A DNA stretch of 64,000 nt from Mariniblastus sp. (lineage in GTDB: Bacteria; Planctomycetota; Planctomycetia; Pirellulales; Pirellulaceae), in assembly GCA_014237975.1 (NCBI GenBank), contig JABACA010000009.1, positions 1 to 64,000 of the forward strand, in the 5' to 3' direction. Below are positions 1-64,000 of this stretch, in pieces. Both the position numbers and the translations under genes were made by a program. Within the stretch, counting starts at the first letter, position 1. Each line of letters starts with the position of its first letter. The notes beneath the pieces were generated by a model, which worked only from the letters and a program-made list of their open reading frames with translations, ran no database searches and had not been told where the DNA came from.

Positions 1-1
1 C

Positions 2-1240
2 CTCGATTTGGCGATCAAGGATCTGGTCGGAGGTGCTTTTGGGCATGCCGGGCAAAAGTGCTCAGCGACCAGCCTGGCGTTGGTGGAAAAAGAAGTTTAC
101 GACGACCCGCATTTTATGGAACAACTCAAAGACGCCGCCGAGAGTTTGGTGGTCGGCGGTTCCTGGAATATGTCCGCCGCGGTCACGCCGGTGATCCGTC
201 CTCCGGACAAGTACCTCGAGCAGGGCCTTCACCAACTGGAAGCGGGTGAAGAGTGGCTGATGAAACCGGAGATGGTCGACAATAATCCCTGTCTCTGGAA
301 ACCGGGAATTCGTATCGGCGTTCAGCCAGGATCTTGGTATCACACCAATGAGTGCTTTGGCCCGGTTCTTGGTTTGATTCGGGTCAACAACCTCGACCAT
401 GCAATTGAGATCCAGAACAGCAGTGATTTTGGCCTGACAGGTGGCCTGCATTCCTTGGATCCGAAGGAGATCGAGATATGGCGAGAGCGGGTTGAGGTAG
501 GAAATGCCTACATCAATCGTGGAACGACGGGTGCGATTGTCCAACGCCAGCCGTTTGGTGGCTGGAAAGATTCGTGTGTCGGCCCGGGTCCCAAAGCGGG
601 TGGACCGAATTATGTGGCGGCACTGGGTGATTGGAGTGAAACGGGTTTGCCGATGAAATCCGTCGAACTGGAGGGGGCGATCCAGGTGGCCCTGGATCAA
701 CTCAAGGCACTCTCCTTCGCAGAACAAGAGCTGGTTGCCTTGCAAGCGATCGCTGGAAGTTATGCCTATTGGTGGAAAAAAGAATTTTCCATCGAACATG
801 ATCCGAGCAAGGTTCATGGTGAAACCAACTGTTTTCGGTATGTGCCCCGTCCCTGGCACGTATTGAGAATCCAGGATGCCAACCAGGCCAATCACCAACT
901 GGCCCTTGCCAAGACAACCTTGGCCTGCCTGATCACCGGAACATCATTGCAGCTCAGCGTTAACGGCCCCGCCGGGTGGGCAACCGCGATTGGCCAAGTT
1001 GCAAGCGCCGACACAAGTCAGGAGTCGGACCAGCAACTTTCAGAGCGGCTAGGCAACATGAAGAACGGTACACTGCGGTTCCTGGGCGGCCACGATGTGA
1101 ATCTTTTTTCCCCGGAGAAAATTGGAAACATCCCTGTTCTTTCCTCTCCCGTTTTGGCTAATGGAAGACTTGAGCTACTCAACCATCTCCGCGAACAATC
1201 CATCTCGGAAACGGTCCATCGCTATGGCAATATTGTCTGA
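2..1240 (+). CDS. putA: Bifunctional proline dehydrogenase / glutamate-semialdehyde dehydrogenase, C-terminal part (ALDH domain plus C-terminal region); truncated by window start
   Basis: GHAGQKCSATSLALVEKEVYDD ALDH active-site segment and ECFGPVLGLIRV...NSSDFGLTGGLHSLD; reading frame is open to the window edge. Confidence 0.85.
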   Translation, partial: LDLAIKDLVGGAFGHAGQKCSATSLALVEKEVYDDPHFMEQLKDAAESLVVGGSWNMSAAVTPVIRPPDKYLEQGLHQLEAGEEWLMKPEMVDNNPCLWKPGIRIGVQPGSWYHTNECFGPVLGLIRVNNLDHAIEIQNSSDFGLTGGLHSLDPKEIEIWRERVEVGNAYINRGTTGAIVQRQPFGGWKDSCVGPGPKAGGPNYVAALGDWSETGLPMKSVELEGAIQVALDQLKALSFAEQELVALQAIAGSYAYWWKKEFSIEHDPSKVHGETNCFRYVPRPWHVLRIQDANQANHQLALAKTTLACLITGTSLQLSVNGPAGWATAIGQVASADTSQESDQQLSERLGNMKNGTLRFLGGHDVNLFSPEKIGNIPVLSSPVLANGRLELLNHLREQSISETVHRYGNIV

Positions 1241-1293
1241 TTCAGCGAGCGCTTGCAAAACGGTTTCCAGAAACGGAATTCGCCAGGGTTAAA

Positions 1294-1313
1294 AACGGTC
1301 GCTGGGGGCCGTT
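1294..1313. terminator. Possible hairpin between convergent putA and pyrD
   Basis: AACGGTC-GCTGGG-GGCCGTT inverted repeat in the convergent intergenic gap; no strong T tract. Confidence 0.35.
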
Positions 1314-1323
1314 AAGCCAATTA

Positions 1324-2451
1324 CTAGTGACCGGCCAGTTCTTTGAATCCGCCCACGGCTGCGGATATGTTTGGCAAGTTGTGTTTTTCCACCTGCCCTA
1401 ATAAGTAGCGATTGATTCTCTTGGCGGTGCCTGGACCGCCATAGACGAAGCCCGTGTAAAGCTGGATCAGCGAGGCTCCGGCCAGGATCATCTGCCAAGC
1501 GTCCTGGCCGCACATGATGCCGCCCACACCAATGATCGGTATGCGGTCCCCTACCCGAAGATAGAGTTGATGCACCAATTCGCGGCTGCGCTGCGTTAAT
1601 GGTGCGCCTGATAATCCCCCTGGCCCCAAGGCTTCCACGTGAGGTTCTGAGGTTGCTAGATTGTCTCGCGAAACGGTGGTGTTGGTTGCGATAATGCCAT
1701 TCAAATGAGTTGCTTCGACGACGTGCTGGAAATCATCCAACTGAAATTCAGTGACGTCCGGTGCAATTTTGAGAAAGACGGGACGTGGACTTACGTTCTG
1801 TTGGTTGGCCAACTTGAGATTGAGATCAGTGATGGCTGGAACCAGTTGCAACAGCTGCTGGCGATCTTGTAATTTCCTCAGCCCGGGTGTGTTGGGTGAG
1901 CTGACATTGATCGTGAAATAATCGGCATAGGGAAACAGCAGACGGAAACTTTTCAGGTAGTCTTCGATGGCACGATCTTCAGACACGACCTTGGTCTTGC
2001 CAATGTTGATACCAAGCGGATTGCCGGCCGGCCGGGGCAGGACGCGTTTGCAAAGCTGGTCGGCAACCCGTTCGGCTCCTGAGTTGTTGAACCCCATGCG
2101 ATTAATCAAAGCCCTGTCGGTTGGCAATCGAAACAGCCGTGGTTTGTCATTTCCCGGCTGGGCTTCTCCCGTAATCGTCCCAACTTCAATGTGACTGAAT
2201 CCGAGACAGCCGAGTTCCGTATACCAGCGGGCGTTTTTGTCAAAACCGGCGGCCAAGCCGACGGGGTTTGCGAACCGGATACCACCTACTTCGCATTCCA
2301 GTCGAGGATCGTCGACGGAGTGCCACTTGCGGTAGAGGTTCGACATCCCGGGTGTTTTCAGCAGGGCAGCATAGGTGGCCATTGACGTGTAGTGGGCTGT
2401 TTCTGCAGGCAGCAAAAATAACAGAGGTTTGGCGACCAAGTTCCAAAACAC
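1324..2451 (-). CDS. pyrD: Dihydroorotate dehydrogenase (quinone), class 2
   Basis: 375 aa; NPVGLAAGFDKNARW, NRMGFNNSGA, INVSSPNTPGLRKLQ, IGVGGIMCGQDAWQMILAGASLIQLYTG. Confidence 0.95.
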   Translation of the reverse strand: MFWNLVAKPLLFLLPAETAHYTSMATYAALLKTPGMSNLYRKWHSVDDPRLECEVGGIRFANPVGLAAGFDKNARWYTELGCLGFSHIEVGTITGEAQPGNDKPRLFRLPTDRALINRMGFNNSGAERVADQLCKRVLPRPAGNPLGINIGKTKVVSEDRAIEDYLKSFRLLFPYADYFTINVSSPNTPGLRKLQDRQQLLQLVPAITDLNLKLANQQNVSPRPVFLKIAPDVTEFQLDDFQHVVEATHLNGIIATNTTVSRDNLATSEPHVEALGPGGLSGAPLTQRSRELVHQLYLRVGDRIPIIGVGGIMCGQDAWQMILAGASLIQLYTGFVYGGPGTAKRINRYLLGQVEKHNLPNISAAVGGFKELAGH

Positions 2452-2559
2452 GGGCTGGTTGTTCCGATTGATGTTTCAGTAAACGTAATGCTGGGCGGAC
2501 GTTCCCGGAGTCCGAAGTAACGTTGATTCAAAACAGTTGCAACATTGAATTTGGACGGG

Positions 2560-4074
2560 CTACCAATTCAATCCAATGTCGTCACCACCCGTTCTTCGAT
2601 CCGTACCACCTTTAAGCGGTTCATCACGTTTGGAAACTGCCAATTCCCGGGCAGGCTCGTCGGCCGCCTGGTCGGCTTCTGCTTTTTTCACAGGGGCTGA
2701 CTGGGTTGCCTTGACGGACAGGGACATTTTTTGACTATCGCGATCGATCGATAATATCTTGACGGTGACCTGGTCTCCTTCGTTCAGGTAGTTCTTGACA
2801 GCGACTACCCGGTGGTGCGCGATTTCGGAAATGTGAACCAGTCCTTCGATTCCCGGTTCCAGTTTGACAAAAGCACCAAATTGCGCAATTCGTGTTACGG
2901 TTCCGTTTACCGTTTCGTTAACCGAGTATTTTTCATCAATTTTTGCCCACGGTTGTTCCATGGTATCCCGATGTGACAGCGAGATTTTTCCAGTATCGGG
3001 TTGAATCTTTTCGATTTTTACTTTGACAGATTCGCCTTCTTTCAAAATCTCTTTGGGGTGCGTCACGCGATCCCAACTCAGTTTGCTAATGTGAACCAGG
3101 CCTTCCACGCCGCCCAGATCAACAAAGGCTCCGAAATCCATCAACTTGGTAACCGTGCCATCCCGCAATTGCCCCACTTCCAGGGTTTTCATCAGTTCAG
3201 CCCGGTTGGCTTCGTTTTCCCGGTCGACAACAGCCCGGTGGCTGAGAATCAGGTTTTTCTTTTGAGGGTTAACTTCTGTAACAACACACTGCAGTTTCTT
3301 ATTAACATATTCACCGAAATTCTCGACACGAAATACGTCGATTTGGCTGGCGGGAATGAATCCCCTGATATTGTTAACCGAAGCTTCGAGTCCACCGGTG
3401 TTCGAACCGGTAACCCGCGCATCGACAATGGCACCTTCGGTCAAGTCGGACCAATCGCCAATCGAAACGGCTGCGCCCGGAATTGAGAGTTCGTACAGTC
3501 CGTCATCTTCGTTTCGTTCCTTGACAATCACCTCGATCAGTTGGCCATCCTCGGGCGCGGTCTTGAATTGGGTCAATGGTACCACACCTTCGAATTGACC
3601 TTTAACGGCCATAAAGACATTCTCACCATGAATCCGTGCTACGGTAGCCTTGACGCGGCTATTAGGTTCCAGTTCCGCGACGTCTTTCGGCATCCGGTCG
3701 ACGAGTGATTCCATCGACAGGTCACCCAGCGCAGCTTCGATTTCGGCTTCGACATCCTCGCCCAATCCCTCGGTCGAATGAACGGTCGTTTCGGTTTCGA
3801 CCGCATCATCATCGACAGTTGGGATAAGGTCCACTGGGTTGGCTTTGGCATGAGCGACCGCTTTTGGCTGACTGGGTGCGGCTTCTGCCACGTCCCGTTG
3901 GGTTCCAATCTGAATGCGGGGTTTGGCCGGTTGGATTTCGGATGGAGAGTTAGGTTCGCTGGTAACTTCGGTTGTACCCTGCGAAGGCTCGGGCTCCGCA
4001 CCTCCCTCGGTGCCAGTCGGTTTTGAGCCGGTGGACTGGTTTTCTAATTCGGATTCTTTGGATTCGTTATTCAT
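2560..4074 (-). CDS. rpsA: S1 RNA-binding domain protein (30S ribosomal protein S1-like, about four S1 repeats, acidic disordered N-terminus)
   Basis: Repeated S1 motifs: [54 protein letters not shown]. Confidence 0.8.
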
Positions 4075-4224
4075 GAATGTTAACAAACTGGAGCCAAACG
4101 ACCTTTAGCCATGAGTCTTATCCCATGCAACGACTGTCAGTCACTATTAGAATTTCAATGGCAATGACTCGCAAGCGACAAATTCGATTAGCCGCAAAAT
4201 TGCCTGGTACCTTTCCGTATTGCG

Positions 4225-5694
4225 TCAATGATCGACACCCTTGGATAAGAGGTCGAATTCATCGGTTCGAAAAGGGGATGCGGGTAGCCCGGCGGAATTA
4301 ATCAAGTTAGGTTCCGCCGTATCTTCCCAGCTAAACCGTACCGCTACGGGCTTTGCAACCTCGGGACTTGAAACGATGACGGTGTCACCATCAATCTGTG
4401 CCGATGCGGGGACAAACTGCTGGTCATCGCCGCTGATCAGGAAATGGGTAAGTTCCTTATCGGGACTGCGAATCTTGAGTCCATCGGCCAGGTGATCAAA
4501 TGTCAATCGAATCTTGTTACCTTCAATCGAGAAGTCCTTGAAAATCGGACCACTCATGGGTTGCGGGGAGGTTGAAATAGAATCTTTGTAAACTCCGCCC
4601 AATGCCCATAGCGCCAGGCGTTTGCCCACGTCCTGTTTGTTTTTTGGATGAATGTCGCTGACATTTCCGATATCCGTCGTAACGGCCATGCCGACGTTGT
4701 CCAGGTTCTTCAATGTTTTGAGCTGGGCTTGCCAAACTTCCGGCAGGGCTTGAGGGGCTTGTTTGCTATACCGGAAAGGGGCCAGTTGTACAAAATAAAA
4801 CGGGAAATCGCCCTGATTAAAATCTTTTCGCCAGCTCTTAATCATGGTTGGAAACAGATGTTCGTACTGGGCTCCACGGCCCACGTTTGCTTCGCCTTGG
4901 TACCAGATGACGCCCTGAAAGCCATAACCTTTTAGCGGAGCAATCATGGCGTTATACAAGTTGCCTGGACGATGTTGACTGGTTGGCTGATTCTTGTCAG
5001 CCCAAAACTCCAGCAGGGGGGCGTATCGCTCGTCCGCTTGCAGGGCGGATTCCGGGGTCCATGCCTCGCATCGAGTGCCTCCCCAAGAGGTATTAATCAG
5101 ACCAATTGGGACGTCCATCTCTTTGCTGAGCTGTTTTGCGAACTGATACGCTGTGGCTGAAAATCCTTGGATCGATTCGGGAGAACAGCAGACCCATGGT
5201 TCAACTTTGGCAAACTCCGACTGCGGTTTCGAAATCGCACTGTTGGAAACAGTGAACAACCGGATATTCGGGTAATTCTTGGCGTCTTCGAGTTCGACTT
5301 CGGGATTCAATGCTTTTTTGTTTGGCCATGCCATGTTCGATTGGCCGCTGCAAACCCAAACTTCACCCACCATGACATCGGAAACAAGGACTCGAGTGTC
5401 ACTTGATTCGGAGGCGATTAGCAGTTCGTAAGGGCCACCCGCGTTGCCGGTTTGAATCGTCGTTGACCAACGTCCATTGGCGTCAGCCTGGGCGTTTTTT
5501 TCTTGTTTGTCAAACGTGATCGTCAGTTTTTCTTTGGGATCGGCAGTCCCCCATATTCTCAGGTTGGAGTTTTGCTGCATCACCATGTGATCGGAGAATA
5601 TCTTTGGAAGCGTAATATCCGACCAGGCCACCGCAGGTAGCCAGGCCAATATAAAAGCAATCAATAGTGAGCGGGCAAAAAGAAATCCCATCAA
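4225..5694 (-). CDS. Sialate O-acetylesterase-like SGNH hydrolase
   Basis: VCSGQSNMAWP, PIGLINTSWGGTRCEAWTP, GVIWYQGEANV, signal peptide. Confidence 0.88.
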   Translation of the reverse strand: MMGFLFARSLLIAFILAWLPAVAWSDITLPKIFSDHMVMQQNSNLRIWGTADPKEKLTITFDKQEKNAQADANGRWSTTIQTGNAGGPYELLIASESSDTRVLVSDVMVGEVWVCSGQSNMAWPNKKALNPEVELEDAKNYPNIRLFTVSNSAISKPQSEFAKVEPWVCCSPESIQGFSATAYQFAKQLSKEMDVPIGLINTSWGGTRCEAWTPESALQADERYAPLLEFWADKNQPTSQHRPGNLYNAMIAPLKGYGFQGVIWYQGEANVGRGAQYEHLFPTMIKSWRKDFNQGDFPFYFVQLAPFRYSKQAPQALPEVWQAQLKTLKNLDNVGMAVTTDIGNVSDIHPKNKQDVGKRLALWALGGVYKDSISTSPQPMSGPIFKDFSIEGNKIRLTFDHLADGLKIRSPDKELTHFLISGDDQQFVPASAQIDGDTVIVSSPEVAKPVAVRFSWEDTAEPNLINSAGLPASPFRTDEFDLLSKGVDH

Positions 5695-6046
5695 AGGTTA
5701 CCAGTCGTTACTTGTAGTTGGGTCGGCGTCAACAATAAAGAAACCGAATCGAGCTTCAAACTTGTTCCATTCTAGCCGACTGCGATTATTTTCTCCAGCG
5801 ACCAAGTCGGGATCCAAGAAAACACGGTTTGAATGTACTCGGGCAAGCGTTTGGTATTTTCGGGTTTATTGCCTTGCCAGCAATCGACACCCAGGCTTCC
5901 GGAGTTTTAACGAATCTGACAGACAGTCTATTTTTGGTCCGGTTGCGCGAAATTTCCAAATCGAGTTTTCCAGACAGCCAGGAACCTGGGGTCAGTGATT
6001 CGGCCGGCTCCATTTGCCGAGTAGATGACAGCCGCGACCAGCCCTG

Positions 6047-9000
6047 TCAGGCAGGCTGATCTTTGGAGGGAGCCGTTTCCCATTTTGGGTCATGGGGGCC
6101 GGCAGCCGAATCCAATGACTCGCTTGTCTGGGACGGTGGCATGTCGGAGGAGGGATTGCTTACCTGCTTTCGCCTTACAGGCCATTGCTGAAAGTAGGAT
6201 TTAACCTCGATCATCATGCTCAATAAGGTGGGGATCAGGACCAATGTAAAGATGGTAGACAGGAGCAAACCTCCCAGGATGACGCTGCCCAGGCCACGAT
6301 ATAGTTCGCTCCCGGCACCCGGGAAAAAAACCAGCGGAGACAAACCAAAGACGGTCGTCGTTGTCGTCATGAAAATGGGTCGGATTCGGGTTTGGATACT
6401 TTGCAAGATTGCCTCGGACGAGTTCTTGCCCTCATCCATGAAGTGTAGTGTTTGATGCACTAGAAGGATTGCATTGTTGACGACCGTGCCAATCAAAATG
6501 ATAAAACCGAGCATGGTCAACACATCAAGGTTTTGAATCGGTTCACTGCGAAACTGCAAATAGTAACCCAGCAAGTGCAGTCCCAGGATGCCGCCGACAG
6601 CGCCCATCGGAACGGCCAGGATAATGATCAAAGGGTAGAGCCATGATTCGAACAGGGCCGCCATCAACAGGTAGGTGATCAGCACAGCCAACAAAAGGTT
6701 CCATTTGAGGGCCGTCCAGGTTTCCTCTAACTTGTCGGCGGTACCGCTCAAATTGACTTTGTATTCCATACCCAGAATGCCTTGGTCCTCGAGTGGAACA
6801 ACAATTTCCTTGTTGATCATGGCAACGGCGTCTTCCAATGATAAGTCGACTGGAGGAGAAACAGAAATCGTAATGGCCCGTTCCCGTTCCCGGTGGTTTA
6901 CCTGTTCCGGTCCACTGCCGATCGTGACATCGGCAATCGCATCGACGCGAACCGGGTCGGGAAACTCCCGGGTAGCGATATGGTTGGAGGCGATATCCTG
7001 GGAGTTGGCGGAAAAGTCTTCGTCGGCCATGATGACAAGGTCGATTTTCTCACCGCCAATAAAATAATCGGTTGCATACGCACCATCGACCATGGCATTG
7101 ATCGCGTAACCGAGTTGGCGATTGGTGATACCCGCTGCGTTGGCCTGCTCCGGTTTTAATACGACGTGCAACTCCGGGCTGGCCAAATCAAGGCTGGGTT
7201 CCGGTTTGGCCTGTGTTTCTTCCGGAAAAGAAGTCTTGATTTGCCGCATGACGTCACTGCCAATAGAGACCAGTCGAGGTAGTTCTGGCCCCGTTATTTC
7301 GATATCGATGTTGCGTCCGCCCGACAGGCCACGGCCAAAAATACTGGTTTGATAGGCGACCACAATCGAGCCGGGAAATCGACTGCGGAACTTATCCCGA
7401 ATCAGATCTATCAACTGGCGAGCCTTCAAAGGGTCGTGGGCCCGTAAACCAATGAATACGCTTTGACCGCGGGCAACATAGAAAAAGTCGGCAATCGTCG
7501 GGTAGTCCAGCTGGGTGGTGTCCTCCAGTTCCGGATTGACGTCCCAATACGGCCGCAACTCTTCCTCTACCGCTTCGCCCATTTTGGCCAATTCCTGGAT
7601 GTTGTATCCGGGCGGCGGCAACACACTGCATATGATCAAATTGCGATTGCCGCTTGGCAGGTATTCAACCTTGGGCATGAGCAGGTAGGCCAGTCCGAAG
7701 GCTCCGCTAAGGATGGCCGCTACCACCGCAATCCGAGTAAGCCAACTTCGTTGAATAAAACGATTGATGTTTAAAATCAGGTTCGTAAAACCTTGTCCAA
7801 AGGCGACCAAGGCTCGTTGAATTGCGCCTGGCGGTCGTACAGGTGCCCGGTCAAAGACCTGCAACATTCGGGCAGATGCGGTCGGGATTACGATGACTGA
7901 AACAACCAGTGATAGTCCCACTGCCGCACTGATGGCCAATGCGATATCGGCAAATAGCTGGCCAGCCTCGCCCTGTAGAAAAATGACCGGTAAAAACACG
8001 GCCAAGGTTGTCAGCGTGCTGGCCAAAACAGCTCCCCAGACTTCGGAGACCGCTTTTTGGGCCGCGATGACAGGTTGATATCCTAGCTGGTAATAACGAA
8101 AGATGTTCTCGAGGACAACGACTGCGTTATCGACAAGCATGCCCACTGCAAATGCCAGCCCGGCCAAACTGATGACATTCAATGACCGGTCGAGTCCGTT
8201 GAGGACAAGAAATGTACCGACAATACTGGTCGGTATGGCGATGGCGACCACCAAAGTTCCGCGGGCAAACCAGAGTCCAGCCAGCAGGATCAAGGCCAGG
8301 GTGATGACGAAAAACCAGGTTGAAATGAAGACGGCTGCCAGGGCCGACGCTGCCAGGATAGGAACAAAAAGAATAGCTCGCGCGTTGAGGTGCAGAAACA
8401 GCATCAAGATAATGACGGTCAAAGCGCCGCCCAGGATGATGTTCTGTTGGACCAGGCCTACCGCGGATTTGATATATACGGTTTCATCATAAACCTGGGA
8501 TAAAACCAGGTTGTTGCGGGCCAGCACGCCGTCGTTCAGGTGCTGGACTTCCTGTTTCAACTGTTCCATCACATTGATGACGTTGGACCCGGAGTCCCGC
8601 GAACAGGTCACCGACAGGTTGGTGGTGCCAAAACGACGAACAAACCCGGTCGGTTTTTGGTAGCCAATTTTGACTTTGGCCACATCGCGGACGTAAATCG
8701 GCCGACCGTTGTCACTGGTAATGATCTGGTTTTCAACTTGTTGCAAGTCACGGTACTGACCGAGCGTGCGAACGACATAACGCCGCTTGCCCTCCCAAAA
8801 ATCTCCCGCCGAAACATCCGTGTTATCCTGGATCAGCGCCTGTCGCAAATCATCAATCGTCAAACCCCGTGATGCCAGTCGGTTCGGATCAACGATTACC
8901 TGTAGCTGTCGAATTTCACCACCACGCACTTCGGCATCGGCAACACCCGCGATTCGTTCAAATTGGGCTTCAATGGCATCCTCGGCAAATTTGCGATACT

Positions 9001-9667
9001 CCGGGACACTTATTTGAGTTGGCAGCAACACCTCGCACTCGGGATGTTTTTTTGCAAGTTCTCGCAATCGAAAGGCCAACAACCCTGTATTGGTTGAGTC
9101 GAGGACTCGTTGTATTTCCTCTTTAAGATCTGGATGCTGCTGCGCAAATGCTGCAAACGTTTCTGGCGAAGGAGGCCGGGCGCTCAAGATAAACCACGCG
9201 ATAGGTCGATCCGAAGTGCTGGAAGTCCGGATCACCGGTTTATCTGCGTCCAGTGGGTATTCGCGAACCTGTTGTAGTTGACTGTTGACTTTCAGTACTG
9301 CTTCTTGCATGTTGGTGCCAACCAGGAATTCAAGCGTGATTTCTCCACTGGAGTCCGAACATTCCGATGACATTTTTGTAATGCCCTCGACGCTCTTCAG
9401 TTGTTCTTCCTGTTCGTTGACAATTTCTTTTTCGATTTCTTGAGGACTCGCTCCCGGCCAGCGGGTCCGGACAGAAACTCTGGGCCGCTCAACGTCCGGC
9501 GACATCTGCATCGGCATATTGATCATCGCCAATAACCCAAACATCATTAACAGAATGACGCCCACGGCTACTTTTACGGGATTATCAATAAACCAGGTGG
9601 TAGGATGCACGCTTCGCCTTGATCCGATGGATAGGAAGGGAGGGGCTGTGATAATTGCCTGTGGCAA
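6047..9667 (-). CDS. Efflux RND transporter permease subunit (AcrB/MdtB-like)
   Basis: 1206 aa; RVSVRTRWPGASPQEIEKEIVNEQEE, GMLVDNAVVVLENIFR, IGTVVNNAILLVHQT, two TM/porter halves. Confidence 0.93.
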   Translation of the reverse strand: MPQAIITAPPFLSIGSRRSVHPTTWFIDNPVKVAVGVILLMMFGLLAMINMPMQMSPDVERPRVSVRTRWPGASPQEIEKEIVNEQEEQLKSVEGITKMSSECSDSSGEITLEFLVGTNMQEAVLKVNSQLQQVREYPLDADKPVIRTSSTSDRPIAWFILSARPPSPETFAAFAQQHPDLKEEIQRVLDSTNTGLLAFRLRELAKKHPECEVLLPTQISVPEYRKFAEDAIEAQFERIAGVADAEVRGGEIRQLQVIVDPNRLASRGLTIDDLRQALIQDNTDVSAGDFWEGKRRYVVRTLGQYRDLQQVENQIITSDNGRPIYVRDVAKVKIGYQKPTGFVRRFGTTNLSVTCSRDSGSNVINVMEQLKQEVQHLNDGVLARNNLVLSQVYDETVYIKSAVGLVQQNIILGGALTVIILMLFLHLNARAILFVPILAASALAAVFISTWFFVITLALILLAGLWFARGTLVVAIAIPTSIVGTFLVLNGLDRSLNVISLAGLAFAVGMLVDNAVVVLENIFRYYQLGYQPVIAAQKAVSEVWGAVLASTLTTLAVFLPVIFLQGEAGQLFADIALAISAAVGLSLVVSVIVIPTASARMLQVFDRAPVRPPGAIQRALVAFGQGFTNLILNINRFIQRSWLTRIAVVAAILSGAFGLAYLLMPKVEYLPSGNRNLIICSVLPPPGYNIQELAKMGEAVEEELRPYWDVNPELEDTTQLDYPTIADFFYVARGQSVFIGLRAHDPLKARQLIDLIRDKFRSRFPGSIVVAYQTSIFGRGLSGGRNIDIEITGPELPRLVSIGSDVMRQIKTSFPEETQAKPEPSLDLASPELHVVLKPEQANAAGITNRQLGYAINAMVDGAYATDYFIGGEKIDLVIMADEDFSANSQDIASNHIATREFPDPVRVDAIADVTIGSGPEQVNHRERERAITISVSPPVDLSLEDAVAMINKEIVVPLEDQGILGMEYKVNLSGTADKLEETWTALKWNLLLAVLITYLLMAALFESWLYPLIIILAVPMGAVGGILGLHLLGYYLQFRSEPIQNLDVLTMLGFIILIGTVVNNAILLVHQTLHFMDEGKNSSEAILQSIQTRIRPIFMTTTTTVFGLSPLVFFPGAGSELYRGLGSVILGGLLLSTIFTLVLIPTLLSMMIEVKSYFQQWPVRRKQVSNPSSDMPPSQTSESLDSAAGPHDPKWETAPSKDQPA

Positions 9668-9703
9668 TCACGGTTAGCTCGTTTAAAAAGTTCTTGATTG
9701 AAC

Positions 9704-11020
9704 TTAGCTTTTCGGAATGGTCTCCGTTTCCAGGCGTGTTACGCTGACGGCCTGACCGGCCCGAAGACGTTCGTTGCCCTGCAGGACAACCGTATCATTT
9801 TCAGAGATATCTCCAATAATCTGGATCCACTCACCGACGGCGGCGCCGGTTTTTACTGAAACGCTTGATACGCTGGAAGTGGACCCATTCTTGTTGACGA
9901 CCCAGATCGATGGATTCAGCGCGCCCAGTACCAGCGCGTCTTTTTTTACCATCAACATTTCAACTTGGTTGCCAATTCCAAGTTCGACACGACCAATCAT
10001 GCCCGGTTGCAACATGTAAGAATCACCTATCATCTCGTTGCTGATGCGAATCTTCACGGGAAACGATCGCAGCTTTAAATCGGCCTGGGGTACAATGCGC
10101 TGTATTTTCCCGGTAAATGGTTTTTCGATACCGTCGACATTGAGTTTCACCGTATCGGCTCCGTTACCCAGCGACTGTTGCAATCGATTGATGTACGACT
10201 GTGGCACATGGATGATGATTTCGATTGGATCAAGTTGTACCATCTCAACCAAAACCTGTCCTGCAGTTGCCCAGTCACCGACTTCGGTTAACTTTCGAGT
10301 GACGAACCCGTCAAAGGGTGCCCGGATGGTGTATTTTTGTCGCAGATCTTTCAAGCGTAAAAGTTCCTGTTGGGCGACTGCAACCAACGATTTGGATTGT
10401 GAGATTCGAATTTCTTTGGTTGCTTCAAATTGTCTTAAAGAGATGGCTGCCGCGGTTGATAACTGCCGGTTGATTTGAAACTTGAGCTTGGCCTGTTCCA
10501 GCTCAAGTGTCGAAACGGATTCCTGCATGTTTTCGATGCGGCGAAATTCTGCTTCGGCATTGGCGTAGATGGCTGCCGTCTCGGTGGCTTTGGCCTGGGC
10601 TAATTCGAGTTCCGTTGGCATTTTTGTGAGCATTTCGTCCAACGCTTGCTCGGCGATTTTCAACTGGATTTCGGCAGCGCCAATTTCAATTTCAAGTGTT
10701 CCGGTTCTTAAACGAACCAGTGGCTGGCCGGCGAGATCGGGATCATTAGTTGAATGGGAATCAACGGCAACGGGGTCACCCGCTTCAACCAATACGTCAA
10801 TGACCCGCCCTGCAACGGCCGTGCCGACCATTGCCTTGCGGACGGGTTGCACGGTCCCAATAAACGAATGTTGAGTGGACCGTTTTATTTTGATGACTTT
10901 AGCGGCCACCACGGTGGCCAGCTCGTCGCCGCCTCGTTGGCCAAATCCAGCTTTGCCTGGCAACAAAGAGGCAGTAAGGAGACAGGTTGCGGCAATCATG
11001 AATCTTCTGAATGGCATCAA
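9704..11020 (-). CDS. Efflux RND transporter periplasmic adaptor (membrane fusion) subunit
   Basis: 438 aa; YTIRAPFDGFVTRKLTEVGDWATAGQVLVEMVQLDP; directly upstream of the RND permease on the same strand. Confidence 0.9.
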   Translation of the reverse strand: MMPFRRFMIAATCLLTASLLPGKAGFGQRGGDELATVVAAKVIKIKRSTQHSFIGTVQPVRKAMVGTAVAGRVIDVLVEAGDPVAVDSHSTNDPDLAGQPLVRLRTGTLEIEIGAAEIQLKIAEQALDEMLTKMPTELELAQAKATETAAIYANAEAEFRRIENMQESVSTLELEQAKLKFQINRQLSTAAAISLRQFEATKEIRISQSKSLVAVAQQELLRLKDLRQKYTIRAPFDGFVTRKLTEVGDWATAGQVLVEMVQLDPIEIIIHVPQSYINRLQQSLGNGADTVKLNVDGIEKPFTGKIQRIVPQADLKLRSFPVKIRISNEMIGDSYMLQPGMIGRVELGIGNQVEMLMVKKDALVLGALNPSIWVVNKNGSTSSVSSVSVKTGAAVGEWIQIIGDISENDTVVLQGNERLRAGQAVSVTRLETETIPKS

Positions 11021-11242
11021 TTAAGTCTATTGCGAAAAAGGGAGATGGGAATTTCCTGAGGAACTCTATTGTACTACGATTAGCACCCTGCAAAACGCAT
11101 TGATTGAAAAGCAGAATTCAATTGCCGGCTGCCCAGGGCCAGGTCGGTTCCGAGAGAGAATGGGCCCCATGGCGTGTGACCTGCCCATTCGAGCTCGGAA
11201 GTCTTGCAATCGTCCGGATTTGGGATGGATCGTTGCCGCCGA

Positions 11243-12352
11243 TCAACGTGTCAGGCGGCCCCGGAAATGGATGTCGCCGCCCAAATCGTCGATATGCGTT
11301 TCAGAAAAACCTATGGAATCAACCAGTTGGTCTATTCCGATTCCACCGATTGGGGAGATCGCACCGCTGCCACCAACGACTTTCGGTGCGATGAACACAT
11401 GCGCTTCGCAAACCAGCCCACCGTCAAACAGGCTGCCCAGCAAACGACCACCACCCTCCACGAGAATGTTAGTCATTCCCCGCTCGGAGAGTTCTGCCAA
11501 CAGTTGTTTCAAACGCTCGTTCGGCTGTACCGAACCACCTTGCCAGATTTGGCAGCCGCGAGATTCGAGTTTTTCATACCGCTGTCTTTCCGCTTCCGGT
11601 CCGACGGCGACCAGGCAGGGGAATTCATCGGTTGAATGGACCAATTTTGAATCGAGCGGCAAGCGTGCGGTTGAATCGACGACAATGCGTGTCGGATGAC
11701 GAATTCCGGCTGGCCGCGGAGTTAACAAAGGGTCGTCCGCCAGGGCGGTGTTAATCCCGACCATGATGCCGTCGACCTGGCTTCTGATTTCATGGACTTT
11801 GATTCTTGAAGTTTCGTTTGATATCCATTGGCTATCACCGGTTCTTGTCGCAATGCGTCCGTCCAGTGTCATGGCCCATTTCGCAATCACCCAAGGCAGT
11901 CTGTGCCGAATGCGGTAACGATAAGGAGCTGTCAAATAACCGGCTTCCTCTTCCAGCAAACCAGTCTGAGTTTCTATTCCCGCTTGCTGCAAGGCCGCGA
12001 TACCTTTGCCCGCGACCTTTTCGAATGGATCGCTTTGAGCGATCAAGACACGCCGGACGCCTGCCTGGATCAGCGCATCGGTGCAGGGTGGTGTTTTGCC
12101 CTGGTGGCAACATGGCTCTAATGTGACATAGGCGGTGGCGCCTTGCGTTGGTTCTTTGCAATCGTTCAATGCGTCAATTTCGGCATGGTCTCCACCAAAT
12201 TCACGGTGCCAACCTTCGCCGATGAGACGATCATCTTGAACCAGAACACAGCCGACCATTGGATTGGGTTCCACTCGTCCGCGGCCACGGCTGGCCAGCG
12301 ATATTGCCAGCCGCATCCAGTTTTCGTCCTGCTCAATACTAGATGTCGGCAT
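11243..12352 (-). CDS. ribD: Bifunctional diaminohydroxyphosphoribosylaminopyrimidine deaminase / 5-amino-6-(5-phosphoribosylamino)uracil reductase
   Basis: GRVEPNPMVGCVLVQDDRLIGEGWHREFGGDHAE, YVTLEPCCHQGKTPPCTDALI, GGGRLLGSLFDGGLVCE; start chosen at internal Met (MPTSSIEQ). Confidence 0.93.
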   Translation of the reverse strand: MPTSSIEQDENWMRLAISLASRGRGRVEPNPMVGCVLVQDDRLIGEGWHREFGGDHAEIDALNDCKEPTQGATAYVTLEPCCHQGKTPPCTDALIQAGVRRVLIAQSDPFEKVAGKGIAALQQAGIETQTGLLEEEAGYLTAPYRYRIRHRLPWVIAKWAMTLDGRIATRTGDSQWISNETSRIKVHEIRSQVDGIMVGINTALADDPLLTPRPAGIRHPTRIVVDSTARLPLDSKLVHSTDEFPCLVAVGPEAERQRYEKLESRGCQIWQGGSVQPNERLKQLLAELSERGMTNILVEGGGRLLGSLFDGGLVCEAHVFIAPKVVGGSGAISPIGGIGIDQLVDSIGFSETHIDDLGGDIHFRGRLTR

Positions 12353-12353
12353 G

Positions 12354-13709
12354 TTACCCACCGATTTGGTCAATCCGACCCGTGCTATCCGAAAAGGTGC
12401 CGACACTCGCACCCATCCGGTCGAGCATGGAACAGTAAAGATTCGTCAATGGAGTGCCCGGTTCAACATCGATACGTCGGCCGGCTTTAATGGAACCACC
12501 ACCCTGACCAAACATTGCGATTGGCAGGTTGGAATGCCGGTGTGAATTTCCGTCAGCGATCCCGCTTCCGTAAACGACCATTGAATTGTCCAGAAGTGAC
12601 CTGCCCCCTTCGTCAATGGCTTGCAGTTTGTCCAGCAAGTATCCCAGCAACTTGACGTGGTATTGGTTGATTTGACTGATTTGTTCTTGTTTCTCAACGG
12701 AACCGCCATGGTGCGACAGGTGATGATGCCCGCCGGAAATACCCAGGTTCCGATAGCTGCGGTTGGAACCAGCATTGGTAAACATGAACGAGATAACACG
12801 TGTTGAGTCGGTTTGAAAAGCCAGGACCATCATGTCGAATAGCAATTTGACATGTTGCTCAAATTCTGCCGGCACGCCTTGGGGCCGAGGGAAATCGGTA
12901 ACGTCTGGTTCACGTTCTTCGAGTAGATCGCTGGCCGCGATTCGCCGTTCAATCTCTCGAATGGCAAACAGGTATTCGTCGAGCTTGTGACGGTCGCCCG
13001 TACCCAGTTGGCGTTCCAGTTTTTTTGCGTCTTGACGCACAAAATCCAAGATGCTTTGTCGTCGCTGGTTCCGTTTGTTTTGTGCAATTCGGTTTTCCGC
13101 TTGATTGGGTCCACCAAATAACCTGCTGAAAACAGCGGCCGGATTAACCTCTTTGGCCAGTGGGCTGTTGCGGGTTCGCCAGGACAGATTGGAAGTGTAG
13201 AGGCAGCTGTAACCCGAATCGCAACGCCCCGCCTGGGCACTTTCCTCGGTTCCAAGTTCCAAAGAAGGAAACCGGGTTAAATGACCGATTTGATTGGCTG
13301 CGACCTGATCCACGGAGACTCCGTTGGAAATGTCTTTCCCGTCCGTTTTGCGAGGATGCGCGCCGGTCAAAAAAGAGGCAACACTACGGGCATGGTCGCC
13401 TCCTCCGTCTCCGTGAGCATAGGCGCCATCGAGAGCCAGTCCCGTCAGCAGATTCATTTGTTGACGATGGCGTGCTACCGGTTCCAGAATCTTGGGGATT
13501 TCAAACGTTTTGGGGTCGGATCCTGCAGGGAGCCAATCCGGCATATGCATGCCGTTGGGAACGTACAACAAGGCCATTCGAACAGGAGAATCAGCGCCGG
13601 AAAGACCGCTGCAGGAGATGTTTGCCGGGGCAACTGCTTCGAGCCAAGGTAACGCAACCGCGGTGCCCAGTCCGCGAAGGACCGTTCGTCTGGATATCGT
13701 GCGATTCAT
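12354..13709 (-). CDS. DUF1552 domain-containing protein with Tat-like signal
   Basis: MNRTISRRTVLRGLGTAVALPWLEAVAP; LLYVPNGMHMPDWLP, SFMFTNAGSNRSYRNLGISGGHHHLSHHGG. Confidence 0.88.
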   Translation of the reverse strand: MNRTISRRTVLRGLGTAVALPWLEAVAPANISCSGLSGADSPVRMALLYVPNGMHMPDWLPAGSDPKTFEIPKILEPVARHRQQMNLLTGLALDGAYAHGDGGGDHARSVASFLTGAHPRKTDGKDISNGVSVDQVAANQIGHLTRFPSLELGTEESAQAGRCDSGYSCLYTSNLSWRTRNSPLAKEVNPAAVFSRLFGGPNQAENRIAQNKRNQRRQSILDFVRQDAKKLERQLGTGDRHKLDEYLFAIREIERRIAASDLLEEREPDVTDFPRPQGVPAEFEQHVKLLFDMMVLAFQTDSTRVISFMFTNAGSNRSYRNLGISGGHHHLSHHGGSVEKQEQISQINQYHVKLLGYLLDKLQAIDEGGRSLLDNSMVVYGSGIADGNSHRHSNLPIAMFGQGGGSIKAGRRIDVEPGTPLTNLYCSMLDRMGASVGTFSDSTGRIDQIGG

Positions 13710-13731
13710 AGTTTGTTTTCCTTGACGGTAA

Positions 13732-16095
13732 CTAATCATGATTTGGTTCAGGCTGACCACGCCGTTTCCGAAACGGTTCACTCTCAGTAATTGCCTTTAC
13801 CAAAACAGAAAAACGATAATCATTCTTTTCAAGTTTATCCATCATCACATCAATTGCACATTGATCGTAGTACTCCAATCCACGGCCCAGCGCATAAATC
13901 AACATTTTCTCAGTCAAACATTCCAGAAACTCTTTTTTCAGGTTACCGGTCAATGCGTTTCTGAGGCCTTCAACTCCAACCAGTTCGGTGCCATCGGGAA
14001 GTTGACTTGTGGCATCAATCGGTAATCCATCGTCCAATTGCCGCCATCGTCCAACTGCATCGAAATTCTCCATTGCAAAACCAATCGCATCCATCGTCTC
14101 GTGACAGGAGGCACAATTGGGATCGGATCGGTGCTGGACCAGTCGTTGCCGAGTAGTTCCCTGCAACTTTTTTTGATCATCCAGCGGCAGGACATCCGGT
14201 ATCGGTGGCGGCGGTTCCTGGCCAAGCAAAGTTTCCATGACCCACTTTCCACGTCTGACAGGGGAGGTTCGATTGGGGTTGGAGGTGAGCGTTAATATAC
14301 TGGCGTGCGTCAATAAACCTCCCGACCGATTAGCGGAGGTTAGATCGACCCGTTGGAACCCTTGGATTTCCCTGTCAATCGGGATTCCGTAATGCCGGGC
14401 TAGCCGCGCATTCAAGTACGTGAAATCCGCTTCCAACAACTGCAACACGCTTGAGTCACGACGAAGTATGTCCTGGAACAACAACAGTGTTTCCTGGTTC
14501 ATGTCCTGAAGTAATCTTCGACTGAACTTGGGAAACAGGTCTGGATCGGGCTCGGCATGTTCCAGTGATCTCAACTGCAACCACTGTAGCCCAAAATTCT
14601 CAACCAGAGCGATGGAGCGGTCGTCTTGCAGCATTCGATCAACTTGCTGCCGCCAGACGTCCTGGTTGGCCAGTTGACCCTCTGCCGCCAATCTGAATAG
14701 TTCGTCGTCCGGCATGTCGCTCCAAAGGAAATAGGAGAGCGACGTCGCGAGCTCAAAACCTGACAGTTCGCGGGTTTTCCCTTCAGCTGCCGGTTGTTCG
14801 ACGCGGAATAGAAACTGGGGAGAAACCAGGATCGCCTGGCTAACGGTTTGAACAGCTACTACAAACGACGCTTCCTCGGCATAGGTTTGGTCATAAAGCC
14901 GAAGAAAGCGTTCCAATTCCAATTGGCTGACAGGGCGGCGGAAGGCTCGCTGGGAGAACTTCTTAATAAACCGGGCAGCCTCCTTCCGTTTTTCCTGATC
15001 TGTCTTGTCGGTGGCGTCGTAGGCGAGTAAAGCATCTGAATGGTCTACGTTGATGGGACCCCGAACGATCACATCCGTTATGTGCAAACTTGCCGCTTGT
15101 TCCGGTGCATCGCCCGTATTAATTTTCGAAGTTATCTGGAACTTTCTTGGTTGACGTGCTCGGGTGATGAAAGTGAACTTGTGCTTTGCCGGGGCCTGTC
15201 GGGTTGATTCTACCGGGACGGTGCCAAGCAACGTTCCGTCCTTGACCACCTCCATCTCAATTTCCACGTCGGCACTGGACTCCTGGAAAGCCGTGACAAA
15301 CAACTCGTAACGTCCTGCTGCTGGCAGTTCGATTAAACGGGACATACTGCCCGTACTGGAAAAGACCTTGGTGTCTTCTCGGTCAATGACTTTGTCATCT
15401 TGGGATTCGAAACTAGACCCCACAAATTTGGAATCGATGTAATTGGCCCTTGGATCGACGATCGCCTGTGATGTAATTTCCTCGGCGGCGTCCAAATAGC
15501 GTTCCATCAGTAGTGGTGGCAGCGATAGGACATCCGCGATATTGTCAAAACTGTAGCCGACGTCGTCTCTGGGGAATAAATCGGTGGATGAAAAGTCGAC
15601 CTCGGTCAATGACTTGATCGTATTTTGATATTCGGTCCGATTCAGTCGTCGGATCGAAACGTTGCCCGGGTTAATCTGAGTGCAATCCAGTGAATTCAGA
15701 CTGGTTTCTAACCATTCCAGAAAACGCTGTTTGTCACTTTCAGGCATCGGTTCTGCATCCGACGGTGGCATTTGCCCTTTGCGAACACGGTCTTTTAAAC
15801 GCTGCCAACGTTTTGAGTCTTGTAACAAATGATCGATACGTTTAGTCGGTTGCAGGTCCAATCCGCCTTCGGCATCCGGACCCCAATGGCAGTCGCCACA
15901 GTATTGTTCCAGTAACGGTCGGAATTTTTGATTCATTTGGTGTTGCAGACGGATATTGTCCAGGTCTTGGAATCCATCCACTTCCGCCGGACCCAACAGG
16001 AAAATCATGCAGGCCAAGACAAGCAGTTGCGCAACCAGCCAACGTTTCAATGCGCTGTCGAAAAGGTCTTTGAATTGAATGATGTGATCGATCAA
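13732..16095 (-). CDS. DUF1592/DUF1588/DUF1587/DUF1585 planctomycete cytochrome c-type protein
   Basis: CGDCHWG and CASCHETMDAIGFAMENFD heme-binding motifs; RRLNRTEYQNTIKSL; HYGIPIDREIQGFQRVDL. Confidence 0.9.
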   Translation of the reverse strand: MIDHIIQFKDLFDSALKRWLVAQLLVLACMIFLLGPAEVDGFQDLDNIRLQHQMNQKFRPLLEQYCGDCHWGPDAEGGLDLQPTKRIDHLLQDSKRWQRLKDRVRKGQMPPSDAEPMPESDKQRFLEWLETSLNSLDCTQINPGNVSIRRLNRTEYQNTIKSLTEVDFSSTDLFPRDDVGYSFDNIADVLSLPPLLMERYLDAAEEITSQAIVDPRANYIDSKFVGSSFESQDDKVIDREDTKVFSSTGSMSRLIELPAAGRYELFVTAFQESSADVEIEMEVVKDGTLLGTVPVESTRQAPAKHKFTFITRARQPRKFQITSKINTGDAPEQAASLHITDVIVRGPINVDHSDALLAYDATDKTDQEKRKEAARFIKKFSQRAFRRPVSQLELERFLRLYDQTYAEEASFVVAVQTVSQAILVSPQFLFRVEQPAAEGKTRELSGFELATSLSYFLWSDMPDDELFRLAAEGQLANQDVWRQQVDRMLQDDRSIALVENFGLQWLQLRSLEHAEPDPDLFPKFSRRLLQDMNQETLLLFQDILRRDSSVLQLLEADFTYLNARLARHYGIPIDREIQGFQRVDLTSANRSGGLLTHASILTLTSNPNRTSPVRRGKWVMETLLGQEPPPPIPDVLPLDDQKKLQGTTRQRLVQHRSDPNCASCHETMDAIGFAMENFDAVGRWRQLDDGLPIDATSQLPDGTELVGVEGLRNALTGNLKKEFLECLTEKMLIYALGRGLEYYDQCAIDVMMDKLEKNDYRFSVLVKAITESEPFRKRRGQPEPNHD

Positions 16096-16421
16096 TGAAC
16101 CGTTTTCCAGGGAAACTACTGGATGGAATTGTTCGCCAATTCTGCCGTTGCTTTTTAAACAAATACAGCATGCAATGGTTTCTGAAATGACATACTCTGG
16201 ACTGTTTGACTTTGCCCGTCCCAGCCCGATTGAGTCAGAAAAACCCCCGTTTTAGCGTTGGAATTTGAAATAAATTGGGGTTTTTGGGTAAAAATTACCG
16301 TTTTTCAGGAGTTTTTGCCTTCAAACTAGTTGATAAATCGCATTGAATCGCTCAAATATCCGCGTTTTAGCGAACGAAACCGTGTTTTTCGAAATAGTGA
16401 CATCCAAGGAGGACAATGCAT

Positions 16422-16751
16422 ATGGCCAATAAAACCGGTGGCCCAAAACCACCCACAAAATCTGAGATCATGAATAACATTGCCGAAGCTACCGGGCTGA
16501 CCAAAAAAGAAATCGCCGCGGTATTCGAAGCATTGACTGGCGAAATTGAAAAAAACATTGCCAAGAAAGGCGGTCCTGGCCAGTTTACGATTCCAGGTTT
16601 ATGCAAAGTCGTTGTTAAAGATCGACCTGCATTGCCTAAACGTGAGGTTCGAAACCCAGGTACGGGCCAAATGGTCTGGGCCAAACCGCGACCTGCCAGC
16701 AGGCAGGTTAAAGTACGACCTCTCAAGGGCCTTAAAGACATGGTTGTCTAG
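16422..16751 (+). CDS. HU family DNA-binding protein
   Basis: PTKSEIMNNIAEATGLTKKEIAAVFEALTGEIEKNIAKKGGPGQFTIPGLCKVVV; SD AAGGAGG about 9 nt upstream of ATG. Confidence 0.9.
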   Translation: MANKTGGPKPPTKSEIMNNIAEATGLTKKEIAAVFEALTGEIEKNIAKKGGPGQFTIPGLCKVVVKDRPALPKREVRNPGTGQMVWAKPRPASRQVKVRPLKGLKDMVV

Positions 16752-16777
16752 GGCTCGGCATACGATCAATCAGAAAG

Positions 16778-16809
16778 ACCGCTGGCATTTTGCCGGCGGT
16801 TTTTTTTTG
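16778..16809 (+). terminator. Rho-independent terminator downstream of HU gene
   Basis: ACCGCTGGC-ATTTT-GCCGGCGGT followed by TTTTTTTT. Confidence 0.85.
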
Positions 16810-17067
16810 CCCGGTTTTTTCCTGTTTTTCCGCCTTGGCTGGACGCACCTCTTGCCCAGTCGAAACTTGATACGATTGGCTGAGCGGAACCAGTTTTCAT
16901 TGGTCTCTATATCTGGCTCCCTAAGATCGTGAACTGCTGGATACGTGGGAACGACCGAGAAAGTCTAAGGAAACCATGGTGCTGGGATGTTGCCATGGCA
17001 AAACGACACGACCGAATCAGAAATAGAGCAAGCCAGGACTCTTTCCAGGATGATGGCCTTGCTGCCG

Positions 17068-17655
17068 CTAGGCAGGTCCAGGTTCATCCTGTTCCTCGTC
17101 CAAGAAGAAGGTCGTAATACGTGCCACGCCACGATAGAAGTCAGTGGTCGATTTTTTCTGGACGGCTTCGAGAAAATCGCAGGTCCAGTCGAGGTGTTCC
17201 TCGTAAAACTGCGTAGCAACTTCCAAGTAGTATCCCCCCCTTTGTCCCTCAGACGCCAAGGTGAATAAATGAGCCATGAAACCCAATTGAACTCCTAAAT
17301 GGTCGGGGACGGACGTTTTTACCTGATACCCGGCCACGTCTTCATAAAAACGGAGGCAGGACGAAGCGGAATCCGCTTGGCAAGGATCCGACGTCCAGGC
17401 GGATTGGATTGGTAGCAGCGAGTCGGTAAACAACTGATGGTAATCATTGGCCAATTCATCTGTTATTTCACTTGTGGCATTCAGAGGAACTATTCCACCC
17501 AGTGTTTCAATCAACTGGCGAAGTTCACTACCAACCAGTGCTTGCAATCGTTCAAGCGTGAGCGCTTCGAGCCATAAGCAACTGAGCATGTCGTATACGG
17601 TTGCCAGTTGTTTCCAATTGTTGCTATCAATTTCTTCGTTTGTATTCACAGTCAT
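17068..17655 (-). CDS. TorD/DmsD family molecular chaperone-like protein
   Basis: ANDYHQLFTDSLLPIQSAWTSDP, DHLGVQLGFMAHL, FYEEHLDWTCDFLEAVQ. Confidence 0.75.
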   Translation of the reverse strand: MTVNTNEEIDSNNWKQLATVYDMLSCLWLEALTLERLQALVGSELRQLIETLGGIVPLNATSEITDELANDYHQLFTDSLLPIQSAWTSDPCQADSASSCLRFYEDVAGYQVKTSVPDHLGVQLGFMAHLFTLASEGQRGGYYLEVATQFYEEHLDWTCDFLEAVQKKSTTDFYRGVARITTFFLDEEQDEPGPA

Positions 17656-18158
17656 TCAGTCATCGTTGTAGGTGTTTTTCTTGACTCGTGGGGAAAACCG
17701 CATCCTTTAATCGTGTCCACGACGTTTGCCCATCTCTTTGCCGTCGCTACATCCATTGTATAACTGAGCCTGTGATTTAGTGAACGGACCCATTGGGTAG
17801 ATTTATTGGATGCGTTGCAGGACAGAAACGAAGGGTGGATTATTTTAATTCCCACAGACGCTTAAATATGGTCCCATCGCCCCATGGGATTTTCCGGACC
17901 ACGATGTGTTGAATGCAACCTTATCGGTAATCCCCATCGGTCAAAAGTCGAAGTTTCAGAGAACCAGTCATCCTTCAAACAGACGTTGGATTTGAGGCAA
18001 AATTTGTGGCAGATGGTGTATTCCGCAAGGAATTGTCACGCTTGATGTTGCCCAACATCATCGGAATCAGTTAAAAAAGGTACAGACAGATGGGCTGGAG
18101 GATTTGAACTCCGTCCGTCCACTTCGGCCCACTTGGTAAAATCAGGTCACAAGCTCAA

Positions 18159-19484
18159 GTGAACGTAAAGACAAAACGCGGTGTTTTTCCATTACATATG
18201 ACTCCTTTTGAGTCTTATATGTTTGTGGATGACTCGCCCAATTACCCGATGACGTTTGTCATGGAATATGAACTGTCGGGCGAGATCGATCGAGGTGCAT
18301 TTCAATCCGCTTTTGATCAGGCACTGATTCGGCACCCCATGCTGCGTTCCATGATTCGACCCGCCAAATCGAATCGAGATTGTTGGGTTCATGTCGAGGA
18401 TTACGACAGCCAGATAGATTGGGCAGGATTGGATGAGCCGATCTACGTTGACGGTGCTGGGGCCTACATCGATTTGCGAAAGGAAATTGGTGTTCGGATT
18501 TGGGCCAGGAACAATCATGAACGGGCGGTGATTGTTGCCGCGTTTCACCATACGGCCACTGACGGAATCGGGGCCTACCAGTTCTTTGGCGATCTGTTTT
18601 GGTACTATGCGAGGGAAATGGGAGCTGAAAATGCACCCCTGGTGGATCTGGATCCGCAAGATCTCAGGAAACGCTTGAATGCCAATGTCAGTTGGGAATT
18701 GTTGGCGACCCGCAACGGCGAACAATTATCGCATGACAGCGCTCAACCTTTGATCGGAAAAAAAGACACCAATGCCGCAACCTCAGAGCGTTTTTTGTTT
18801 CCCAGGTTCTTGACCCACACTTTTGACAAGGCGGAGTATCGGGAACTCAGGTTGAAGGCTCAGGATGACGGTCAAACGGTCAATGATCGACTGTTGGAGT
18901 CGTTGTTGGTGACCCTGGCCGATTGGAATGAAGCCCATGAAGAGAATCCTGTGGGTGAGATATGCATCAACATGCCGCTTGATTTAAGGCAGGCGGACCA
19001 CCCAGCATTTTCAGCGATCAATGTCGTGACGTGCTCTTTTATCCGTCGAAGCAATCAACAAATCAGAGACCGACAGGGACTGTCAACGTATCTGCGTGAA
19101 GAGTCCATCCGGGTCAAACATTCGCGTTTGGATTCTCCCTTCATGCGATTGCTGGTTCAAGCGCCAGTCGACCTGAGCGATGCGGGAACCAGTTATCGCA
19201 GTAACGACTGCCTGGCGACTGCCATTTTTTCCAATACGGGTGACCAGTCGCGGAGATTCCAAGCTGACTTGCCACGTGAAAAAAAAGGCGTCCGATGCGG
19301 CAATTTGTTGCTCGAAGACATGACGGCCGTTTCACCATTGCGCGACAAGACGAGGGTGGCTGTGGGTATTTTCACCTATAAGCGGCTTTTGAAGGTGGGG
19401 ATTCGCACGGATCCATTTTATTTTTCTGCTCGCGACAGCCAAGATCTTCTAGACTTGTATATGGATAATTTTTGTAATCGATGA
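18159..19484 (+). CDS. Stand-alone condensation-domain / WS-DGAT-like acyltransferase
   Basis: HHTATDGIGAYQF (HHxxxDG); N-terminal FPLHMTPFESYM; 441 aa. Confidence 0.65.
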   Translation: MNVKTKRGVFPLHMTPFESYMFVDDSPNYPMTFVMEYELSGEIDRGAFQSAFDQALIRHPMLRSMIRPAKSNRDCWVHVEDYDSQIDWAGLDEPIYVDGAGAYIDLRKEIGVRIWARNNHERAVIVAAFHHTATDGIGAYQFFGDLFWYYAREMGAENAPLVDLDPQDLRKRLNANVSWELLATRNGEQLSHDSAQPLIGKKDTNAATSERFLFPRFLTHTFDKAEYRELRLKAQDDGQTVNDRLLESLLVTLADWNEAHEENPVGEICINMPLDLRQADHPAFSAINVVTCSFIRRSNQQIRDRQGLSTYLREESIRVKHSRLDSPFMRLLVQAPVDLSDAGTSYRSNDCLATAIFSNTGDQSRRFQADLPREKKGVRCGNLLLEDMTAVSPLRDKTRVAVGIFTYKRLLKVGIRTDPFYFSARDSQDLLDLYMDNFCNR

Positions 19485-19615
19485 TGATTGACGCCATCGG
19501 TATCCAAAGATTTGCTCCAGAGAGAGCCTCTCAGATTTTTGATGCGCACGCGAAGATGGGCTATCTTGACGGAATGTAATCCATGGATCGTCTTCATATC
19601 GACTGGTAGGAAAAC

Positions 19616-20077
19616 ATGAAACTGAACGTAATCATTGTCGGGCTAGTAGCGCTGTTTTGTATTTTGAACGGCTGTAAAGATCCCCGCACCGCTTCTCAGC
19701 CTGCCGAGCCGAAGCGAGAAACATCGGCAACCGGTATCATCGGCCAGACAACCCAGGACATTGGTGAATTTGATCCGGCTGCCGGGGCCAAGGTCAGTGA
19801 TGGCAAGATGAAACCAGTCAATCCACTGAATCCTATAGGCGGATTGAATGCTTACAAACCCACAGTAGAACGATTAATGAAACTGCAGGTTCAACGAGCC
19901 TTGAGCTTTTTTCAGGCGACCGAGGGGAGATACCCCAAAGATCATAACGAGTTCATGGAAAAAGTGATTCGCGCCAACCAGATCAAACTGGCTGTCCTGC
20001 CGGGCAATTGGGTTTACCAATACGATGTTCAAAACCATGAGTTGGTTGTTGTGGATGGCCGAAAAAACAATCCTTAA
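19616..20077 (+). CDS. Putative lipoprotein, unknown function
   Basis: Lipobox-like signal ...FCILNGC; 153 aa. Confidence 0.6.
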   Translation: MKLNVIIVGLVALFCILNGCKDPRTASQPAEPKRETSATGIIGQTTQDIGEFDPAAGAKVSDGKMKPVNPLNPIGGLNAYKPTVERLMKLQVQRALSFFQATEGRYPKDHNEFMEKVIRANQIKLAVLPGNWVYQYDVQNHELVVVDGRKNNP

Positions 20078-20121
20078 ACGATGAATGCATCGCTCGCCGC
20101 TGTTTCCTCTTGTTTGACAAG

Positions 20122-20991
20122 TTATTCGTCCGCCACGACCGCCAGTCGCTTTCCATCCGGACTGATGGCCATTCGTGTGATTCCCTGCAGCTTGGTGTCG
20201 GGCATCGATACGGGTACCCAGGTTTTGTTGTCAGTGGAACCTGGATCGAGCAGAAAGAGCTGTCCACCGTTACTCATCAATATCTTTCCATCGGGTGTCC
20301 ACGCCAGGTCTTCCTGGCCGGGTAGGGTCGAGGCGAGGGTGGCCAGTTGCTGGGAAGCTGGGTCAAAACTCATGATTTTCCAGTTCTTGTCGTTTTCATT
20401 TTTTTGCACAAAGCTCATTTTGGCCTGGCCCGGGATGCGGTGAAGCGAGCGACCGATATTTTCTGCCAGGATGCGGGATTGATTGTTCCTCAAGTCAAAA
20501 TGTCTCAGCGTCATCGGCTCGCCCAACACAAACAGCAGCAGTTCATTTGGGTTGATCCAGGCGTGGTAGCCGATTGTCAGTGAATCGATCAAAACGATCG
20601 GTGGCCCTCCGCTGAGAGGGTATTTGCCCAGGTCTTGTGCCTCGTTGTCTCTCTGAATGATGCACGAGAGGAACTGGCCGTCGGGCGTCACCGTCGGTGA
20701 ATATTCTCGTTCGTCCGTTTGTGTGAAATTTCGGGTTTGCCGAGTTGCCATGTCATAGGAACGCAAATCTGCCCGCCCGTCTTCGTTAAAAGAGGAATAG
20801 AAGATGATCGGTTGCTCGGGATGGAAGAACGGTTGATTGTCGTAACCCGGATGTTGGGAGATGTTCCTGGGATTCGTTAAGGTAATCCTGCCTTGATGAT
20901 GGTTCAGGTCAAACAGGTGGATTTCCGATGCTGTTTGAGCCAACACCGGACAGCCGCTCAGTAAAATCGCCAACGTAACAATCAGCTTCAT
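20122..20991 (-). CDS. TolB-like / WD40-like (PD40) beta-propeller protein
   Basis: Repeated NQPFFHPEQPIIFYSSFNEDGRADL, YSPTVTPDGQFLSCI, DLAWTPDGKILMS motifs; signal peptide. Confidence 0.75.
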   Translation of the reverse strand: MKLIVTLAILLSGCPVLAQTASEIHLFDLNHHQGRITLTNPRNISQHPGYDNQPFFHPEQPIIFYSSFNEDGRADLRSYDMATRQTRNFTQTDEREYSPTVTPDGQFLSCIIQRDNEAQDLGKYPLSGGPPIVLIDSLTIGYHAWINPNELLLFVLGEPMTLRHFDLRNNQSRILAENIGRSLHRIPGQAKMSFVQKNENDKNWKIMSFDPASQQLATLASTLPGQEDLAWTPDGKILMSNGGQLFLLDPGSTDNKTWVPVSMPDTKLQGITRMAISPDGKRLAVVADE

Positions 20992-21151
20992 TTCGGGATT
21001 TCCAATTCAATGGGAGTTGATGGACCAACGGCACGGGCCCAGTTTAATGGAAATATGCATCGGGTTGCAGGAATTAGTTCGATCCGTGGAGAAATGATTT
21101 ATGTAGAATAATCGTTTGCGAGTTTCCATCGAATTCTCATGGGATGACCTG

Positions 21152-22615
21152 ATGCTGATGATCCGACTGTTTTTTGTTTTCTTGTTGGCGGCCTGCCTTC
21201 CTGCCGGCAACAGTTGGGCCAAAGAGAAGCCGAATATCCTGATCATCATGGCCGATGATTGCACCTATAACGACTTGCCCATTTACGGCGGTCAGAATGC
21301 CAAGACTCCCCATCTCGATGCCTTGGCACGACAAGGATTGGTTTTCAACCAGGCCTACCTGGCGTCGGCCATGTGTCAGCCGTGTCGCGCCGAGCTGTAC
21401 ACCGGGCAGTATCCCTTGTCCAACGGCTGCGCCTGGAACCATTCGGCCAGTCGGCCCGACGCCCGCAGCCTGCCCCATTTCCTGCGACCGCTCGGTTACC
21501 GGGTGGGCATCGCCGGCAAGGTGCATGTCAAGCCAAAGGGGGCATTCCCGTTTGATCCGGTTCCCGGTTTTGACAAAAGTTGCGTGCGGGAACCGACGCT
21601 GCCCCACGAGTTGGAGGGGATCGAGGATTACATGGATACTGCGAAGCATGGTAGTCCGTTCTGCCTGGTGGTCGCGCTGGTCGAACCGCACATTCCCTGG
21701 ACGATGGGAGACGCTTCCCAATACCCGCCGGAGAAACTGAAACTGCCACCCAACCTGGCCGATACGCCCGTCACGCGACAGCATTTTTCTGATTACTTGG
21801 CCGAGATCACCTACATGGACGGGCAGGTGGGTGAAATTCTCGACGCCTTGCAAAGGTCGGATGCCGAGCAGAATACGATCGTCCTGTTTACCTCCGAGCA
21901 AGGTTCGCAGTTTCCCGGTTGCAAATGGACCAACTGGAATACGGGCCTGCATACCGGGTTGATCGCCCGTTGGCCGGGCCGGATTGAAGCGGGCCGGCGG
22001 ACCGATGCCCTGGTTCAATACGCAGACATCGCGCCGACCCTGGTGCAGCTGGCCGGGGGCGAAAAATATCTACCGGGCATGCGCTGGAAATTTGGGCTTC
22101 CCGGTACAAAAAAGGAATTTGACGGTCGCAGTTTCCAATCGGTGTTGCTGGGCAAGGAAGACGAGCACCGGTTGTATGCCTATGGCATGCACAACAACCT
22201 GCCGGAGGGTCCCCGCTACCCGATCCGCTCGGTGACCGATGGCAAGCACCGCTACATTCGGAACCTGTTGCCCAATGAAATCTACATCGAGAAACACCTG
22301 ATGGGAGGGGGCAGATTGAACAACCCGTACTGGGCGACCTGGGTCGGTGCCGACCCATTGCGGCAAGAGAAGACGTACCAACTGGTCAAACGGTACATGT
22401 CGCGTCCGGCCGAACAGTTGTATATCACCCAGGACGATCCTTATGAAATGAACAACCTGGCCGGCAAGCAAACGCTGGACAAACCCAAGACGAAGCTGGC
22501 GGCCGCCCTTGATTTTTGGATGGGCAGTCAGCACGATCCGGGGGCGGACGTCGATACGGCGGCGGCACTCAAGGCGGCCCGACAAGGAGAGCATTTGCAT
22601 GGTCGGTTCAAATAA
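21152..22615 (+). CDS. Sulfatase (arylsulfatase A-type)
   Basis: NILIIMADDCTYNDLP, CQPCRAELYTGQYP (CxPxR), GKVHVKP; signal peptide. Confidence 0.92.
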   Translation: MLMIRLFFVFLLAACLPAGNSWAKEKPNILIIMADDCTYNDLPIYGGQNAKTPHLDALARQGLVFNQAYLASAMCQPCRAELYTGQYPLSNGCAWNHSASRPDARSLPHFLRPLGYRVGIAGKVHVKPKGAFPFDPVPGFDKSCVREPTLPHELEGIEDYMDTAKHGSPFCLVVALVEPHIPWTMGDASQYPPEKLKLPPNLADTPVTRQHFSDYLAEITYMDGQVGEILDALQRSDAEQNTIVLFTSEQGSQFPGCKWTNWNTGLHTGLIARWPGRIEAGRRTDALVQYADIAPTLVQLAGGEKYLPGMRWKFGLPGTKKEFDGRSFQSVLLGKEDEHRLYAYGMHNNLPEGPRYPIRSVTDGKHRYIRNLLPNEIYIEKHLMGGGRLNNPYWATWVGADPLRQEKTYQLVKRYMSRPAEQLYITQDDPYEMNNLAGKQTLDKPKTKLAAALDFWMGSQHDPGADVDTAAALKAARQGEHLHGRFK

Positions 22616-24089
22616 ACTCTCGTTCTTCCGACACATCGCAGCCGGGCTGATTTTGATCAGTTCACTAGGAGGGTGGGCCCAGGCGGCTTGCGCCGGGTTG
22701 ACCGATGAAGCGGTCACCGAGAAACCGAACGTGGTGGTCATCCTGGCGGACGACCTCGGTTGGGGGGCGGTTGGCTACCATTCCGATTTTGCCGAGACAC
22801 CCAATATCGACCAGTTTGTCGCCAGCGGGATCGAGCTGGACCGGTTCTACGTGGCGCCAATGTGCTCACCGACCCGCGCCGGTTTGCTGACCGGGCGGTA
22901 CCCGATTCGGTTCGGCCTGGCCCGGGCCGTGATCCCGCCGCAGAGAAATTTTGGATTGCCCGTCACGGAGCGAATGCTGCCCGAGTTGCTGGCTGAGGCC
23001 GGTTATCAGCAGCGGGGGATTTTTGGCAAGTGGCATTTGGGGCACCACCATCGAAAATGGCACCCGTTGTCACGGGGCTTTACCCAGTTTGAAGGCCACT
23101 ACAACGGGGCGATCGATTACTTCGACCTGACACGCGAGGGAGAGCGGGACTGGCACGTCGGATTCGAACCGTCCCCCAAGCCGGGATATGCCACCGACCT
23201 GATTGCCGATGCGGCGTGTCGCTTTATCGAGCAAGCCGCGGCGGACGAGGCACCCTACTTCTGTTACGTACCGTTTAACGCGCCGCATTCCCCGTTCCAG
23301 GCGAAGCCGGCCGATGTCCAGCGGTACGCCCAGGCAGACAAGCCGACGGCAGAGGAAAAATTGCAGGGGATGATCTGGTCGATGGACCAGGGGATTGGCC
23401 GTATCCTGCAGGCGATCGACGAAACGGGCGAATCCGACAACACACAAATCTGGATTCTGAGTGATAATGGAGGTGTCGGGCGATTTGACCGAAATAATCA
23501 GCCGCTGCGAGGCAGCAAGCTGACAACCTTCGAAGGTGGCACCCGTGTGATCGCCAGCGTGCGCTGGCCAGCCCGCTGGAAGGGTGAGCGGAAAATTACC
23601 GAGCAGATCGGGTACATCGACCTGCTGCCGACCATCGTGACCAGCGCCGGGTTGAATCCGAAGGCGCTGGAGCGACCCGGACGTCCGCTGGATGGTTTGC
23701 CACTGAACGATCTGTTGGCCGGGACGGCAGACGACTTGCCCGATCGCGACTGGTATTCGTATCACGGCCAGTCGGGTGAACAGAAAGAGACGATGTCGAT
23801 CCATACGGCCGACTGGAAGTTGATCGTGATGGGGCCCGATGTCCGGCGGCACGAAATCGGTCCGGACCACCAGCTGTTCCTGTTTGAAATTGCCAGGGAT
23901 CCACTGGAGAAATCAAACGTGGCCAACGAACACCCCAAAATCGTGGCGGAGCTGACCGGTAAGCTGATCGCCCACCGTTCCTTGCAGCCCGACGCCAGTG
24001 TGCCGACCTTTCGAGTTGGTAAAGAGGGGTTTCAGCCCTGGGCCAACTGGGACATTCGGCAGGCCCCTGGATCAAAAGATCCGCCTTAG
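22599..24089 (+). CDS. Sulfatase (arylsulfatase A-type)
   Basis: NVVVILADDLGWGAVGYH, CSPTRAGLLTGRYPIRFG, GKWHLG; start overlaps previous gene end by 17 nt. Confidence 0.93.
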   Translation: MVGSNKLSFFRHIAAGLILISSLGGWAQAACAGLTDEAVTEKPNVVVILADDLGWGAVGYHSDFAETPNIDQFVASGIELDRFYVAPMCSPTRAGLLTGRYPIRFGLARAVIPPQRNFGLPVTERMLPELLAEAGYQQRGIFGKWHLGHHHRKWHPLSRGFTQFEGHYNGAIDYFDLTREGERDWHVGFEPSPKPGYATDLIADAACRFIEQAAADEAPYFCYVPFNAPHSPFQAKPADVQRYAQADKPTAEEKLQGMIWSMDQGIGRILQAIDETGESDNTQIWILSDNGGVGRFDRNNQPLRGSKLTTFEGGTRVIASVRWPARWKGERKITEQIGYIDLLPTIVTSAGLNPKALERPGRPLDGLPLNDLLAGTADDLPDRDWYSYHGQSGEQKETMSIHTADWKLIVMGPDVRRHEIGPDHQLFLFEIARDPLEKSNVANEHPKIVAELTGKLIAHRSLQPDASVPTFRVGKEGFQPWANWDIRQAPGSKDPP

Positions 24090-25901
24090 AACCAGGGTTA
24101 CGACCACCGCGCAAATGCCGGCAATCACAAAGCAGATAGCGGCCTGGGTGAACTGTCCGAAAATCAGGTAACCGGTGGCGGGAATGGTGGCATACACGAT
24201 TCCGGCGGCAAACAGGGCACCGACAATGCTGATGCCGAGGTTCTGGTCCACGTCGACATCCGGGTTTTTTTCCGCAACCGGTTTCCAGCCCGGTCCTCCC
24301 GGCCGAATCTTGCGGTAAAAACTGGCCAGGACGGTGTCGGGTTCAGGCCGAGTGAGAAACGTCGCCAGCAGCCAGGTCACGATCGTCAGACCTGCCACGA
24401 TCGCCATGATCTCCTCCGTCCGCAGAGTGTAATCGCCGAACAGCACATTCTGCGTACCGGGCCGCGTGAGCAGAGAGAAAAAGAGGAGCGATGCCAGCAT
24501 GGCGACGATTTCGCTCCAGGCATTGATCCTCCACCAGAACCAGCGGAGCATGAAGACGAGTCCGGTCCCAGCCCCCAGCGCGGCCAGTATTTTCCAGGCA
24601 TCGTCAACGCTGAGACCTTGCTGTTTCATCAGGTACCCGGCGGTCAAACCGACCAACAAAACCAGCACCGAAACGATCCGCGAACATTGCGTCAATTGCT
24701 TGTCGCTGGCATCTTTCATGAATAGCGGTTGGACGAAGTCCCGAACCAGGTAGCTGGCGCCCCAGTTCATCTGCGTACTGATGGTCGACATGAAGGCGGC
24801 AAAAAACGCAACCAGCATCAACCCTCGCAGGCCGGGCCCACACAACTCGCGCATCACCATCGGGAAACCGACCCCCGCATCGTAACTGTTGTCGGCCAGG
24901 TAGCTTTCTCGCAGCTGCGGATACATCGCCAAGGCGACAAACGAGATCATGATCCAGGGCCAGGGTCGTACACAGTAATGGGCAATCTGGTACCAGAGTG
25001 TGGCCAGGACACTATTCCGTTCGTCCTTGCAGGAGGCCATCCGCTGGACCACGTAGCCACCACCGCCCGGTTCGGCGCCGGGATACCAGGTGGCCCACCA
25101 TTGCATCGTGAGCATGATCAGGAAGGCAGAGATGGGCATCCAGGGGTCGGTAACCGTGAAATCGGGCAGGTAGCTCAGCGCCTGGGAGTTGCCAAAATTC
25201 GTCTCTACTTTTTCTGTCAACACATCGACGCCGCCGACATGTTGAACGGCCACGATCGCCAGCCAGATACAACCGCCCATCGCCAGGCAGAACTGGATCA
25301 TGTCTGAAAACGCGACACCCCACATACCGGACAGGGTGCAATAAATTCCGACCACGGTCAACATGACGATGATCGTGATCCAGGAGAGCGATGTGGAGGT
25401 CCAGACGGCCCCCGCTTCCGCCGGATTGTTATCAAAGAAAATGGTCTGTTCTAAAACGGTTAACATTGCACCAATCACCCAGCCGATGATGATCGGGTTG
25501 ACAATCAGCGCGACGTAGACGGCGCGGAGGTATCGCAGCCCCTTGGCGGCGGGGCCGGAGTAGCGGAGCTTGATCAGTTCCACATCGGTCATCACCTCGG
25601 AGCGTCGCCAGAGACGGGCATAGACGAAAACGGTAAACATGCCGCCCATGGCGAAGGCCCACCAGAACCAGTTTCCAGCCAGCCCGTTTTTGACAACCAA
25701 TCCCGTCACGGCCAACGGTGTATCGGCGGCAAAGGTCGTGGCAACCATCGAGGTCCCGGCGATCCACCAGGGGAGTGACCGACCCGAAACAAAAAACTCG
25801 GACAGGTTTTTGCCGGCCCGGCGGGTAAAGAACAGACCGATCCCTATCGTCAGAACAAAATATCCGACAATAATGGCCCAATCGATTGCTGAGAGTTGCA
25901 T
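24072..25901 (-). CDS. Sodium:solute symporter (SSS family)
   Basis: IIVGYFVLTIGIGLFFTRRAGKNLSEFFVSGRSLPWWIAGTSMVATTFAADTPLAVTGLV; multiple TM segments. Confidence 0.92.
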   Translation of the reverse strand: MQLSAIDWAIIVGYFVLTIGIGLFFTRRAGKNLSEFFVSGRSLPWWIAGTSMVATTFAADTPLAVTGLVVKNGLAGNWFWWAFAMGGMFTVFVYARLWRRSEVMTDVELIKLRYSGPAAKGLRYLRAVYVALIVNPIIIGWVIGAMLTVLEQTIFFDNNPAEAGAVWTSTSLSWITIIVMLTVVGIYCTLSGMWGVAFSDMIQFCLAMGGCIWLAIVAVQHVGGVDVLTEKVETNFGNSQALSYLPDFTVTDPWMPISAFLIMLTMQWWATWYPGAEPGGGGYVVQRMASCKDERNSVLATLWYQIAHYCVRPWPWIMISFVALAMYPQLRESYLADNSYDAGVGFPMVMRELCGPGLRGLMLVAFFAAFMSTISTQMNWGASYLVRDFVQPLFMKDASDKQLTQCSRIVSVLVLLVGLTAGYLMKQQGLSVDDAWKILAALGAGTGLVFMLRWFWWRINAWSEIVAMLASLLFFSLLTRPGTQNVLFGDYTLRTEEIMAIVAGLTIVTWLLATFLTRPEPDTVLASFYRKIRPGGPGWKPVAEKNPDVDVDQNLGISIVGALFAAGIVYATIPATGYLIFGQFTQAAICFVIAGICAVVVTLVLRRIF

Positions 25902-26081
25902 GCCGCCACGATCCGGTCAGGTTCAATGGTAAACTTGGAAGCCCGATTGTATGACACATTCCAAGGGACAAGTAAAGATGCGGAACTGGTCCGATTCTGT
26001 GCCAACCGTTCCCCGCCCAGTCACGAGGCCAATAAGTTGCTGGGTGGTCGATTAATGGATCCAACCTGAAAGACGAAACTT

Positions 26082-26783
26082 TTGTCCGAATTGAATCTCG
26101 AAATCCTGGCTTATGAGCAAACTCCACTGGGCCTGTTGTTTCTGCGTCGGCGTGAACTGTTGTCCCAACCGGGGACGATCGTTACCGAAGTGACGCTCAA
26201 TCATGAATTCCTGATGAGCAGCCTGTATACCGACTCGGAACGGGTTTTGGCCGAGCATGCACTGGAGATGCACAGCGGTAACCCGTTAAAGGTCATGGTG
26301 GGCGGGCTCGGATTGGGCTACACGGCCCAGGCTGCGTTGAAATCAGAACGGGTCGCCCAGCTGGAAGTGGTTGAATTGTTGCCCCAGGTCATTCAGTGGA
26401 TGCGAGACGGACTGGTTCCCTTATCCAGCGAACTGAACCACGAACCGCGGCTGGAAATCAGCCAGGGCGACGTTTACCGCAGGATGCTGGAACCAACGGG
26501 CGAACCGTTTGATTTGATTTTGATCGATGTGGACCACTCTCCCGATGAACGATTGGCCGAGGAGAATATTTCTTTCTATTCGGTGGCCGGGCTCGAAGCG
26601 GCCCGGCAACACCTGTTGCCCGGCGGGGTGCTGGCCGTCTGGTCTTACGCCGAGAGTTCTCCATTTGCCGATGCGATGAACGAAGTGTTTGCCGATGTAT
26701 CGGTGGTTCCGGTCAGCTATCACAACGAGTTGATCGATGAAACCCGCACCGACTGGCTGTTTTTTGGCCGTCGGTCAGATTGA
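26082..26783 (+). CDS. Spermidine synthase-like methyltransferase-fold protein
   Basis: VMVGGLGLGYTAQAAL, QLEVVELLPQVIQW, DLILIDVDHSPDERL. Confidence 0.75.
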   Translation: MSELNLEILAYEQTPLGLLFLRRRELLSQPGTIVTEVTLNHEFLMSSLYTDSERVLAEHALEMHSGNPLKVMVGGLGLGYTAQAALKSERVAQLEVVELLPQVIQWMRDGLVPLSSELNHEPRLEISQGDVYRRMLEPTGEPFDLILIDVDHSPDERLAEENISFYSVAGLEAARQHLLPGGVLAVWSYAESSPFADAMNEVFADVSVVPVSYHNELIDETRTDWLFFGRRSD

Positions 26784-26824
26784 TGCCCGTTGGCTCGCCG
26801 GGGGAAACAGGCTCGGGGAGATGG

Positions 26825-27763
26825 CTATTTCAAGGGAGGTCCCGCGATCGGCTTGCCATTGGTTGTCAGAACCTGGAAATGGTGGGCGTGATGCCCGTTG
26901 TAGGTCCAGACGACTTTCTTATCCGGCGTGACCTCAAAAATTTTGACGGCATCTTTGTCCCGCTGACCATAGCTGGTAACGACCGTATTTCCATTGGGCA
27001 ATCGTTGTATGCCACATGCATCCTTGATGATCCCGTCCACGTCGTCATTTTCCAGTTCCCAAACAACCTGTCCCTTCGCATCGAACTCGACTACCCGGTT
27101 GCCATAAGTGCAACCGACCAAAGTATTGCCGTTTTCCAGTCGTATCGCGGTGAACGGCCAATGCTTGGTTTGGGGACCACCAAAATGTTCGGTGTCGGTT
27201 TTCAGGTCGGCGACGACCTCTCCGGACGGGGTGTACTCTTTGACAGAAAAACCGAGCAGGTGAGGTGCCAGGTAATTCCCATTGGGCAGTTTGCGGGCCA
27301 TCCGCGTCTGCATATGGTGGTTGTCGGTTTGTTCGGGATCCACGGGGATGGTCTTGCTGACCTTGCCATCCGGATTGACCTCGATCAGGCGCGGTTGGTT
27401 GCCCAGTACGGTAATCAAGGTTTGGCCGCCCGGTAATCGCCAGGCACTGACCAGTTCTGCATCGGCCGAGTCTTTCTTGTATTGCCAGACGATTTTTTTG
27501 GCTCGATCAAACTCGACCACTTCATCCTTGTAAGTGATCAGGATGTGACCATTCTCAAACCGGGTTGCATCCTTGGCACCGCCTTTGGTTTTCCACACCT
27601 CATTCCCCTGTTCATCGAGAATGCCGGTGAAGCCACCAGCAATCAGGATCTCGTGACGGATTCCGGGTGAAGTTTCAGCTTCCTGTGACAGTCCATAGAC
27701 GGGCGCGGCGAGAATGGTCAGGAAACAGAATCGGCTGGCTGTGCGGTAAACGTTCATCATCAT
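26825..27763 (-). CDS. PQQ-like beta-propeller repeat protein
   Basis: Repeats: GILDEQGNEVWKTKGGAKDATRFENGHILITY, VVEFDAKGQVVWELEN, RLPNGNTVVTSYG; signal peptide after internal Met. Confidence 0.75.
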   Translation of the reverse strand: MMMNVYRTASRFCFLTILAAPVYGLSQEAETSPGIRHEILIAGGFTGILDEQGNEVWKTKGGAKDATRFENGHILITYKDEVVEFDRAKKIVWQYKKDSADAELVSAWRLPGGQTLITVLGNQPRLIEVNPDGKVSKTIPVDPEQTDNHHMQTRMARKLPNGNYLAPHLLGFSVKEYTPSGEVVADLKTDTEHFGGPQTKHWPFTAIRLENGNTLVGCTYGNRVVEFDAKGQVVWELENDDVDGIIKDACGIQRLPNGNTVVTSYGQRDKDAVKIFEVTPDKKVVWTYNGHHAHHFQVLTTNGKPIAGPPLK

Positions 27764-27917
27764 GCCCAAACGAGAATGGTTGTTAATGTGCAAACTTGAG
27801 GAACTCATCGATTCGCAGCAAAACTTGTAGAACAATATATCCTTTCTCACTCGTCGGTAAACCGGCATCGGAAATCGACCCGCACTATCGCGACAGAAAA
27901 CCACGCTTGAGACGGGA

Positions 27918-29567
27918 TTAATTTTTTGCGTTACCGAGATGCTTGTCCTGCCATTCCTGTGTCATTTCTCCGGTCACCGTTTCGTCCCCGTAGATCGATT
28001 GAAGATCCTCCAAGCGTGTTTTCATTTTGGCGACCACGTTGGCATATTCCGGGTTGGCATATTGGTTAGTCAATTCGTCCGGATCCGTCTGCAGATCATA
28101 CAGCTCCCATTGATCAAACTGGTAGAAGTGCATCAACTTGTAGCGGTCCGTTCGAACGCCATTGTGTTTGGCCACCATGTGAACGCTGGGATAGGCATAG
28201 TAATGGTAGTAAACAGAATCGCGCCATTCCGGTTTTTCACCCTTCAGTAAGGGGACCAGTGAGCGACCTTGCATGTCGGGCGGAACGGAGGCGCCGGCCA
28301 TCTCCAGGAACGTCTGGGCGTAGTCCAGGTTTTGTACCAGATGCGTATCAACGCTGGCCGGCTGGGTGACACCGGGCCACTTTACAATCAATGGCATCTT
28401 AAGCGATTCTTCGTACATCCAACGCTTGTCAAACCAGCCGTGATCCCCCAGGTAAAATCCTTGATCCGACGAGTAGATGAAGATGGTGTTGTCGGCCAAC
28501 CCGGATTGTTCGAGGTATTTCATCAATCGGCCGACGCTGTCGTCGACGCCCCGCACACAGCGCAGGTAGTTCTTGATGTAGCGTTGGTACTTCCAGCGTA
28601 CGAGGTCTTTCCCTTTTAATTGTGCTTTTTGCAAAAGTTCATTTCTGGGTCCAAAAGCCGCATGCCACTTGGCCAACTGTTGTTCGTTCATCTTGGTTAA
28701 ATTCCGAGTACCGGACCGATCGGTGGGCAATCCCTTGGGTGGCATCCACGGTTCGGTCGGTTCCATGAACAGGTCGTGAACCGTACTCATGTGGCGATCG
28801 ATTTCCATTTCCTGGGCCCGTACCACGGCAGCATTATCCTGGTAACGGTCAAACAGTGTATCGGGTTCCGGTAAATCCCCTTCCGCGTACAAGTCGAGGT
28901 GTCGGGCAGCCGGCATCCAGCATCGGTGCGGTGCTTTGTGTTGGCACATCAACATAAACGGTTTGTCGGTGTCGCGATTTTGCAGCCACTCGACGGCCAA
29001 GTCGGTGACGATATCGGTGCAATGACCCTCAATAATCCGATTGCCAACGTCGGACAGCAGGATTGGGTTGTAATAAGCCCCCTGCCCTTTGAGAACTTCC
29101 CAGTAGTCGTAGCCTTGGGGATCGGTTCCCAGATGCCATTTGCCGATCATGGCCGTTTGATAACCCGCTTTTTGCAGCAACTTTGGAAACGTCTGTTGGT
29201 CACCGTTGAAGCGGTTGCCGTTGTCCATAAAGCCGTTGATATGGCTATGTTTGCCGGTTTGAATGACAGCCCGGCTGGGGCCACAAATGGAATTGGTGCA
29301 AAAGCTGTTGCGGAACAGCATCCCCTGACGTGCCAGCTGGTCAATATTGGGCGTCGGATTGACTTGCTTGAGAAACCCGTTGTAGGCGCCGATGGCGTGC
29401 GTTGCGTGATCATCCGAGAAAACAAAAACGATGTTGGGTTGTTTTTTGACTGTTTCCGAACGTTTTGACGTGTCTGCCAAAACCGGCAAAGTAACGACGA
29501 GAGAAACAGACAAAAAAGTCGTTTCAGCAATTTTGCGGCGAAAGTTCATTCTGGGTAAACAGCTCAT
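27918..29567 (-). CDS. Sulfatase
   Basis: [57 protein letters not shown]. Confidence 0.93.
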
Positions 29568-29701
29568 GCTTGTACTTTTGGGGTAGATTGATCGAATGAG
29601 GTAAGCCTTCAGAAAATACCATCTTAATTTACTGGAATCGAATTTGTAGTCGACTAACATATAGGCAAAAGGATTGACGGCAAAACGGAGGTGCCTTTTA
29701 A

Positions 29702-30115
29702 ATGATAAGTGAAACCAGCTTGCCTGGTATGAATAATGAAGCTGTTGACAGTCTGATTCGCACGTATGGTAGTCACGTCGACGGGGTTTACGGGGCTTGG
29801 CGTTTCCAGTTGGATTCCGTGCTGATGTATTGCATCACGGATGAAAAACACAATCGTCTTCGTATTATTGCGCCGATTGCCAACGTTGACGAACTTTCGG
29901 ACAAGGTTCTTCGCGAATGTCTGTCTGCAAATTTCGATCGAACCTTGGACGCCCGTTATTGTATTCATGATGAAACGGTCTGGGGCGCCTTCATTCATCC
30001 ATTCGACTCACTCTCTGAAGAGCAGTTTCAGTCGGCCTTGTTGCAGGTTTCTTCGGTTGCCAAGAATTTTGGTAGCTCCTATTCCAGTGGACAGCTTGTT
30101 TTTGGCGGAAAGTAA
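29702..30115 (+). CDS. Small YbjN / T3SS-chaperone-fold-like hypothetical protein
   Basis: 137 aa; [58 protein letters not shown]. Confidence 0.5.
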
Positions 30116-30190
30116 ATACCCGCCCTGTCTTGTACCGTGTCTGCCAGTTCATTCACGTTCAACGGCAACTGCCGGTTGTTCCGAGGGCCG

Positions 30191-32227
30191 TTAGTTGTTC
30201 TTCAGGTAGGCAACGTCCTTGCCGCCCTCGTACTGATCGTGCAGATCGGCCAGCTGTTGCTTGCTGATCCACTGGATTCGGGTTTCTCCGTTCGCTTCCA
30301 CAAATTCAAGCAGGCAATAGCGAGAAGATTTAGCGTCAACAATTGGCATGATGTGCCAACCTCTCAGTTGTCCGTCTTGTACCATGGCAACTGAAACCAG
30401 CATCGGCTTGCGGGTTTTTAATTGCTTGTCGATAAAAGCGATTTTTTCTGCACCCGTTTCAAAAACCTGTTGTTCAAAAACGATGTTCGGATGTTTCTTC
30501 CTGATGGCTTCGGCCACACTGACAAAGTTGTTCCTCGGCACGGCTTGACCCTTACCCAGTTGTTTGTCCAGGTCAAAGTCGTCCTGGAAGGTGGTGAAAT
30601 CAACCTGCTTGACCTTGGCAGCGCGTAAAATCATTTCATACCCCGTCGGGATACAACCGGTTTGAGGCCGGCGTTGATGAACGGCAAACTTTTTCCAGTT
30701 GGGAAATACTGACGCGTTTTTATTATTCTTCTTTTTGCCGTTCTTCTTTTTTTCTGCTTGTCCCACTTCTTGGGCCAGACGATCCCAGCGAGTTTTCATT
30801 TTCTGGAATTGAGCCGGGTTTGTTTTTGCCAAATTGGTGAGTTCAGTACGATCGTTTTTCAGGTTATAGAGTTCGAAAGGCTGGGTGTTCTTGTTGACAA
30901 GTTTCCAGTTGCCCGATCGCAGGGCGTTGTTCTTGCCATAAAAAGAAAAATAGATGTCTTGCAGGTCGCGTTTTTTTCCCTCAAAAACGGGCCGCAGGCT
31001 CGTCCCGCGCCCGGGGCCGACTGGTTTTTCGTTGTATTGAGTCGGATAGCTGGAACCGGCCAGGTCCAGGCAGGTCGCCATGATGTCAACGATATGGCCC
31101 GGTTGCTGTGTAATGCGGCCGGGTTGATCTATTCGGTTTGGCCAATGCACGATCATGGGTGTCGTGATTCCGCCTTCGTGTTGATTTTGTTTGTATTCCC
31201 GGAATGGTGTGTTGCAGGCATGAGCCCATCCTTGATCGTACGTCCAGTACGAGTCCGGGTTCCAGGGCATCAGGTTTTTCTTACGTGTTTGCTCGTGAGT
31301 GCGCTGAAAGGGGCAGGCCCCGTTGTCACTCAAAAACATGACGATCGTGTTCTCGTCTTTGCCTTGTTGCTCCAGAGCCGCCAGCAAGCGACCGATATTC
31401 TGATCAACCCGATCAATCATCGCCGCATAGGTCGCCATCAAGAGTTGTTCTGTCTTCTGTTCTGTTTCCTGCAGGGAATCCCAGTCCGCTACATTTTCGG
31501 GCCGCGGTGCAGGGCGAACGGATTTGTCAAAAAGGCCTAATTCCTGTTGCCGTTTGAATCGTTCCTGTCGCAACTGATCCCAGCCCGTTGAATATTGGTT
31601 CAAGTACTTTTTGACGTCCGTTTCGGGTGCCTGCAGTGGGTAATGGGGCGCGTTAAAAGCAACGTAAAGGAAAAAAGGCTTGTCGGGGCTGGTTGAGTTT
31701 TCTAAAAAGTCGATAGCAAAATCGATATTGGCGTCCGTCGTGTAAAAGCCATTGTCGGGTACTTGCCAGGGTTCCCGGTCCAGTCGGAACGTGTCATCTC
31801 CCCGAAAGAAATTGGTGGCGCCACTCAGGTGACCAAAATACCTGTCGAAACCACGATCGTTTGGCAGTGAATCCAGGTGCCATTTACCGGTCATCAACGT
31901 CGTATAACCGGCCGCCGACAGGGCTTCTGCAATGGTAACGCAGTTTTCCAGTTTTTGATTGTTAACTTCCGGGTAGTATCGCCCACTGAGCAAGGTGGAC
32001 CGCGTTGTTTCACACTTGGCACAATTGTAAAACTGGGTGAATCTCAATCCATTGCGAGCCAAACGGTCCAGCTGGGGCGTTTTTATTTCGCTGCCGTAAC
32101 AGCCCAGATCTGAGAACCCCAGGTCATCGACCATGAGCAAGACAATGTTGGGCCGCTCATCCGCAAGCAGATTCAGCGGTGCCGTGGCCAAGATTAACAA
32201 CAACAAAACACGGGCTGTGAAATTCAT
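30191..32227 (-). CDS. Sulfatase with non-canonical CETTR motif fused to C-terminal C39-like cysteine-peptidase-type domain
   Basis: N-term NIVLLMVDDLGFSDLGCYGSEIKTPQLDRLA, CAKCETTRSTLLSGRYYPEV, GKWHL; Lys/Asn-rich linker; C-term RRPQTGCIPTGYEMILRAAKV ... GWHIMPIVDAKSSRYCLLEF. Confidence 0.85.
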   Translation of the reverse strand: MNFTARVLLLLILATAPLNLLADERPNIVLLMVDDLGFSDLGCYGSEIKTPQLDRLARNGLRFTQFYNCAKCETTRSTLLSGRYYPEVNNQKLENCVTIAEALSAAGYTTLMTGKWHLDSLPNDRGFDRYFGHLSGATNFFRGDDTFRLDREPWQVPDNGFYTTDANIDFAIDFLENSTSPDKPFFLYVAFNAPHYPLQAPETDVKKYLNQYSTGWDQLRQERFKRQQELGLFDKSVRPAPRPENVADWDSLQETEQKTEQLLMATYAAMIDRVDQNIGRLLAALEQQGKDENTIVMFLSDNGACPFQRTHEQTRKKNLMPWNPDSYWTYDQGWAHACNTPFREYKQNQHEGGITTPMIVHWPNRIDQPGRITQQPGHIVDIMATCLDLAGSSYPTQYNEKPVGPGRGTSLRPVFEGKKRDLQDIYFSFYGKNNALRSGNWKLVNKNTQPFELYNLKNDRTELTNLAKTNPAQFQKMKTRWDRLAQEVGQAEKKKNGKKKNNKNASVFPNWKKFAVHQRRPQTGCIPTGYEMILRAAKVKQVDFTTFQDDFDLDKQLGKGQAVPRNNFVSVAEAIRKKHPNIVFEQQVFETGAEKIAFIDKQLKTRKPMLVSVAMVQDGQLRGWHIMPIVDAKSSRYCLLEFVEANGETRIQWISKQQLADLHDQYEGGKDVAYLKNN

Positions 32228-32415
32228 GGAATCAAGGTTTGGGCAGGGTGGAAGTGAAGGGTTAAACAGCGGTTCTTTGACTCAAACATCGTCGCACATT
32301 TTTGTCAACTTTGTTTGTATCCCACGACCTTGTCATTCTAATTGCATTGAGCGAACCCGTCTGCACAAAAACGATGCCAGCCATTAGCAGGTCGGTAACG
32401 TCCGCGTAAGGACGG

Positions 32416-33552
32416 CTATTTTTTTTCACCGTCTTTTTTCAAGCTTTGTTCTTCCTTCAATGACTTGAGATCTTTCAGAAACTTTTCCAGATCAGCCTTG
32501 ATTTCAGGCTTTGCATTTTCGACCGCAAGGGTTTGGATTTGAATGGCTTCGTCCATCTTGCCTTGCATCAATGCCAGGTGTGCCTGGGTGTCCAGAATGG
32601 CACCATCTTTGGGATCGCCAGTCACCGCCAGGTCGATGGCTCGGCGAGCTGCGTCGACCAGTGGCTTTTTAACATCTTCGCCAGCTACTTTCATCTCGAC
32701 GATGCCCCAGGCCAGTTGATTCAGCATTCCTGGATCGTCTTTGTTTTCTTCAATCATCTGGTGAAATGCTTCGATTGACCGGGGGTCATTGGTTGAGATC
32801 AGAATGGAAAATCGAATCATCTTTACTTGGCTGTCTGCGTCGCTTCCGTCGGGAGCTTTTTCAATCAACTCGTCCATCAAGGTGAGCGATTCCCTGAACT
32901 TTCCTTCCCGTAACAGCGCCATGGCTTGTTGCATCCCGGCGTCAACTTCCTGGCGAATTTTAAAGTTGGTTGCAAACTCCTGGCGGTCCCATTTATCGTT
33001 GACGACGGCGGTCAATGGCTGGTCCAATTCAATGGGATGGCCAATCCAGTCAATTCGTCCATCTTTGCCAACGATGAAGGCAGTCGGAATACCATTTTGA
33101 CGGGCCGCTTGCATGTAAGCTTTTTGGACCGAGCCATCAGGATCGGTCGTCAGGCAATAGTTATTGGTCAATTGGCTGAATGTTTGATCTTGCCCGGTCA
33201 CATTCTTCTTTAGAAATTCTTCTACCGTCTCCAGGTCTTCTTCGCTGACGCTGATAATCTGGACACCTTGGTCGGCAAATTCACTTTGCAGCTTGCTGAT
33301 ATGCGGCATGCTGGCGACACAGGGACCACACCAGGTGGCCCAGAATTCGACGACGTAGACTTTGCCGGTCTGGAATTCTTTGACGACTGGAAATTTGCCA
33401 TCGCCGTTGGACAGCCAATGTTCCACGTCAATCGACGGGGCTTTGGAACCAATGGTCAATACTTCATCACCGACCAAGCTGGACGTTGAAACAAGGCTGG
33501 ACGTGACCAGGATTAGGATCAATTTTGGCAAGGTTAGATTGAAAAATCTCAT
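32416..33552 (-). CDS. TlpA-like thioredoxin-fold protein with C-terminal helical/TPR-like region
   Basis: VYVVEFWATWCGPCVASMPHISKLQ; internal Met start followed by signal peptide. Confidence 0.88.
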   Translation of the reverse strand: MRFFNLTLPKLILILVTSSLVSTSSLVGDEVLTIGSKAPSIDVEHWLSNGDGKFPVVKEFQTGKVYVVEFWATWCGPCVASMPHISKLQSEFADQGVQIISVSEEDLETVEEFLKKNVTGQDQTFSQLTNNYCLTTDPDGSVQKAYMQAARQNGIPTAFIVGKDGRIDWIGHPIELDQPLTAVVNDKWDRQEFATNFKIRQEVDAGMQQAMALLREGKFRESLTLMDELIEKAPDGSDADSQVKMIRFSILISTNDPRSIEAFHQMIEENKDDPGMLNQLAWGIVEMKVAGEDVKKPLVDAARRAIDLAVTGDPKDGAILDTQAHLALMQGKMDEAIQIQTLAVENAKPEIKADLEKFLKDLKSLKEEQSLKKDGEKK

Positions 33553-34088
33553 TGACACGTTTTCCTTGTAGGGCAGGTTAGCTGGATGCCGCAGGCGGTC
33601 CGATCGCGAAACAAAGTATAGGCGCAAACCTGATTTATCCAAAGGGTGAGAGGGCTGATTTGGTCGTGTCACCGACCGAGTTTCGACTCGCGGCGCCTCG
33701 ATTGACTTGCCGTGTTTTTTCGCTTGACCGTCAATGATGCTGGATAGCCTGTGTGTCTTCAGTACGACTCCCGCAGAAACGGTCACCAGAATTCACGAAC
33801 AATTAGATTGATTTCATGGACACTTCTCGACCGGTCGTGGGGGAATCTCTCCGCCCCGCTAGTCGCGTGGTCGTGGACAAGCAGGAAATGCGAGACCGGG
33901 AAGAAAACACAGGAAAAACCTAGGCAAGTCATCGCCTGCCAGGCAGTCCTTTGCGACCAGGGAGGGTCGTTCGGTCGTACAGGGAAGAGGGTTGAATCCA
34001 CCCGGAGTTTTTCTGTTTCGGTCCAAGCTTAACCGATTGCCCAATTCGTGGCATAATCTGTGGGACGGAATATCGAACTGGAACCAAG

Positions 34089-34712
34089 ATGAACTTTTGC
34101 ACGACACCCAATACCGAAGTCAAACTACTCAGCGAAAGATGCCAGGCGATCAAAGAATTGGCAGGCTATCGGAAACCGCAAAGAGGTGACGCGTTCCCCA
34201 GTCCGAACCAGTTGGCTCGGATAGCCTGCGCGGATCTGGAATCCGATCTTGATGCACGATTTAACGGCTTGCGATCCGGGTTTGGGTTCAAGCGTCGTGA
34301 CCTCACTGTGGACGGACCAATTGATGGTGCAGGTACGATTTCGACTCCCGCCTTTCGATACCACATCAATGTGGAAGTGGACTCCAGTGACACGAGTCGG
34401 GTTATCTGGCGACGGGTGATTTCCGATGTTGTGGATGCAGAATCTGTCTTTAGCAGGTCGTTCCAGGATGTGTTTATGGACGAGTTCCGGGTCTTGGAAA
34501 TTCAGCTTCGAGACGCTTTGAATGTCGAAGAAATCATCGATCGTGTCGAGGAAGCCGGAAACGATCAGATACAGATCGACTACGATCGCCATGCCAGTTG
34601 GTGCGAAATCAAAACGGCAGCAGTGGATTTAACCGTTCGAGTGCAGCAGGAAACCATCCGGGTGATTAGTTCAAAGAGTATTACGCCGCGAAATTTGGTT
34701 ACTCAGTACTAA
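34089..34712 (+). CDS. Hypothetical protein
   Basis: 207 aa ORF with ATG and good coding composition; no recognised domain. Confidence 0.55.
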   Translation: MNFCTTPNTEVKLLSERCQAIKELAGYRKPQRGDAFPSPNQLARIACADLESDLDARFNGLRSGFGFKRRDLTVDGPIDGAGTISTPAFRYHINVEVDSSDTSRVIWRRVISDVVDAESVFSRSFQDVFMDEFRVLEIQLRDALNVEEIIDRVEEAGNDQIQIDYDRHASWCEIKTAAVDLTVRVQQETIRVISSKSITPRNLVTQY

Positions 34713-34896
34713 AAAATAAAAAAACAGTTTATCCAAGACACGGCTTGTGATTCAGCCGAGACCAATGATTGCTAACCATGTCTCGCGCTGGGGCCTTCCA
34801 TCACCTGGTGAATGAAGGGCAACGGGCCTGCCGTGCCAGAACCGTGGCGACCGCGGTTGAGCGGCAAGCGAAACAGCCCACTCGATTCGTGGTGGC

Positions 34897-35808
34897 TCAC
34901 TCCAGGAAATCGCTCATGATTTGCTTCAGATAGAAATGGTGTTTGCCTAATTTCCCGCCGTAATTACCTGCTGAGATCAACAAAATGTCTGATGACAGGG
35001 CAGCTTGAATGCCGTGGGCCATTGCCTTGGCAACCTGTTCGAAACTCTCGCCATCAATCACAATTTCGTAAACGCAGTTGGCTTGTGGGTGAATGTCGGA
35101 ATCTACCCTTCCCCTCAGCGATGGGCAATGTCGATCGGATGTCGACGCAACCAGCCCGTCGTACCTGGAACCTACCTTGCTTCCACTCCGCACGACGCCG
35201 CCCGGGAAAGGCGTAATTACGCCGGGGCAGTTAGCGATAACCGCCGTACTGCGACGCACTGCCGCCAAACCAGACGGCTGGTCGCGACTTTGAACCAGAA
35301 AATTGCCGCCGCCTATTCCAGCCCGGATCCCCACTTCGCTTTCAACCAGGAATTCACCATCCATGACAGGAATTCGCCAATATCGGCGATCGCCAATCAC
35401 TTTGCTTTTTTGAAAACCGTCACCAAAAAATCTCAAATGGTCACCCAGCGGGGCATTGGATTCGGACCCCGGCAAGCCGTCAAAAACGGCTGTGGTCGGG
35501 CACGTCATCAAACACTGCCCGGTGCGTTTCTGGATCGATTTTGTCAGCTTCGCATCGTCAAAGCCAAAAACCAGCAGGGCCGCCCCCACTCGCCCGTCGA
35601 AGGTGTCAGTCGGCTCCAGGTGACGTTCGACACCAACCTCGGCGTCACATTGAATTACGCTGGATCCAAAACCACAAAATTCACGGACAGCCGCATCCAG
35701 CCAGTAGGCGTCAATCGCCGTGACTATCAAGCGGGCATACCGCATTGAAAATGCTTCGGCAAACGTATCTTCAATTTCGGTTGAGTGGGTGGGTCCGGTC
35801 GACATCAA
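34897..35808 (-). CDS. ftr: Formylmethanofuran--tetrahydromethanopterin N-formyltransferase
   Basis: IEDTFAEAFSMRYARLIVTAIDAYWLDAAVREFCGFGSSVIQCDAEVGVE, MDGEFLVESEVGIRAGIGGGNFLVQ, SAGNYGGKLGKHHFYL. Confidence 0.93.
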   Translation of the reverse strand: MMSTGPTHSTEIEDTFAEAFSMRYARLIVTAIDAYWLDAAVREFCGFGSSVIQCDAEVGVERHLEPTDTFDGRVGAALLVFGFDDAKLTKSIQKRTGQCLMTCPTTAVFDGLPGSESNAPLGDHLRFFGDGFQKSKVIGDRRYWRIPVMDGEFLVESEVGIRAGIGGGNFLVQSRDQPSGLAAVRRSTAVIANCPGVITPFPGGVVRSGSKVGSRYDGLVASTSDRHCPSLRGRVDSDIHPQANCVYEIVIDGESFEQVAKAMAHGIQAALSSDILLISAGNYGGKLGKHHFYLKQIMSDFLE

Positions 35809-36001
35809 TTCAAGTCAAAAACAGGTTCTTTAGTTCCATCTCGTCCATTGGAACGGACTCATTTGAGGTCGACAATCCGTTTGGTTTCAAATTATTATGG
35901 ACATTACACGACGTTCTTGGACTCGGTCGTTGAGATTGCCCTGTTAGGTACAGTGGCCATGTCGATGCGGCCAACGATTTTTGCCATTGCAATCGACGGA
36001 T

Positions 36002-36670
36002 ATGTTTTCAAATTACTTCACCAACGATCCTCCCCGTTCACTTTATCAGCGGTGTTTCTATCGATTTTGGCAATGGTTTTGGCAAATGTTCCTGTTGGTG
36101 GTCTACAACGTCCGAGTCCACAACCAACATTTGCTGCCCATGTCGGGAGCCACATTGCTTTGTTCGAATCATCAAAGCAACCTCGATCCGATCGTGATTG
36201 GCTGCATTTCACCCCGTCGTCTTAACTTCCTTGCAAAAAAAGGATTATTCAAATTTCCCATGGGCATGATCCTGAGAACGCTCGATTGCATCTCTATCGA
36301 TCGAACCGGGATGGGGATTGGCGGCATGAAGGAGACACTGCGAAGGCTCAAGAAAAAACAGCCGATCTTGATTTTTCCGGAGGGTCAGCGAAGTTGGGAT
36401 GGCAATTTGTTGCCACTAATGAATGGTTTTGTTGCCTTGGTCAAGAGAGTTCCGACCAAGATTGTCCCTATAGGAATCGAAGGTGCTCACGATGCCTGGC
36501 CGCGCGGTGCGAAGTATCCCAGACCGGGCCAGGTTCAGGTGGTTGTCGGACAACCGATCGACCATGCAGAGATCGTGGGATTATCTGATGAAGAAATAAC
36601 CCAATTGCTGTTTGACAGGATGCGTGAATGCCTGCTGGAAGCCCGTCGCCACTACCATCACGTGGGCTGA
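36002..36670 (+). CDS. 1-acyl-sn-glycerol-3-phosphate acyltransferase
   Basis: LCSNHQSNLDPIVIG (HX4D variant), DCISIDRTGMGIGG, ILIFPEGQRSWDG. Confidence 0.88.
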   Translation: MFSNYFTNDPPRSLYQRCFYRFWQWFWQMFLLVVYNVRVHNQHLLPMSGATLLCSNHQSNLDPIVIGCISPRRLNFLAKKGLFKFPMGMILRTLDCISIDRTGMGIGGMKETLRRLKKKQPILIFPEGQRSWDGNLLPLMNGFVALVKRVPTKIVPIGIEGAHDAWPRGAKYPRPGQVQVVVGQPIDHAEIVGLSDEEITQLLFDRMRECLLEARRHYHHVG

Positions 36671-36801
36671 TGACCCTTAGGTGATGCCTGGGCTGTGGCG
36701 GTGGCTGGAAGATCGGGTAAAGCGGTGGATGTACGGTTCGCAAACCGACCCAAACGAGTTATGGTTGGACGGAAACATGTGGAAGCAAAAGTAGAAGCGG
36801 T

Positions 36802-38130
36802 ATGAGCAATCAGCAGGAAAATCGAGACGTTAAGCCAGCGGGCGCCGAGCGCAAGGCCGGGAGTAAAGGGTCGCTGCTTGTCATATTCCTGACGATTTTT
36901 ATCGATTTGCTTGGTTTCGGAATCGTATTGCCGCTGCTGCCGATTTATGCAGACCAATTTGCAACCGATTCTGGTGGTTGGGTCATCGGGCTATTGATGG
37001 CCAGTTTTTCGATCATGCAATTTCTGTTCGCTCCCATTTGGGGCGCGCTGTCCGATCGAATTGGACGGCGTCCCGTGATTATCATCGGACTGGTGGGTTC
37101 GGTCGTGTTCTACCTGCTGTTTGGTTTGGCAACCATTTATCGCAGCCTGCCCATGCTATTCGTAACCCGTATTGGGGCAGGGATTGCCGGGGCAACTGTA
37201 GCGACAGCCCAGGCCTACATCGCCGATACGACCGACAACGAGAATCGGGCTCGTGGGATGGCGTTGATCGGAATGGCTTTTGGATTGGGTTTTACCCTGG
37301 GGCCACTGTTTGCAGTTTTTGCCGTTCCAAGTGGCGACTCGAATCCTGGGCCTGGGCCCGGGTTTGTTGCTGCCGCGTTGTCTGCGGTTGCCTTGGGCAT
37401 GGCGATTTTCCTGTTGCCCGAATCGAGAGTGCCAGGAAAATCGGCAAGTGCCGTCAAGAAGTGGTGGGATGTCAAACGCCTGAAATTGGTCTTTGGAAAT
37501 CGAGCGATCGCCATTTTGTTAGCTGCTTTTTTCGTCTGCATTTTTTCGTTTGCCAATTTTGAAACCACGCTCAGCTTGTTGTTAAAGGGACCCTCGGATT
37601 TTCCGGATGCGCGTTTTCATTTTAGTTTCAAACACGTTTGTTACACGTTTGCCCTGATTGGATTTCTGGTAGCAGTGGTGCAAGGCGGGGTGGTCCGGCC
37701 GTTGACGAGATATGTTTCTCCGGCCAGGTTGGCGATCGTGGGCGCCTTCATTGAAGTGGTTGGGTTTTCGATTTTGACCTGGTCGATTCTCTTCGCTCCC
37801 CCGGAACAGGCGGTTACTTGGTTGTTTGTTTCACTGGTTGTCAGCGTGATCGGCTATGCTTGCCTACAGCCGAATCTTTACGCGATGTTGTCGCGCTGGT
37901 CCGATCCACAACGCCAAGGAGAGACGTTAGGCGTGGGGCAGAGCGTGAACGCTTTGGCCCGGATCTTCGGTTCCGGGCTCGGTATACCGATGCTCAAAGT
38001 GGTGCTTTTTTTGCCATACCTTGTCGCGGCCGTACTGATGTTTTTTGTCGTGGTATTGGTCTATTGGGCGGCCCGTATCGGTCGTGACTTTCAACCATCC
38101 GACAATTCGGATGATGAGTTATCCGTTTGA
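36802..38130 (+). CDS. MFS transporter (TetA/DHA1-like)
   Basis: FLTIFIDLLGFGIVLPLLPIYADQF, WGALSDRIGRRPVIIIGL, 12-TM pattern. Confidence 0.9.
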   Translation: MSNQQENRDVKPAGAERKAGSKGSLLVIFLTIFIDLLGFGIVLPLLPIYADQFATDSGGWVIGLLMASFSIMQFLFAPIWGALSDRIGRRPVIIIGLVGSVVFYLLFGLATIYRSLPMLFVTRIGAGIAGATVATAQAYIADTTDNENRARGMALIGMAFGLGFTLGPLFAVFAVPSGDSNPGPGPGFVAAALSAVALGMAIFLLPESRVPGKSASAVKKWWDVKRLKLVFGNRAIAILLAAFFVCIFSFANFETTLSLLLKGPSDFPDARFHFSFKHVCYTFALIGFLVAVVQGGVVRPLTRYVSPARLAIVGAFIEVVGFSILTWSILFAPPEQAVTWLFVSLVVSVIGYACLQPNLYAMLSRWSDPQRQGETLGVGQSVNALARIFGSGLGIPMLKVVLFLPYLVAAVLMFFVVVLVYWAARIGRDFQPSDNSDDELSV

Positions 38131-38222
38131 AACGGCTTGCCACGGCACGGATAAAATGTTGATTTAACACCGCGAAGCGTCCACAATAACGTGTGGCATC
38201 TCATTCAGGTGAAGGAGTTTTC

Positions 38223-39980
38223 ATGAGTGGATTTTTCAAACGGTTTCCCGGTTCAGTACGTTTGGTTTGCAGGGCGTTGTTCTATCTTGGCGGCGCAATT
38301 GGATTGACAGCCGGATTCAGTATCCAATCCCTCGATGCGCAAGACCGGATTACGGGTCAGCCTTTTGCAACCCGGTCGGAAGTGATTGCCCAGAAAGGGA
38401 TGGCTGCCACCAGCCAACCCTTGGCAACGCAGGTTGCGCTGGACGTATTGAAACGTGGTGGGAATGCGATCGACGCTGCCATCGCCGCCAATGCGACACT
38501 GGGACTGATGGAACCAACGGGCAACGGTATTGGTGGCGATCTGTTTGCCATCGTCTGGATCGAGAAAGAGCAGAAACTGTATGGTTTGAATGCCAGTGGC
38601 CGTTCTCCGAACAGTTTGTCCTTTGAAAAACTGAAGGAACTGGTGGGCGATCGAGGGAGTATACCCGCATTGGGGCCGCTACCCGTGTCGGTACCTGGCT
38701 GTGTTGACGGTTGGTTTGAATTGCATGGCAAGTTTGGGTCCTTGCCTATGAAAGATATTCTTAGACCTGCGATTGATTATGCGCGGCAAGGATTTCCGGT
38801 GTCTGAGTTGATTGCCTATTACTGGAACCTGAGTCGAGGTTTGCGAAGGTTTCCAGGCTTTGCCGAGACATTTTTGCCTGGCGGAAATGCGCCTCGTAAA
38901 GGCGAGATTTTCAAAAATCCAATGCTGGCCAACACGTTGGAGAAAATCGCAAACGGGGGCCGTGACGCTTTCTATCAAGGGGAAATCGCCAAGACGATTG
39001 GTGAATTCATGAAACGAAACGGGGGATACTTGTCGTATGAAGATCTTGCTGCGCATCGCTCCCAATGGGTGGAGCCGGTTTCGGTGGATTACCACGGTTA
39101 CCAACTGTGGGAGTTGCCACCCAACGGACAGGGAATCGCCGCATTGCAAATCCTGTCCATCCTGAAGGGGTATGATCTACGAGGTGCCGGTTTTGGTAGT
39201 TTTAAACATATTCACTACTTTACCGAGGCCAAGAAGCTTGCCTTTGAAGACAGGGCCAAATTTTATGCCGACCCGGATTTCTTTGATTCTCCGGTTAACG
39301 AGTTGATTTCGGATGCCTATGGCCAACGTCGGCGGGAATTGATCCGGGAGAAGTCTGCCGGTCGCAGTTATCCACCCGGCAATCCCAACCTCGAATCGGG
39401 TGATACGATCTACCTGACCGTGGCCGACCAGCATCGCAACATGGTGTCACTCATCCAAAGTAATTACCGGGGAATGGGGTCGGGAATGTGTCCCGACGGC
39501 CTGGGTTTCTGTTTGCAGGACCGGGGAGAGTTGTTTGACCTGAAACCAGGTCGTGCCAATACCTACGCGCCGGGGAAGCGTCCTTTTCATACGATTATTC
39601 CAGCATTCGTTACACGAAACGGTAAGCCGTTTATGAGTTTTGGGGTGATGGGTGGGGCAACCCAGCCACAAGGCCATGCGCAAATTCTCATCAACATGGT
39701 TGATTTTGATATGAATCTTCAAGAGGCGGGTGACGCCCCGCGAATTTTGCATAGCGGTTCGTCACAACCGACCGGGGATCGCATGTCCGATGGTGGTACT
39801 CTTTCACTGGAAACGGGTTTTGACTACGGAGTGATACGCCAATTAATGAAAGCTGGACACCGTGTTGGTTACAACGTCGGTTCTTACGGGGGTTATCAAG
39901 GAATCATGTATGATGCGGAAAACGATGTCTATTACGGTGCCTCCGAATCTCGCAAAGACGGTCAAGCCGCCGGCTATTGA
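38223..39980 (+). CDS. ggt: Gamma-glutamyltransferase family protein
   Basis: [51 protein letters not shown]-like region; [16 protein letters not shown] around catalytic Thr. Confidence 0.9.
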   Translation: [585 protein letters not shown]

Positions 39981-40166
39981 TGCCCGATTGATTCGTCGAG
40001 ACATTGCGAATCGGATTTTTCGCCCTGGTGGACTCGCCTGTTTGACTATCCATAATGCAACAAATTAGAATGTGCTTTGTCATGAGCCTGGAAATCCCAA
40101 TAAGGGTTTAGTTCAGTCGATGCTTACGTCGGTACGGGCATAATGGAAACGGCTGCCTGCGTTTTT

Positions 40167-40199
40167 TATCCCAATCATCATCTCAAAAAAGTTGGGATA
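40167..40199 (+). other. 8-bp perfect inverted repeat downstream of ggt (possible weak terminator)
   Basis: TATCCCAA ... TTGGGATA with 17-nt loop, short T-rich tail. Confidence 0.3.
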
Positions 40200-40293
40200 G
40201 ATTTTTAGATCTCCAGGAAATTTTGGATTGTCGTCATGTCCGCCAGTCGGTTGTTGTTTTGAGAAAATAGGCCGGTTTACCACCGGGTTTGAA

Positions 40294-40761
40294 ATGAATA
40301 AAAACCTGAGCTTGCAGGATCAATTTGCCCCCGCCTTGGCCTGTTTTGGTTGTGGCCCCTCGAACCCATTGGGATTGCAAATCAAGAGTTATGTCGATGG
40401 CGACAAAGTGATTGCCGATTTTTCACCCCAACCGCATCACCAAGCTTACGAAGGGATGGTCAACGGTGGAATCATCGGGGCATTATTGGACTGTCATATG
40501 AACTGGACCGCCGCATGGCATCTGATGACCAAACTGGGCCTGGACGTACCTCCCTGCACTGTGACGGCCAGCTATGGTGTTGAATTTGAGGCGCCCACTC
40601 CGCTTGATCGAACTTTGCGACTGGTTGCATGGGTAGTGGACAGCAGTGAACGAAGAGTCAATGTTCGAGCTACTCTGGGAGTGGATGATACGGCCACGGC
40701 AAAGGGTGAAGGGACGTTTGTTTCAGTTAAACCAGGGCATCCCGCCTACCATCGGTGGTAA
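40294..40761 (+). CDS. PaaI-type hotdog thioesterase
   Basis: ACFGCGPSNPLGLQIKSY, HQAYEGMVNGGIIGALLDCHMNWTAAW. Confidence 0.85.
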   Translation: MNKNLSLQDQFAPALACFGCGPSNPLGLQIKSYVDGDKVIADFSPQPHHQAYEGMVNGGIIGALLDCHMNWTAAWHLMTKLGLDVPPCTVTASYGVEFEAPTPLDRTLRLVAWVVDSSERRVNVRATLGVDDTATAKGEGTFVSVKPGHPAYHRW

Positions 40762-40880
40762 CGAAGACAACAGGATCGGCAACGTCTCGTGAATTCCTGA
40801 CAGAGGGTTGGTTACCATGGTCTATCTCGATATCGCATCCAAGTGCAGCACGAGATAAGTCAAACGCGGCCGCCACGTTT

Positions 40881-41537
40881 TTATTTGAGGGTCAGAAACC
40901 AGCCAGATATTGCGCGAGCCAATTGATCAAATATGTCAATCTTAATGCTCCGTTTTCGTTTCAGTGTCTGATAACTGTGATCGCCCGTTTCAAGCCATTT
41001 AAATGTGGCCTTGCTGCCCAATGCAATCAGGGTTGGCTGGAGTAGATCGAACGTCATCATCTTGTCCCTGGTTCCACTGACAAACAGCATCGGAACAGTA
41101 ACTTGGGGCAGATGGATGGCCCGCTGATCGGACGGACTGCCGGGGGCATGCAACGGGTAGGAGCAAAAGAAAATTCCTTTTGCGTTAGGGATCGGTTCCG
41201 CGGCCGCCGCCATCGACGTCAACCGGCCGCCGAAAGAGTGCCCACCGGCAATCATTGGAATGCCAGGTGCCAGATCCTGGGCCGTTGCCGCCGCCTGTCG
41301 GATCGTCGAAAAGGAGACTTCCTGTGAGTCTCGCCCTCCGCCCCTTTCCATAAAGGGAAACTGGTACCGTAACGTTGCCAGGTTTTGTCGCACCAATGCG
41401 TCGGAAATGGCCTGTAGGTTGGCATGTTCCATACCCGCACCCGCACCGTGCGCCAGTGTTGCGATGCCAATCGGTTTGTCTGGCAGTTGAAGCAGTGCCG
41501 AAACGTCGCCGGCAGCATCGTGGGCCCTGAATTTCAA
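40881..41537 (-). CDS. Alpha/beta hydrolase (dienelactone hydrolase/KAT8-associated-like)
   Basis: ATLAHGAGAGMEHANL, IAGGHSFGGRLTSMAAA, MLFVSGTRDKM, GDHSYQTLKR. Confidence 0.85.
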   Translation of the reverse strand: MKFRAHDAAGDVSALLQLPDKPIGIATLAHGAGAGMEHANLQAISDALVRQNLATLRYQFPFMERGGGRDSQEVSFSTIRQAAATAQDLAPGIPMIAGGHSFGGRLTSMAAAAEPIPNAKGIFFCSYPLHAPGSPSDQRAIHLPQVTVPMLFVSGTRDKMMTFDLLQPTLIALGSKATFKWLETGDHSYQTLKRKRSIKIDIFDQLARAISGWFLTLK

Positions 41538-41561
41538 GCGTGAATGTTTTACGATAGCCTT

Positions 41562-42689
41562 TTATTCCCGCTCGCTCATCAAGGGATAGGTTGTCTCGTC
41601 GGGACCAATATACTCGGCGCCCGGCCGAATCAGACGATTGTTGCCGCGTTGCTCAAATACGTGTGCCGACCAACCACTGACTCGTGAGAGTACGAAAATC
41701 GGAGTAAACAGGGGAGTTGCAATCCCAAGGAAGTGGTAAACCAGGGCGCTGTAAAAATCCAGGTTTGGAAACAGTTTCTTTTCCCGCCACATGACTTGTT
41801 CAATCCGTTCCGAAACCGGATATAAAACGGCATCACCACATTCTTCCGACAGTCGTTTTGCCCAGCTCTTTACGATGTCATTTCGCGGGTCGGAAACGGT
41901 GTAAACACGGTGGCCAAATCCCATGATGAGAGACTTGTCCTCCAGCATTTTCATGATACCCGCTTCCGCCTCGTCGGGAGTCTGGAATTTCTCGATCAGT
42001 TCCATGGCTGCCTCATTGGCCCCCCCGTGCAACGGCCCGCGCAAGGTGCCGATGGCAGCCGTGATGGCCGAAAAAATATCGGACAGAGTGGCAGTGCATA
42101 CCCGGGCAGTAAACGTGGAAGCATTAAACTCGTGTTCCGCATAGAGTATCAGTGACACATCCATTGCCGTGACATGTGTCGCGGAGGGTTCCTGTCCACA
42201 CAATTTCTCCAGGAAATATCCGGCGATCGATGGTTGTGCGGACTCAAAATCGATTTCAACTCCCTCGTTGCAAAATCGATACCAGTACAGCAGCATGGAA
42301 GGCAGGCAGGCCAACAGTCGCTCTGCTTTGTCAGCCTGTTGTTCAAAAGCGGTTTCCGGTTCCAGTGCCCCCAGCATGGAACAGCCGGTACGCAAGACAT
42401 CCATGGGATGCGCAGCAGCCGGGATGGTTCGAAGTGTCTGCTTCAGTTCATCGGGTAGTGCCCTTTGGTTGATCAAACGGGAAACAAAATGGTCCAGATC
42501 CGTTTGATTGGGCAATTTGCCGTACAAAAGTAAGAACGCAACTTCTTCGAATGACGAATGCTCGGTCAAGTCGTGGATGGAGTATCCCCGGTAGAACAAC
42601 CCCTTGCCTTGCGCTCCGACCATCGCGATGCCGGTCTGGCCGGCAACAACCCCCGCCAGTCCACCCGTTTTCTTGTTCTTCACAGTCAT
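41562..42689 (-). CDS. prpC: Citrate/2-methylcitrate synthase
   Basis: KGLFYRGYSIHDLTEHSSFEEVAFLLLYGKLPN, GPLHGGANEAAMEL, IMGFGHRVYTVSDPR; adjacent to prpB. Confidence 0.88.
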   Translation of the reverse strand: MTVKNKKTGGLAGVVAGQTGIAMVGAQGKGLFYRGYSIHDLTEHSSFEEVAFLLLYGKLPNQTDLDHFVSRLINQRALPDELKQTLRTIPAAAHPMDVLRTGCSMLGALEPETAFEQQADKAERLLACLPSMLLYWYRFCNEGVEIDFESAQPSIAGYFLEKLCGQEPSATHVTAMDVSLILYAEHEFNASTFTARVCTATLSDIFSAITAAIGTLRGPLHGGANEAAMELIEKFQTPDEAEAGIMKMLEDKSLIMGFGHRVYTVSDPRNDIVKSWAKRLSEECGDAVLYPVSERIEQVMWREKKLFPNLDFYSALVYHFLGIATPLFTPIFVLSRVSGWSAHVFEQRGNNRLIRPGAEYIGPDETTYPLMSERE

Positions 42690-43564
42690 GTTTTTTTTCG
42701 CCTGTTTATTATCTTGTCCATCTGTTCTTCATATCGCAAGTAATCAAGAACATCGTACAGTTCATCGCGGGTTTGCATGACGTCTAGAAGTTTATTCTGA
42801 CTTCCTGCCTGTCGAATCCCTCGATAGACGTTCATCGCTGCCAAACTCATTGCACGGAACGCAGACAACGGATAAAGAACCAGCTTTACACCAACGTCTC
42901 GAAGCTGGTCAATTTCCAGCAAGGGACTTTGTCCAAATTCTGTCATATTGGCCAGCACCGGAATTGAAATCGAATTGGTAAATCGCTTGTATTGTTCGAC
43001 GTCTCTGATCGCCTCGGCAAAAATCATGTCGGCACCAGCTTCTGCGTAACTTGCGCACCGTTCAATTGTGGCATCAACACCTTCGTTCGCCAAAGCGTCG
43101 GTGCGGGCCATAATCACAAAGGACGGGTCGATTCGTGCATCGACACAGGCATGAATTCGATCGACCATTTCATTTGTATCGACCAACGCTTTGCCGGGAC
43201 GGTGTCCACACCGTTTTGCCGATTGCTGATCTTCAATATGCATCGCCGCCGCGCCGGCAGCTTCAAATGCTCGCACGGTTCGGGCAATCGATAATGCGTG
43301 ACCCCACCCAGTATCTGCGTCGACCAGCAGAGGCAGGTCGGATGCAGAGACTATCCGCTGGATTTCCACGACAACATCCGACATGGAAGTCATCCCCAGA
43401 TCGGGCATCCCGAACGAAGCGTTGGCAACACCCGCCCCGGATAAGTAGATCGCGCGAAATCCGCATTTCTCAGCCAACAGTGCACAATAGGCATTGATGG
43501 TGCCTACCACTTGCAGGGGATTTTCTTCCTGAATTGCCTGCCGAAAATTTTGGCCTGGAGTCAT
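42686..43564 (-). CDS. prpB: Methylisocitrate lyase / PEP mutase-superfamily lyase
   Basis: GTINAYCALLAEKCGFRAIYLSGAGVANASFGMPDLGMTSM, DADTGWGHALSIARTVR, MHIEDQQSAKRCGHRPGKALV. Confidence 0.9.
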   Translation of the reverse strand: MTPGQNFRQAIQEENPLQVVGTINAYCALLAEKCGFRAIYLSGAGVANASFGMPDLGMTSMSDVVVEIQRIVSASDLPLLVDADTGWGHALSIARTVRAFEAAGAAAMHIEDQQSAKRCGHRPGKALVDTNEMVDRIHACVDARIDPSFVIMARTDALANEGVDATIERCASYAEAGADMIFAEAIRDVEQYKRFTNSISIPVLANMTEFGQSPLLEIDQLRDVGVKLVLYPLSAFRAMSLAAMNVYRGIRQAGSQNKLLDVMQTRDELYDVLDYLRYEEQMDKIINRRKKT

Positions 43565-43905
43565 AAGATCGAGCGTCGATTAGACGGATATTGTTCGGCA
43601 GTATTGGAACGACATAAAGCGGCCGAGTTCATCTACACGGTAACACGTAATTTTATAACGAGCCATACGGGGTAGGTCAGGATAGCCAGGGTCGTTTTGG
43701 TTTCCCAGGAGTTAAAGATCTTTCGCGATTTCGTCCGCCGCGGGAAATAAATTTAAAGACAACGAATCGTCGGTTTCATAGTTTTTTGTAGGCAAACTGA
43801 CTTACAAATGCAGGATGATCTGGGTAGGCTAACCAGATTGTCCAACTCCAGAAGACGGGTTCCTTTTGGCAACAATCTTCCAACAAAACCAAACTCTTTT
43901 TAATC

Positions 43906-45510
43906 ATGGCTTCTGTTACAAAATCTCGTCTTGAATCCATTGCACATGGTTGTTTTCCCGCAGGCGTTCTTCACAACCCTGGCCCCGCGCGGTTGTATCA
44001 TGACGCCATTTTGTTTGATAACGGGCAAATCACCAGCTCCGGCGGGATTGCCAGTATGTCTGGCGAAAAGACTGGCCGCAGCCCGAAAGACAAACGCATC
44101 GTTGATCAACAGGAAGTTCATTCCGATGTCTGGTGGGGCGATATTAATATTCCCCTGATGAGTGAATCTTACGATCAGCTGCGGGAACAAGCTGTTTCGT
44201 TCTTGGAAAATTGTACTCGGCTGTATGTCGTGGATGCATTTGCTGGTTGGGATCCGGCTAGTCAAATCAAAGTCAGAATTATCTGTTCTCGGGCCTACCA
44301 TGCGTTGTTTATGCACAACATGCTGATTCGGCCGACGAGTGAGCAATTGGAAGATTTTGGCAAACCTGATTACGTCATTTACAACGCGGGGCAGGCGACG
44401 GCAGATCCGTCCATCGAGGGTGTAGAATCGGGAACATGTATTACCATTAATTTCAATCGCGGCGAAATGGTCATCATGGGCACCGAGTATGCCGGTGAAA
44501 TGAAAAAAGGCGTCTTTTCGATTATGAATTACTTGATGCCCAAGAACGAAATCATGTCCATGCACTGTTCAGCCAACGAAGGGGTGGCGAACCACGATGT
44601 GTCATTGTTTTTCGGGTTGTCGGGTACTGGCAAGACGACGTTATCTGCAGATCCCGAACGTCGACTGATTGGTGACGACGAACATTGTTGGAATGATTCC
44701 GGCGTGTTTAACATCGAGGGTGGGTGTTACGCTAAGTGTATTAATCTATCGGCCGCCAATGAGCCTGAGATCTATAACGCGATTCGGTTTGGTTCGATTC
44801 TTGAAAATACGGTTCAGGATCCCCTGACCCATCAAGTCGATTATTCCGACATCTCGGTGACCCCTAATACTCGGTGTTCTTACCCTATTGAATACATAGA
44901 AAATGCCAAAGTTCCCTGTGTTGGATCTCATCCAGCCAACATTGTTTTACTGACCTGTGATGCATTTGGCGTTTTGCCTCCCGTCAGTCAACTCACGCCA
45001 GGACAGGCGATGTACCATTTTATCAGTGGCTATACGGCCAAAGTTGCAGGTACCGAAGTCGGCGTGGACGAGCCCGAGGTGACATTCTCGGCTTGCTTCG
45101 GGGCGGCATTTCTGGTGTGGCACCCGATGAAATACGCCAGCCTGCTGGCAAGTAAAATGCTGAAGCACGGTGCAACGGCGTGGTTGGTTAACACGGGCTG
45201 GAGTGGTGGTGCCTACGGTGTGGGCGAGCGGATCCAATTAAAATATACGCGGGCCATCATCGATGCGATCCATGACGGGCAGTTGGCTGATGTCCAATTC
45301 GAGATTGATCCGCTTTTTGGTTTCTCGGTACCGACCTCATGTCCCAATGTTCCGGGCGAGATGTTAAACCCCCGGAATACATGGAGTGATAAGGCGTCTT
45401 ATGATGCGACGGCACAGAAACTGGCGATGGAATTCAAGCAGAATTTTAATCAATATGTTGATCAAGCTACGGAAGATGTAATTTCGGGTGGTCCGATTTT
45501 ACGGCAGTGA
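43906..45510 (+). CDS. pckA: Phosphoenolpyruvate carboxykinase (ATP)
   Basis: TGRSPKDKRIVD, FFGLSGTGKTTLSADPERRLIGDDEHCW, GWSGGAYGVGERI. Confidence 0.96.
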   Translation: MASVTKSRLESIAHGCFPAGVLHNPGPARLYHDAILFDNGQITSSGGIASMSGEKTGRSPKDKRIVDQQEVHSDVWWGDINIPLMSESYDQLREQAVSFLENCTRLYVVDAFAGWDPASQIKVRIICSRAYHALFMHNMLIRPTSEQLEDFGKPDYVIYNAGQATADPSIEGVESGTCITINFNRGEMVIMGTEYAGEMKKGVFSIMNYLMPKNEIMSMHCSANEGVANHDVSLFFGLSGTGKTTLSADPERRLIGDDEHCWNDSGVFNIEGGCYAKCINLSAANEPEIYNAIRFGSILENTVQDPLTHQVDYSDISVTPNTRCSYPIEYIENAKVPCVGSHPANIVLLTCDAFGVLPPVSQLTPGQAMYHFISGYTAKVAGTEVGVDEPEVTFSACFGAAFLVWHPMKYASLLASKMLKHGATAWLVNTGWSGGAYGVGERIQLKYTRAIIDAIHDGQLADVQFEIDPLFGFSVPTSCPNVPGEMLNPRNTWSDKASYDATAQKLAMEFKQNFNQYVDQATEDVISGGPILRQ

Positions 45511-45514
45511 TCTT

Positions 45515-45536
45515 AGCCGGATTCCCGGTTTTTTTT
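45515..45536 (+). terminator. Rho-independent terminator after pckA
   Basis: AGCCGG-ATTC-CCGGTT followed by TTTTTT. Confidence 0.65.
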
Positions 45537-45550
45537 ATTCATTGGAAATG

Positions 45551-46075
45551 TGCACGATGAACAATAGAGCAACGGTCGCGATGAAGCAGTCGTTGGCGGT
45601 CCAGGAGAACATCGTTCTACCTGGTGATACGAATGCACATGATACGATGTTTGGCGGTTTGTTGATGAAACGCATTGACGAAACGGCCGCTATATCGGCT
45701 CGACGACATTGCCGTGGTGCTGTCGTTACTGCTTCGAATGATGGTGTTCACTTTCATCGACCGGTGCAGCGAGATGATATTGTTACCGTTACGTCGTACG
45801 TCTGTGGTGTGGGCACCAGCTCGATGGAGATTTTTGTCAAAATCATGACTGAAAATGCTTCGCGGAATGAACCGGGCCAAATTGCGGCAATCTCCTTTTT
45901 GACTTTTGTCGCCCTGGATGAAGCGGGGCGGCCGACCGAGGTTCCCGACGTCCAGCCGGAATCAATGGAAGAAAAAGCGGTTTCTGGAGAAGCCCAGGCC
46001 CGCAAGGAAACTCGCTTGAAGAAGCGTTTGGAAACGAATGACCTGATCTATGAATTGAATCGCTTGAACGACTGA
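45551..46075 (+). CDS. Acyl-CoA thioesterase (hotdog, YciA/BACH-like)
   Basis: PGDTNAHDTMFGGLLMKRIDETAAISARRHCRGAVVTASNDGVHFHRPVQRDD. Confidence 0.87.
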   Translation, partial: CTMNNRATVAMKQSLAVQENIVLPGDTNAHDTMFGGLLMKRIDETAAISARRHCRGAVVTASNDGVHFHRPVQRDDIVTVTSYVCGVGTSSMEIFVKIMTENASRNEPGQIAAISFLTFVALDEAGRPTEVPDVQPESMEEKAVSGEAQARKETRLKKRLETNDLIYELNRLND

Positions 46076-46114
46076 AAGCGTCCACCCGTCAAGCGGGCTC
46101 CTGGAAAACCCCTG

Positions 46115-49100
46115 CTAAGCAGCCTGCAAAGTCCGGTTTTGATTGGACCATTGAATCCAGTCGCGGACTTCGTTTAGGTCCGGTTTTTTTCCAGAACGGA
46201 TGATTTTGATTCCCTGTTTGGTTTCCGAGAAAGGCTTGACGATCTTGAATAATTCGTCGGGTGACAAGGAGTTCAGCATTTCGGGTTCGGTAATGCCGCA
46301 AGCTACCAGGATCTGTGCATCGTGACCGCGCAGGTTAGGTATCCGGCAGACCAGCTGCGTTTGGTTTTGCCAGGTTTGAATGGTTTTTGCCGATATGGGT
46401 TTGTAGTTGATTTCCTGTGCCATTGACTCGGCCGTGCTGCCCAAAAATTCCTTGATGCTGGAAACACCAATATCCTGTAATCGTTTTGCCGTTTTTGGAC
46501 TGATTGAGGGGGCTGCTTCAATGTGATCCTGTAAATCAAGGTGGAACTTAAGTGGCTTGCCACTATTTTTCGTGTGGGTCGATTTTGACTTGGCTTCCTT
46601 TTTTTCTTTTCGCTTGGTGAAGGAGTTGGCGATGGACAGTTCTGTAGGGCTGGCTGTCTGGGAGGATCGTCGACGTCTGGTTTTTCGAGTTGGAGAGGAA
46701 GGCTGAGGTGTCGCCAGCCTGATCGGTTGACTGGATGGGACAACCTGGTTCATGTCGGGCGGAGATTCGCCATGATCTATCGCCTGTCCTTTGGCGCGGA
46801 TTTGCCGACTGTAACCTGTCAGTGACTGCCAGCGAGACTGGGTCCTGTCCAATGCGCGATACCAACGATTAATCCGTTCTGCCGAATAATCATCCGGTTG
46901 CCAATGAACAGAATTTTCATGTTGGGAACTTAAAACGCGATGCAACCGATCGGCCAACTGCACACTGGTGGTAGTGAACAACTGTTCCGGCTCGGCAATG
47001 CCGATCGATCTGAGTAAATGAGCATCTTCAATTCGCAACCCGGGTACACAGATCATCAACCAGGTAATTGACTGCCATGTGTCAAGGTTATCGGGTGTAA
47101 ACCCGTGATTTGAAAACTCGAGCGTCAGGTTTTTCGTATTCTGGTTCAGTAGATCGGCGACATCCTGAATGCCACATTGTTGCAGGCTAGACGAGTTACT
47201 CGGTGTGAACAGATCGAAGTTGATCAGGGGTGTACTTTCATCAACCAGCGGCGCGAATTCCAGGACTAAGCCGTCATCCGGCAAGGGTGTCTCTGGCAGG
47301 TCGTCATCATTGGGTGTGGCTTGGGTCGATATCGAGTCATTGGTTTCAATGGTTTCCGGACGGTTATTTTTTTTCGGGGTCTGGTCAGCTGCGTAATTGG
47401 CCAGTGGGTATGTAATGGGCGTCGATAAATCAGCAAATACGGTCGTATTGGTAACCGTGCTGTTATCGGTATGAAGGGCGCTGGCAGGATTCACAACCGT
47501 TGACATCGGTTGGTCTCTGGAGGCGACACACTGCCGGGTGTAACGACCCAATTCGGGTAATTCATGGAGTTTGATTCCAAAATCCCGGGCGCGTGATGCG
47601 ACATTGCGATCCGCAGTGACTGCGATAATCTGAATTCCCTGCCGGCAAAAGTTGTTGAGTAATTCCAGCGTTGCCTTGCCTCGCGCCGAATCCAATTCCA
47701 CCCAGATGTCATCCAGTAACATCGGGACCGAAATGCCATGTCGATTCAAAGACTCTACGGCCGCCAAGCAAAGACTCAAGGCGACCTGGTGTTGAGCCAT
47801 CGTATTGAGCGACTGGTAAGAGATACTGTCCTGGTGCCGACCCCCCGTGATGAGTTGAAAGTGATTGCCAGCCTGGGATTCGTGGAGCCAAATCTCTGTC
47901 ACTTCGCCCAACGTCAGCTGGCTGGCCAATTGACCCGCCCGTCGTAGAAGCGGGTCGGGCTGGAAGTCGGGGTAGCGAGGCCGTACGGTGTATTCGGCTA
48001 ACATGTGTGATTTGTCTTCCAGTTGCTTTAACCGGTTTTCGATCTGGCAAAGCTGCAAATCCATTGGATGGGTAGAGTCCCAGTCGATTTGAGTTCGCTG
48101 TTCCCGCAAACTGGCTAGCTGCGTCTCGAGTGGCCCCAGGCAGTTTTCATAATCGACGATCCTGAGGACGAGTTGTTTGCGTTGATTTTGCAGTTCAGTC
48201 AATCGATTCTGGAGGCGATTGGCGTCCGACTGGCTGGGTGAGCCCTGGGGGGAGTGAGTCTCTCCAAAGAACCGGCGACGGGCAATCCAATGTCCTTGTT
48301 CGGCAGCGCAACGCAGATAGGCCGGGTCGGCGTGTAGTACGGCTTGAGCACCGGTGACATCCAGCTGTTGAATCTTCTTCAGAATCTCCTGGCGGCGATT
48401 CAAAAGATGACTCAGGTTTTCCGCCATTTTCGCATATTGCAATCGCAGTTGTTTTAATTCAGCGGTCGTGGAGCGATGCCCAAGGTGTTGATGTTGTCTT
48501 TCCAGTTCTGCCAACAGTTGCTGCAGTTCACTCTGCATTGCGTTGCAGCATTTCAAGATCTGAGATGTCGCTTGTTCAGGATCTCGATGGGGTGTCAATT
48601 GTGAAGTATCCAGCATTTGGTGTGTCGCAGTTTCTGTATTTTTTATCCGCTGTTGCAGGGAATTAAGTAATTGGCGGACCTGGTGGTAAGGGTGTTGCGG
48701 CACATCAAAATCGAGGTTGTTCCAAACGGCCATCTCGTCCCGCAGCCTTAGGCGTTGAGTCTGAACGGCCGTTTGAAGTTGTCGCCCATCGCGAATTTGT
48801 TTATCCAGATCGTCCAGGTTCCCATACAAGGTGGAAAGTAACTCAATGAACCTGGCTGGTTGGACGGAGGGAGTATCTGCATTTGCAATTTCCAGCTGGG
48901 ATCGAGTTTCCCTCACCATGGAATCAGTGGTCGCAATCATCTCACGAAGAGCGGCTAGGTCGTATTGTTTAATTTTGCTTGACAATGCGTCAATTTCGCA
49001 TTCCAGTTTTATCCGCGGTGTATTGTCAATGGATCGTTTTGACTTGCACTGCGATAATAAAAGTGATCGTTCCGATTCGAGTTTTCGGGCCTCAGCAAGG

Positions 49101-49615
49101 ACGAGATTCCGCTCCTCGCTGCGGATGCTGTGTTCGTTGTGAAACGAAAACGGTTCTGTTTGATCTTGCCACGCCGGTTTTCCGGTCACTACGTTGAACC
49201 GGTCCCGAAGTTGCCGAATGATCTGGTTGATAGAGGTGCAGTTCTTGTAGGAGTCGAATTGATAGATCGTGTCGAAAAAAGCTGGCCCTACTTGGAGCAA
49301 ATAATCATTGATGGGCATAGCCAGTTGCGATGAAGTGCAGAGATCTACCGCTAATAAATTCCCATGCAGGACGGCGTTGCGGGTCAGTTTTGTTAGCTGC
49401 TCCCCATTGCGAAACGTCAGATGACCTAAACAGTCAGGATGGTCTTTTGAGAAACCGAACAATACATTTCGGATGTACTTCTGAAGCGTAGTTTTTCCCG
49501 TTCCAGTCGTTCCGAATAGAAGATTGAACCCATGGCTGAATCGTTCCAGATGTACGTTTCGGCAGGCTCCAAAGTTGTCGATTGCCAACTCCGTCAGTTT
49601 CATTTCCAACTCCAT
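46115..49615 (-). CDS. SMC/YhaN-like AAA ATPase with central coiled coils and C-terminal DUF4332-like helix-hairpin-helix repeats
   Basis: Walker A GTTGTGKTT near N-terminus, KLTELAIDNFGACRNVHLERFSHGFNLLFG; Walker B-like VPMLLDDIWVELDSARG; C-term GIQDVADLL...PGLRIEDAHLLRSIGIAEPEQL and GVSSIKEFL...PNLRGHDAQILVACGITEPEML. Confidence 0.75.
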   Translation of the reverse strand: MELEMKLTELAIDNFGACRNVHLERFSHGFNLLFGTTGTGKTTLQKYIRNVLFGFSKDHPDCLGHLTFRNGEQLTKLTRNAVLHGNLLAVDLCTSSQLAMPINDYLLQVGPAFFDTIYQFDSYKNCTSINQIIRQLRDRFNVVTGKPAWQDQTEPFSFHNEHSIRSEERNLVLAEARKLESERSLLLSQCKSKRSIDNTPRIKLECEIDALSSKIKQYDLAALREMIATTDSMVRETRSQLEIANADTPSVQPARFIELLSTLYGNLDDLDKQIRDGRQLQTAVQTQRLRLRDEMAVWNNLDFDVPQHPYHQVRQLLNSLQQRIKNTETATHQMLDTSQLTPHRDPEQATSQILKCCNAMQSELQQLLAELERQHQHLGHRSTTAELKQLRLQYAKMAENLSHLLNRRQEILKKIQQLDVTGAQAVLHADPAYLRCAAEQGHWIARRRFFGETHSPQGSPSQSDANRLQNRLTELQNQRKQLVLRIVDYENCLGPLETQLASLREQRTQIDWDSTHPMDLQLCQIENRLKQLEDKSHMLAEYTVRPRYPDFQPDPLLRRAGQLASQLTLGEVTEIWLHESQAGNHFQLITGGRHQDSISYQSLNTMAQHQVALSLCLAAVESLNRHGISVPMLLDDIWVELDSARGKATLELLNNFCRQGIQIIAVTADRNVASRARDFGIKLHELPELGRYTRQCVASRDQPMSTVVNPASALHTDNSTVTNTTVFADLSTPITYPLANYAADQTPKKNNRPETIETNDSISTQATPNDDDLPETPLPDDGLVLEFAPLVDESTPLINFDLFTPSNSSSLQQCGIQDVADLLNQNTKNLTLEFSNHGFTPDNLDTWQSITWLMICVPGLRIEDAHLLRSIGIAEPEQLFTTTSVQLADRLHRVLSSQHENSVHWQPDDYSAERINRWYRALDRTQSRWQSLTGYSRQIRAKGQAIDHGESPPDMNQVVPSSQPIRLATPQPSSPTRKTRRRRSSQTASPTELSIANSFTKRKEKKEAKSKSTHTKNSGKPLKFHLDLQDHIEAAPSISPKTAKRLQDIGVSSIKEFLGSTAESMAQEINYKPISAKTIQTWQNQTQLVCRIPNLRGHDAQILVACGITEPEMLNSLSPDELFKIVKPFSETKQGIKIIRSGKKPDLNEVRDWIQWSNQNRTLQAA

Positions 49616-49850
49616 TTTACCCGTCAACCAATCCATGGATCCGTCTGACTGCCTGGCTTTTAGTACGCCGGCCGGTGGAAACTTGTTTGATCATTGAGAA
49701 CAAGGAAGACACCGGCGCATCACGAAAAATCTAGTCCATGTGTTCCTTTGGACCTAGATCAGTTTGGATGCCGTCGGGTTGGGATTAGTCGTTGCTAGCA
49801 AAAGACACGGTTCTTGGGTCAGCCGTTTCACACTCGGGCCGCTTTCATTG

Positions 49851-50381
49851 CTAGATGGGCAGGCTGTCTTGATCGGAACCAGGCTGCCAGGAGAATTCAT
49901 ATCTGTCTTTCAGTTGTTGCCGGGCCAGCAAGATAATCTGGTGCGTGTGACCGACGAAATGAGTCGTCGTATGAAGCACGGCTTGCAGAACAGTGACATC
50001 GAATCCCTGTATGTGACGGGTCGACATCAACTCGGATTCGGTCAGTGGGTTGATCGCTTGGCGAGCGTCATCGATCGTCATGTCACAAAGCTCCAGTAAT
50101 TCGGTTTTTTTGTTGTGGGTGGCGGTATCGAATTCCCCGTCGCGTTGACGATCGTCGGGGATTTGAAGGACGCCGTTAACTCCCCACTGGCGAAGATTTC
50201 CGCAGCAGTGCAACACCAGATTGCCGATACTGTTGGACGAACTGAACGGGGTCCACCAAATCTGATCTTCGGAAAGCTGTCGAAAACAGTTTCTGACTTT
50301 GATCATTGATTGATCCAGTAGATCCAGTGATTGGATTTTGAATTCATGATCCACCGGTTGGTTGGAAATAGGATCGGTCAT
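49851..50381 (-). CDS. DinB/DUF1572-like protein
   Basis: DQIWWTPFSSSNSIGNLVLHCCGNLRQW; VLQAVLHTTTHFVGHTHQIILLARQ. Confidence 0.75.
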   Translation of the reverse strand: MTDPISNQPVDHEFKIQSLDLLDQSMIKVRNCFRQLSEDQIWWTPFSSSNSIGNLVLHCCGNLRQWGVNGVLQIPDDRQRDGEFDTATHNKKTELLELCDMTIDDARQAINPLTESELMSTRHIQGFDVTVLQAVLHTTTHFVGHTHQIILLARQQLKDRYEFSWQPGSDQDSLPI

Positions 50382-50605
50382 TTTTGCAAATCCACTTGGT
50401 TTGGCTTGGAACCCTCAAGTTAGCTGATTTGTCCCGCGAATAAACGAAGAATTGGAAACTGCGTGATTTTTTTGGGTGTAAAACACCCCGCTGTTGCGTC
50501 CGCTTGGCAGCCGGTTTAATCCAACGGTGACAGTAGCCAGCACAGGTAAACAAAGTTAATATATTAGCTCGGTCATTTCATAATCCAAATCCGGGAAAGA
50601 GTGCA

Positions 50606-51973
50606 ATGGTGGACAGGTTCTTTTTAAGACGAACGATATTCTGTTGCATGGCAATTTCTGCCCTGCCCTTTGCCCTGTTGGGCCAAGAAGACAATCAGCC
50701 TCCCCAGGGTTTCCAGGCATTGTTTAATGGCCAAGATTTATCCGGTTGGCATGCCCTCAAGACGGAAGATCCTCGCAAGTTCCAGGCACTATCGGAGGAC
50801 GACCAAAAGTCTCGCATGGAAGAATCCGCCAAGCCGACTGCCAAGTTCTGGCGGGTCGAAGACGGTGAGATTGTCAACGACGGGAAAGGACCGTTCTTGA
50901 CCTACGAAAAGCCGTTTCGGGACTACGAGTTGTTGATCGATTACAAGACGGTGGCCAATGCGGACAGCGGCGTCTATCTGAAAGAAACGCCCCAGGTTCA
51001 GATCTGGGATACTACCGAGGCCGGGGGGAAATGGAACATTGGTGCCGATAAAGGCTCCGGTGGACTCTGGAATAATACGCCGGGTACTGCTGGACGAGAT
51101 CCACTGGTACTGGCCGACAAACCATTTGGCGAATGGAATCGTTTGCGGCTCCGCCAGATCGGTGCCCGAACCTGGGTCTGGCTAAATGGCAAGTTAGTGG
51201 TCGATGGCGCCCTGATGGAGAACTATTGGGGAAGGGATCTACCCCTGGTTAACACTGGCCGGATTCAGTTGCAGACGCATGGGGGTGAAATTCGCTGGAA
51301 GAATATTTTTGCACGAGAGATAGCTGCCGACGAGGCAAACCAGGTTCTGGCAATGTCCGATAGCGAAGGATTCGAATCGATATTCGATGGGAAGTCTTTT
51401 GCTGGCTGGAAGGGGCCTACCCAAAACTACGAGATTGTTGATGGCGTTGTCCGGTGTAAACCGAAAAAAGGAGGTACGATTTTCACCGAGAATGAATACG
51501 CGGACTTTGTCGCCCGTCTGGAATTCAAACTGCCCCCGGGGGGCAATAACGGCTTGGCCATTCGATATCCCGGAACAGGTGACACCGCGTATGTCGGCAT
51601 GTGTGAACTTCAGGTTCTCGACAGTGAGCATTCGAAATACGCCAAGCTGGATGACCGGCAATACCATGGTAGCGCCTATGGGATACAAGCCGCGCATCGC
51701 GGTTATTTGAGACAGCCCGGTGAATGGAATTTCCAGGAAGTAACCGTCAATGGTTCCAAGATTAAAGTCGAATTAAATGGCTCGGTGATCATGGACTGTG
51801 ACATGAGCCAGATTAATGACTATATGGCCAACACGCCACATCCGGGAAAGGATCGGGTCCGCGGGCATTTTGGTTTGGCCGGGCATAGTGACCCTGTTGA
51901 ATTCCGAAATCTGAAAATCAAGAAATTGGATTCTACTGCGACCAGCGATCGACCCGCGAACAAGAACCAGTGA
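50606..51973 (+). CDS. DUF1080 (3-keto-disaccharide hydrolase-like) protein, two tandem domains
   Basis: GFQALFNGQDLSGWHAL and GFESIFDGKSFAGWKGPTQNYEIVDGVVRCKPKKGGTIFTENEYADFVARLEFK; NNGLAIRYPG. Confidence 0.9.
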   Translation: MVDRFFLRRTIFCCMAISALPFALLGQEDNQPPQGFQALFNGQDLSGWHALKTEDPRKFQALSEDDQKSRMEESAKPTAKFWRVEDGEIVNDGKGPFLTYEKPFRDYELLIDYKTVANADSGVYLKETPQVQIWDTTEAGGKWNIGADKGSGGLWNNTPGTAGRDPLVLADKPFGEWNRLRLRQIGARTWVWLNGKLVVDGALMENYWGRDLPLVNTGRIQLQTHGGEIRWKNIFAREIAADEANQVLAMSDSEGFESIFDGKSFAGWKGPTQNYEIVDGVVRCKPKKGGTIFTENEYADFVARLEFKLPPGGNNGLAIRYPGTGDTAYVGMCELQVLDSEHSKYAKLDDRQYHGSAYGIQAAHRGYLRQPGEWNFQEVTVNGSKIKVELNGSVIMDCDMSQINDYMANTPHPGKDRVRGHFGLAGHSDPVEFRNLKIKKLDSTATSDRPANKNQ

Positions 51974-52019
51974 TGAACAGAACCAAGTTGTCAAACTCCA
52001 CTGGGGCTAGCGATCAACC

Positions 52020-52553
52020 ATGTTAAATCTGTTTGCTCGGATTGTATTAGTCGTGTTGTTGGTCATCGGATTGTTGGCATTGATTGGCTGTTTTTTGCCA
52101 CGTGATTACGATTTTCAAGCCCAACTCAAGATGAAGGCTGCGCCCGATACCATTTTCCCGATGATCAATGTCCCTCGAAATTGGAGTCAATGGTCGATGT
52201 GGAGCCCCGACCGAGTACCTGGCCTGAAGGTCGAGTACCGGGGTAACGAAAAGGGCGTTGGCGCCGAGCAGTTTTGGACAGAGGTTCGTGGTAAGGGCAA
52301 GATGTGGATAACGGCCAGCCAGCCAAGCCAGCGAATTGATTATCAAATGCTGTTCGCCGATTTTCCACGAATGGAAAGTTCAATCACCCTCCAGCCAGAC
52401 GGAGATTCGACCACCGTGGTATGGCAGAGTTCGGGTCGTCTGCCGAGTGGGCCGTTTTTTGGCTATTTTGCCTGGCTGTTCGGCCGCCAGATGGAATACC
52501 AATATCAATCGTCTCTCGAGAACCTGAAGCAAGTCGTGGAACAGCAACCCTAG
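52020..52553 (+). CDS. SRPBCC / polyketide cyclase-like protein with N-terminal TM
   Basis: PRDYDFQAQLKMKAAPDTIFPMINVPRNWSQWSMWSPD; C-term Trp-rich helix region. Confidence 0.72.
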   Translation: MLNLFARIVLVVLLVIGLLALIGCFLPRDYDFQAQLKMKAAPDTIFPMINVPRNWSQWSMWSPDRVPGLKVEYRGNEKGVGAEQFWTEVRGKGKMWITASQPSQRIDYQMLFADFPRMESSITLQPDGDSTTVVWQSSGRLPSGPFFGYFAWLFGRQMEYQYQSSLENLKQVVEQQP

Positions 52554-52561
52554 CCGACATG

Positions 52562-53482
52562 CTATTCCTGTAATGGAGGCTGTGTTATTTCGTTGTTGCC
52601 CAAATCGTTTTGTTTCGACTTGTTGTGAGAATGGCCCGGTAATGTCTCGATGGCCAAGGCAATCAACACGCCAATGATCAGCATGGCAGACAGTTTCAAT
52701 CGATCGTGCGAATGAAAATGAACCTCCGGCAGCAGGTCGCCCAACGAGATACAAAGGAAAATGCCCGCTGAAAATGCGAGCGCGATCCCCAGGATCATCT
52801 CTCTTGCATCGACAAACTGGTTCACGGTCAGCGTGAACAAGATGGCGCCCAATGGGCACATCAACGAAAAAATGACATTCACTGTCATTTGTTTTGCAGG
52901 AGACCAGCCCTTGGCAGCCATTAAAGACGTGATCGAAAGTGCGTCCAGCGGTTTGTGTAACACGATGGCGATAAAGACACTCAATCCGACTGGATACCAC
53001 GAATTAGACGACTCTGATGTAACGGCTGATGCCAGTGCAATTCCATCAATCAAAGTATGAACTGCCAAGCCAAAACAGAGTCCAATCCATGAAAAATCAA
53101 TACTGCCCTGGTGCTGGTCGCAATGTACGTGATGATGGTCGTCATCACATAAACGTTTGTGTACGTGCTCGTGGTCGTCATCAAATGCCAGGTCGTGTTG
53201 ATGGAAATGGAACATGCGGACCAGGAAAAACATGAACAACAGTCCGAACAGACAAATCGCCAATGCCATCTGTACGTTGCCCAGTACCATGATGGAATGA
53301 GGCAGCAGATGCAGGAATGCAACCCCCAGCATGACTCCTGAGACCAGGCTCAGAATTAACTGGATTCGCTGATGCGTCAGCTTGAAAAAAGACGGCACGG
53401 AGCCGCCCAAGGCAGAGCAAATTGCAATCAGGCAGCAATACAGTATCAGTGTTAGTGACATGACGGCGGTTAACAGAGACAA
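52562..53482 (-). CDS. ZIP family metal transporter with His-rich cytoplasmic loop
   Basis: HFHQHDLAFDDDHEHVHKRLCDDDHHHVHCDQHQ loop; HTLIDGIALA TM4 motif; HKPLDAL TM5 motif. Confidence 0.87.
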   Translation of the reverse strand: MSLLTAVMSLTLILYCCLIAICSALGGSVPSFFKLTHQRIQLILSLVSGVMLGVAFLHLLPHSIMVLGNVQMALAICLFGLLFMFFLVRMFHFHQHDLAFDDDHEHVHKRLCDDDHHHVHCDQHQGSIDFSWIGLCFGLAVHTLIDGIALASAVTSESSNSWYPVGLSVFIAIVLHKPLDALSITSLMAAKGWSPAKQMTVNVIFSLMCPLGAILFTLTVNQFVDAREMILGIALAFSAGIFLCISLGDLLPEVHFHSHDRLKLSAMLIIGVLIALAIETLPGHSHNKSKQNDLGNNEITQPPLQE

Positions 53483-53647
53483 AAAGGAACGGACGCCACA
53501 GTGTAAGAGGGTCCAATCTTAAGCGAACGCTTGACAAAAGCGTAGTGCCAAATCAATAACGGTAACTAAATGTCCGCCAATGGCTTCAAGCTCTGGAAAC
53601 GAGTGTCACTCGGCAGGTGAACTTGTCGCAATCCGCCAAGCCGGTAA

Positions 53648-54649
53648 TCATTGGGATTCGACCGCTGGTTGGACGTTTTCCCTCAGCAAGGACCAAATGG
53701 TCCGCCGGACATGCGACTTGGACGTATATTTGATGACCGAGTGCTGACAATTGGATGTGCGCGACATGTTGATCAGTTGGTTGTTTCCCAGCGGTTGATC
53801 GGGCATTTGAACCCACTGCTCAAACGACCGGAAATTGCCTGCAGATTGACGGATGCAAATCCGTTGGGCGAGGCAGGATACGATGTCGTTGTAGTTTGCA
53901 AAAACAACGGATCGTGTAATCGATTTGGAATGATAGGAATTTCTACAGCATTGACTGGAAAACCGGCATTCCATTACCGGCACAATCATGGCCACATGGT
54001 ATACGGCTTGCTTCTCTGATAAATCGTTATCGGTAAACGCCTTGGCGATTATCTGGCAGCCCAAACTGTAACCGACAATCAACGGTGGGTTGACGGAACC
54101 AAACGCATCGACGGTTGCTGAAAAAATAGCACCTAACCTGACGGCTCGCTGCGACTTGATGCAGAAATCAGTCACGCCATGGCCATTCCGATCTGAATCC
54201 CACGCCCAAATGACAAACCTGATCGGAGGTCGAGGGGGGGGGCAGCAATCGAACAAATTCCGACAAACTTGCCTCCCGCGATGCTTGGCCGAACATTCAT
54301 CGGTGCGATTTCCATGGACGTATAACACCGTCTCACCAATTGAGTCGTCCTGGTGTAATTGCAGCAACTCGGACAGGCTGGACGATGTCCAGCAGCCTCC
54401 GCGAAAGACTTCTACTTTGAGTCTCGACAAATCCGTCGTTTCGCAATTAACTGACCGTGCTGAAACGAACCAGATTTCATCACAGGATTGCACGGTTTCC
54501 TGTTTTTCATCGCCACCCGTGTTGTCCGAACCGGACTCGTCCGAGCCAGTCGGCGTTCTGCTTATTGTTTCAGCCAGGGCTGGTTGCCAACTGGTAGTGC
54601 CAGCCAGGCCAAGCAACAGAACGGTAATAATGAATTGGCGTGCCGGCAT
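53648..54649 (-). CDS. Exported alpha/beta-hydrolase-fold protein
   Basis: ETVLYVHGNRTDE, PPLIVGYSLGCQIIAKAF (GxSxG), signal peptide. Confidence 0.65.
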   Translation of the reverse strand: MPARQFIITVLLLGLAGTTSWQPALAETISRTPTGSDESGSDNTGGDEKQETVQSCDEIWFVSARSVNCETTDLSRLKVEVFRGGCWTSSSLSELLQLHQDDSIGETVLYVHGNRTDECSAKHRGRQVCRNLFDCCPPPRPPIRFVIWAWDSDRNGHGVTDFCIKSQRAVRLGAIFSATVDAFGSVNPPLIVGYSLGCQIIAKAFTDNDLSEKQAVYHVAMIVPVMECRFSSQCCRNSYHSKSITRSVVFANYNDIVSCLAQRICIRQSAGNFRSFEQWVQMPDQPLGNNQLINMSRTSNCQHSVIKYTSKSHVRRTIWSLLRENVQPAVESQ

Positions 54650-54964
54650 GTTTTTCGGGAAGGCGGTAATTTCAGAAGAATTGTTATAAACGAACTTTGT
54701 TGCCTGGTGGGATTGAATGGATTTGAAAACCGCAGGTCATTCATTGTAGGGTAGTTGCTGGTTTTTCCGTAGCCTGATTTGTTTTGTTGTCAAAAATCAA
54801 CATGATTCACTTGCACATCAATCGATGCGGTGTACGGTTGCAAGACTCGAATCCGTGCGTGAATTAGTTGACGGGTCGAAACTGGCGTTTCAAAGTCGCG
54901 CACCCAAACATGGAATGGCAACCTGGTTTTTGGAAGAGCATCGGGGATTGTCAGGAGGTTTCTC

Positions 54965-55306
54965 ATGAAAAACGCGATTTTAATTGCTGCCGTTGGGGCG
55001 ATGCTATTGGCAACTTCGGGCTGTAATTCCTGCCGACATTGGTTCCGTGGTTCAGCATGTAACACATGCCAACCGCCAATGGCACAACCTTGCGGAATGA
55101 ACACCGTTGGTCCATGCACTGATGGTACTTGCGGATCAGGAGTATACGATCAAAATCCTGCTTCGATACCCGCTTCAGGTTTCGCGACACCTAACACTGG
55201 AGTTCAGTATTACAACCAGCAGGGAATTGAGACGTTGCCTTCATCGGAAGTCTATGGAAATTCCAATATGGTCACGCCTCCCATAGGTCCCGCGAACGGC
55301 GGCTAG
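54965..55306 (+). CDS. Small Cys-rich putative lipoprotein
   Basis: MKNAILIAAVGAMLLATSGCNSCRHW lipobox; 113 aa, SD AGGAGG upstream. Confidence 0.65.
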   Translation: MKNAILIAAVGAMLLATSGCNSCRHWFRGSACNTCQPPMAQPCGMNTVGPCTDGTCGSGVYDQNPASIPASGFATPNTGVQYYNQQGIETLPSSEVYGNSNMVTPPIGPANGG

Positions 55307-55525
55307 GTCACGCAGCTCTCTCGATGTAAACAAAATGCGACAGGGTTTTCCGGTCGTATTTTGCTGCGCTGGCCGACACCGGAAGGTTGAATAATCTCCG
55401 TTGACAATACGTGAAATCACCCGTTTATTGATCCCTGTCCCTGGGATTCACTGGAAATGTTTGTTCGATGCCGTGGCCGGACGGTACAATACGTCAAGGA
55501 AGCCGAACTTCGGGAAAACTAACCA

Positions 55526-56572
55526 ATGAATCAGTTGATACCCTTTGTTGTGATGTTTATTGGCATGGTTGCTTCAGGCCTCGATACGGGTCAGCTGGTA
55601 GCCGGAGTATTGCAGGAAAATCAAACGACAAACGGTTCTTCGGAAAAAACTGCCAATGAATCTCTGGCAGGCACGAATGACGGGTTTCAAAGTGGAGGAC
55701 AATCGCTGGCCAATCCAGTTAAATACAACTGGCGGGTTGGCGTGCAAATCAAAGCCGGAAAAAGTTCTGCTACAAACTTCTTGGTGACCATTCCGGTTCC
55801 TACCAACTGGCCCGAACAACGGGTCGAACTGTTAAAAGAGAGTGTCCCGGCCGAAATCCGCAGCGTCAAGCACCGGTCGTTGAACAGTGGCGTCGAACAA
55901 CTGGTGATTGAAATACCTCGAATCGCTGCGAATCGCCTGGTCGAACTTTCGATGCTGTATCAAGTCACCGTTGGAAAAGTCAGTGCACCTGACAATCCGG
56001 AATTGCTTCAAATTTCCAAGAAACTCCCCCGGGAGGCGAAAGAATATTTGGGCGTCGGTCCTCAAATTACCTATCGAAATTCAAAATTGCGCAACCAGGT
56101 CAAGCAGCTTATATCAGAGCCGGAAACCGATTGGGAAAAAATCCAGTCCATTTTTGATTGGGTTCGCGATAATATAGAATTAGCGGATGGCGAGGGCGAG
56201 GGCGAGGACGAGGACAGTATTCATACGTTCCGTCAACGCCAGGGCAGTGCCGAGGACCTGGTGGGATTGTTTGTGGCGATGTGCAGGGCGGCCAAGGTTC
56301 CAGCTCGTGTCGTCTGGGTCGAAGGGCATTCCTATGCTGAATTCATGTTGGTCGATGAACAGGGCCAGCATCATTGGTTTCCCTGTCAAGTCGCCGGGTT
56401 GCGCGAGTTTGGCAGTGTCAGTGAACCGAGGATCATTTTGCAAAAAGGGGACAACATCAAGGTTCCTGAAAAGGAACAGCGTCAGAAGTTTGTTGCTGAA
56501 TTTGTAAAGGGATCGGGTAAGGCCAAACCACAAGTCCGTTTCATCCGTGATTTGCTGCCGGCAGATAACTAG
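55526..56572 (+). CDS. Transglutaminase-like family protein, first tandem copy (catalytic Cys apparently absent)
   Basis: IFDWVRDNIELADGEGEGEDEDS...RQGSAEDLVGLFVAMCRAAKVPARVVWVEGHSYAEFML aligns to the next gene. Confidence 0.82.
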   Translation: MNQLIPFVVMFIGMVASGLDTGQLVAGVLQENQTTNGSSEKTANESLAGTNDGFQSGGQSLANPVKYNWRVGVQIKAGKSSATNFLVTIPVPTNWPEQRVELLKESVPAEIRSVKHRSLNSGVEQLVIEIPRIAANRLVELSMLYQVTVGKVSAPDNPELLQISKKLPREAKEYLGVGPQITYRNSKLRNQVKQLISEPETDWEKIQSIFDWVRDNIELADGEGEGEDEDSIHTFRQRQGSAEDLVGLFVAMCRAAKVPARVVWVEGHSYAEFMLVDEQGQHHWFPCQVAGLREFGSVSEPRIILQKGDNIKVPEKEQRQKFVAEFVKGSGKAKPQVRFIRDLLPADN

Positions 56573-56597
56573 TCTTGGATCGAGAGTTTTATTACTG

Positions 56598-57614
56598 ATG
56601 TCCAGCCATTGTAAAATATTCTGGTTCTTGTTTGTGGCGATTTCGGTTTGTTGGAGCCCGGTTGTAACGGCCCAACTGGGTGATGATGATTCTCCATTGG
56701 AACTAAAAGACGAGATGGGTCCCACTTTGGGAGAAACCCGTGAGACTTACTGGGAGTTTGGTCTCAAGATTCAGTCCAATGGGAATTCTTCTGGCATTAC
56801 CGCGACCATCCCGATTCCTGTTGATTGGCCAGAACAGAAGGTGGAGATCGTACGGGAAAACAAGACGGATAACCTGCGACGGCTGTCCTACAATAATCTT
56901 ACCAGGCCAATGAAACAATTGATGATTAAAGCCAATCGTCTTGCGGATGGAGAAGTGGCCCAGGCTTCTGTGATTTTTCGGGTGGACAAGAGTGACGTTG
57001 ATCCTCCGGTGGATCCGAAACGTCTCCATTTTGCCAAATCACCTCCCAGCAATACCCGACCCTTCCTGCGGCCTAGTCCCTATATCGAAAGCAACCATCC
57101 CAGGATCAAGGCGATTGCAGAGCAGGAATTCGATTTTGGGGATGATGTTTCAGATTATGAAAAGGTCGAGAAAATCTATGACTGGGTTCGAACCCGCGTC
57201 GAGTATGAGTTTGATCCTGTCATCCACGAATGTCTGGAGGCACTCGATTCGGGAAAAGGAGACTGTGAAGAGCTTTCATCCCTGTTTATCGCATTCTGTC
57301 GCGTCAAGAACATTCCGGCTCGTGCCGTCTGGATTCCCGGGCATACGTACCCGGAGTTCTACATGGAAGACGAACAGGAGCAAGGTCACTGGATTCCCTG
57401 CCAGGCGGCAGGTGAATATTGTTTTGGAGGCATGACGGAAGATCGCCCCATTCTCCAAAAAGGTGACAAATTCAAAGTTCCTGGCAATAAAAAGCCACAA
57501 AGGTATGTTCAGCCCATGTTGACTGCAAAAGACGCCACAGGGGGACTGTCCAGCGAGTGGATTGGTCGTCAGTTGACCGAAGAGGAAGTGGCGCAAAGGA
57601 CCACTGGCAAATAA
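56598..57614 (+). CDS. Transglutaminase-like domain protein, second tandem copy
   Basis: IYDWVRTRVEYEFDPV...GKGDCEELSSLFIAFCRVKNIPARAVWIPGHTYPEFYM; signal peptide. Confidence 0.88.
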   Translation: MSSHCKIFWFLFVAISVCWSPVVTAQLGDDDSPLELKDEMGPTLGETRETYWEFGLKIQSNGNSSGITATIPIPVDWPEQKVEIVRENKTDNLRRLSYNNLTRPMKQLMIKANRLADGEVAQASVIFRVDKSDVDPPVDPKRLHFAKSPPSNTRPFLRPSPYIESNHPRIKAIAEQEFDFGDDVSDYEKVEKIYDWVRTRVEYEFDPVIHECLEALDSGKGDCEELSSLFIAFCRVKNIPARAVWIPGHTYPEFYMEDEQEQGHWIPCQAAGEYCFGGMTEDRPILQKGDKFKVPGNKKPQRYVQPMLTAKDATGGLSSEWIGRQLTEEEVAQRTTGK

Positions 57615-57781
57615 TCGGAACCACGTAAATTTGGTCCGTCCATTTGGAATTTCTCCTGATCTCAGTTCTACTGGTAGATTGGGTTAAGCCGCTTGGCGGC
57701 TTCGCCCCTTAATGGAGCCGGCCCTCGTTGGCGTATTGTTTCCGTTTGTTGAATGTGCCATGTTTTGAATCCGGATTGTCG

Positions 57782-58597
57782 ATGAAACGAAATCAAGAAA
57801 ATCGACCTAAGAGAATGACCGTACCGGCATTGCTGAAAAAGAAGCAGCAGCGTCAGAAGATAACGATGTTGACGGCCTACGATTTTACGATGGCCCAAAT
57901 GCTGGATGCTGCCGGTGTCGATATCCTGTTGGTGGGTGACAGTATGGCCATGGTGGTGCAGGGCCATGAAAACACATTGCCCGTTTCGTTGGATGAAATG
58001 ATCTACCATGCGGAAATGGTCGGCCGTGCCGCCGAGCGTGCGATGGTGGTGGTTGATCTGCCGTTTCCCACCAATCACCTTGGGATTCACAGCTGTGTCG
58101 CAGCGGCTGGACGCATTCTCAAGGAGACTCGCTGCCAGGCAGTCAAACTCGAGGGTGGGGCCGATCAGGCCGACGTGATCGAAGCATTGGTAGGTGCCGG
58201 GATTCCCGTGATGGCCCATGTTGGTTTGCGCCCACAAAGCGTTCATGCCATGGGAGGCTACAAGGTGCAACGTGACGAAGAGCGTCTGCTGGAGGACGCG
58301 CTGGCCGCGCAAAATTCAGGGGCATACGCGATTGTGATTGAGTGCGTGCCGATCCAGATTGCCAAGCTTTTAACCGATCGACTCACCATTCCAACGATCG
58401 GTATTGGTGCCGGCCCCGACTGTGATGGCCAGGTACTGGTGGTCAACGACATGTTGGGATTGACCAGTGGCTATGTACCCAGCTTTGTCAAACCGTATGC
58501 CAATATTGCGACGACGGTAAATACGGCTGTTCGCCAATGGTGTGACGACGTACGCGGAGGGACGTTTCCCGATGCCGAACATTCTTTCGAAGAATGA
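57782..58597 (+). CDS. panB: 3-methyl-2-oxobutanoate hydroxymethyltransferase
   Basis: ITMLTAYDFTMAQMLDAAGVDILLVGDSMAMVVQGHENTLPVSLDEMIYH; GIPVMAHVGLRPQSVHAMGGYKVQ. Confidence 0.96.
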   Translation: MKRNQENRPKRMTVPALLKKKQQRQKITMLTAYDFTMAQMLDAAGVDILLVGDSMAMVVQGHENTLPVSLDEMIYHAEMVGRAAERAMVVVDLPFPTNHLGIHSCVAAAGRILKETRCQAVKLEGGADQADVIEALVGAGIPVMAHVGLRPQSVHAMGGYKVQRDEERLLEDALAAQNSGAYAIVIECVPIQIAKLLTDRLTIPTIGIGAGPDCDGQVLVVNDMLGLTSGYVPSFVKPYANIATTVNTAVRQWCDDVRGGTFPDAEHSFEE

Positions 58598-58602
58598 GCT
58601 GT

Positions 58603-59001
58603 TCAGTTGGCCGGTATTACTAGTTCGTCCGGAACATCCAGCTCCAGGTAGAGAAGTCCCAGCCCATGCGTTTTTCCCTGGGCATCCGTTTTGAGGCTTT
58701 CGCTTCCGCCTCCTCCGAGGGAGTCGTGGAGAATGAAATTCAAGGCCAAAAGGTTGTCCGCTTCGTAACGATCGACTGGGCCAAAACAGATTTCCTTGAA
58801 ATGCTGTTTAACTCGGTCCGCGGTCAATTCCCGTTTCAGGACGGTGTAGATTTCTGGAGAATAGGCGACAACACCGACATTGCTTCCATCCCCTTTGTCA
58901 CCGGATCTTGCGTACGCCAATTTGGAAAGTGGGACTCGCATAAGAGAATTCCAATGTCGTGTGTTACTTGCGGAAAACAGGAATAATAAGCCAAAAAGCA
59001 A
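58603..59001 (-). CDS. Stand-alone AtuA C-terminal-like (ferredoxin-fold) domain protein
   Basis: LSKLAYARSGDKGDGSNVGVVAYSPEIY...NFILHDSLGGGGSESLKTDAQGKTHGLGLLYLEL. Confidence 0.75.
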   Translation of the reverse strand: MLFGLLFLFSASNTRHWNSLMRVPLSKLAYARSGDKGDGSNVGVVAYSPEIYTVLKRELTADRVKQHFKEICFGPVDRYEADNLLALNFILHDSLGGGGSESLKTDAQGKTHGLGLLYLELDVPDELVIPAN

Positions 59002-59058
59002 ATTTCTGTAATCGGGCAGACGTCAGTGTTTTGCCTCAAATTCGGTGATCGCCATGAT

Positions 59059-59961
59059 TCACTTCGTTTCGTCGCCATTCCGTGCGTTCTCAAGCCGTTG
59101 ACGACCCAACTCGCAATACTCCTTGACGCAATCGATCCCCAGATAACTGCGTCCCAACGTCTGCGCGACAAGCGATGTTGTTGCGGCGCCAGAAAATGGA
59201 TCTAAAACGACTCCGCCGGTTGGGCAGGAGGCTTGGATACAGGTTTTGACCAAGGTTTCCGGGAAGACGGCGAAATGGGCTTCGCGGAATTTGGAAAGCG
59301 GGATCGACCAGACGGTTCGCTTGTTTCGGCCTTTGGGGTGAAATGCCTGGTCCCAGCGAGCATCATGCAAATTAGTGTTTCCGCCGTTCTTGCCCTGCTC
59401 CGGCGTTCCGCCCCGCTTACCAAAGTGGCGGCGACCACCCTTCATTTTTGATTTTTCGGAAAAGGTGACGTGCGGTTCGCGAACGGCGTCCGCATCGTAA
59501 AAATAATCTCGGGATTTCGAAAAGAAGAAAATGTACTCGTGATCTGTCGTGGGTCGATTTTTTACGCTCGACGGCATCGCATTCGGTTTGTGCCAGATGC
59601 AATCGCTTCGCAATCGCCATCCCACGTCCTTGAGTCCCAGTGCAACGCGCCAGGGCATTCCCATCAATTCGCCATTTTGGTATTTGTCACCGATGATCAG
59701 CCAGGCAGAACCCGTTGGCTTGACGACGCGAAGCAGTTCGCCGAACAATTCGGTTAGCCGTTCCACGTAGGTTGAGGCGGAGGCTTCCTGCCCGATTTGC
59801 GCATCGGATCCATAGTCCCGTTGCAGGTAATAGGGTGGGCTGGTCACAATCGTGTCCACACATTCCGTGGGCAGCCCGGTGGCAACTTTAAATGCGTCTC
59901 CTTCTATAATCTGATTCAACTTCAAACTGACTTTTCGAGACACAACTGAACTCCGTTTCAA
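59059..59961 (-). CDS. Site-specific DNA methyltransferase (N4-cytosine/N6-adenine type)
   Basis: VDTIVTSPPYYLQRDYG (motif IV), LDPFSGAATTSLVAQTLGRSYLGIDCVKEYCELGRQRL (SAM-binding). Confidence 0.9.
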   Translation of the reverse strand: MKRSSVVSRKVSLKLNQIIEGDAFKVATGLPTECVDTIVTSPPYYLQRDYGSDAQIGQEASASTYVERLTELFGELLRVVKPTGSAWLIIGDKYQNGELMGMPWRVALGLKDVGWRLRSDCIWHKPNAMPSSVKNRPTTDHEYIFFFSKSRDYFYDADAVREPHVTFSEKSKMKGGRRHFGKRGGTPEQGKNGGNTNLHDARWDQAFHPKGRNKRTVWSIPLSKFREAHFAVFPETLVKTCIQASCPTGGVVLDPFSGAATTSLVAQTLGRSYLGIDCVKEYCELGRQRLENARNGDETK

Positions 59962-59969
59962 AAAAAGAC

Positions 59970-61925
59970 CTACATTTTTTCGACGACACCAATTCCCAAT
60001 AGTGAGAGACCTGTTTGGATCGTCCGCGCGGTCAAATCACATAGTTGAAGGCGACTGCGTTTCAAGTCTCCATCGTCGTTTTTCAGGACCGGGCAGCTTT
60101 CGAAAAAGACCGAAAACGTTTGGGCCAGTTCAAACAGGTAGCTTGCCAGGAGATTGAGTTTATAGTCGACCAGAACTTCGTCCAGCGTTTCGCCAAAACG
60201 AATCAGGCTGATGCCCAATTTGCGTTCGACTTCGTTCTCAAATCGAAATTCAACCGGGTTGGTTCGCATGGCGGCTACGTCGACGTCACCTTTTCGCAGA
60301 ATACCCTGGACCCGCGCGTAACTGTACTGGAGATAGGTTGCCGTGTTGCCTTTGAGAGCCAACATTTTGTCGTAGCTGAATTTGTAATCGGAGGACCGGT
60401 TCTGGGAAAGGTCGGCATACTTGAGCCCGCCAATTCCAATGACTTGAGCGATATCTTCGAGAGTCATCTCATCCATTTCCGAATTTAATTCGCCCGCCAG
60501 TTGCGCGGCTCGCCGAACGGCCTCGTCGACAAGTCCTTCCAGTCCCACCGTGTCGCCCGAACGCGTCTTGAATGGTTTTCCATCGTCTCCCAGTACGGTT
60601 CCAAAACTGACGTGCCTCATCTCGATATCGGAAAAGCCCCACAATCGTGCTGCATCGAATAGTTTTTCGAAATGTTGATGCTGGCGATGATCGACGACAT
60701 ACAGGATGGTCGTTGGTTTCCACTGTTCGACTCGGTATTGAATGGTCGCCAAATCGGTGGTCGCATACAAGAACGCCCCATCCTTTTTTCGAATGATCAT
60801 CGGTGTATCGTAATTGTCCATAAAGACGCATGTCGCACCTTCACTCTCCCTCGACAAACCTTTGTCTCCCAGGGATTGGACAACACCAGGTAACTGGTTG
60901 TGATAGAAACTCTCACCCAACTCGTGATCAAACTTGATACCCAATCGGTCGTAAATTCGTCGGATATCCTCCCGGCAGCATGGCAGGAATTCGTTCCAGA
61001 GAGCCAGGTTCTCTGCATCATCGGAATGCAGTTTTGCCGTTTCCGTTAAAACCTCCGAAGCAATATCCGCATGTTGTTCGGCCTGCTGCAAGAGTTCGGC
61101 ATCCGATCTAACGGCGGCAATTTTCGATTCCAGCTCAGCGACCTGCTCGCGTTGTTCAGAGATTTTTCCCTTGAGCCGCCCAATTTCCTTCCTGTTTTTC
61201 TTGTCGACCGCCGGGTTGCCCGACTCGCCAACGGATTCCAATTTTTCAAGTTCCGCATTCAGGTTGACCCGTCGTTCTTCTATGACAGGTAACTGATCGC
61301 GGGCCGCATGAAAATCCATGATTTGGCGCACCCGTTTGTACAGCCGCCCCAATTCACCGACCGGGTTCTCCGAATAGGCATCTGCGTCAACAAAGTGTTT
61401 GTAACCATAGATGATCATTCCAAACTGGGTTCCCCAGTCACCCAGGTGATTGTCCGTAATCACGTTGTGTCCCACAAATCGAAGTGTCTTTGCCAGCCCG
61501 TCGCCAATCAAGGTCGAGCGAATATGCCCCACGTGCATGGGCTTGGCCACATTGGGAGATGAAAAATCAATCACATAGGTACCCGGGGCTTCAACCGGTT
61601 GGATCCCCAGACACGGATCCTGCAGTGCTTTGGTCAAACGATGCTTGAGCCACTCGTCGTCGAGTTTCAAGTTAATGAAACCGGGGCCGGCGATTTCGAC
61701 CGAACTGCACAGATCATCGATGACGAGTTGACTGGTAATCTGTTCAGCAATCTGTCTGGGAGGCTGGCCCATCATGCTTTTCATCGGCATGGCACAGTTT
61801 GCCTGGTAGTCTCCAAATTTGCTGTCTTGGGCTGGCCGAATCATATCCAGCAGTTTGGAGGGGTCATCCACCATTTGATTCAACACCCGATCGAATCGAG
61901 ATTTGATTTCTGATAACGCGTTCAT
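59970..61925 (-). CDS. argS: Arginine--tRNA ligase
   Basis: SSPNVAKPMHVGHIRSTLIGDGLAKTLRFVGHNV, GDWGTQFGM, ADLSQNRSSDYKFSYDKMLALKGNTATYLQYSYARV. Confidence 0.96.
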   Translation of the reverse strand: MNALSEIKSRFDRVLNQMVDDPSKLLDMIRPAQDSKFGDYQANCAMPMKSMMGQPPRQIAEQITSQLVIDDLCSSVEIAGPGFINLKLDDEWLKHRLTKALQDPCLGIQPVEAPGTYVIDFSSPNVAKPMHVGHIRSTLIGDGLAKTLRFVGHNVITDNHLGDWGTQFGMIIYGYKHFVDADAYSENPVGELGRLYKRVRQIMDFHAARDQLPVIEERRVNLNAELEKLESVGESGNPAVDKKNRKEIGRLKGKISEQREQVAELESKIAAVRSDAELLQQAEQHADIASEVLTETAKLHSDDAENLALWNEFLPCCREDIRRIYDRLGIKFDHELGESFYHNQLPGVVQSLGDKGLSRESEGATCVFMDNYDTPMIIRKKDGAFLYATTDLATIQYRVEQWKPTTILYVVDHRQHQHFEKLFDAARLWGFSDIEMRHVSFGTVLGDDGKPFKTRSGDTVGLEGLVDEAVRRAAQLAGELNSEMDEMTLEDIAQVIGIGGLKYADLSQNRSSDYKFSYDKMLALKGNTATYLQYSYARVQGILRKGDVDVAAMRTNPVEFRFENEVERKLGISLIRFGETLDEVLVDYKLNLLASYLFELAQTFSVFFESCPVLKNDDGDLKRSRLQLCDLTARTIQTGLSLLGIGVVEKM

Positions 61926-62147
61926 ATCGTTTTCTGGGACCGGTTTGCGGTTGAAACCAGCCAATTTGGTCAATTTGTGGGAATGCCCAAATCCATACCT
62001 GTAACCCGTTTGGGTGAAGGGTTTAGAATAAGGGACGCACCAAGAATTTCACCGAAATCGGTTTTTATTGCAATCGGACGTACATTTTGAGCTGGCGGCA
62101 GGCTGGAACAGATCCGTCCATTCAATCAGACAGTGAAATATAGGCCC

Positions 62148-63992
62148 ATGATTCGTTTTGCAGCTGGTTTCTTCGTTTGTATGCTCGTGTTTTTCGAGGT
62201 TTCGATGTCGTGGGCAACGACGGGCAACGAAGCGTCGCACCCCGTTTCGGTTGTCGAGGCGGATATTTATGTGACCCAGTTCAAGGTGACGGTCAAACTC
62301 AAGGCATTTGCCGAAGATTTGGAACTGTTGCAGGGCGTCGAAGCACTGAACGACGGGTTCTACGACTCGGAGGAGTTGCTAGACGCCACCAATGATCACG
62401 CCAATTACCTGGCGGAGAGAATCGAGTTGATCACCGCGGATGGTTTGAAATTGCCGGCCAAAATAGTCGAGATCATCCACTTTGACATCCCGGAAGAGGG
62501 GATCCGCCAAGGTCAATTGATGAACTATACGATGGGGTTTGTGCTGGAATATGATCTCGAGGAACCTCCGGAATTCATCACGATCAATCAGCGTATGGTT
62601 GCCGAAGACATGCTGCTCCCGTCGGAACTGAAGGTCATTCTGAAACAGGCGGGTTCGGATCAACCTTTCATGAAAATGATGAAACCGGATCAGCCCGAAA
62701 CATTTCGCTTTGACTGGGATGACCCAGCGCTCACGTCAGATGCCTCGGATGAAGACTGGGAAAGTTGGTTTGAAAAACAACGTGAAAAGACGCTGGGAAT
62801 CCAGAGCTACAGCAGTGTTTACTCCTTTATCTACATCACCCATTACGAGGTTCGACACGAAGTCCTGATTCCTTTGGCCAGTCTTGCCTCGTTTCTGGAA
62901 TTGAACCGGGCCGACCCCGGATTTCTTGATACCGAGGAGCAGGACGTGGCTGCTGAAAAGATCAAGGCATTCTTTTCCTCGGGCAATCCGGTCGAGATTG
63001 ATGGTGTTGTCGTCCAGCCGAAGTTTGACCGGATCGATTTTTACGGTTTGGACCTGCGTGATTTTGCCGTTCAAGCCGAACGTCGCAAGGTAAGCATGGC
63101 CAATGGCAGGGTTGGCGTCATTATGTCGTACAGCACCAAGGGAATGCCCACCAGTGTCAGTGTTACCTGGAATCTGTTTAATGACGCAGTTAAATCGGTC
63201 GACTCGGTGGTGTTTGCGTTTGACGATATCCAGAAAACGGAATTCACGATGTTCCTGACCGACAACACGTTTGAATGGCAGGCGACTGACATGGCACGCA
63301 TTGCACCCATTGCCGGAGTCACCACCGATGCTGAGAAGTATGCAGTGCCCGTCATCAAGGTGCCTCTGGTTTCCCTCGTGTTTGGAATGGTCATGCTGGG
63401 ATGGCTGGGCTGTTGCCTGTTTTGTCGATGCTCATGGATAAACGCTTTGCTAGTCGTTGTTCTTTGTTTGCTGGCGGGTTTGTTGACCTGGAATTACCAG
63501 GTGTGGGAGTTGAAAAATCCTTTTGCTGCCAGGCCCAAGGTTTCGCCCGAGCAGGCTAGCCAGGTTTTTACACAACTCCATAAGAATATTTTTCGTGCCT
63601 TTGACTATCGCAATGAAGAGGAAATCTACAATGCACTTGCTCAGAGTGTTGACGGTGAACTGTTGCGGGATCTGTACCTGAAGATCATTGAAAGTCTCAA
63701 GGTGAAGGAGCAGGGAGGCGCTGTTTCCAACATCCGCGAAGTAAAAATTGTGGCTGGATCGGCTTTGGCACCCGACCAGGATTCAGGTTTGTCTGGCCGG
63801 CCAAGTTTTGGTTTTCGCAGTCAATGGGATCTGGTCGGAACGGTCGAACATTGGGGCCATATCCACGAGAGGACCAACCAGTATGATGCTCGTTTCCAGG
63901 TCGAGTTAATTGACGATCAATGGAAGATCACTGCGATGCAGGTATTGGATGAATCCCAGGGACCTGTGAAAACCAGTTTGCGAAAATTTTGA
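62148..63992 (+). CDS. Hypothetical exported membrane protein
   Basis: Signal peptide MIRFAAGFFVCMLVFFEVSMSWA; two adjacent hydrophobic segments VPLVSLVFGMVMLGWLGCCLFC and INALLVVVLCLLAGLLTW. Confidence 0.7.
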   Translation: MIRFAAGFFVCMLVFFEVSMSWATTGNEASHPVSVVEADIYVTQFKVTVKLKAFAEDLELLQGVEALNDGFYDSEELLDATNDHANYLAERIELITADGLKLPAKIVEIIHFDIPEEGIRQGQLMNYTMGFVLEYDLEEPPEFITINQRMVAEDMLLPSELKVILKQAGSDQPFMKMMKPDQPETFRFDWDDPALTSDASDEDWESWFEKQREKTLGIQSYSSVYSFIYITHYEVRHEVLIPLASLASFLELNRADPGFLDTEEQDVAAEKIKAFFSSGNPVEIDGVVVQPKFDRIDFYGLDLRDFAVQAERRKVSMANGRVGVIMSYSTKGMPTSVSVTWNLFNDAVKSVDSVVFAFDDIQKTEFTMFLTDNTFEWQATDMARIAPIAGVTTDAEKYAVPVIKVPLVSLVFGMVMLGWLGCCLFCRCSWINALLVVVLCLLAGLLTWNYQVWELKNPFAARPKVSPEQASQVFTQLHKNIFRAFDYRNEEEIYNALAQSVDGELLRDLYLKIIESLKVKEQGGAVSNIREVKIVAGSALAPDQDSGLSGRPSFGFRSQWDLVGTVEHWGHIHERTNQYDARFQVELIDDQWKITAMQVLDESQGPVKTSLRKF

Positions 63993-64000
63993 GAGCGTAT

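Follow-up and report, generated by a model that had tools for sequence, protein, structure and literature searches.

The window analysed here, 64,000 nucleotides from a Mariniblastus genome (5.0 Mb, 404 contigs, 94.8% complete), carries two adjacent transglutaminase-like genes on the forward strand. The upstream gene (55526-56572) encodes a predicted secreted pseudotransglutaminase of 348 aa. In this protein, an N-terminal beta domain (residues ~61-152) is followed by a Transglut_core domain (192-285) and C-terminal strands (326-344). Its sole Pfam match is PF01841 (Transglut_core; E 1.5e-14), at 54.6 bits for the upstream and 59.9 bits for the downstream copy, both above the curated cut-off of 23 bits. 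The C-terminus lies 63 residues past this match, and an NCBIfam search returned no family passing its cut-off. Segments of the upstream protein read RQRQGSAEDLVGLFVAMCR ... PARVVWVEGHSYAEF. Codons 56243-56254 (GGC AGT GCC GAG, forward strand) spell a degenerate nucleophile motif, G-S-A-E, where the paralog has GDCE. Ala242 (GCC, 56249-56251) occupies the column of the catalytic Cys; the alignment is ungapped across the motif, and the same column holds Cys in 114/114 canonical homologs compared. The initial annotation had reported this Cys-to-Ala change (GDC to GSA) together with a retained His region, and both observations, along with the positions given for them, are confirmed. His268 (CAT, 56327-56329, forward strand) lies in GHSYAEF, and Gln288 (CAA, 56387-56389, forward strand), in the column of the probable third catalytic residue, is kept as well. 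The upstream copy thus has the catalytic His but no nucleophilic Cys at the start of the core helix. A GGCGAG/GAC-rich repeat on the same strand (56190-56219), inside the interval flagged by the initial annotation, codes for DGEGEGEDED, a loop insertion ahead of the active-site helix where AF2 confidence is low. It adds ~4 acidic/Gly residues relative to the nearest relatives and is possibly a recent repeat expansion.

The downstream paralog (56598-57614, forward strand) is a PF01841 protein of 338 aa that starts with an ATG at 56598, a longer ORF being possible from a GTG at 56547. It reads GKGDCEELSSLFIAFCR...PARAVWIPGHTYPEF and contains the motifs GDCEE and GHTYPEF, with Cys223 and His249. 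An A-Q junction is conserved after a signal-like segment, and Q26 is invariant. Together with the hydrophobic N-termini of the two proteins, this invariant residue of the active copy suggests that both are secreted. The third triad position is taken by Gln269 (codon 57402-57404), which a conserved Cys adjoins (WxPCQ). This column holds Gln in 106/114 canonical homologs and Glu in 8; the usual Asp is absent, and both the upstream and the downstream copy have Gln. The description of the adjacent paralog as canonical therefore stands for its Cys and His, with both motifs present, but not for its third residue. Gln may serve catalysis in place of Asp, in which case the active copy would use a C-H-Q triad.

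AF2 models of the two proteins (mean pLDDT 86.5 upstream and 90.5 downstream) have an identical order of structural elements. The best PDB match of both models is 3isr (E about 1e-15), a putative cysteine protease from Cytophaga hutchinsonii that is also their best sequence match. It combines a beta domain with a transglutaminase core, as both copies do, at an identity of about 16-18%. Comparison with transglutaminase-like structures thus places both copies, as modelled, in one papain-like transglutaminase fold. A PDB sequence search with the pair proteins reached 3isr, not animal transglutaminases. We know of no characterised function for 3isr.

Loss of the nucleophile extends to the relatives of the source genome. 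A congeneric comparison covered a genus of 28 species genomes, 27 of them besides the source. Among these 27, a homolog match was found in 24 and a degenerate ortholog in 23; in one congener (71% complete) the only homolog is canonical and more distant, and three are without both genes. The canonical Cys is absent from 24/24 congeneric copies of the upstream gene. Conservation of Ala or Ser at this site was examined among these orthologs, and the residue found is Ala, Ser, Asn, Gly or Pro, never Cys. In most copies the His is gone too: it is kept in the source genome and its three nearest relatives, and is Thr, Lys, Ser, Ala or Gly in the remaining congeners. Homologs taken from >100 loci across the family and order gave 191 proteins, which were divided into 122 canonical members (Cys and His) and 69 degenerate members (canonical Cys or His missing). 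At the Cys site, the degenerate class carries K, N, P, A, H, R, G and other residues. On the sequences compared, the nucleophile was lost long ago and throughout the family rather than in the source genome alone. Because independently assembled genomes share the degenerate state, an assembly error and a private mutation are both ruled out. Another degenerate type is represented by homologs from a different family of the order (L056 2955-3926, L058 2704-3663 and L061 3029-4243), in which SNHEG and KYCYPE replace GDCEE and GHxYPE; these have no tandem canonical copy.

Could the upstream copy still be an enzyme? Its nucleophile might have moved to a Cys or Ser at the -1 position (GC[ANS]ED or GSA), or Cys-free chemistry might proceed via the kept His. 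Papain-like proteins are known for active-site migration (PMC10318531). A -1 Cys does occur in many congeners (GC[ANS]ED) and in 17/69 degenerate members, including the two nearest relatives of the source genome. However, most of the -1 Cys members are without His (GTQ, GKQ) and the source genome has Ser at this position, so a replacement nucleophile is not conserved. That Ser rules out, in the source genome, a relocated Cys as a general explanation, and the varied residues of the degenerate class include no conserved substitute. Continued enzymatic activity is thus improbable, the point against full loss in the source copy being that His and Gln are still present. With no ortholog carrying the canonical Cys and no conserved substitute for it, the initial annotation's view of a likely pseudoenzyme beside an active paralog gains support.

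Constraint is similar in the two classes overall and differs around the active site. Mean column entropy over 313 columns is practically the same for degenerate (1.99 bits) and canonical (1.98 bits) members. Relaxation in the degenerate relative to the canonical class is greatest at five columns, C223, Y203, D222, H249 and Q269 (downstream numbering). Because Cys and His define the classes, independent evidence comes only from the Asp, Tyr and Gln columns, whose relaxation suggests a C-H-Q triad in the active copy and points to a specific loss of catalysis in the degenerate class. Fold residues are kept in both classes (upstream numbering: G240, L248, F249, C253, R254, P259, R261, E272, F273, W284, P286, G291, F295, G296, G308 and D309). 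Pairwise dN/dS spans 0.01-0.12 for the degenerate copy and 0.02-0.08 for the active copy, and in Mariniblastus the degenerate-copy value is mostly at or below that of the active copy. For unsaturated pairs, the degenerate and active values are 0.037 versus 0.069 (G007-G020), 0.027 versus 0.076 (G019-G023) and 0.052 versus 0.046 (G008-G017). Between the source genome and its nearest relative, dN/dS is ~0.065 for both copies at a dS near 1.5. These values bear on whether the upstream gene is merely a decaying duplicate heading for loss. Active-site loss is a usual first step of decay, but the frame is open in all congeneric orthologs found and dN/dS stays far below 0.2 across several pairs of species. 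Such decay is very improbable, as is a sequencing or assembly artefact, against which the independent assemblies already speak.

The two genes are paired in a fixed order. The degenerate copy precedes the canonical one in 54/54 same-strand tandem pairs from 20 genera, with no canonical-canonical pair, although most of these pairs have common ancestry and are not independent events. The same rule emerged from a separate scan seeded with the active paralog, a query that should be unbiased towards degenerate neighbours; it yielded 80 named loci, and the two locus sets overlap in many genomes. A contig scan using the dead copy as sole query gave no matches. One locus is an exception in spacing, with the two genes ~2 kb apart on opposite strands. 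The intergenic gap is 25 nt in the source genome and roughly 40 nt at the median, the latter derived from a median of 190 nt between the upstream last codon and W52 of the downstream protein, and such short gaps suggest a single transcript. In six adequately complete Pirellulaceae genomes where the pair is unlinked, the canonical copy was found elsewhere in the genome. A degenerate copy alone was not found in any adequately complete Pirellulaceae genome examined, and all five Pirellulaceae cases lacking a full canonical copy come from incomplete MAGs or contig ends. Many genera have a single canonical gene only, so the enzyme is not always in need of a partner.

Multiple independent losses were considered as the origin of the degenerate class. 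Free trees require 5-7 changes between the canonical and degenerate states, yet a single origin is not rejected by the AU test (p 0.60 for all members, 0.92 for Pirellulaceae members). Trees constrained to a single origin also scored a higher likelihood than the free trees. Since a single origin is not rejected, repeated loss is not claimed; read conservatively, these trees reflect a single ancient loss, and the degenerate members found in other families of the order may be separate. In a mirror-tree comparison, distances of the two proteins correlate at r 0.91, and each correlates with the PanB control at 0.90 and 0.86, which leaves no clear excess over the species tree.

An upstream copy that has lost its nucleophile, is under purifying selection, keeps a fixed place before an active paralog, co-occurs with it and, by its model, retains the common fold is most likely a secreted pseudoenzyme serving as a non-catalytic partner of that paralog. 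This is the reading that we favour, with moderate confidence. The upstream gene would yield a catalytically dead, secreted transglutaminase-like protein that is co-expressed with the active downstream paralog and works as its partner. By one route, the dead copy would form a heteromer with the active copy and stabilise or activate it; by another, it would bind substrate and present it to the active copy. We infer that the two genes are co-transcribed, that the upstream protein is inactive and that the two proteins associate physically, as well as which way any regulation would run. The active paralog itself may be a protease, an amidase or a cross-linker. Maintenance of the dead/active tandem suggests a long-lived enzyme-pseudoenzyme partnership. 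The earlier proposal of a regulatory or substrate-binding partner is strengthened by invariant pairing, co-occurrence and purifying selection, while the physical interaction that it implies is a prediction.

The dead copy may instead act on its own as a secreted protein that binds peptides or the wall, its papain-like groove kept for binding (as a decoy, an anchor or for substrate protection), working beside the active enzyme but making no contact with it. Retention of the fold and of flanking conserved residues despite the loss of catalysis would suit such a role, and an anchoring role through peptide binding has been put forward for inactive transglutaminase domains in polymorphic toxins (PMC3482391). 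Nonetheless, a partner better fits a gene so strictly linked to the active paralog and co-occurring with it. The pocket columns (Cys, His, Gln, Tyr203) are also hypervariable, which speaks against one conserved groove ligand. We consider a stand-alone role rather unlikely.

The partner reading can be set against single-gene homologs, which served as an unsplit reference for complementary change. The dead copy differs from these homologs at the catalytic columns and matches them at E315, K316, E325, F326, P335 and R341; conversely, the active copy of the pair has the catalytic columns of single-gene homologs and is changed in the C-terminal E315-R341 set. Such complementary change fits a division of labour after duplication, although active pair copies mostly form their own clade and the split may therefore partly be shared ancestry. 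As a tentative possibility, the pair could form an obligate secreted Pirellulaceae complex, in which an ancestral enzyme was split into a chemistry subunit and a C-terminal scaffold or interface subunit and activity needs both.

Inactive transglutaminases and dead paralogs have precedents elsewhere. In erythrocyte band 4.2, the catalytic Cys is likewise replaced by Ala. Two papers describe this protein (EPB42) as an inactive animal transglutaminase kept as a structural protein (PMC13073648; PMC10318531). Retention of an inactive transglutaminase paralog is common to band 4.2 and the upstream copy, but band 4.2 is an animal, multi-domain, cytoskeletal protein with no operon partnership with an active paralog, and is named here as an analogue only. 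RloB of the Pseudomonas rlo operon joins an inactive transglutaminase to seven transmembrane helices and is predicted to face the periplasm (PMC12239564). It shares with the upstream copy a bacterial inactive transglutaminase in an operon; here, however, the transmembrane bundle is missing and the gene is paired with an active transglutaminase paralog. At 348 aa and with PF01841 only, the upstream protein does not have the make-up of the RloB family, and no ATP-grasp or retropepsin match was found among the neighbours scanned. Polymorphic toxins contain inactive secreted transglutaminase domains that have lost triad residues (PMC3482391). Those modules are N-terminal and precede RHS repeats, whereas the upstream copy is free-standing and ends 63 residues after PF01841, with neither RHS repeats nor a toxin domain. 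In trypanosomatids, AdoMetDC and deoxyhypusine synthase are activated by dead paralogs known as prozymes (PMC5201418, PMC3663545). As with prozymes, a dead paralog is maintained here with an active one, across all 54 pairs and in co-occurrence within adequately complete genomes. The prozyme enzymes are unrelated, and heteromer formation and activation, proven there, are predicted for the transglutaminase pair.

None of these known cases is a bacterial dead/active transglutaminase tandem. Pseudotransglutaminases and dead-paralog activators are already known; no earlier description of such a tandem in Planctomycetes was found in the open-licence literature. The best-studied enzyme-pseudoenzyme pairs are eukaryotic, whereas this one is bacterial and keeps a fixed order in at least 20 genera. 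Its single-gene relatives provide a natural unsplit control, and all grades of active-site erosion are present. How a dead paralog is retained, and whether it turns into a required subunit, is thus directly testable with small secreted proteins.

Elsewhere in the window, an N6/N4 DNA methylase (PF01555) is encoded at 59059-59961 on the reverse strand, with no restriction partner recognised in the ORFs examined. A predicted membrane protein of 619 aa, with no Pfam match over the cut-off, lies at 62133-63992 on the forward strand. Among the neighbours of the pair, panB and a Zip transporter are not generally conserved. Divergent to the pair on the reverse strand (53648-54649) lies a predicted secreted alpha/beta hydrolase with invariant Ser195 (GYSLG), Asp255 and His303, for which no Pfam or PDB sequence match was found. 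A homolog of this hydrolase adjoins 22/44 pairs versus 6/36 single genes.
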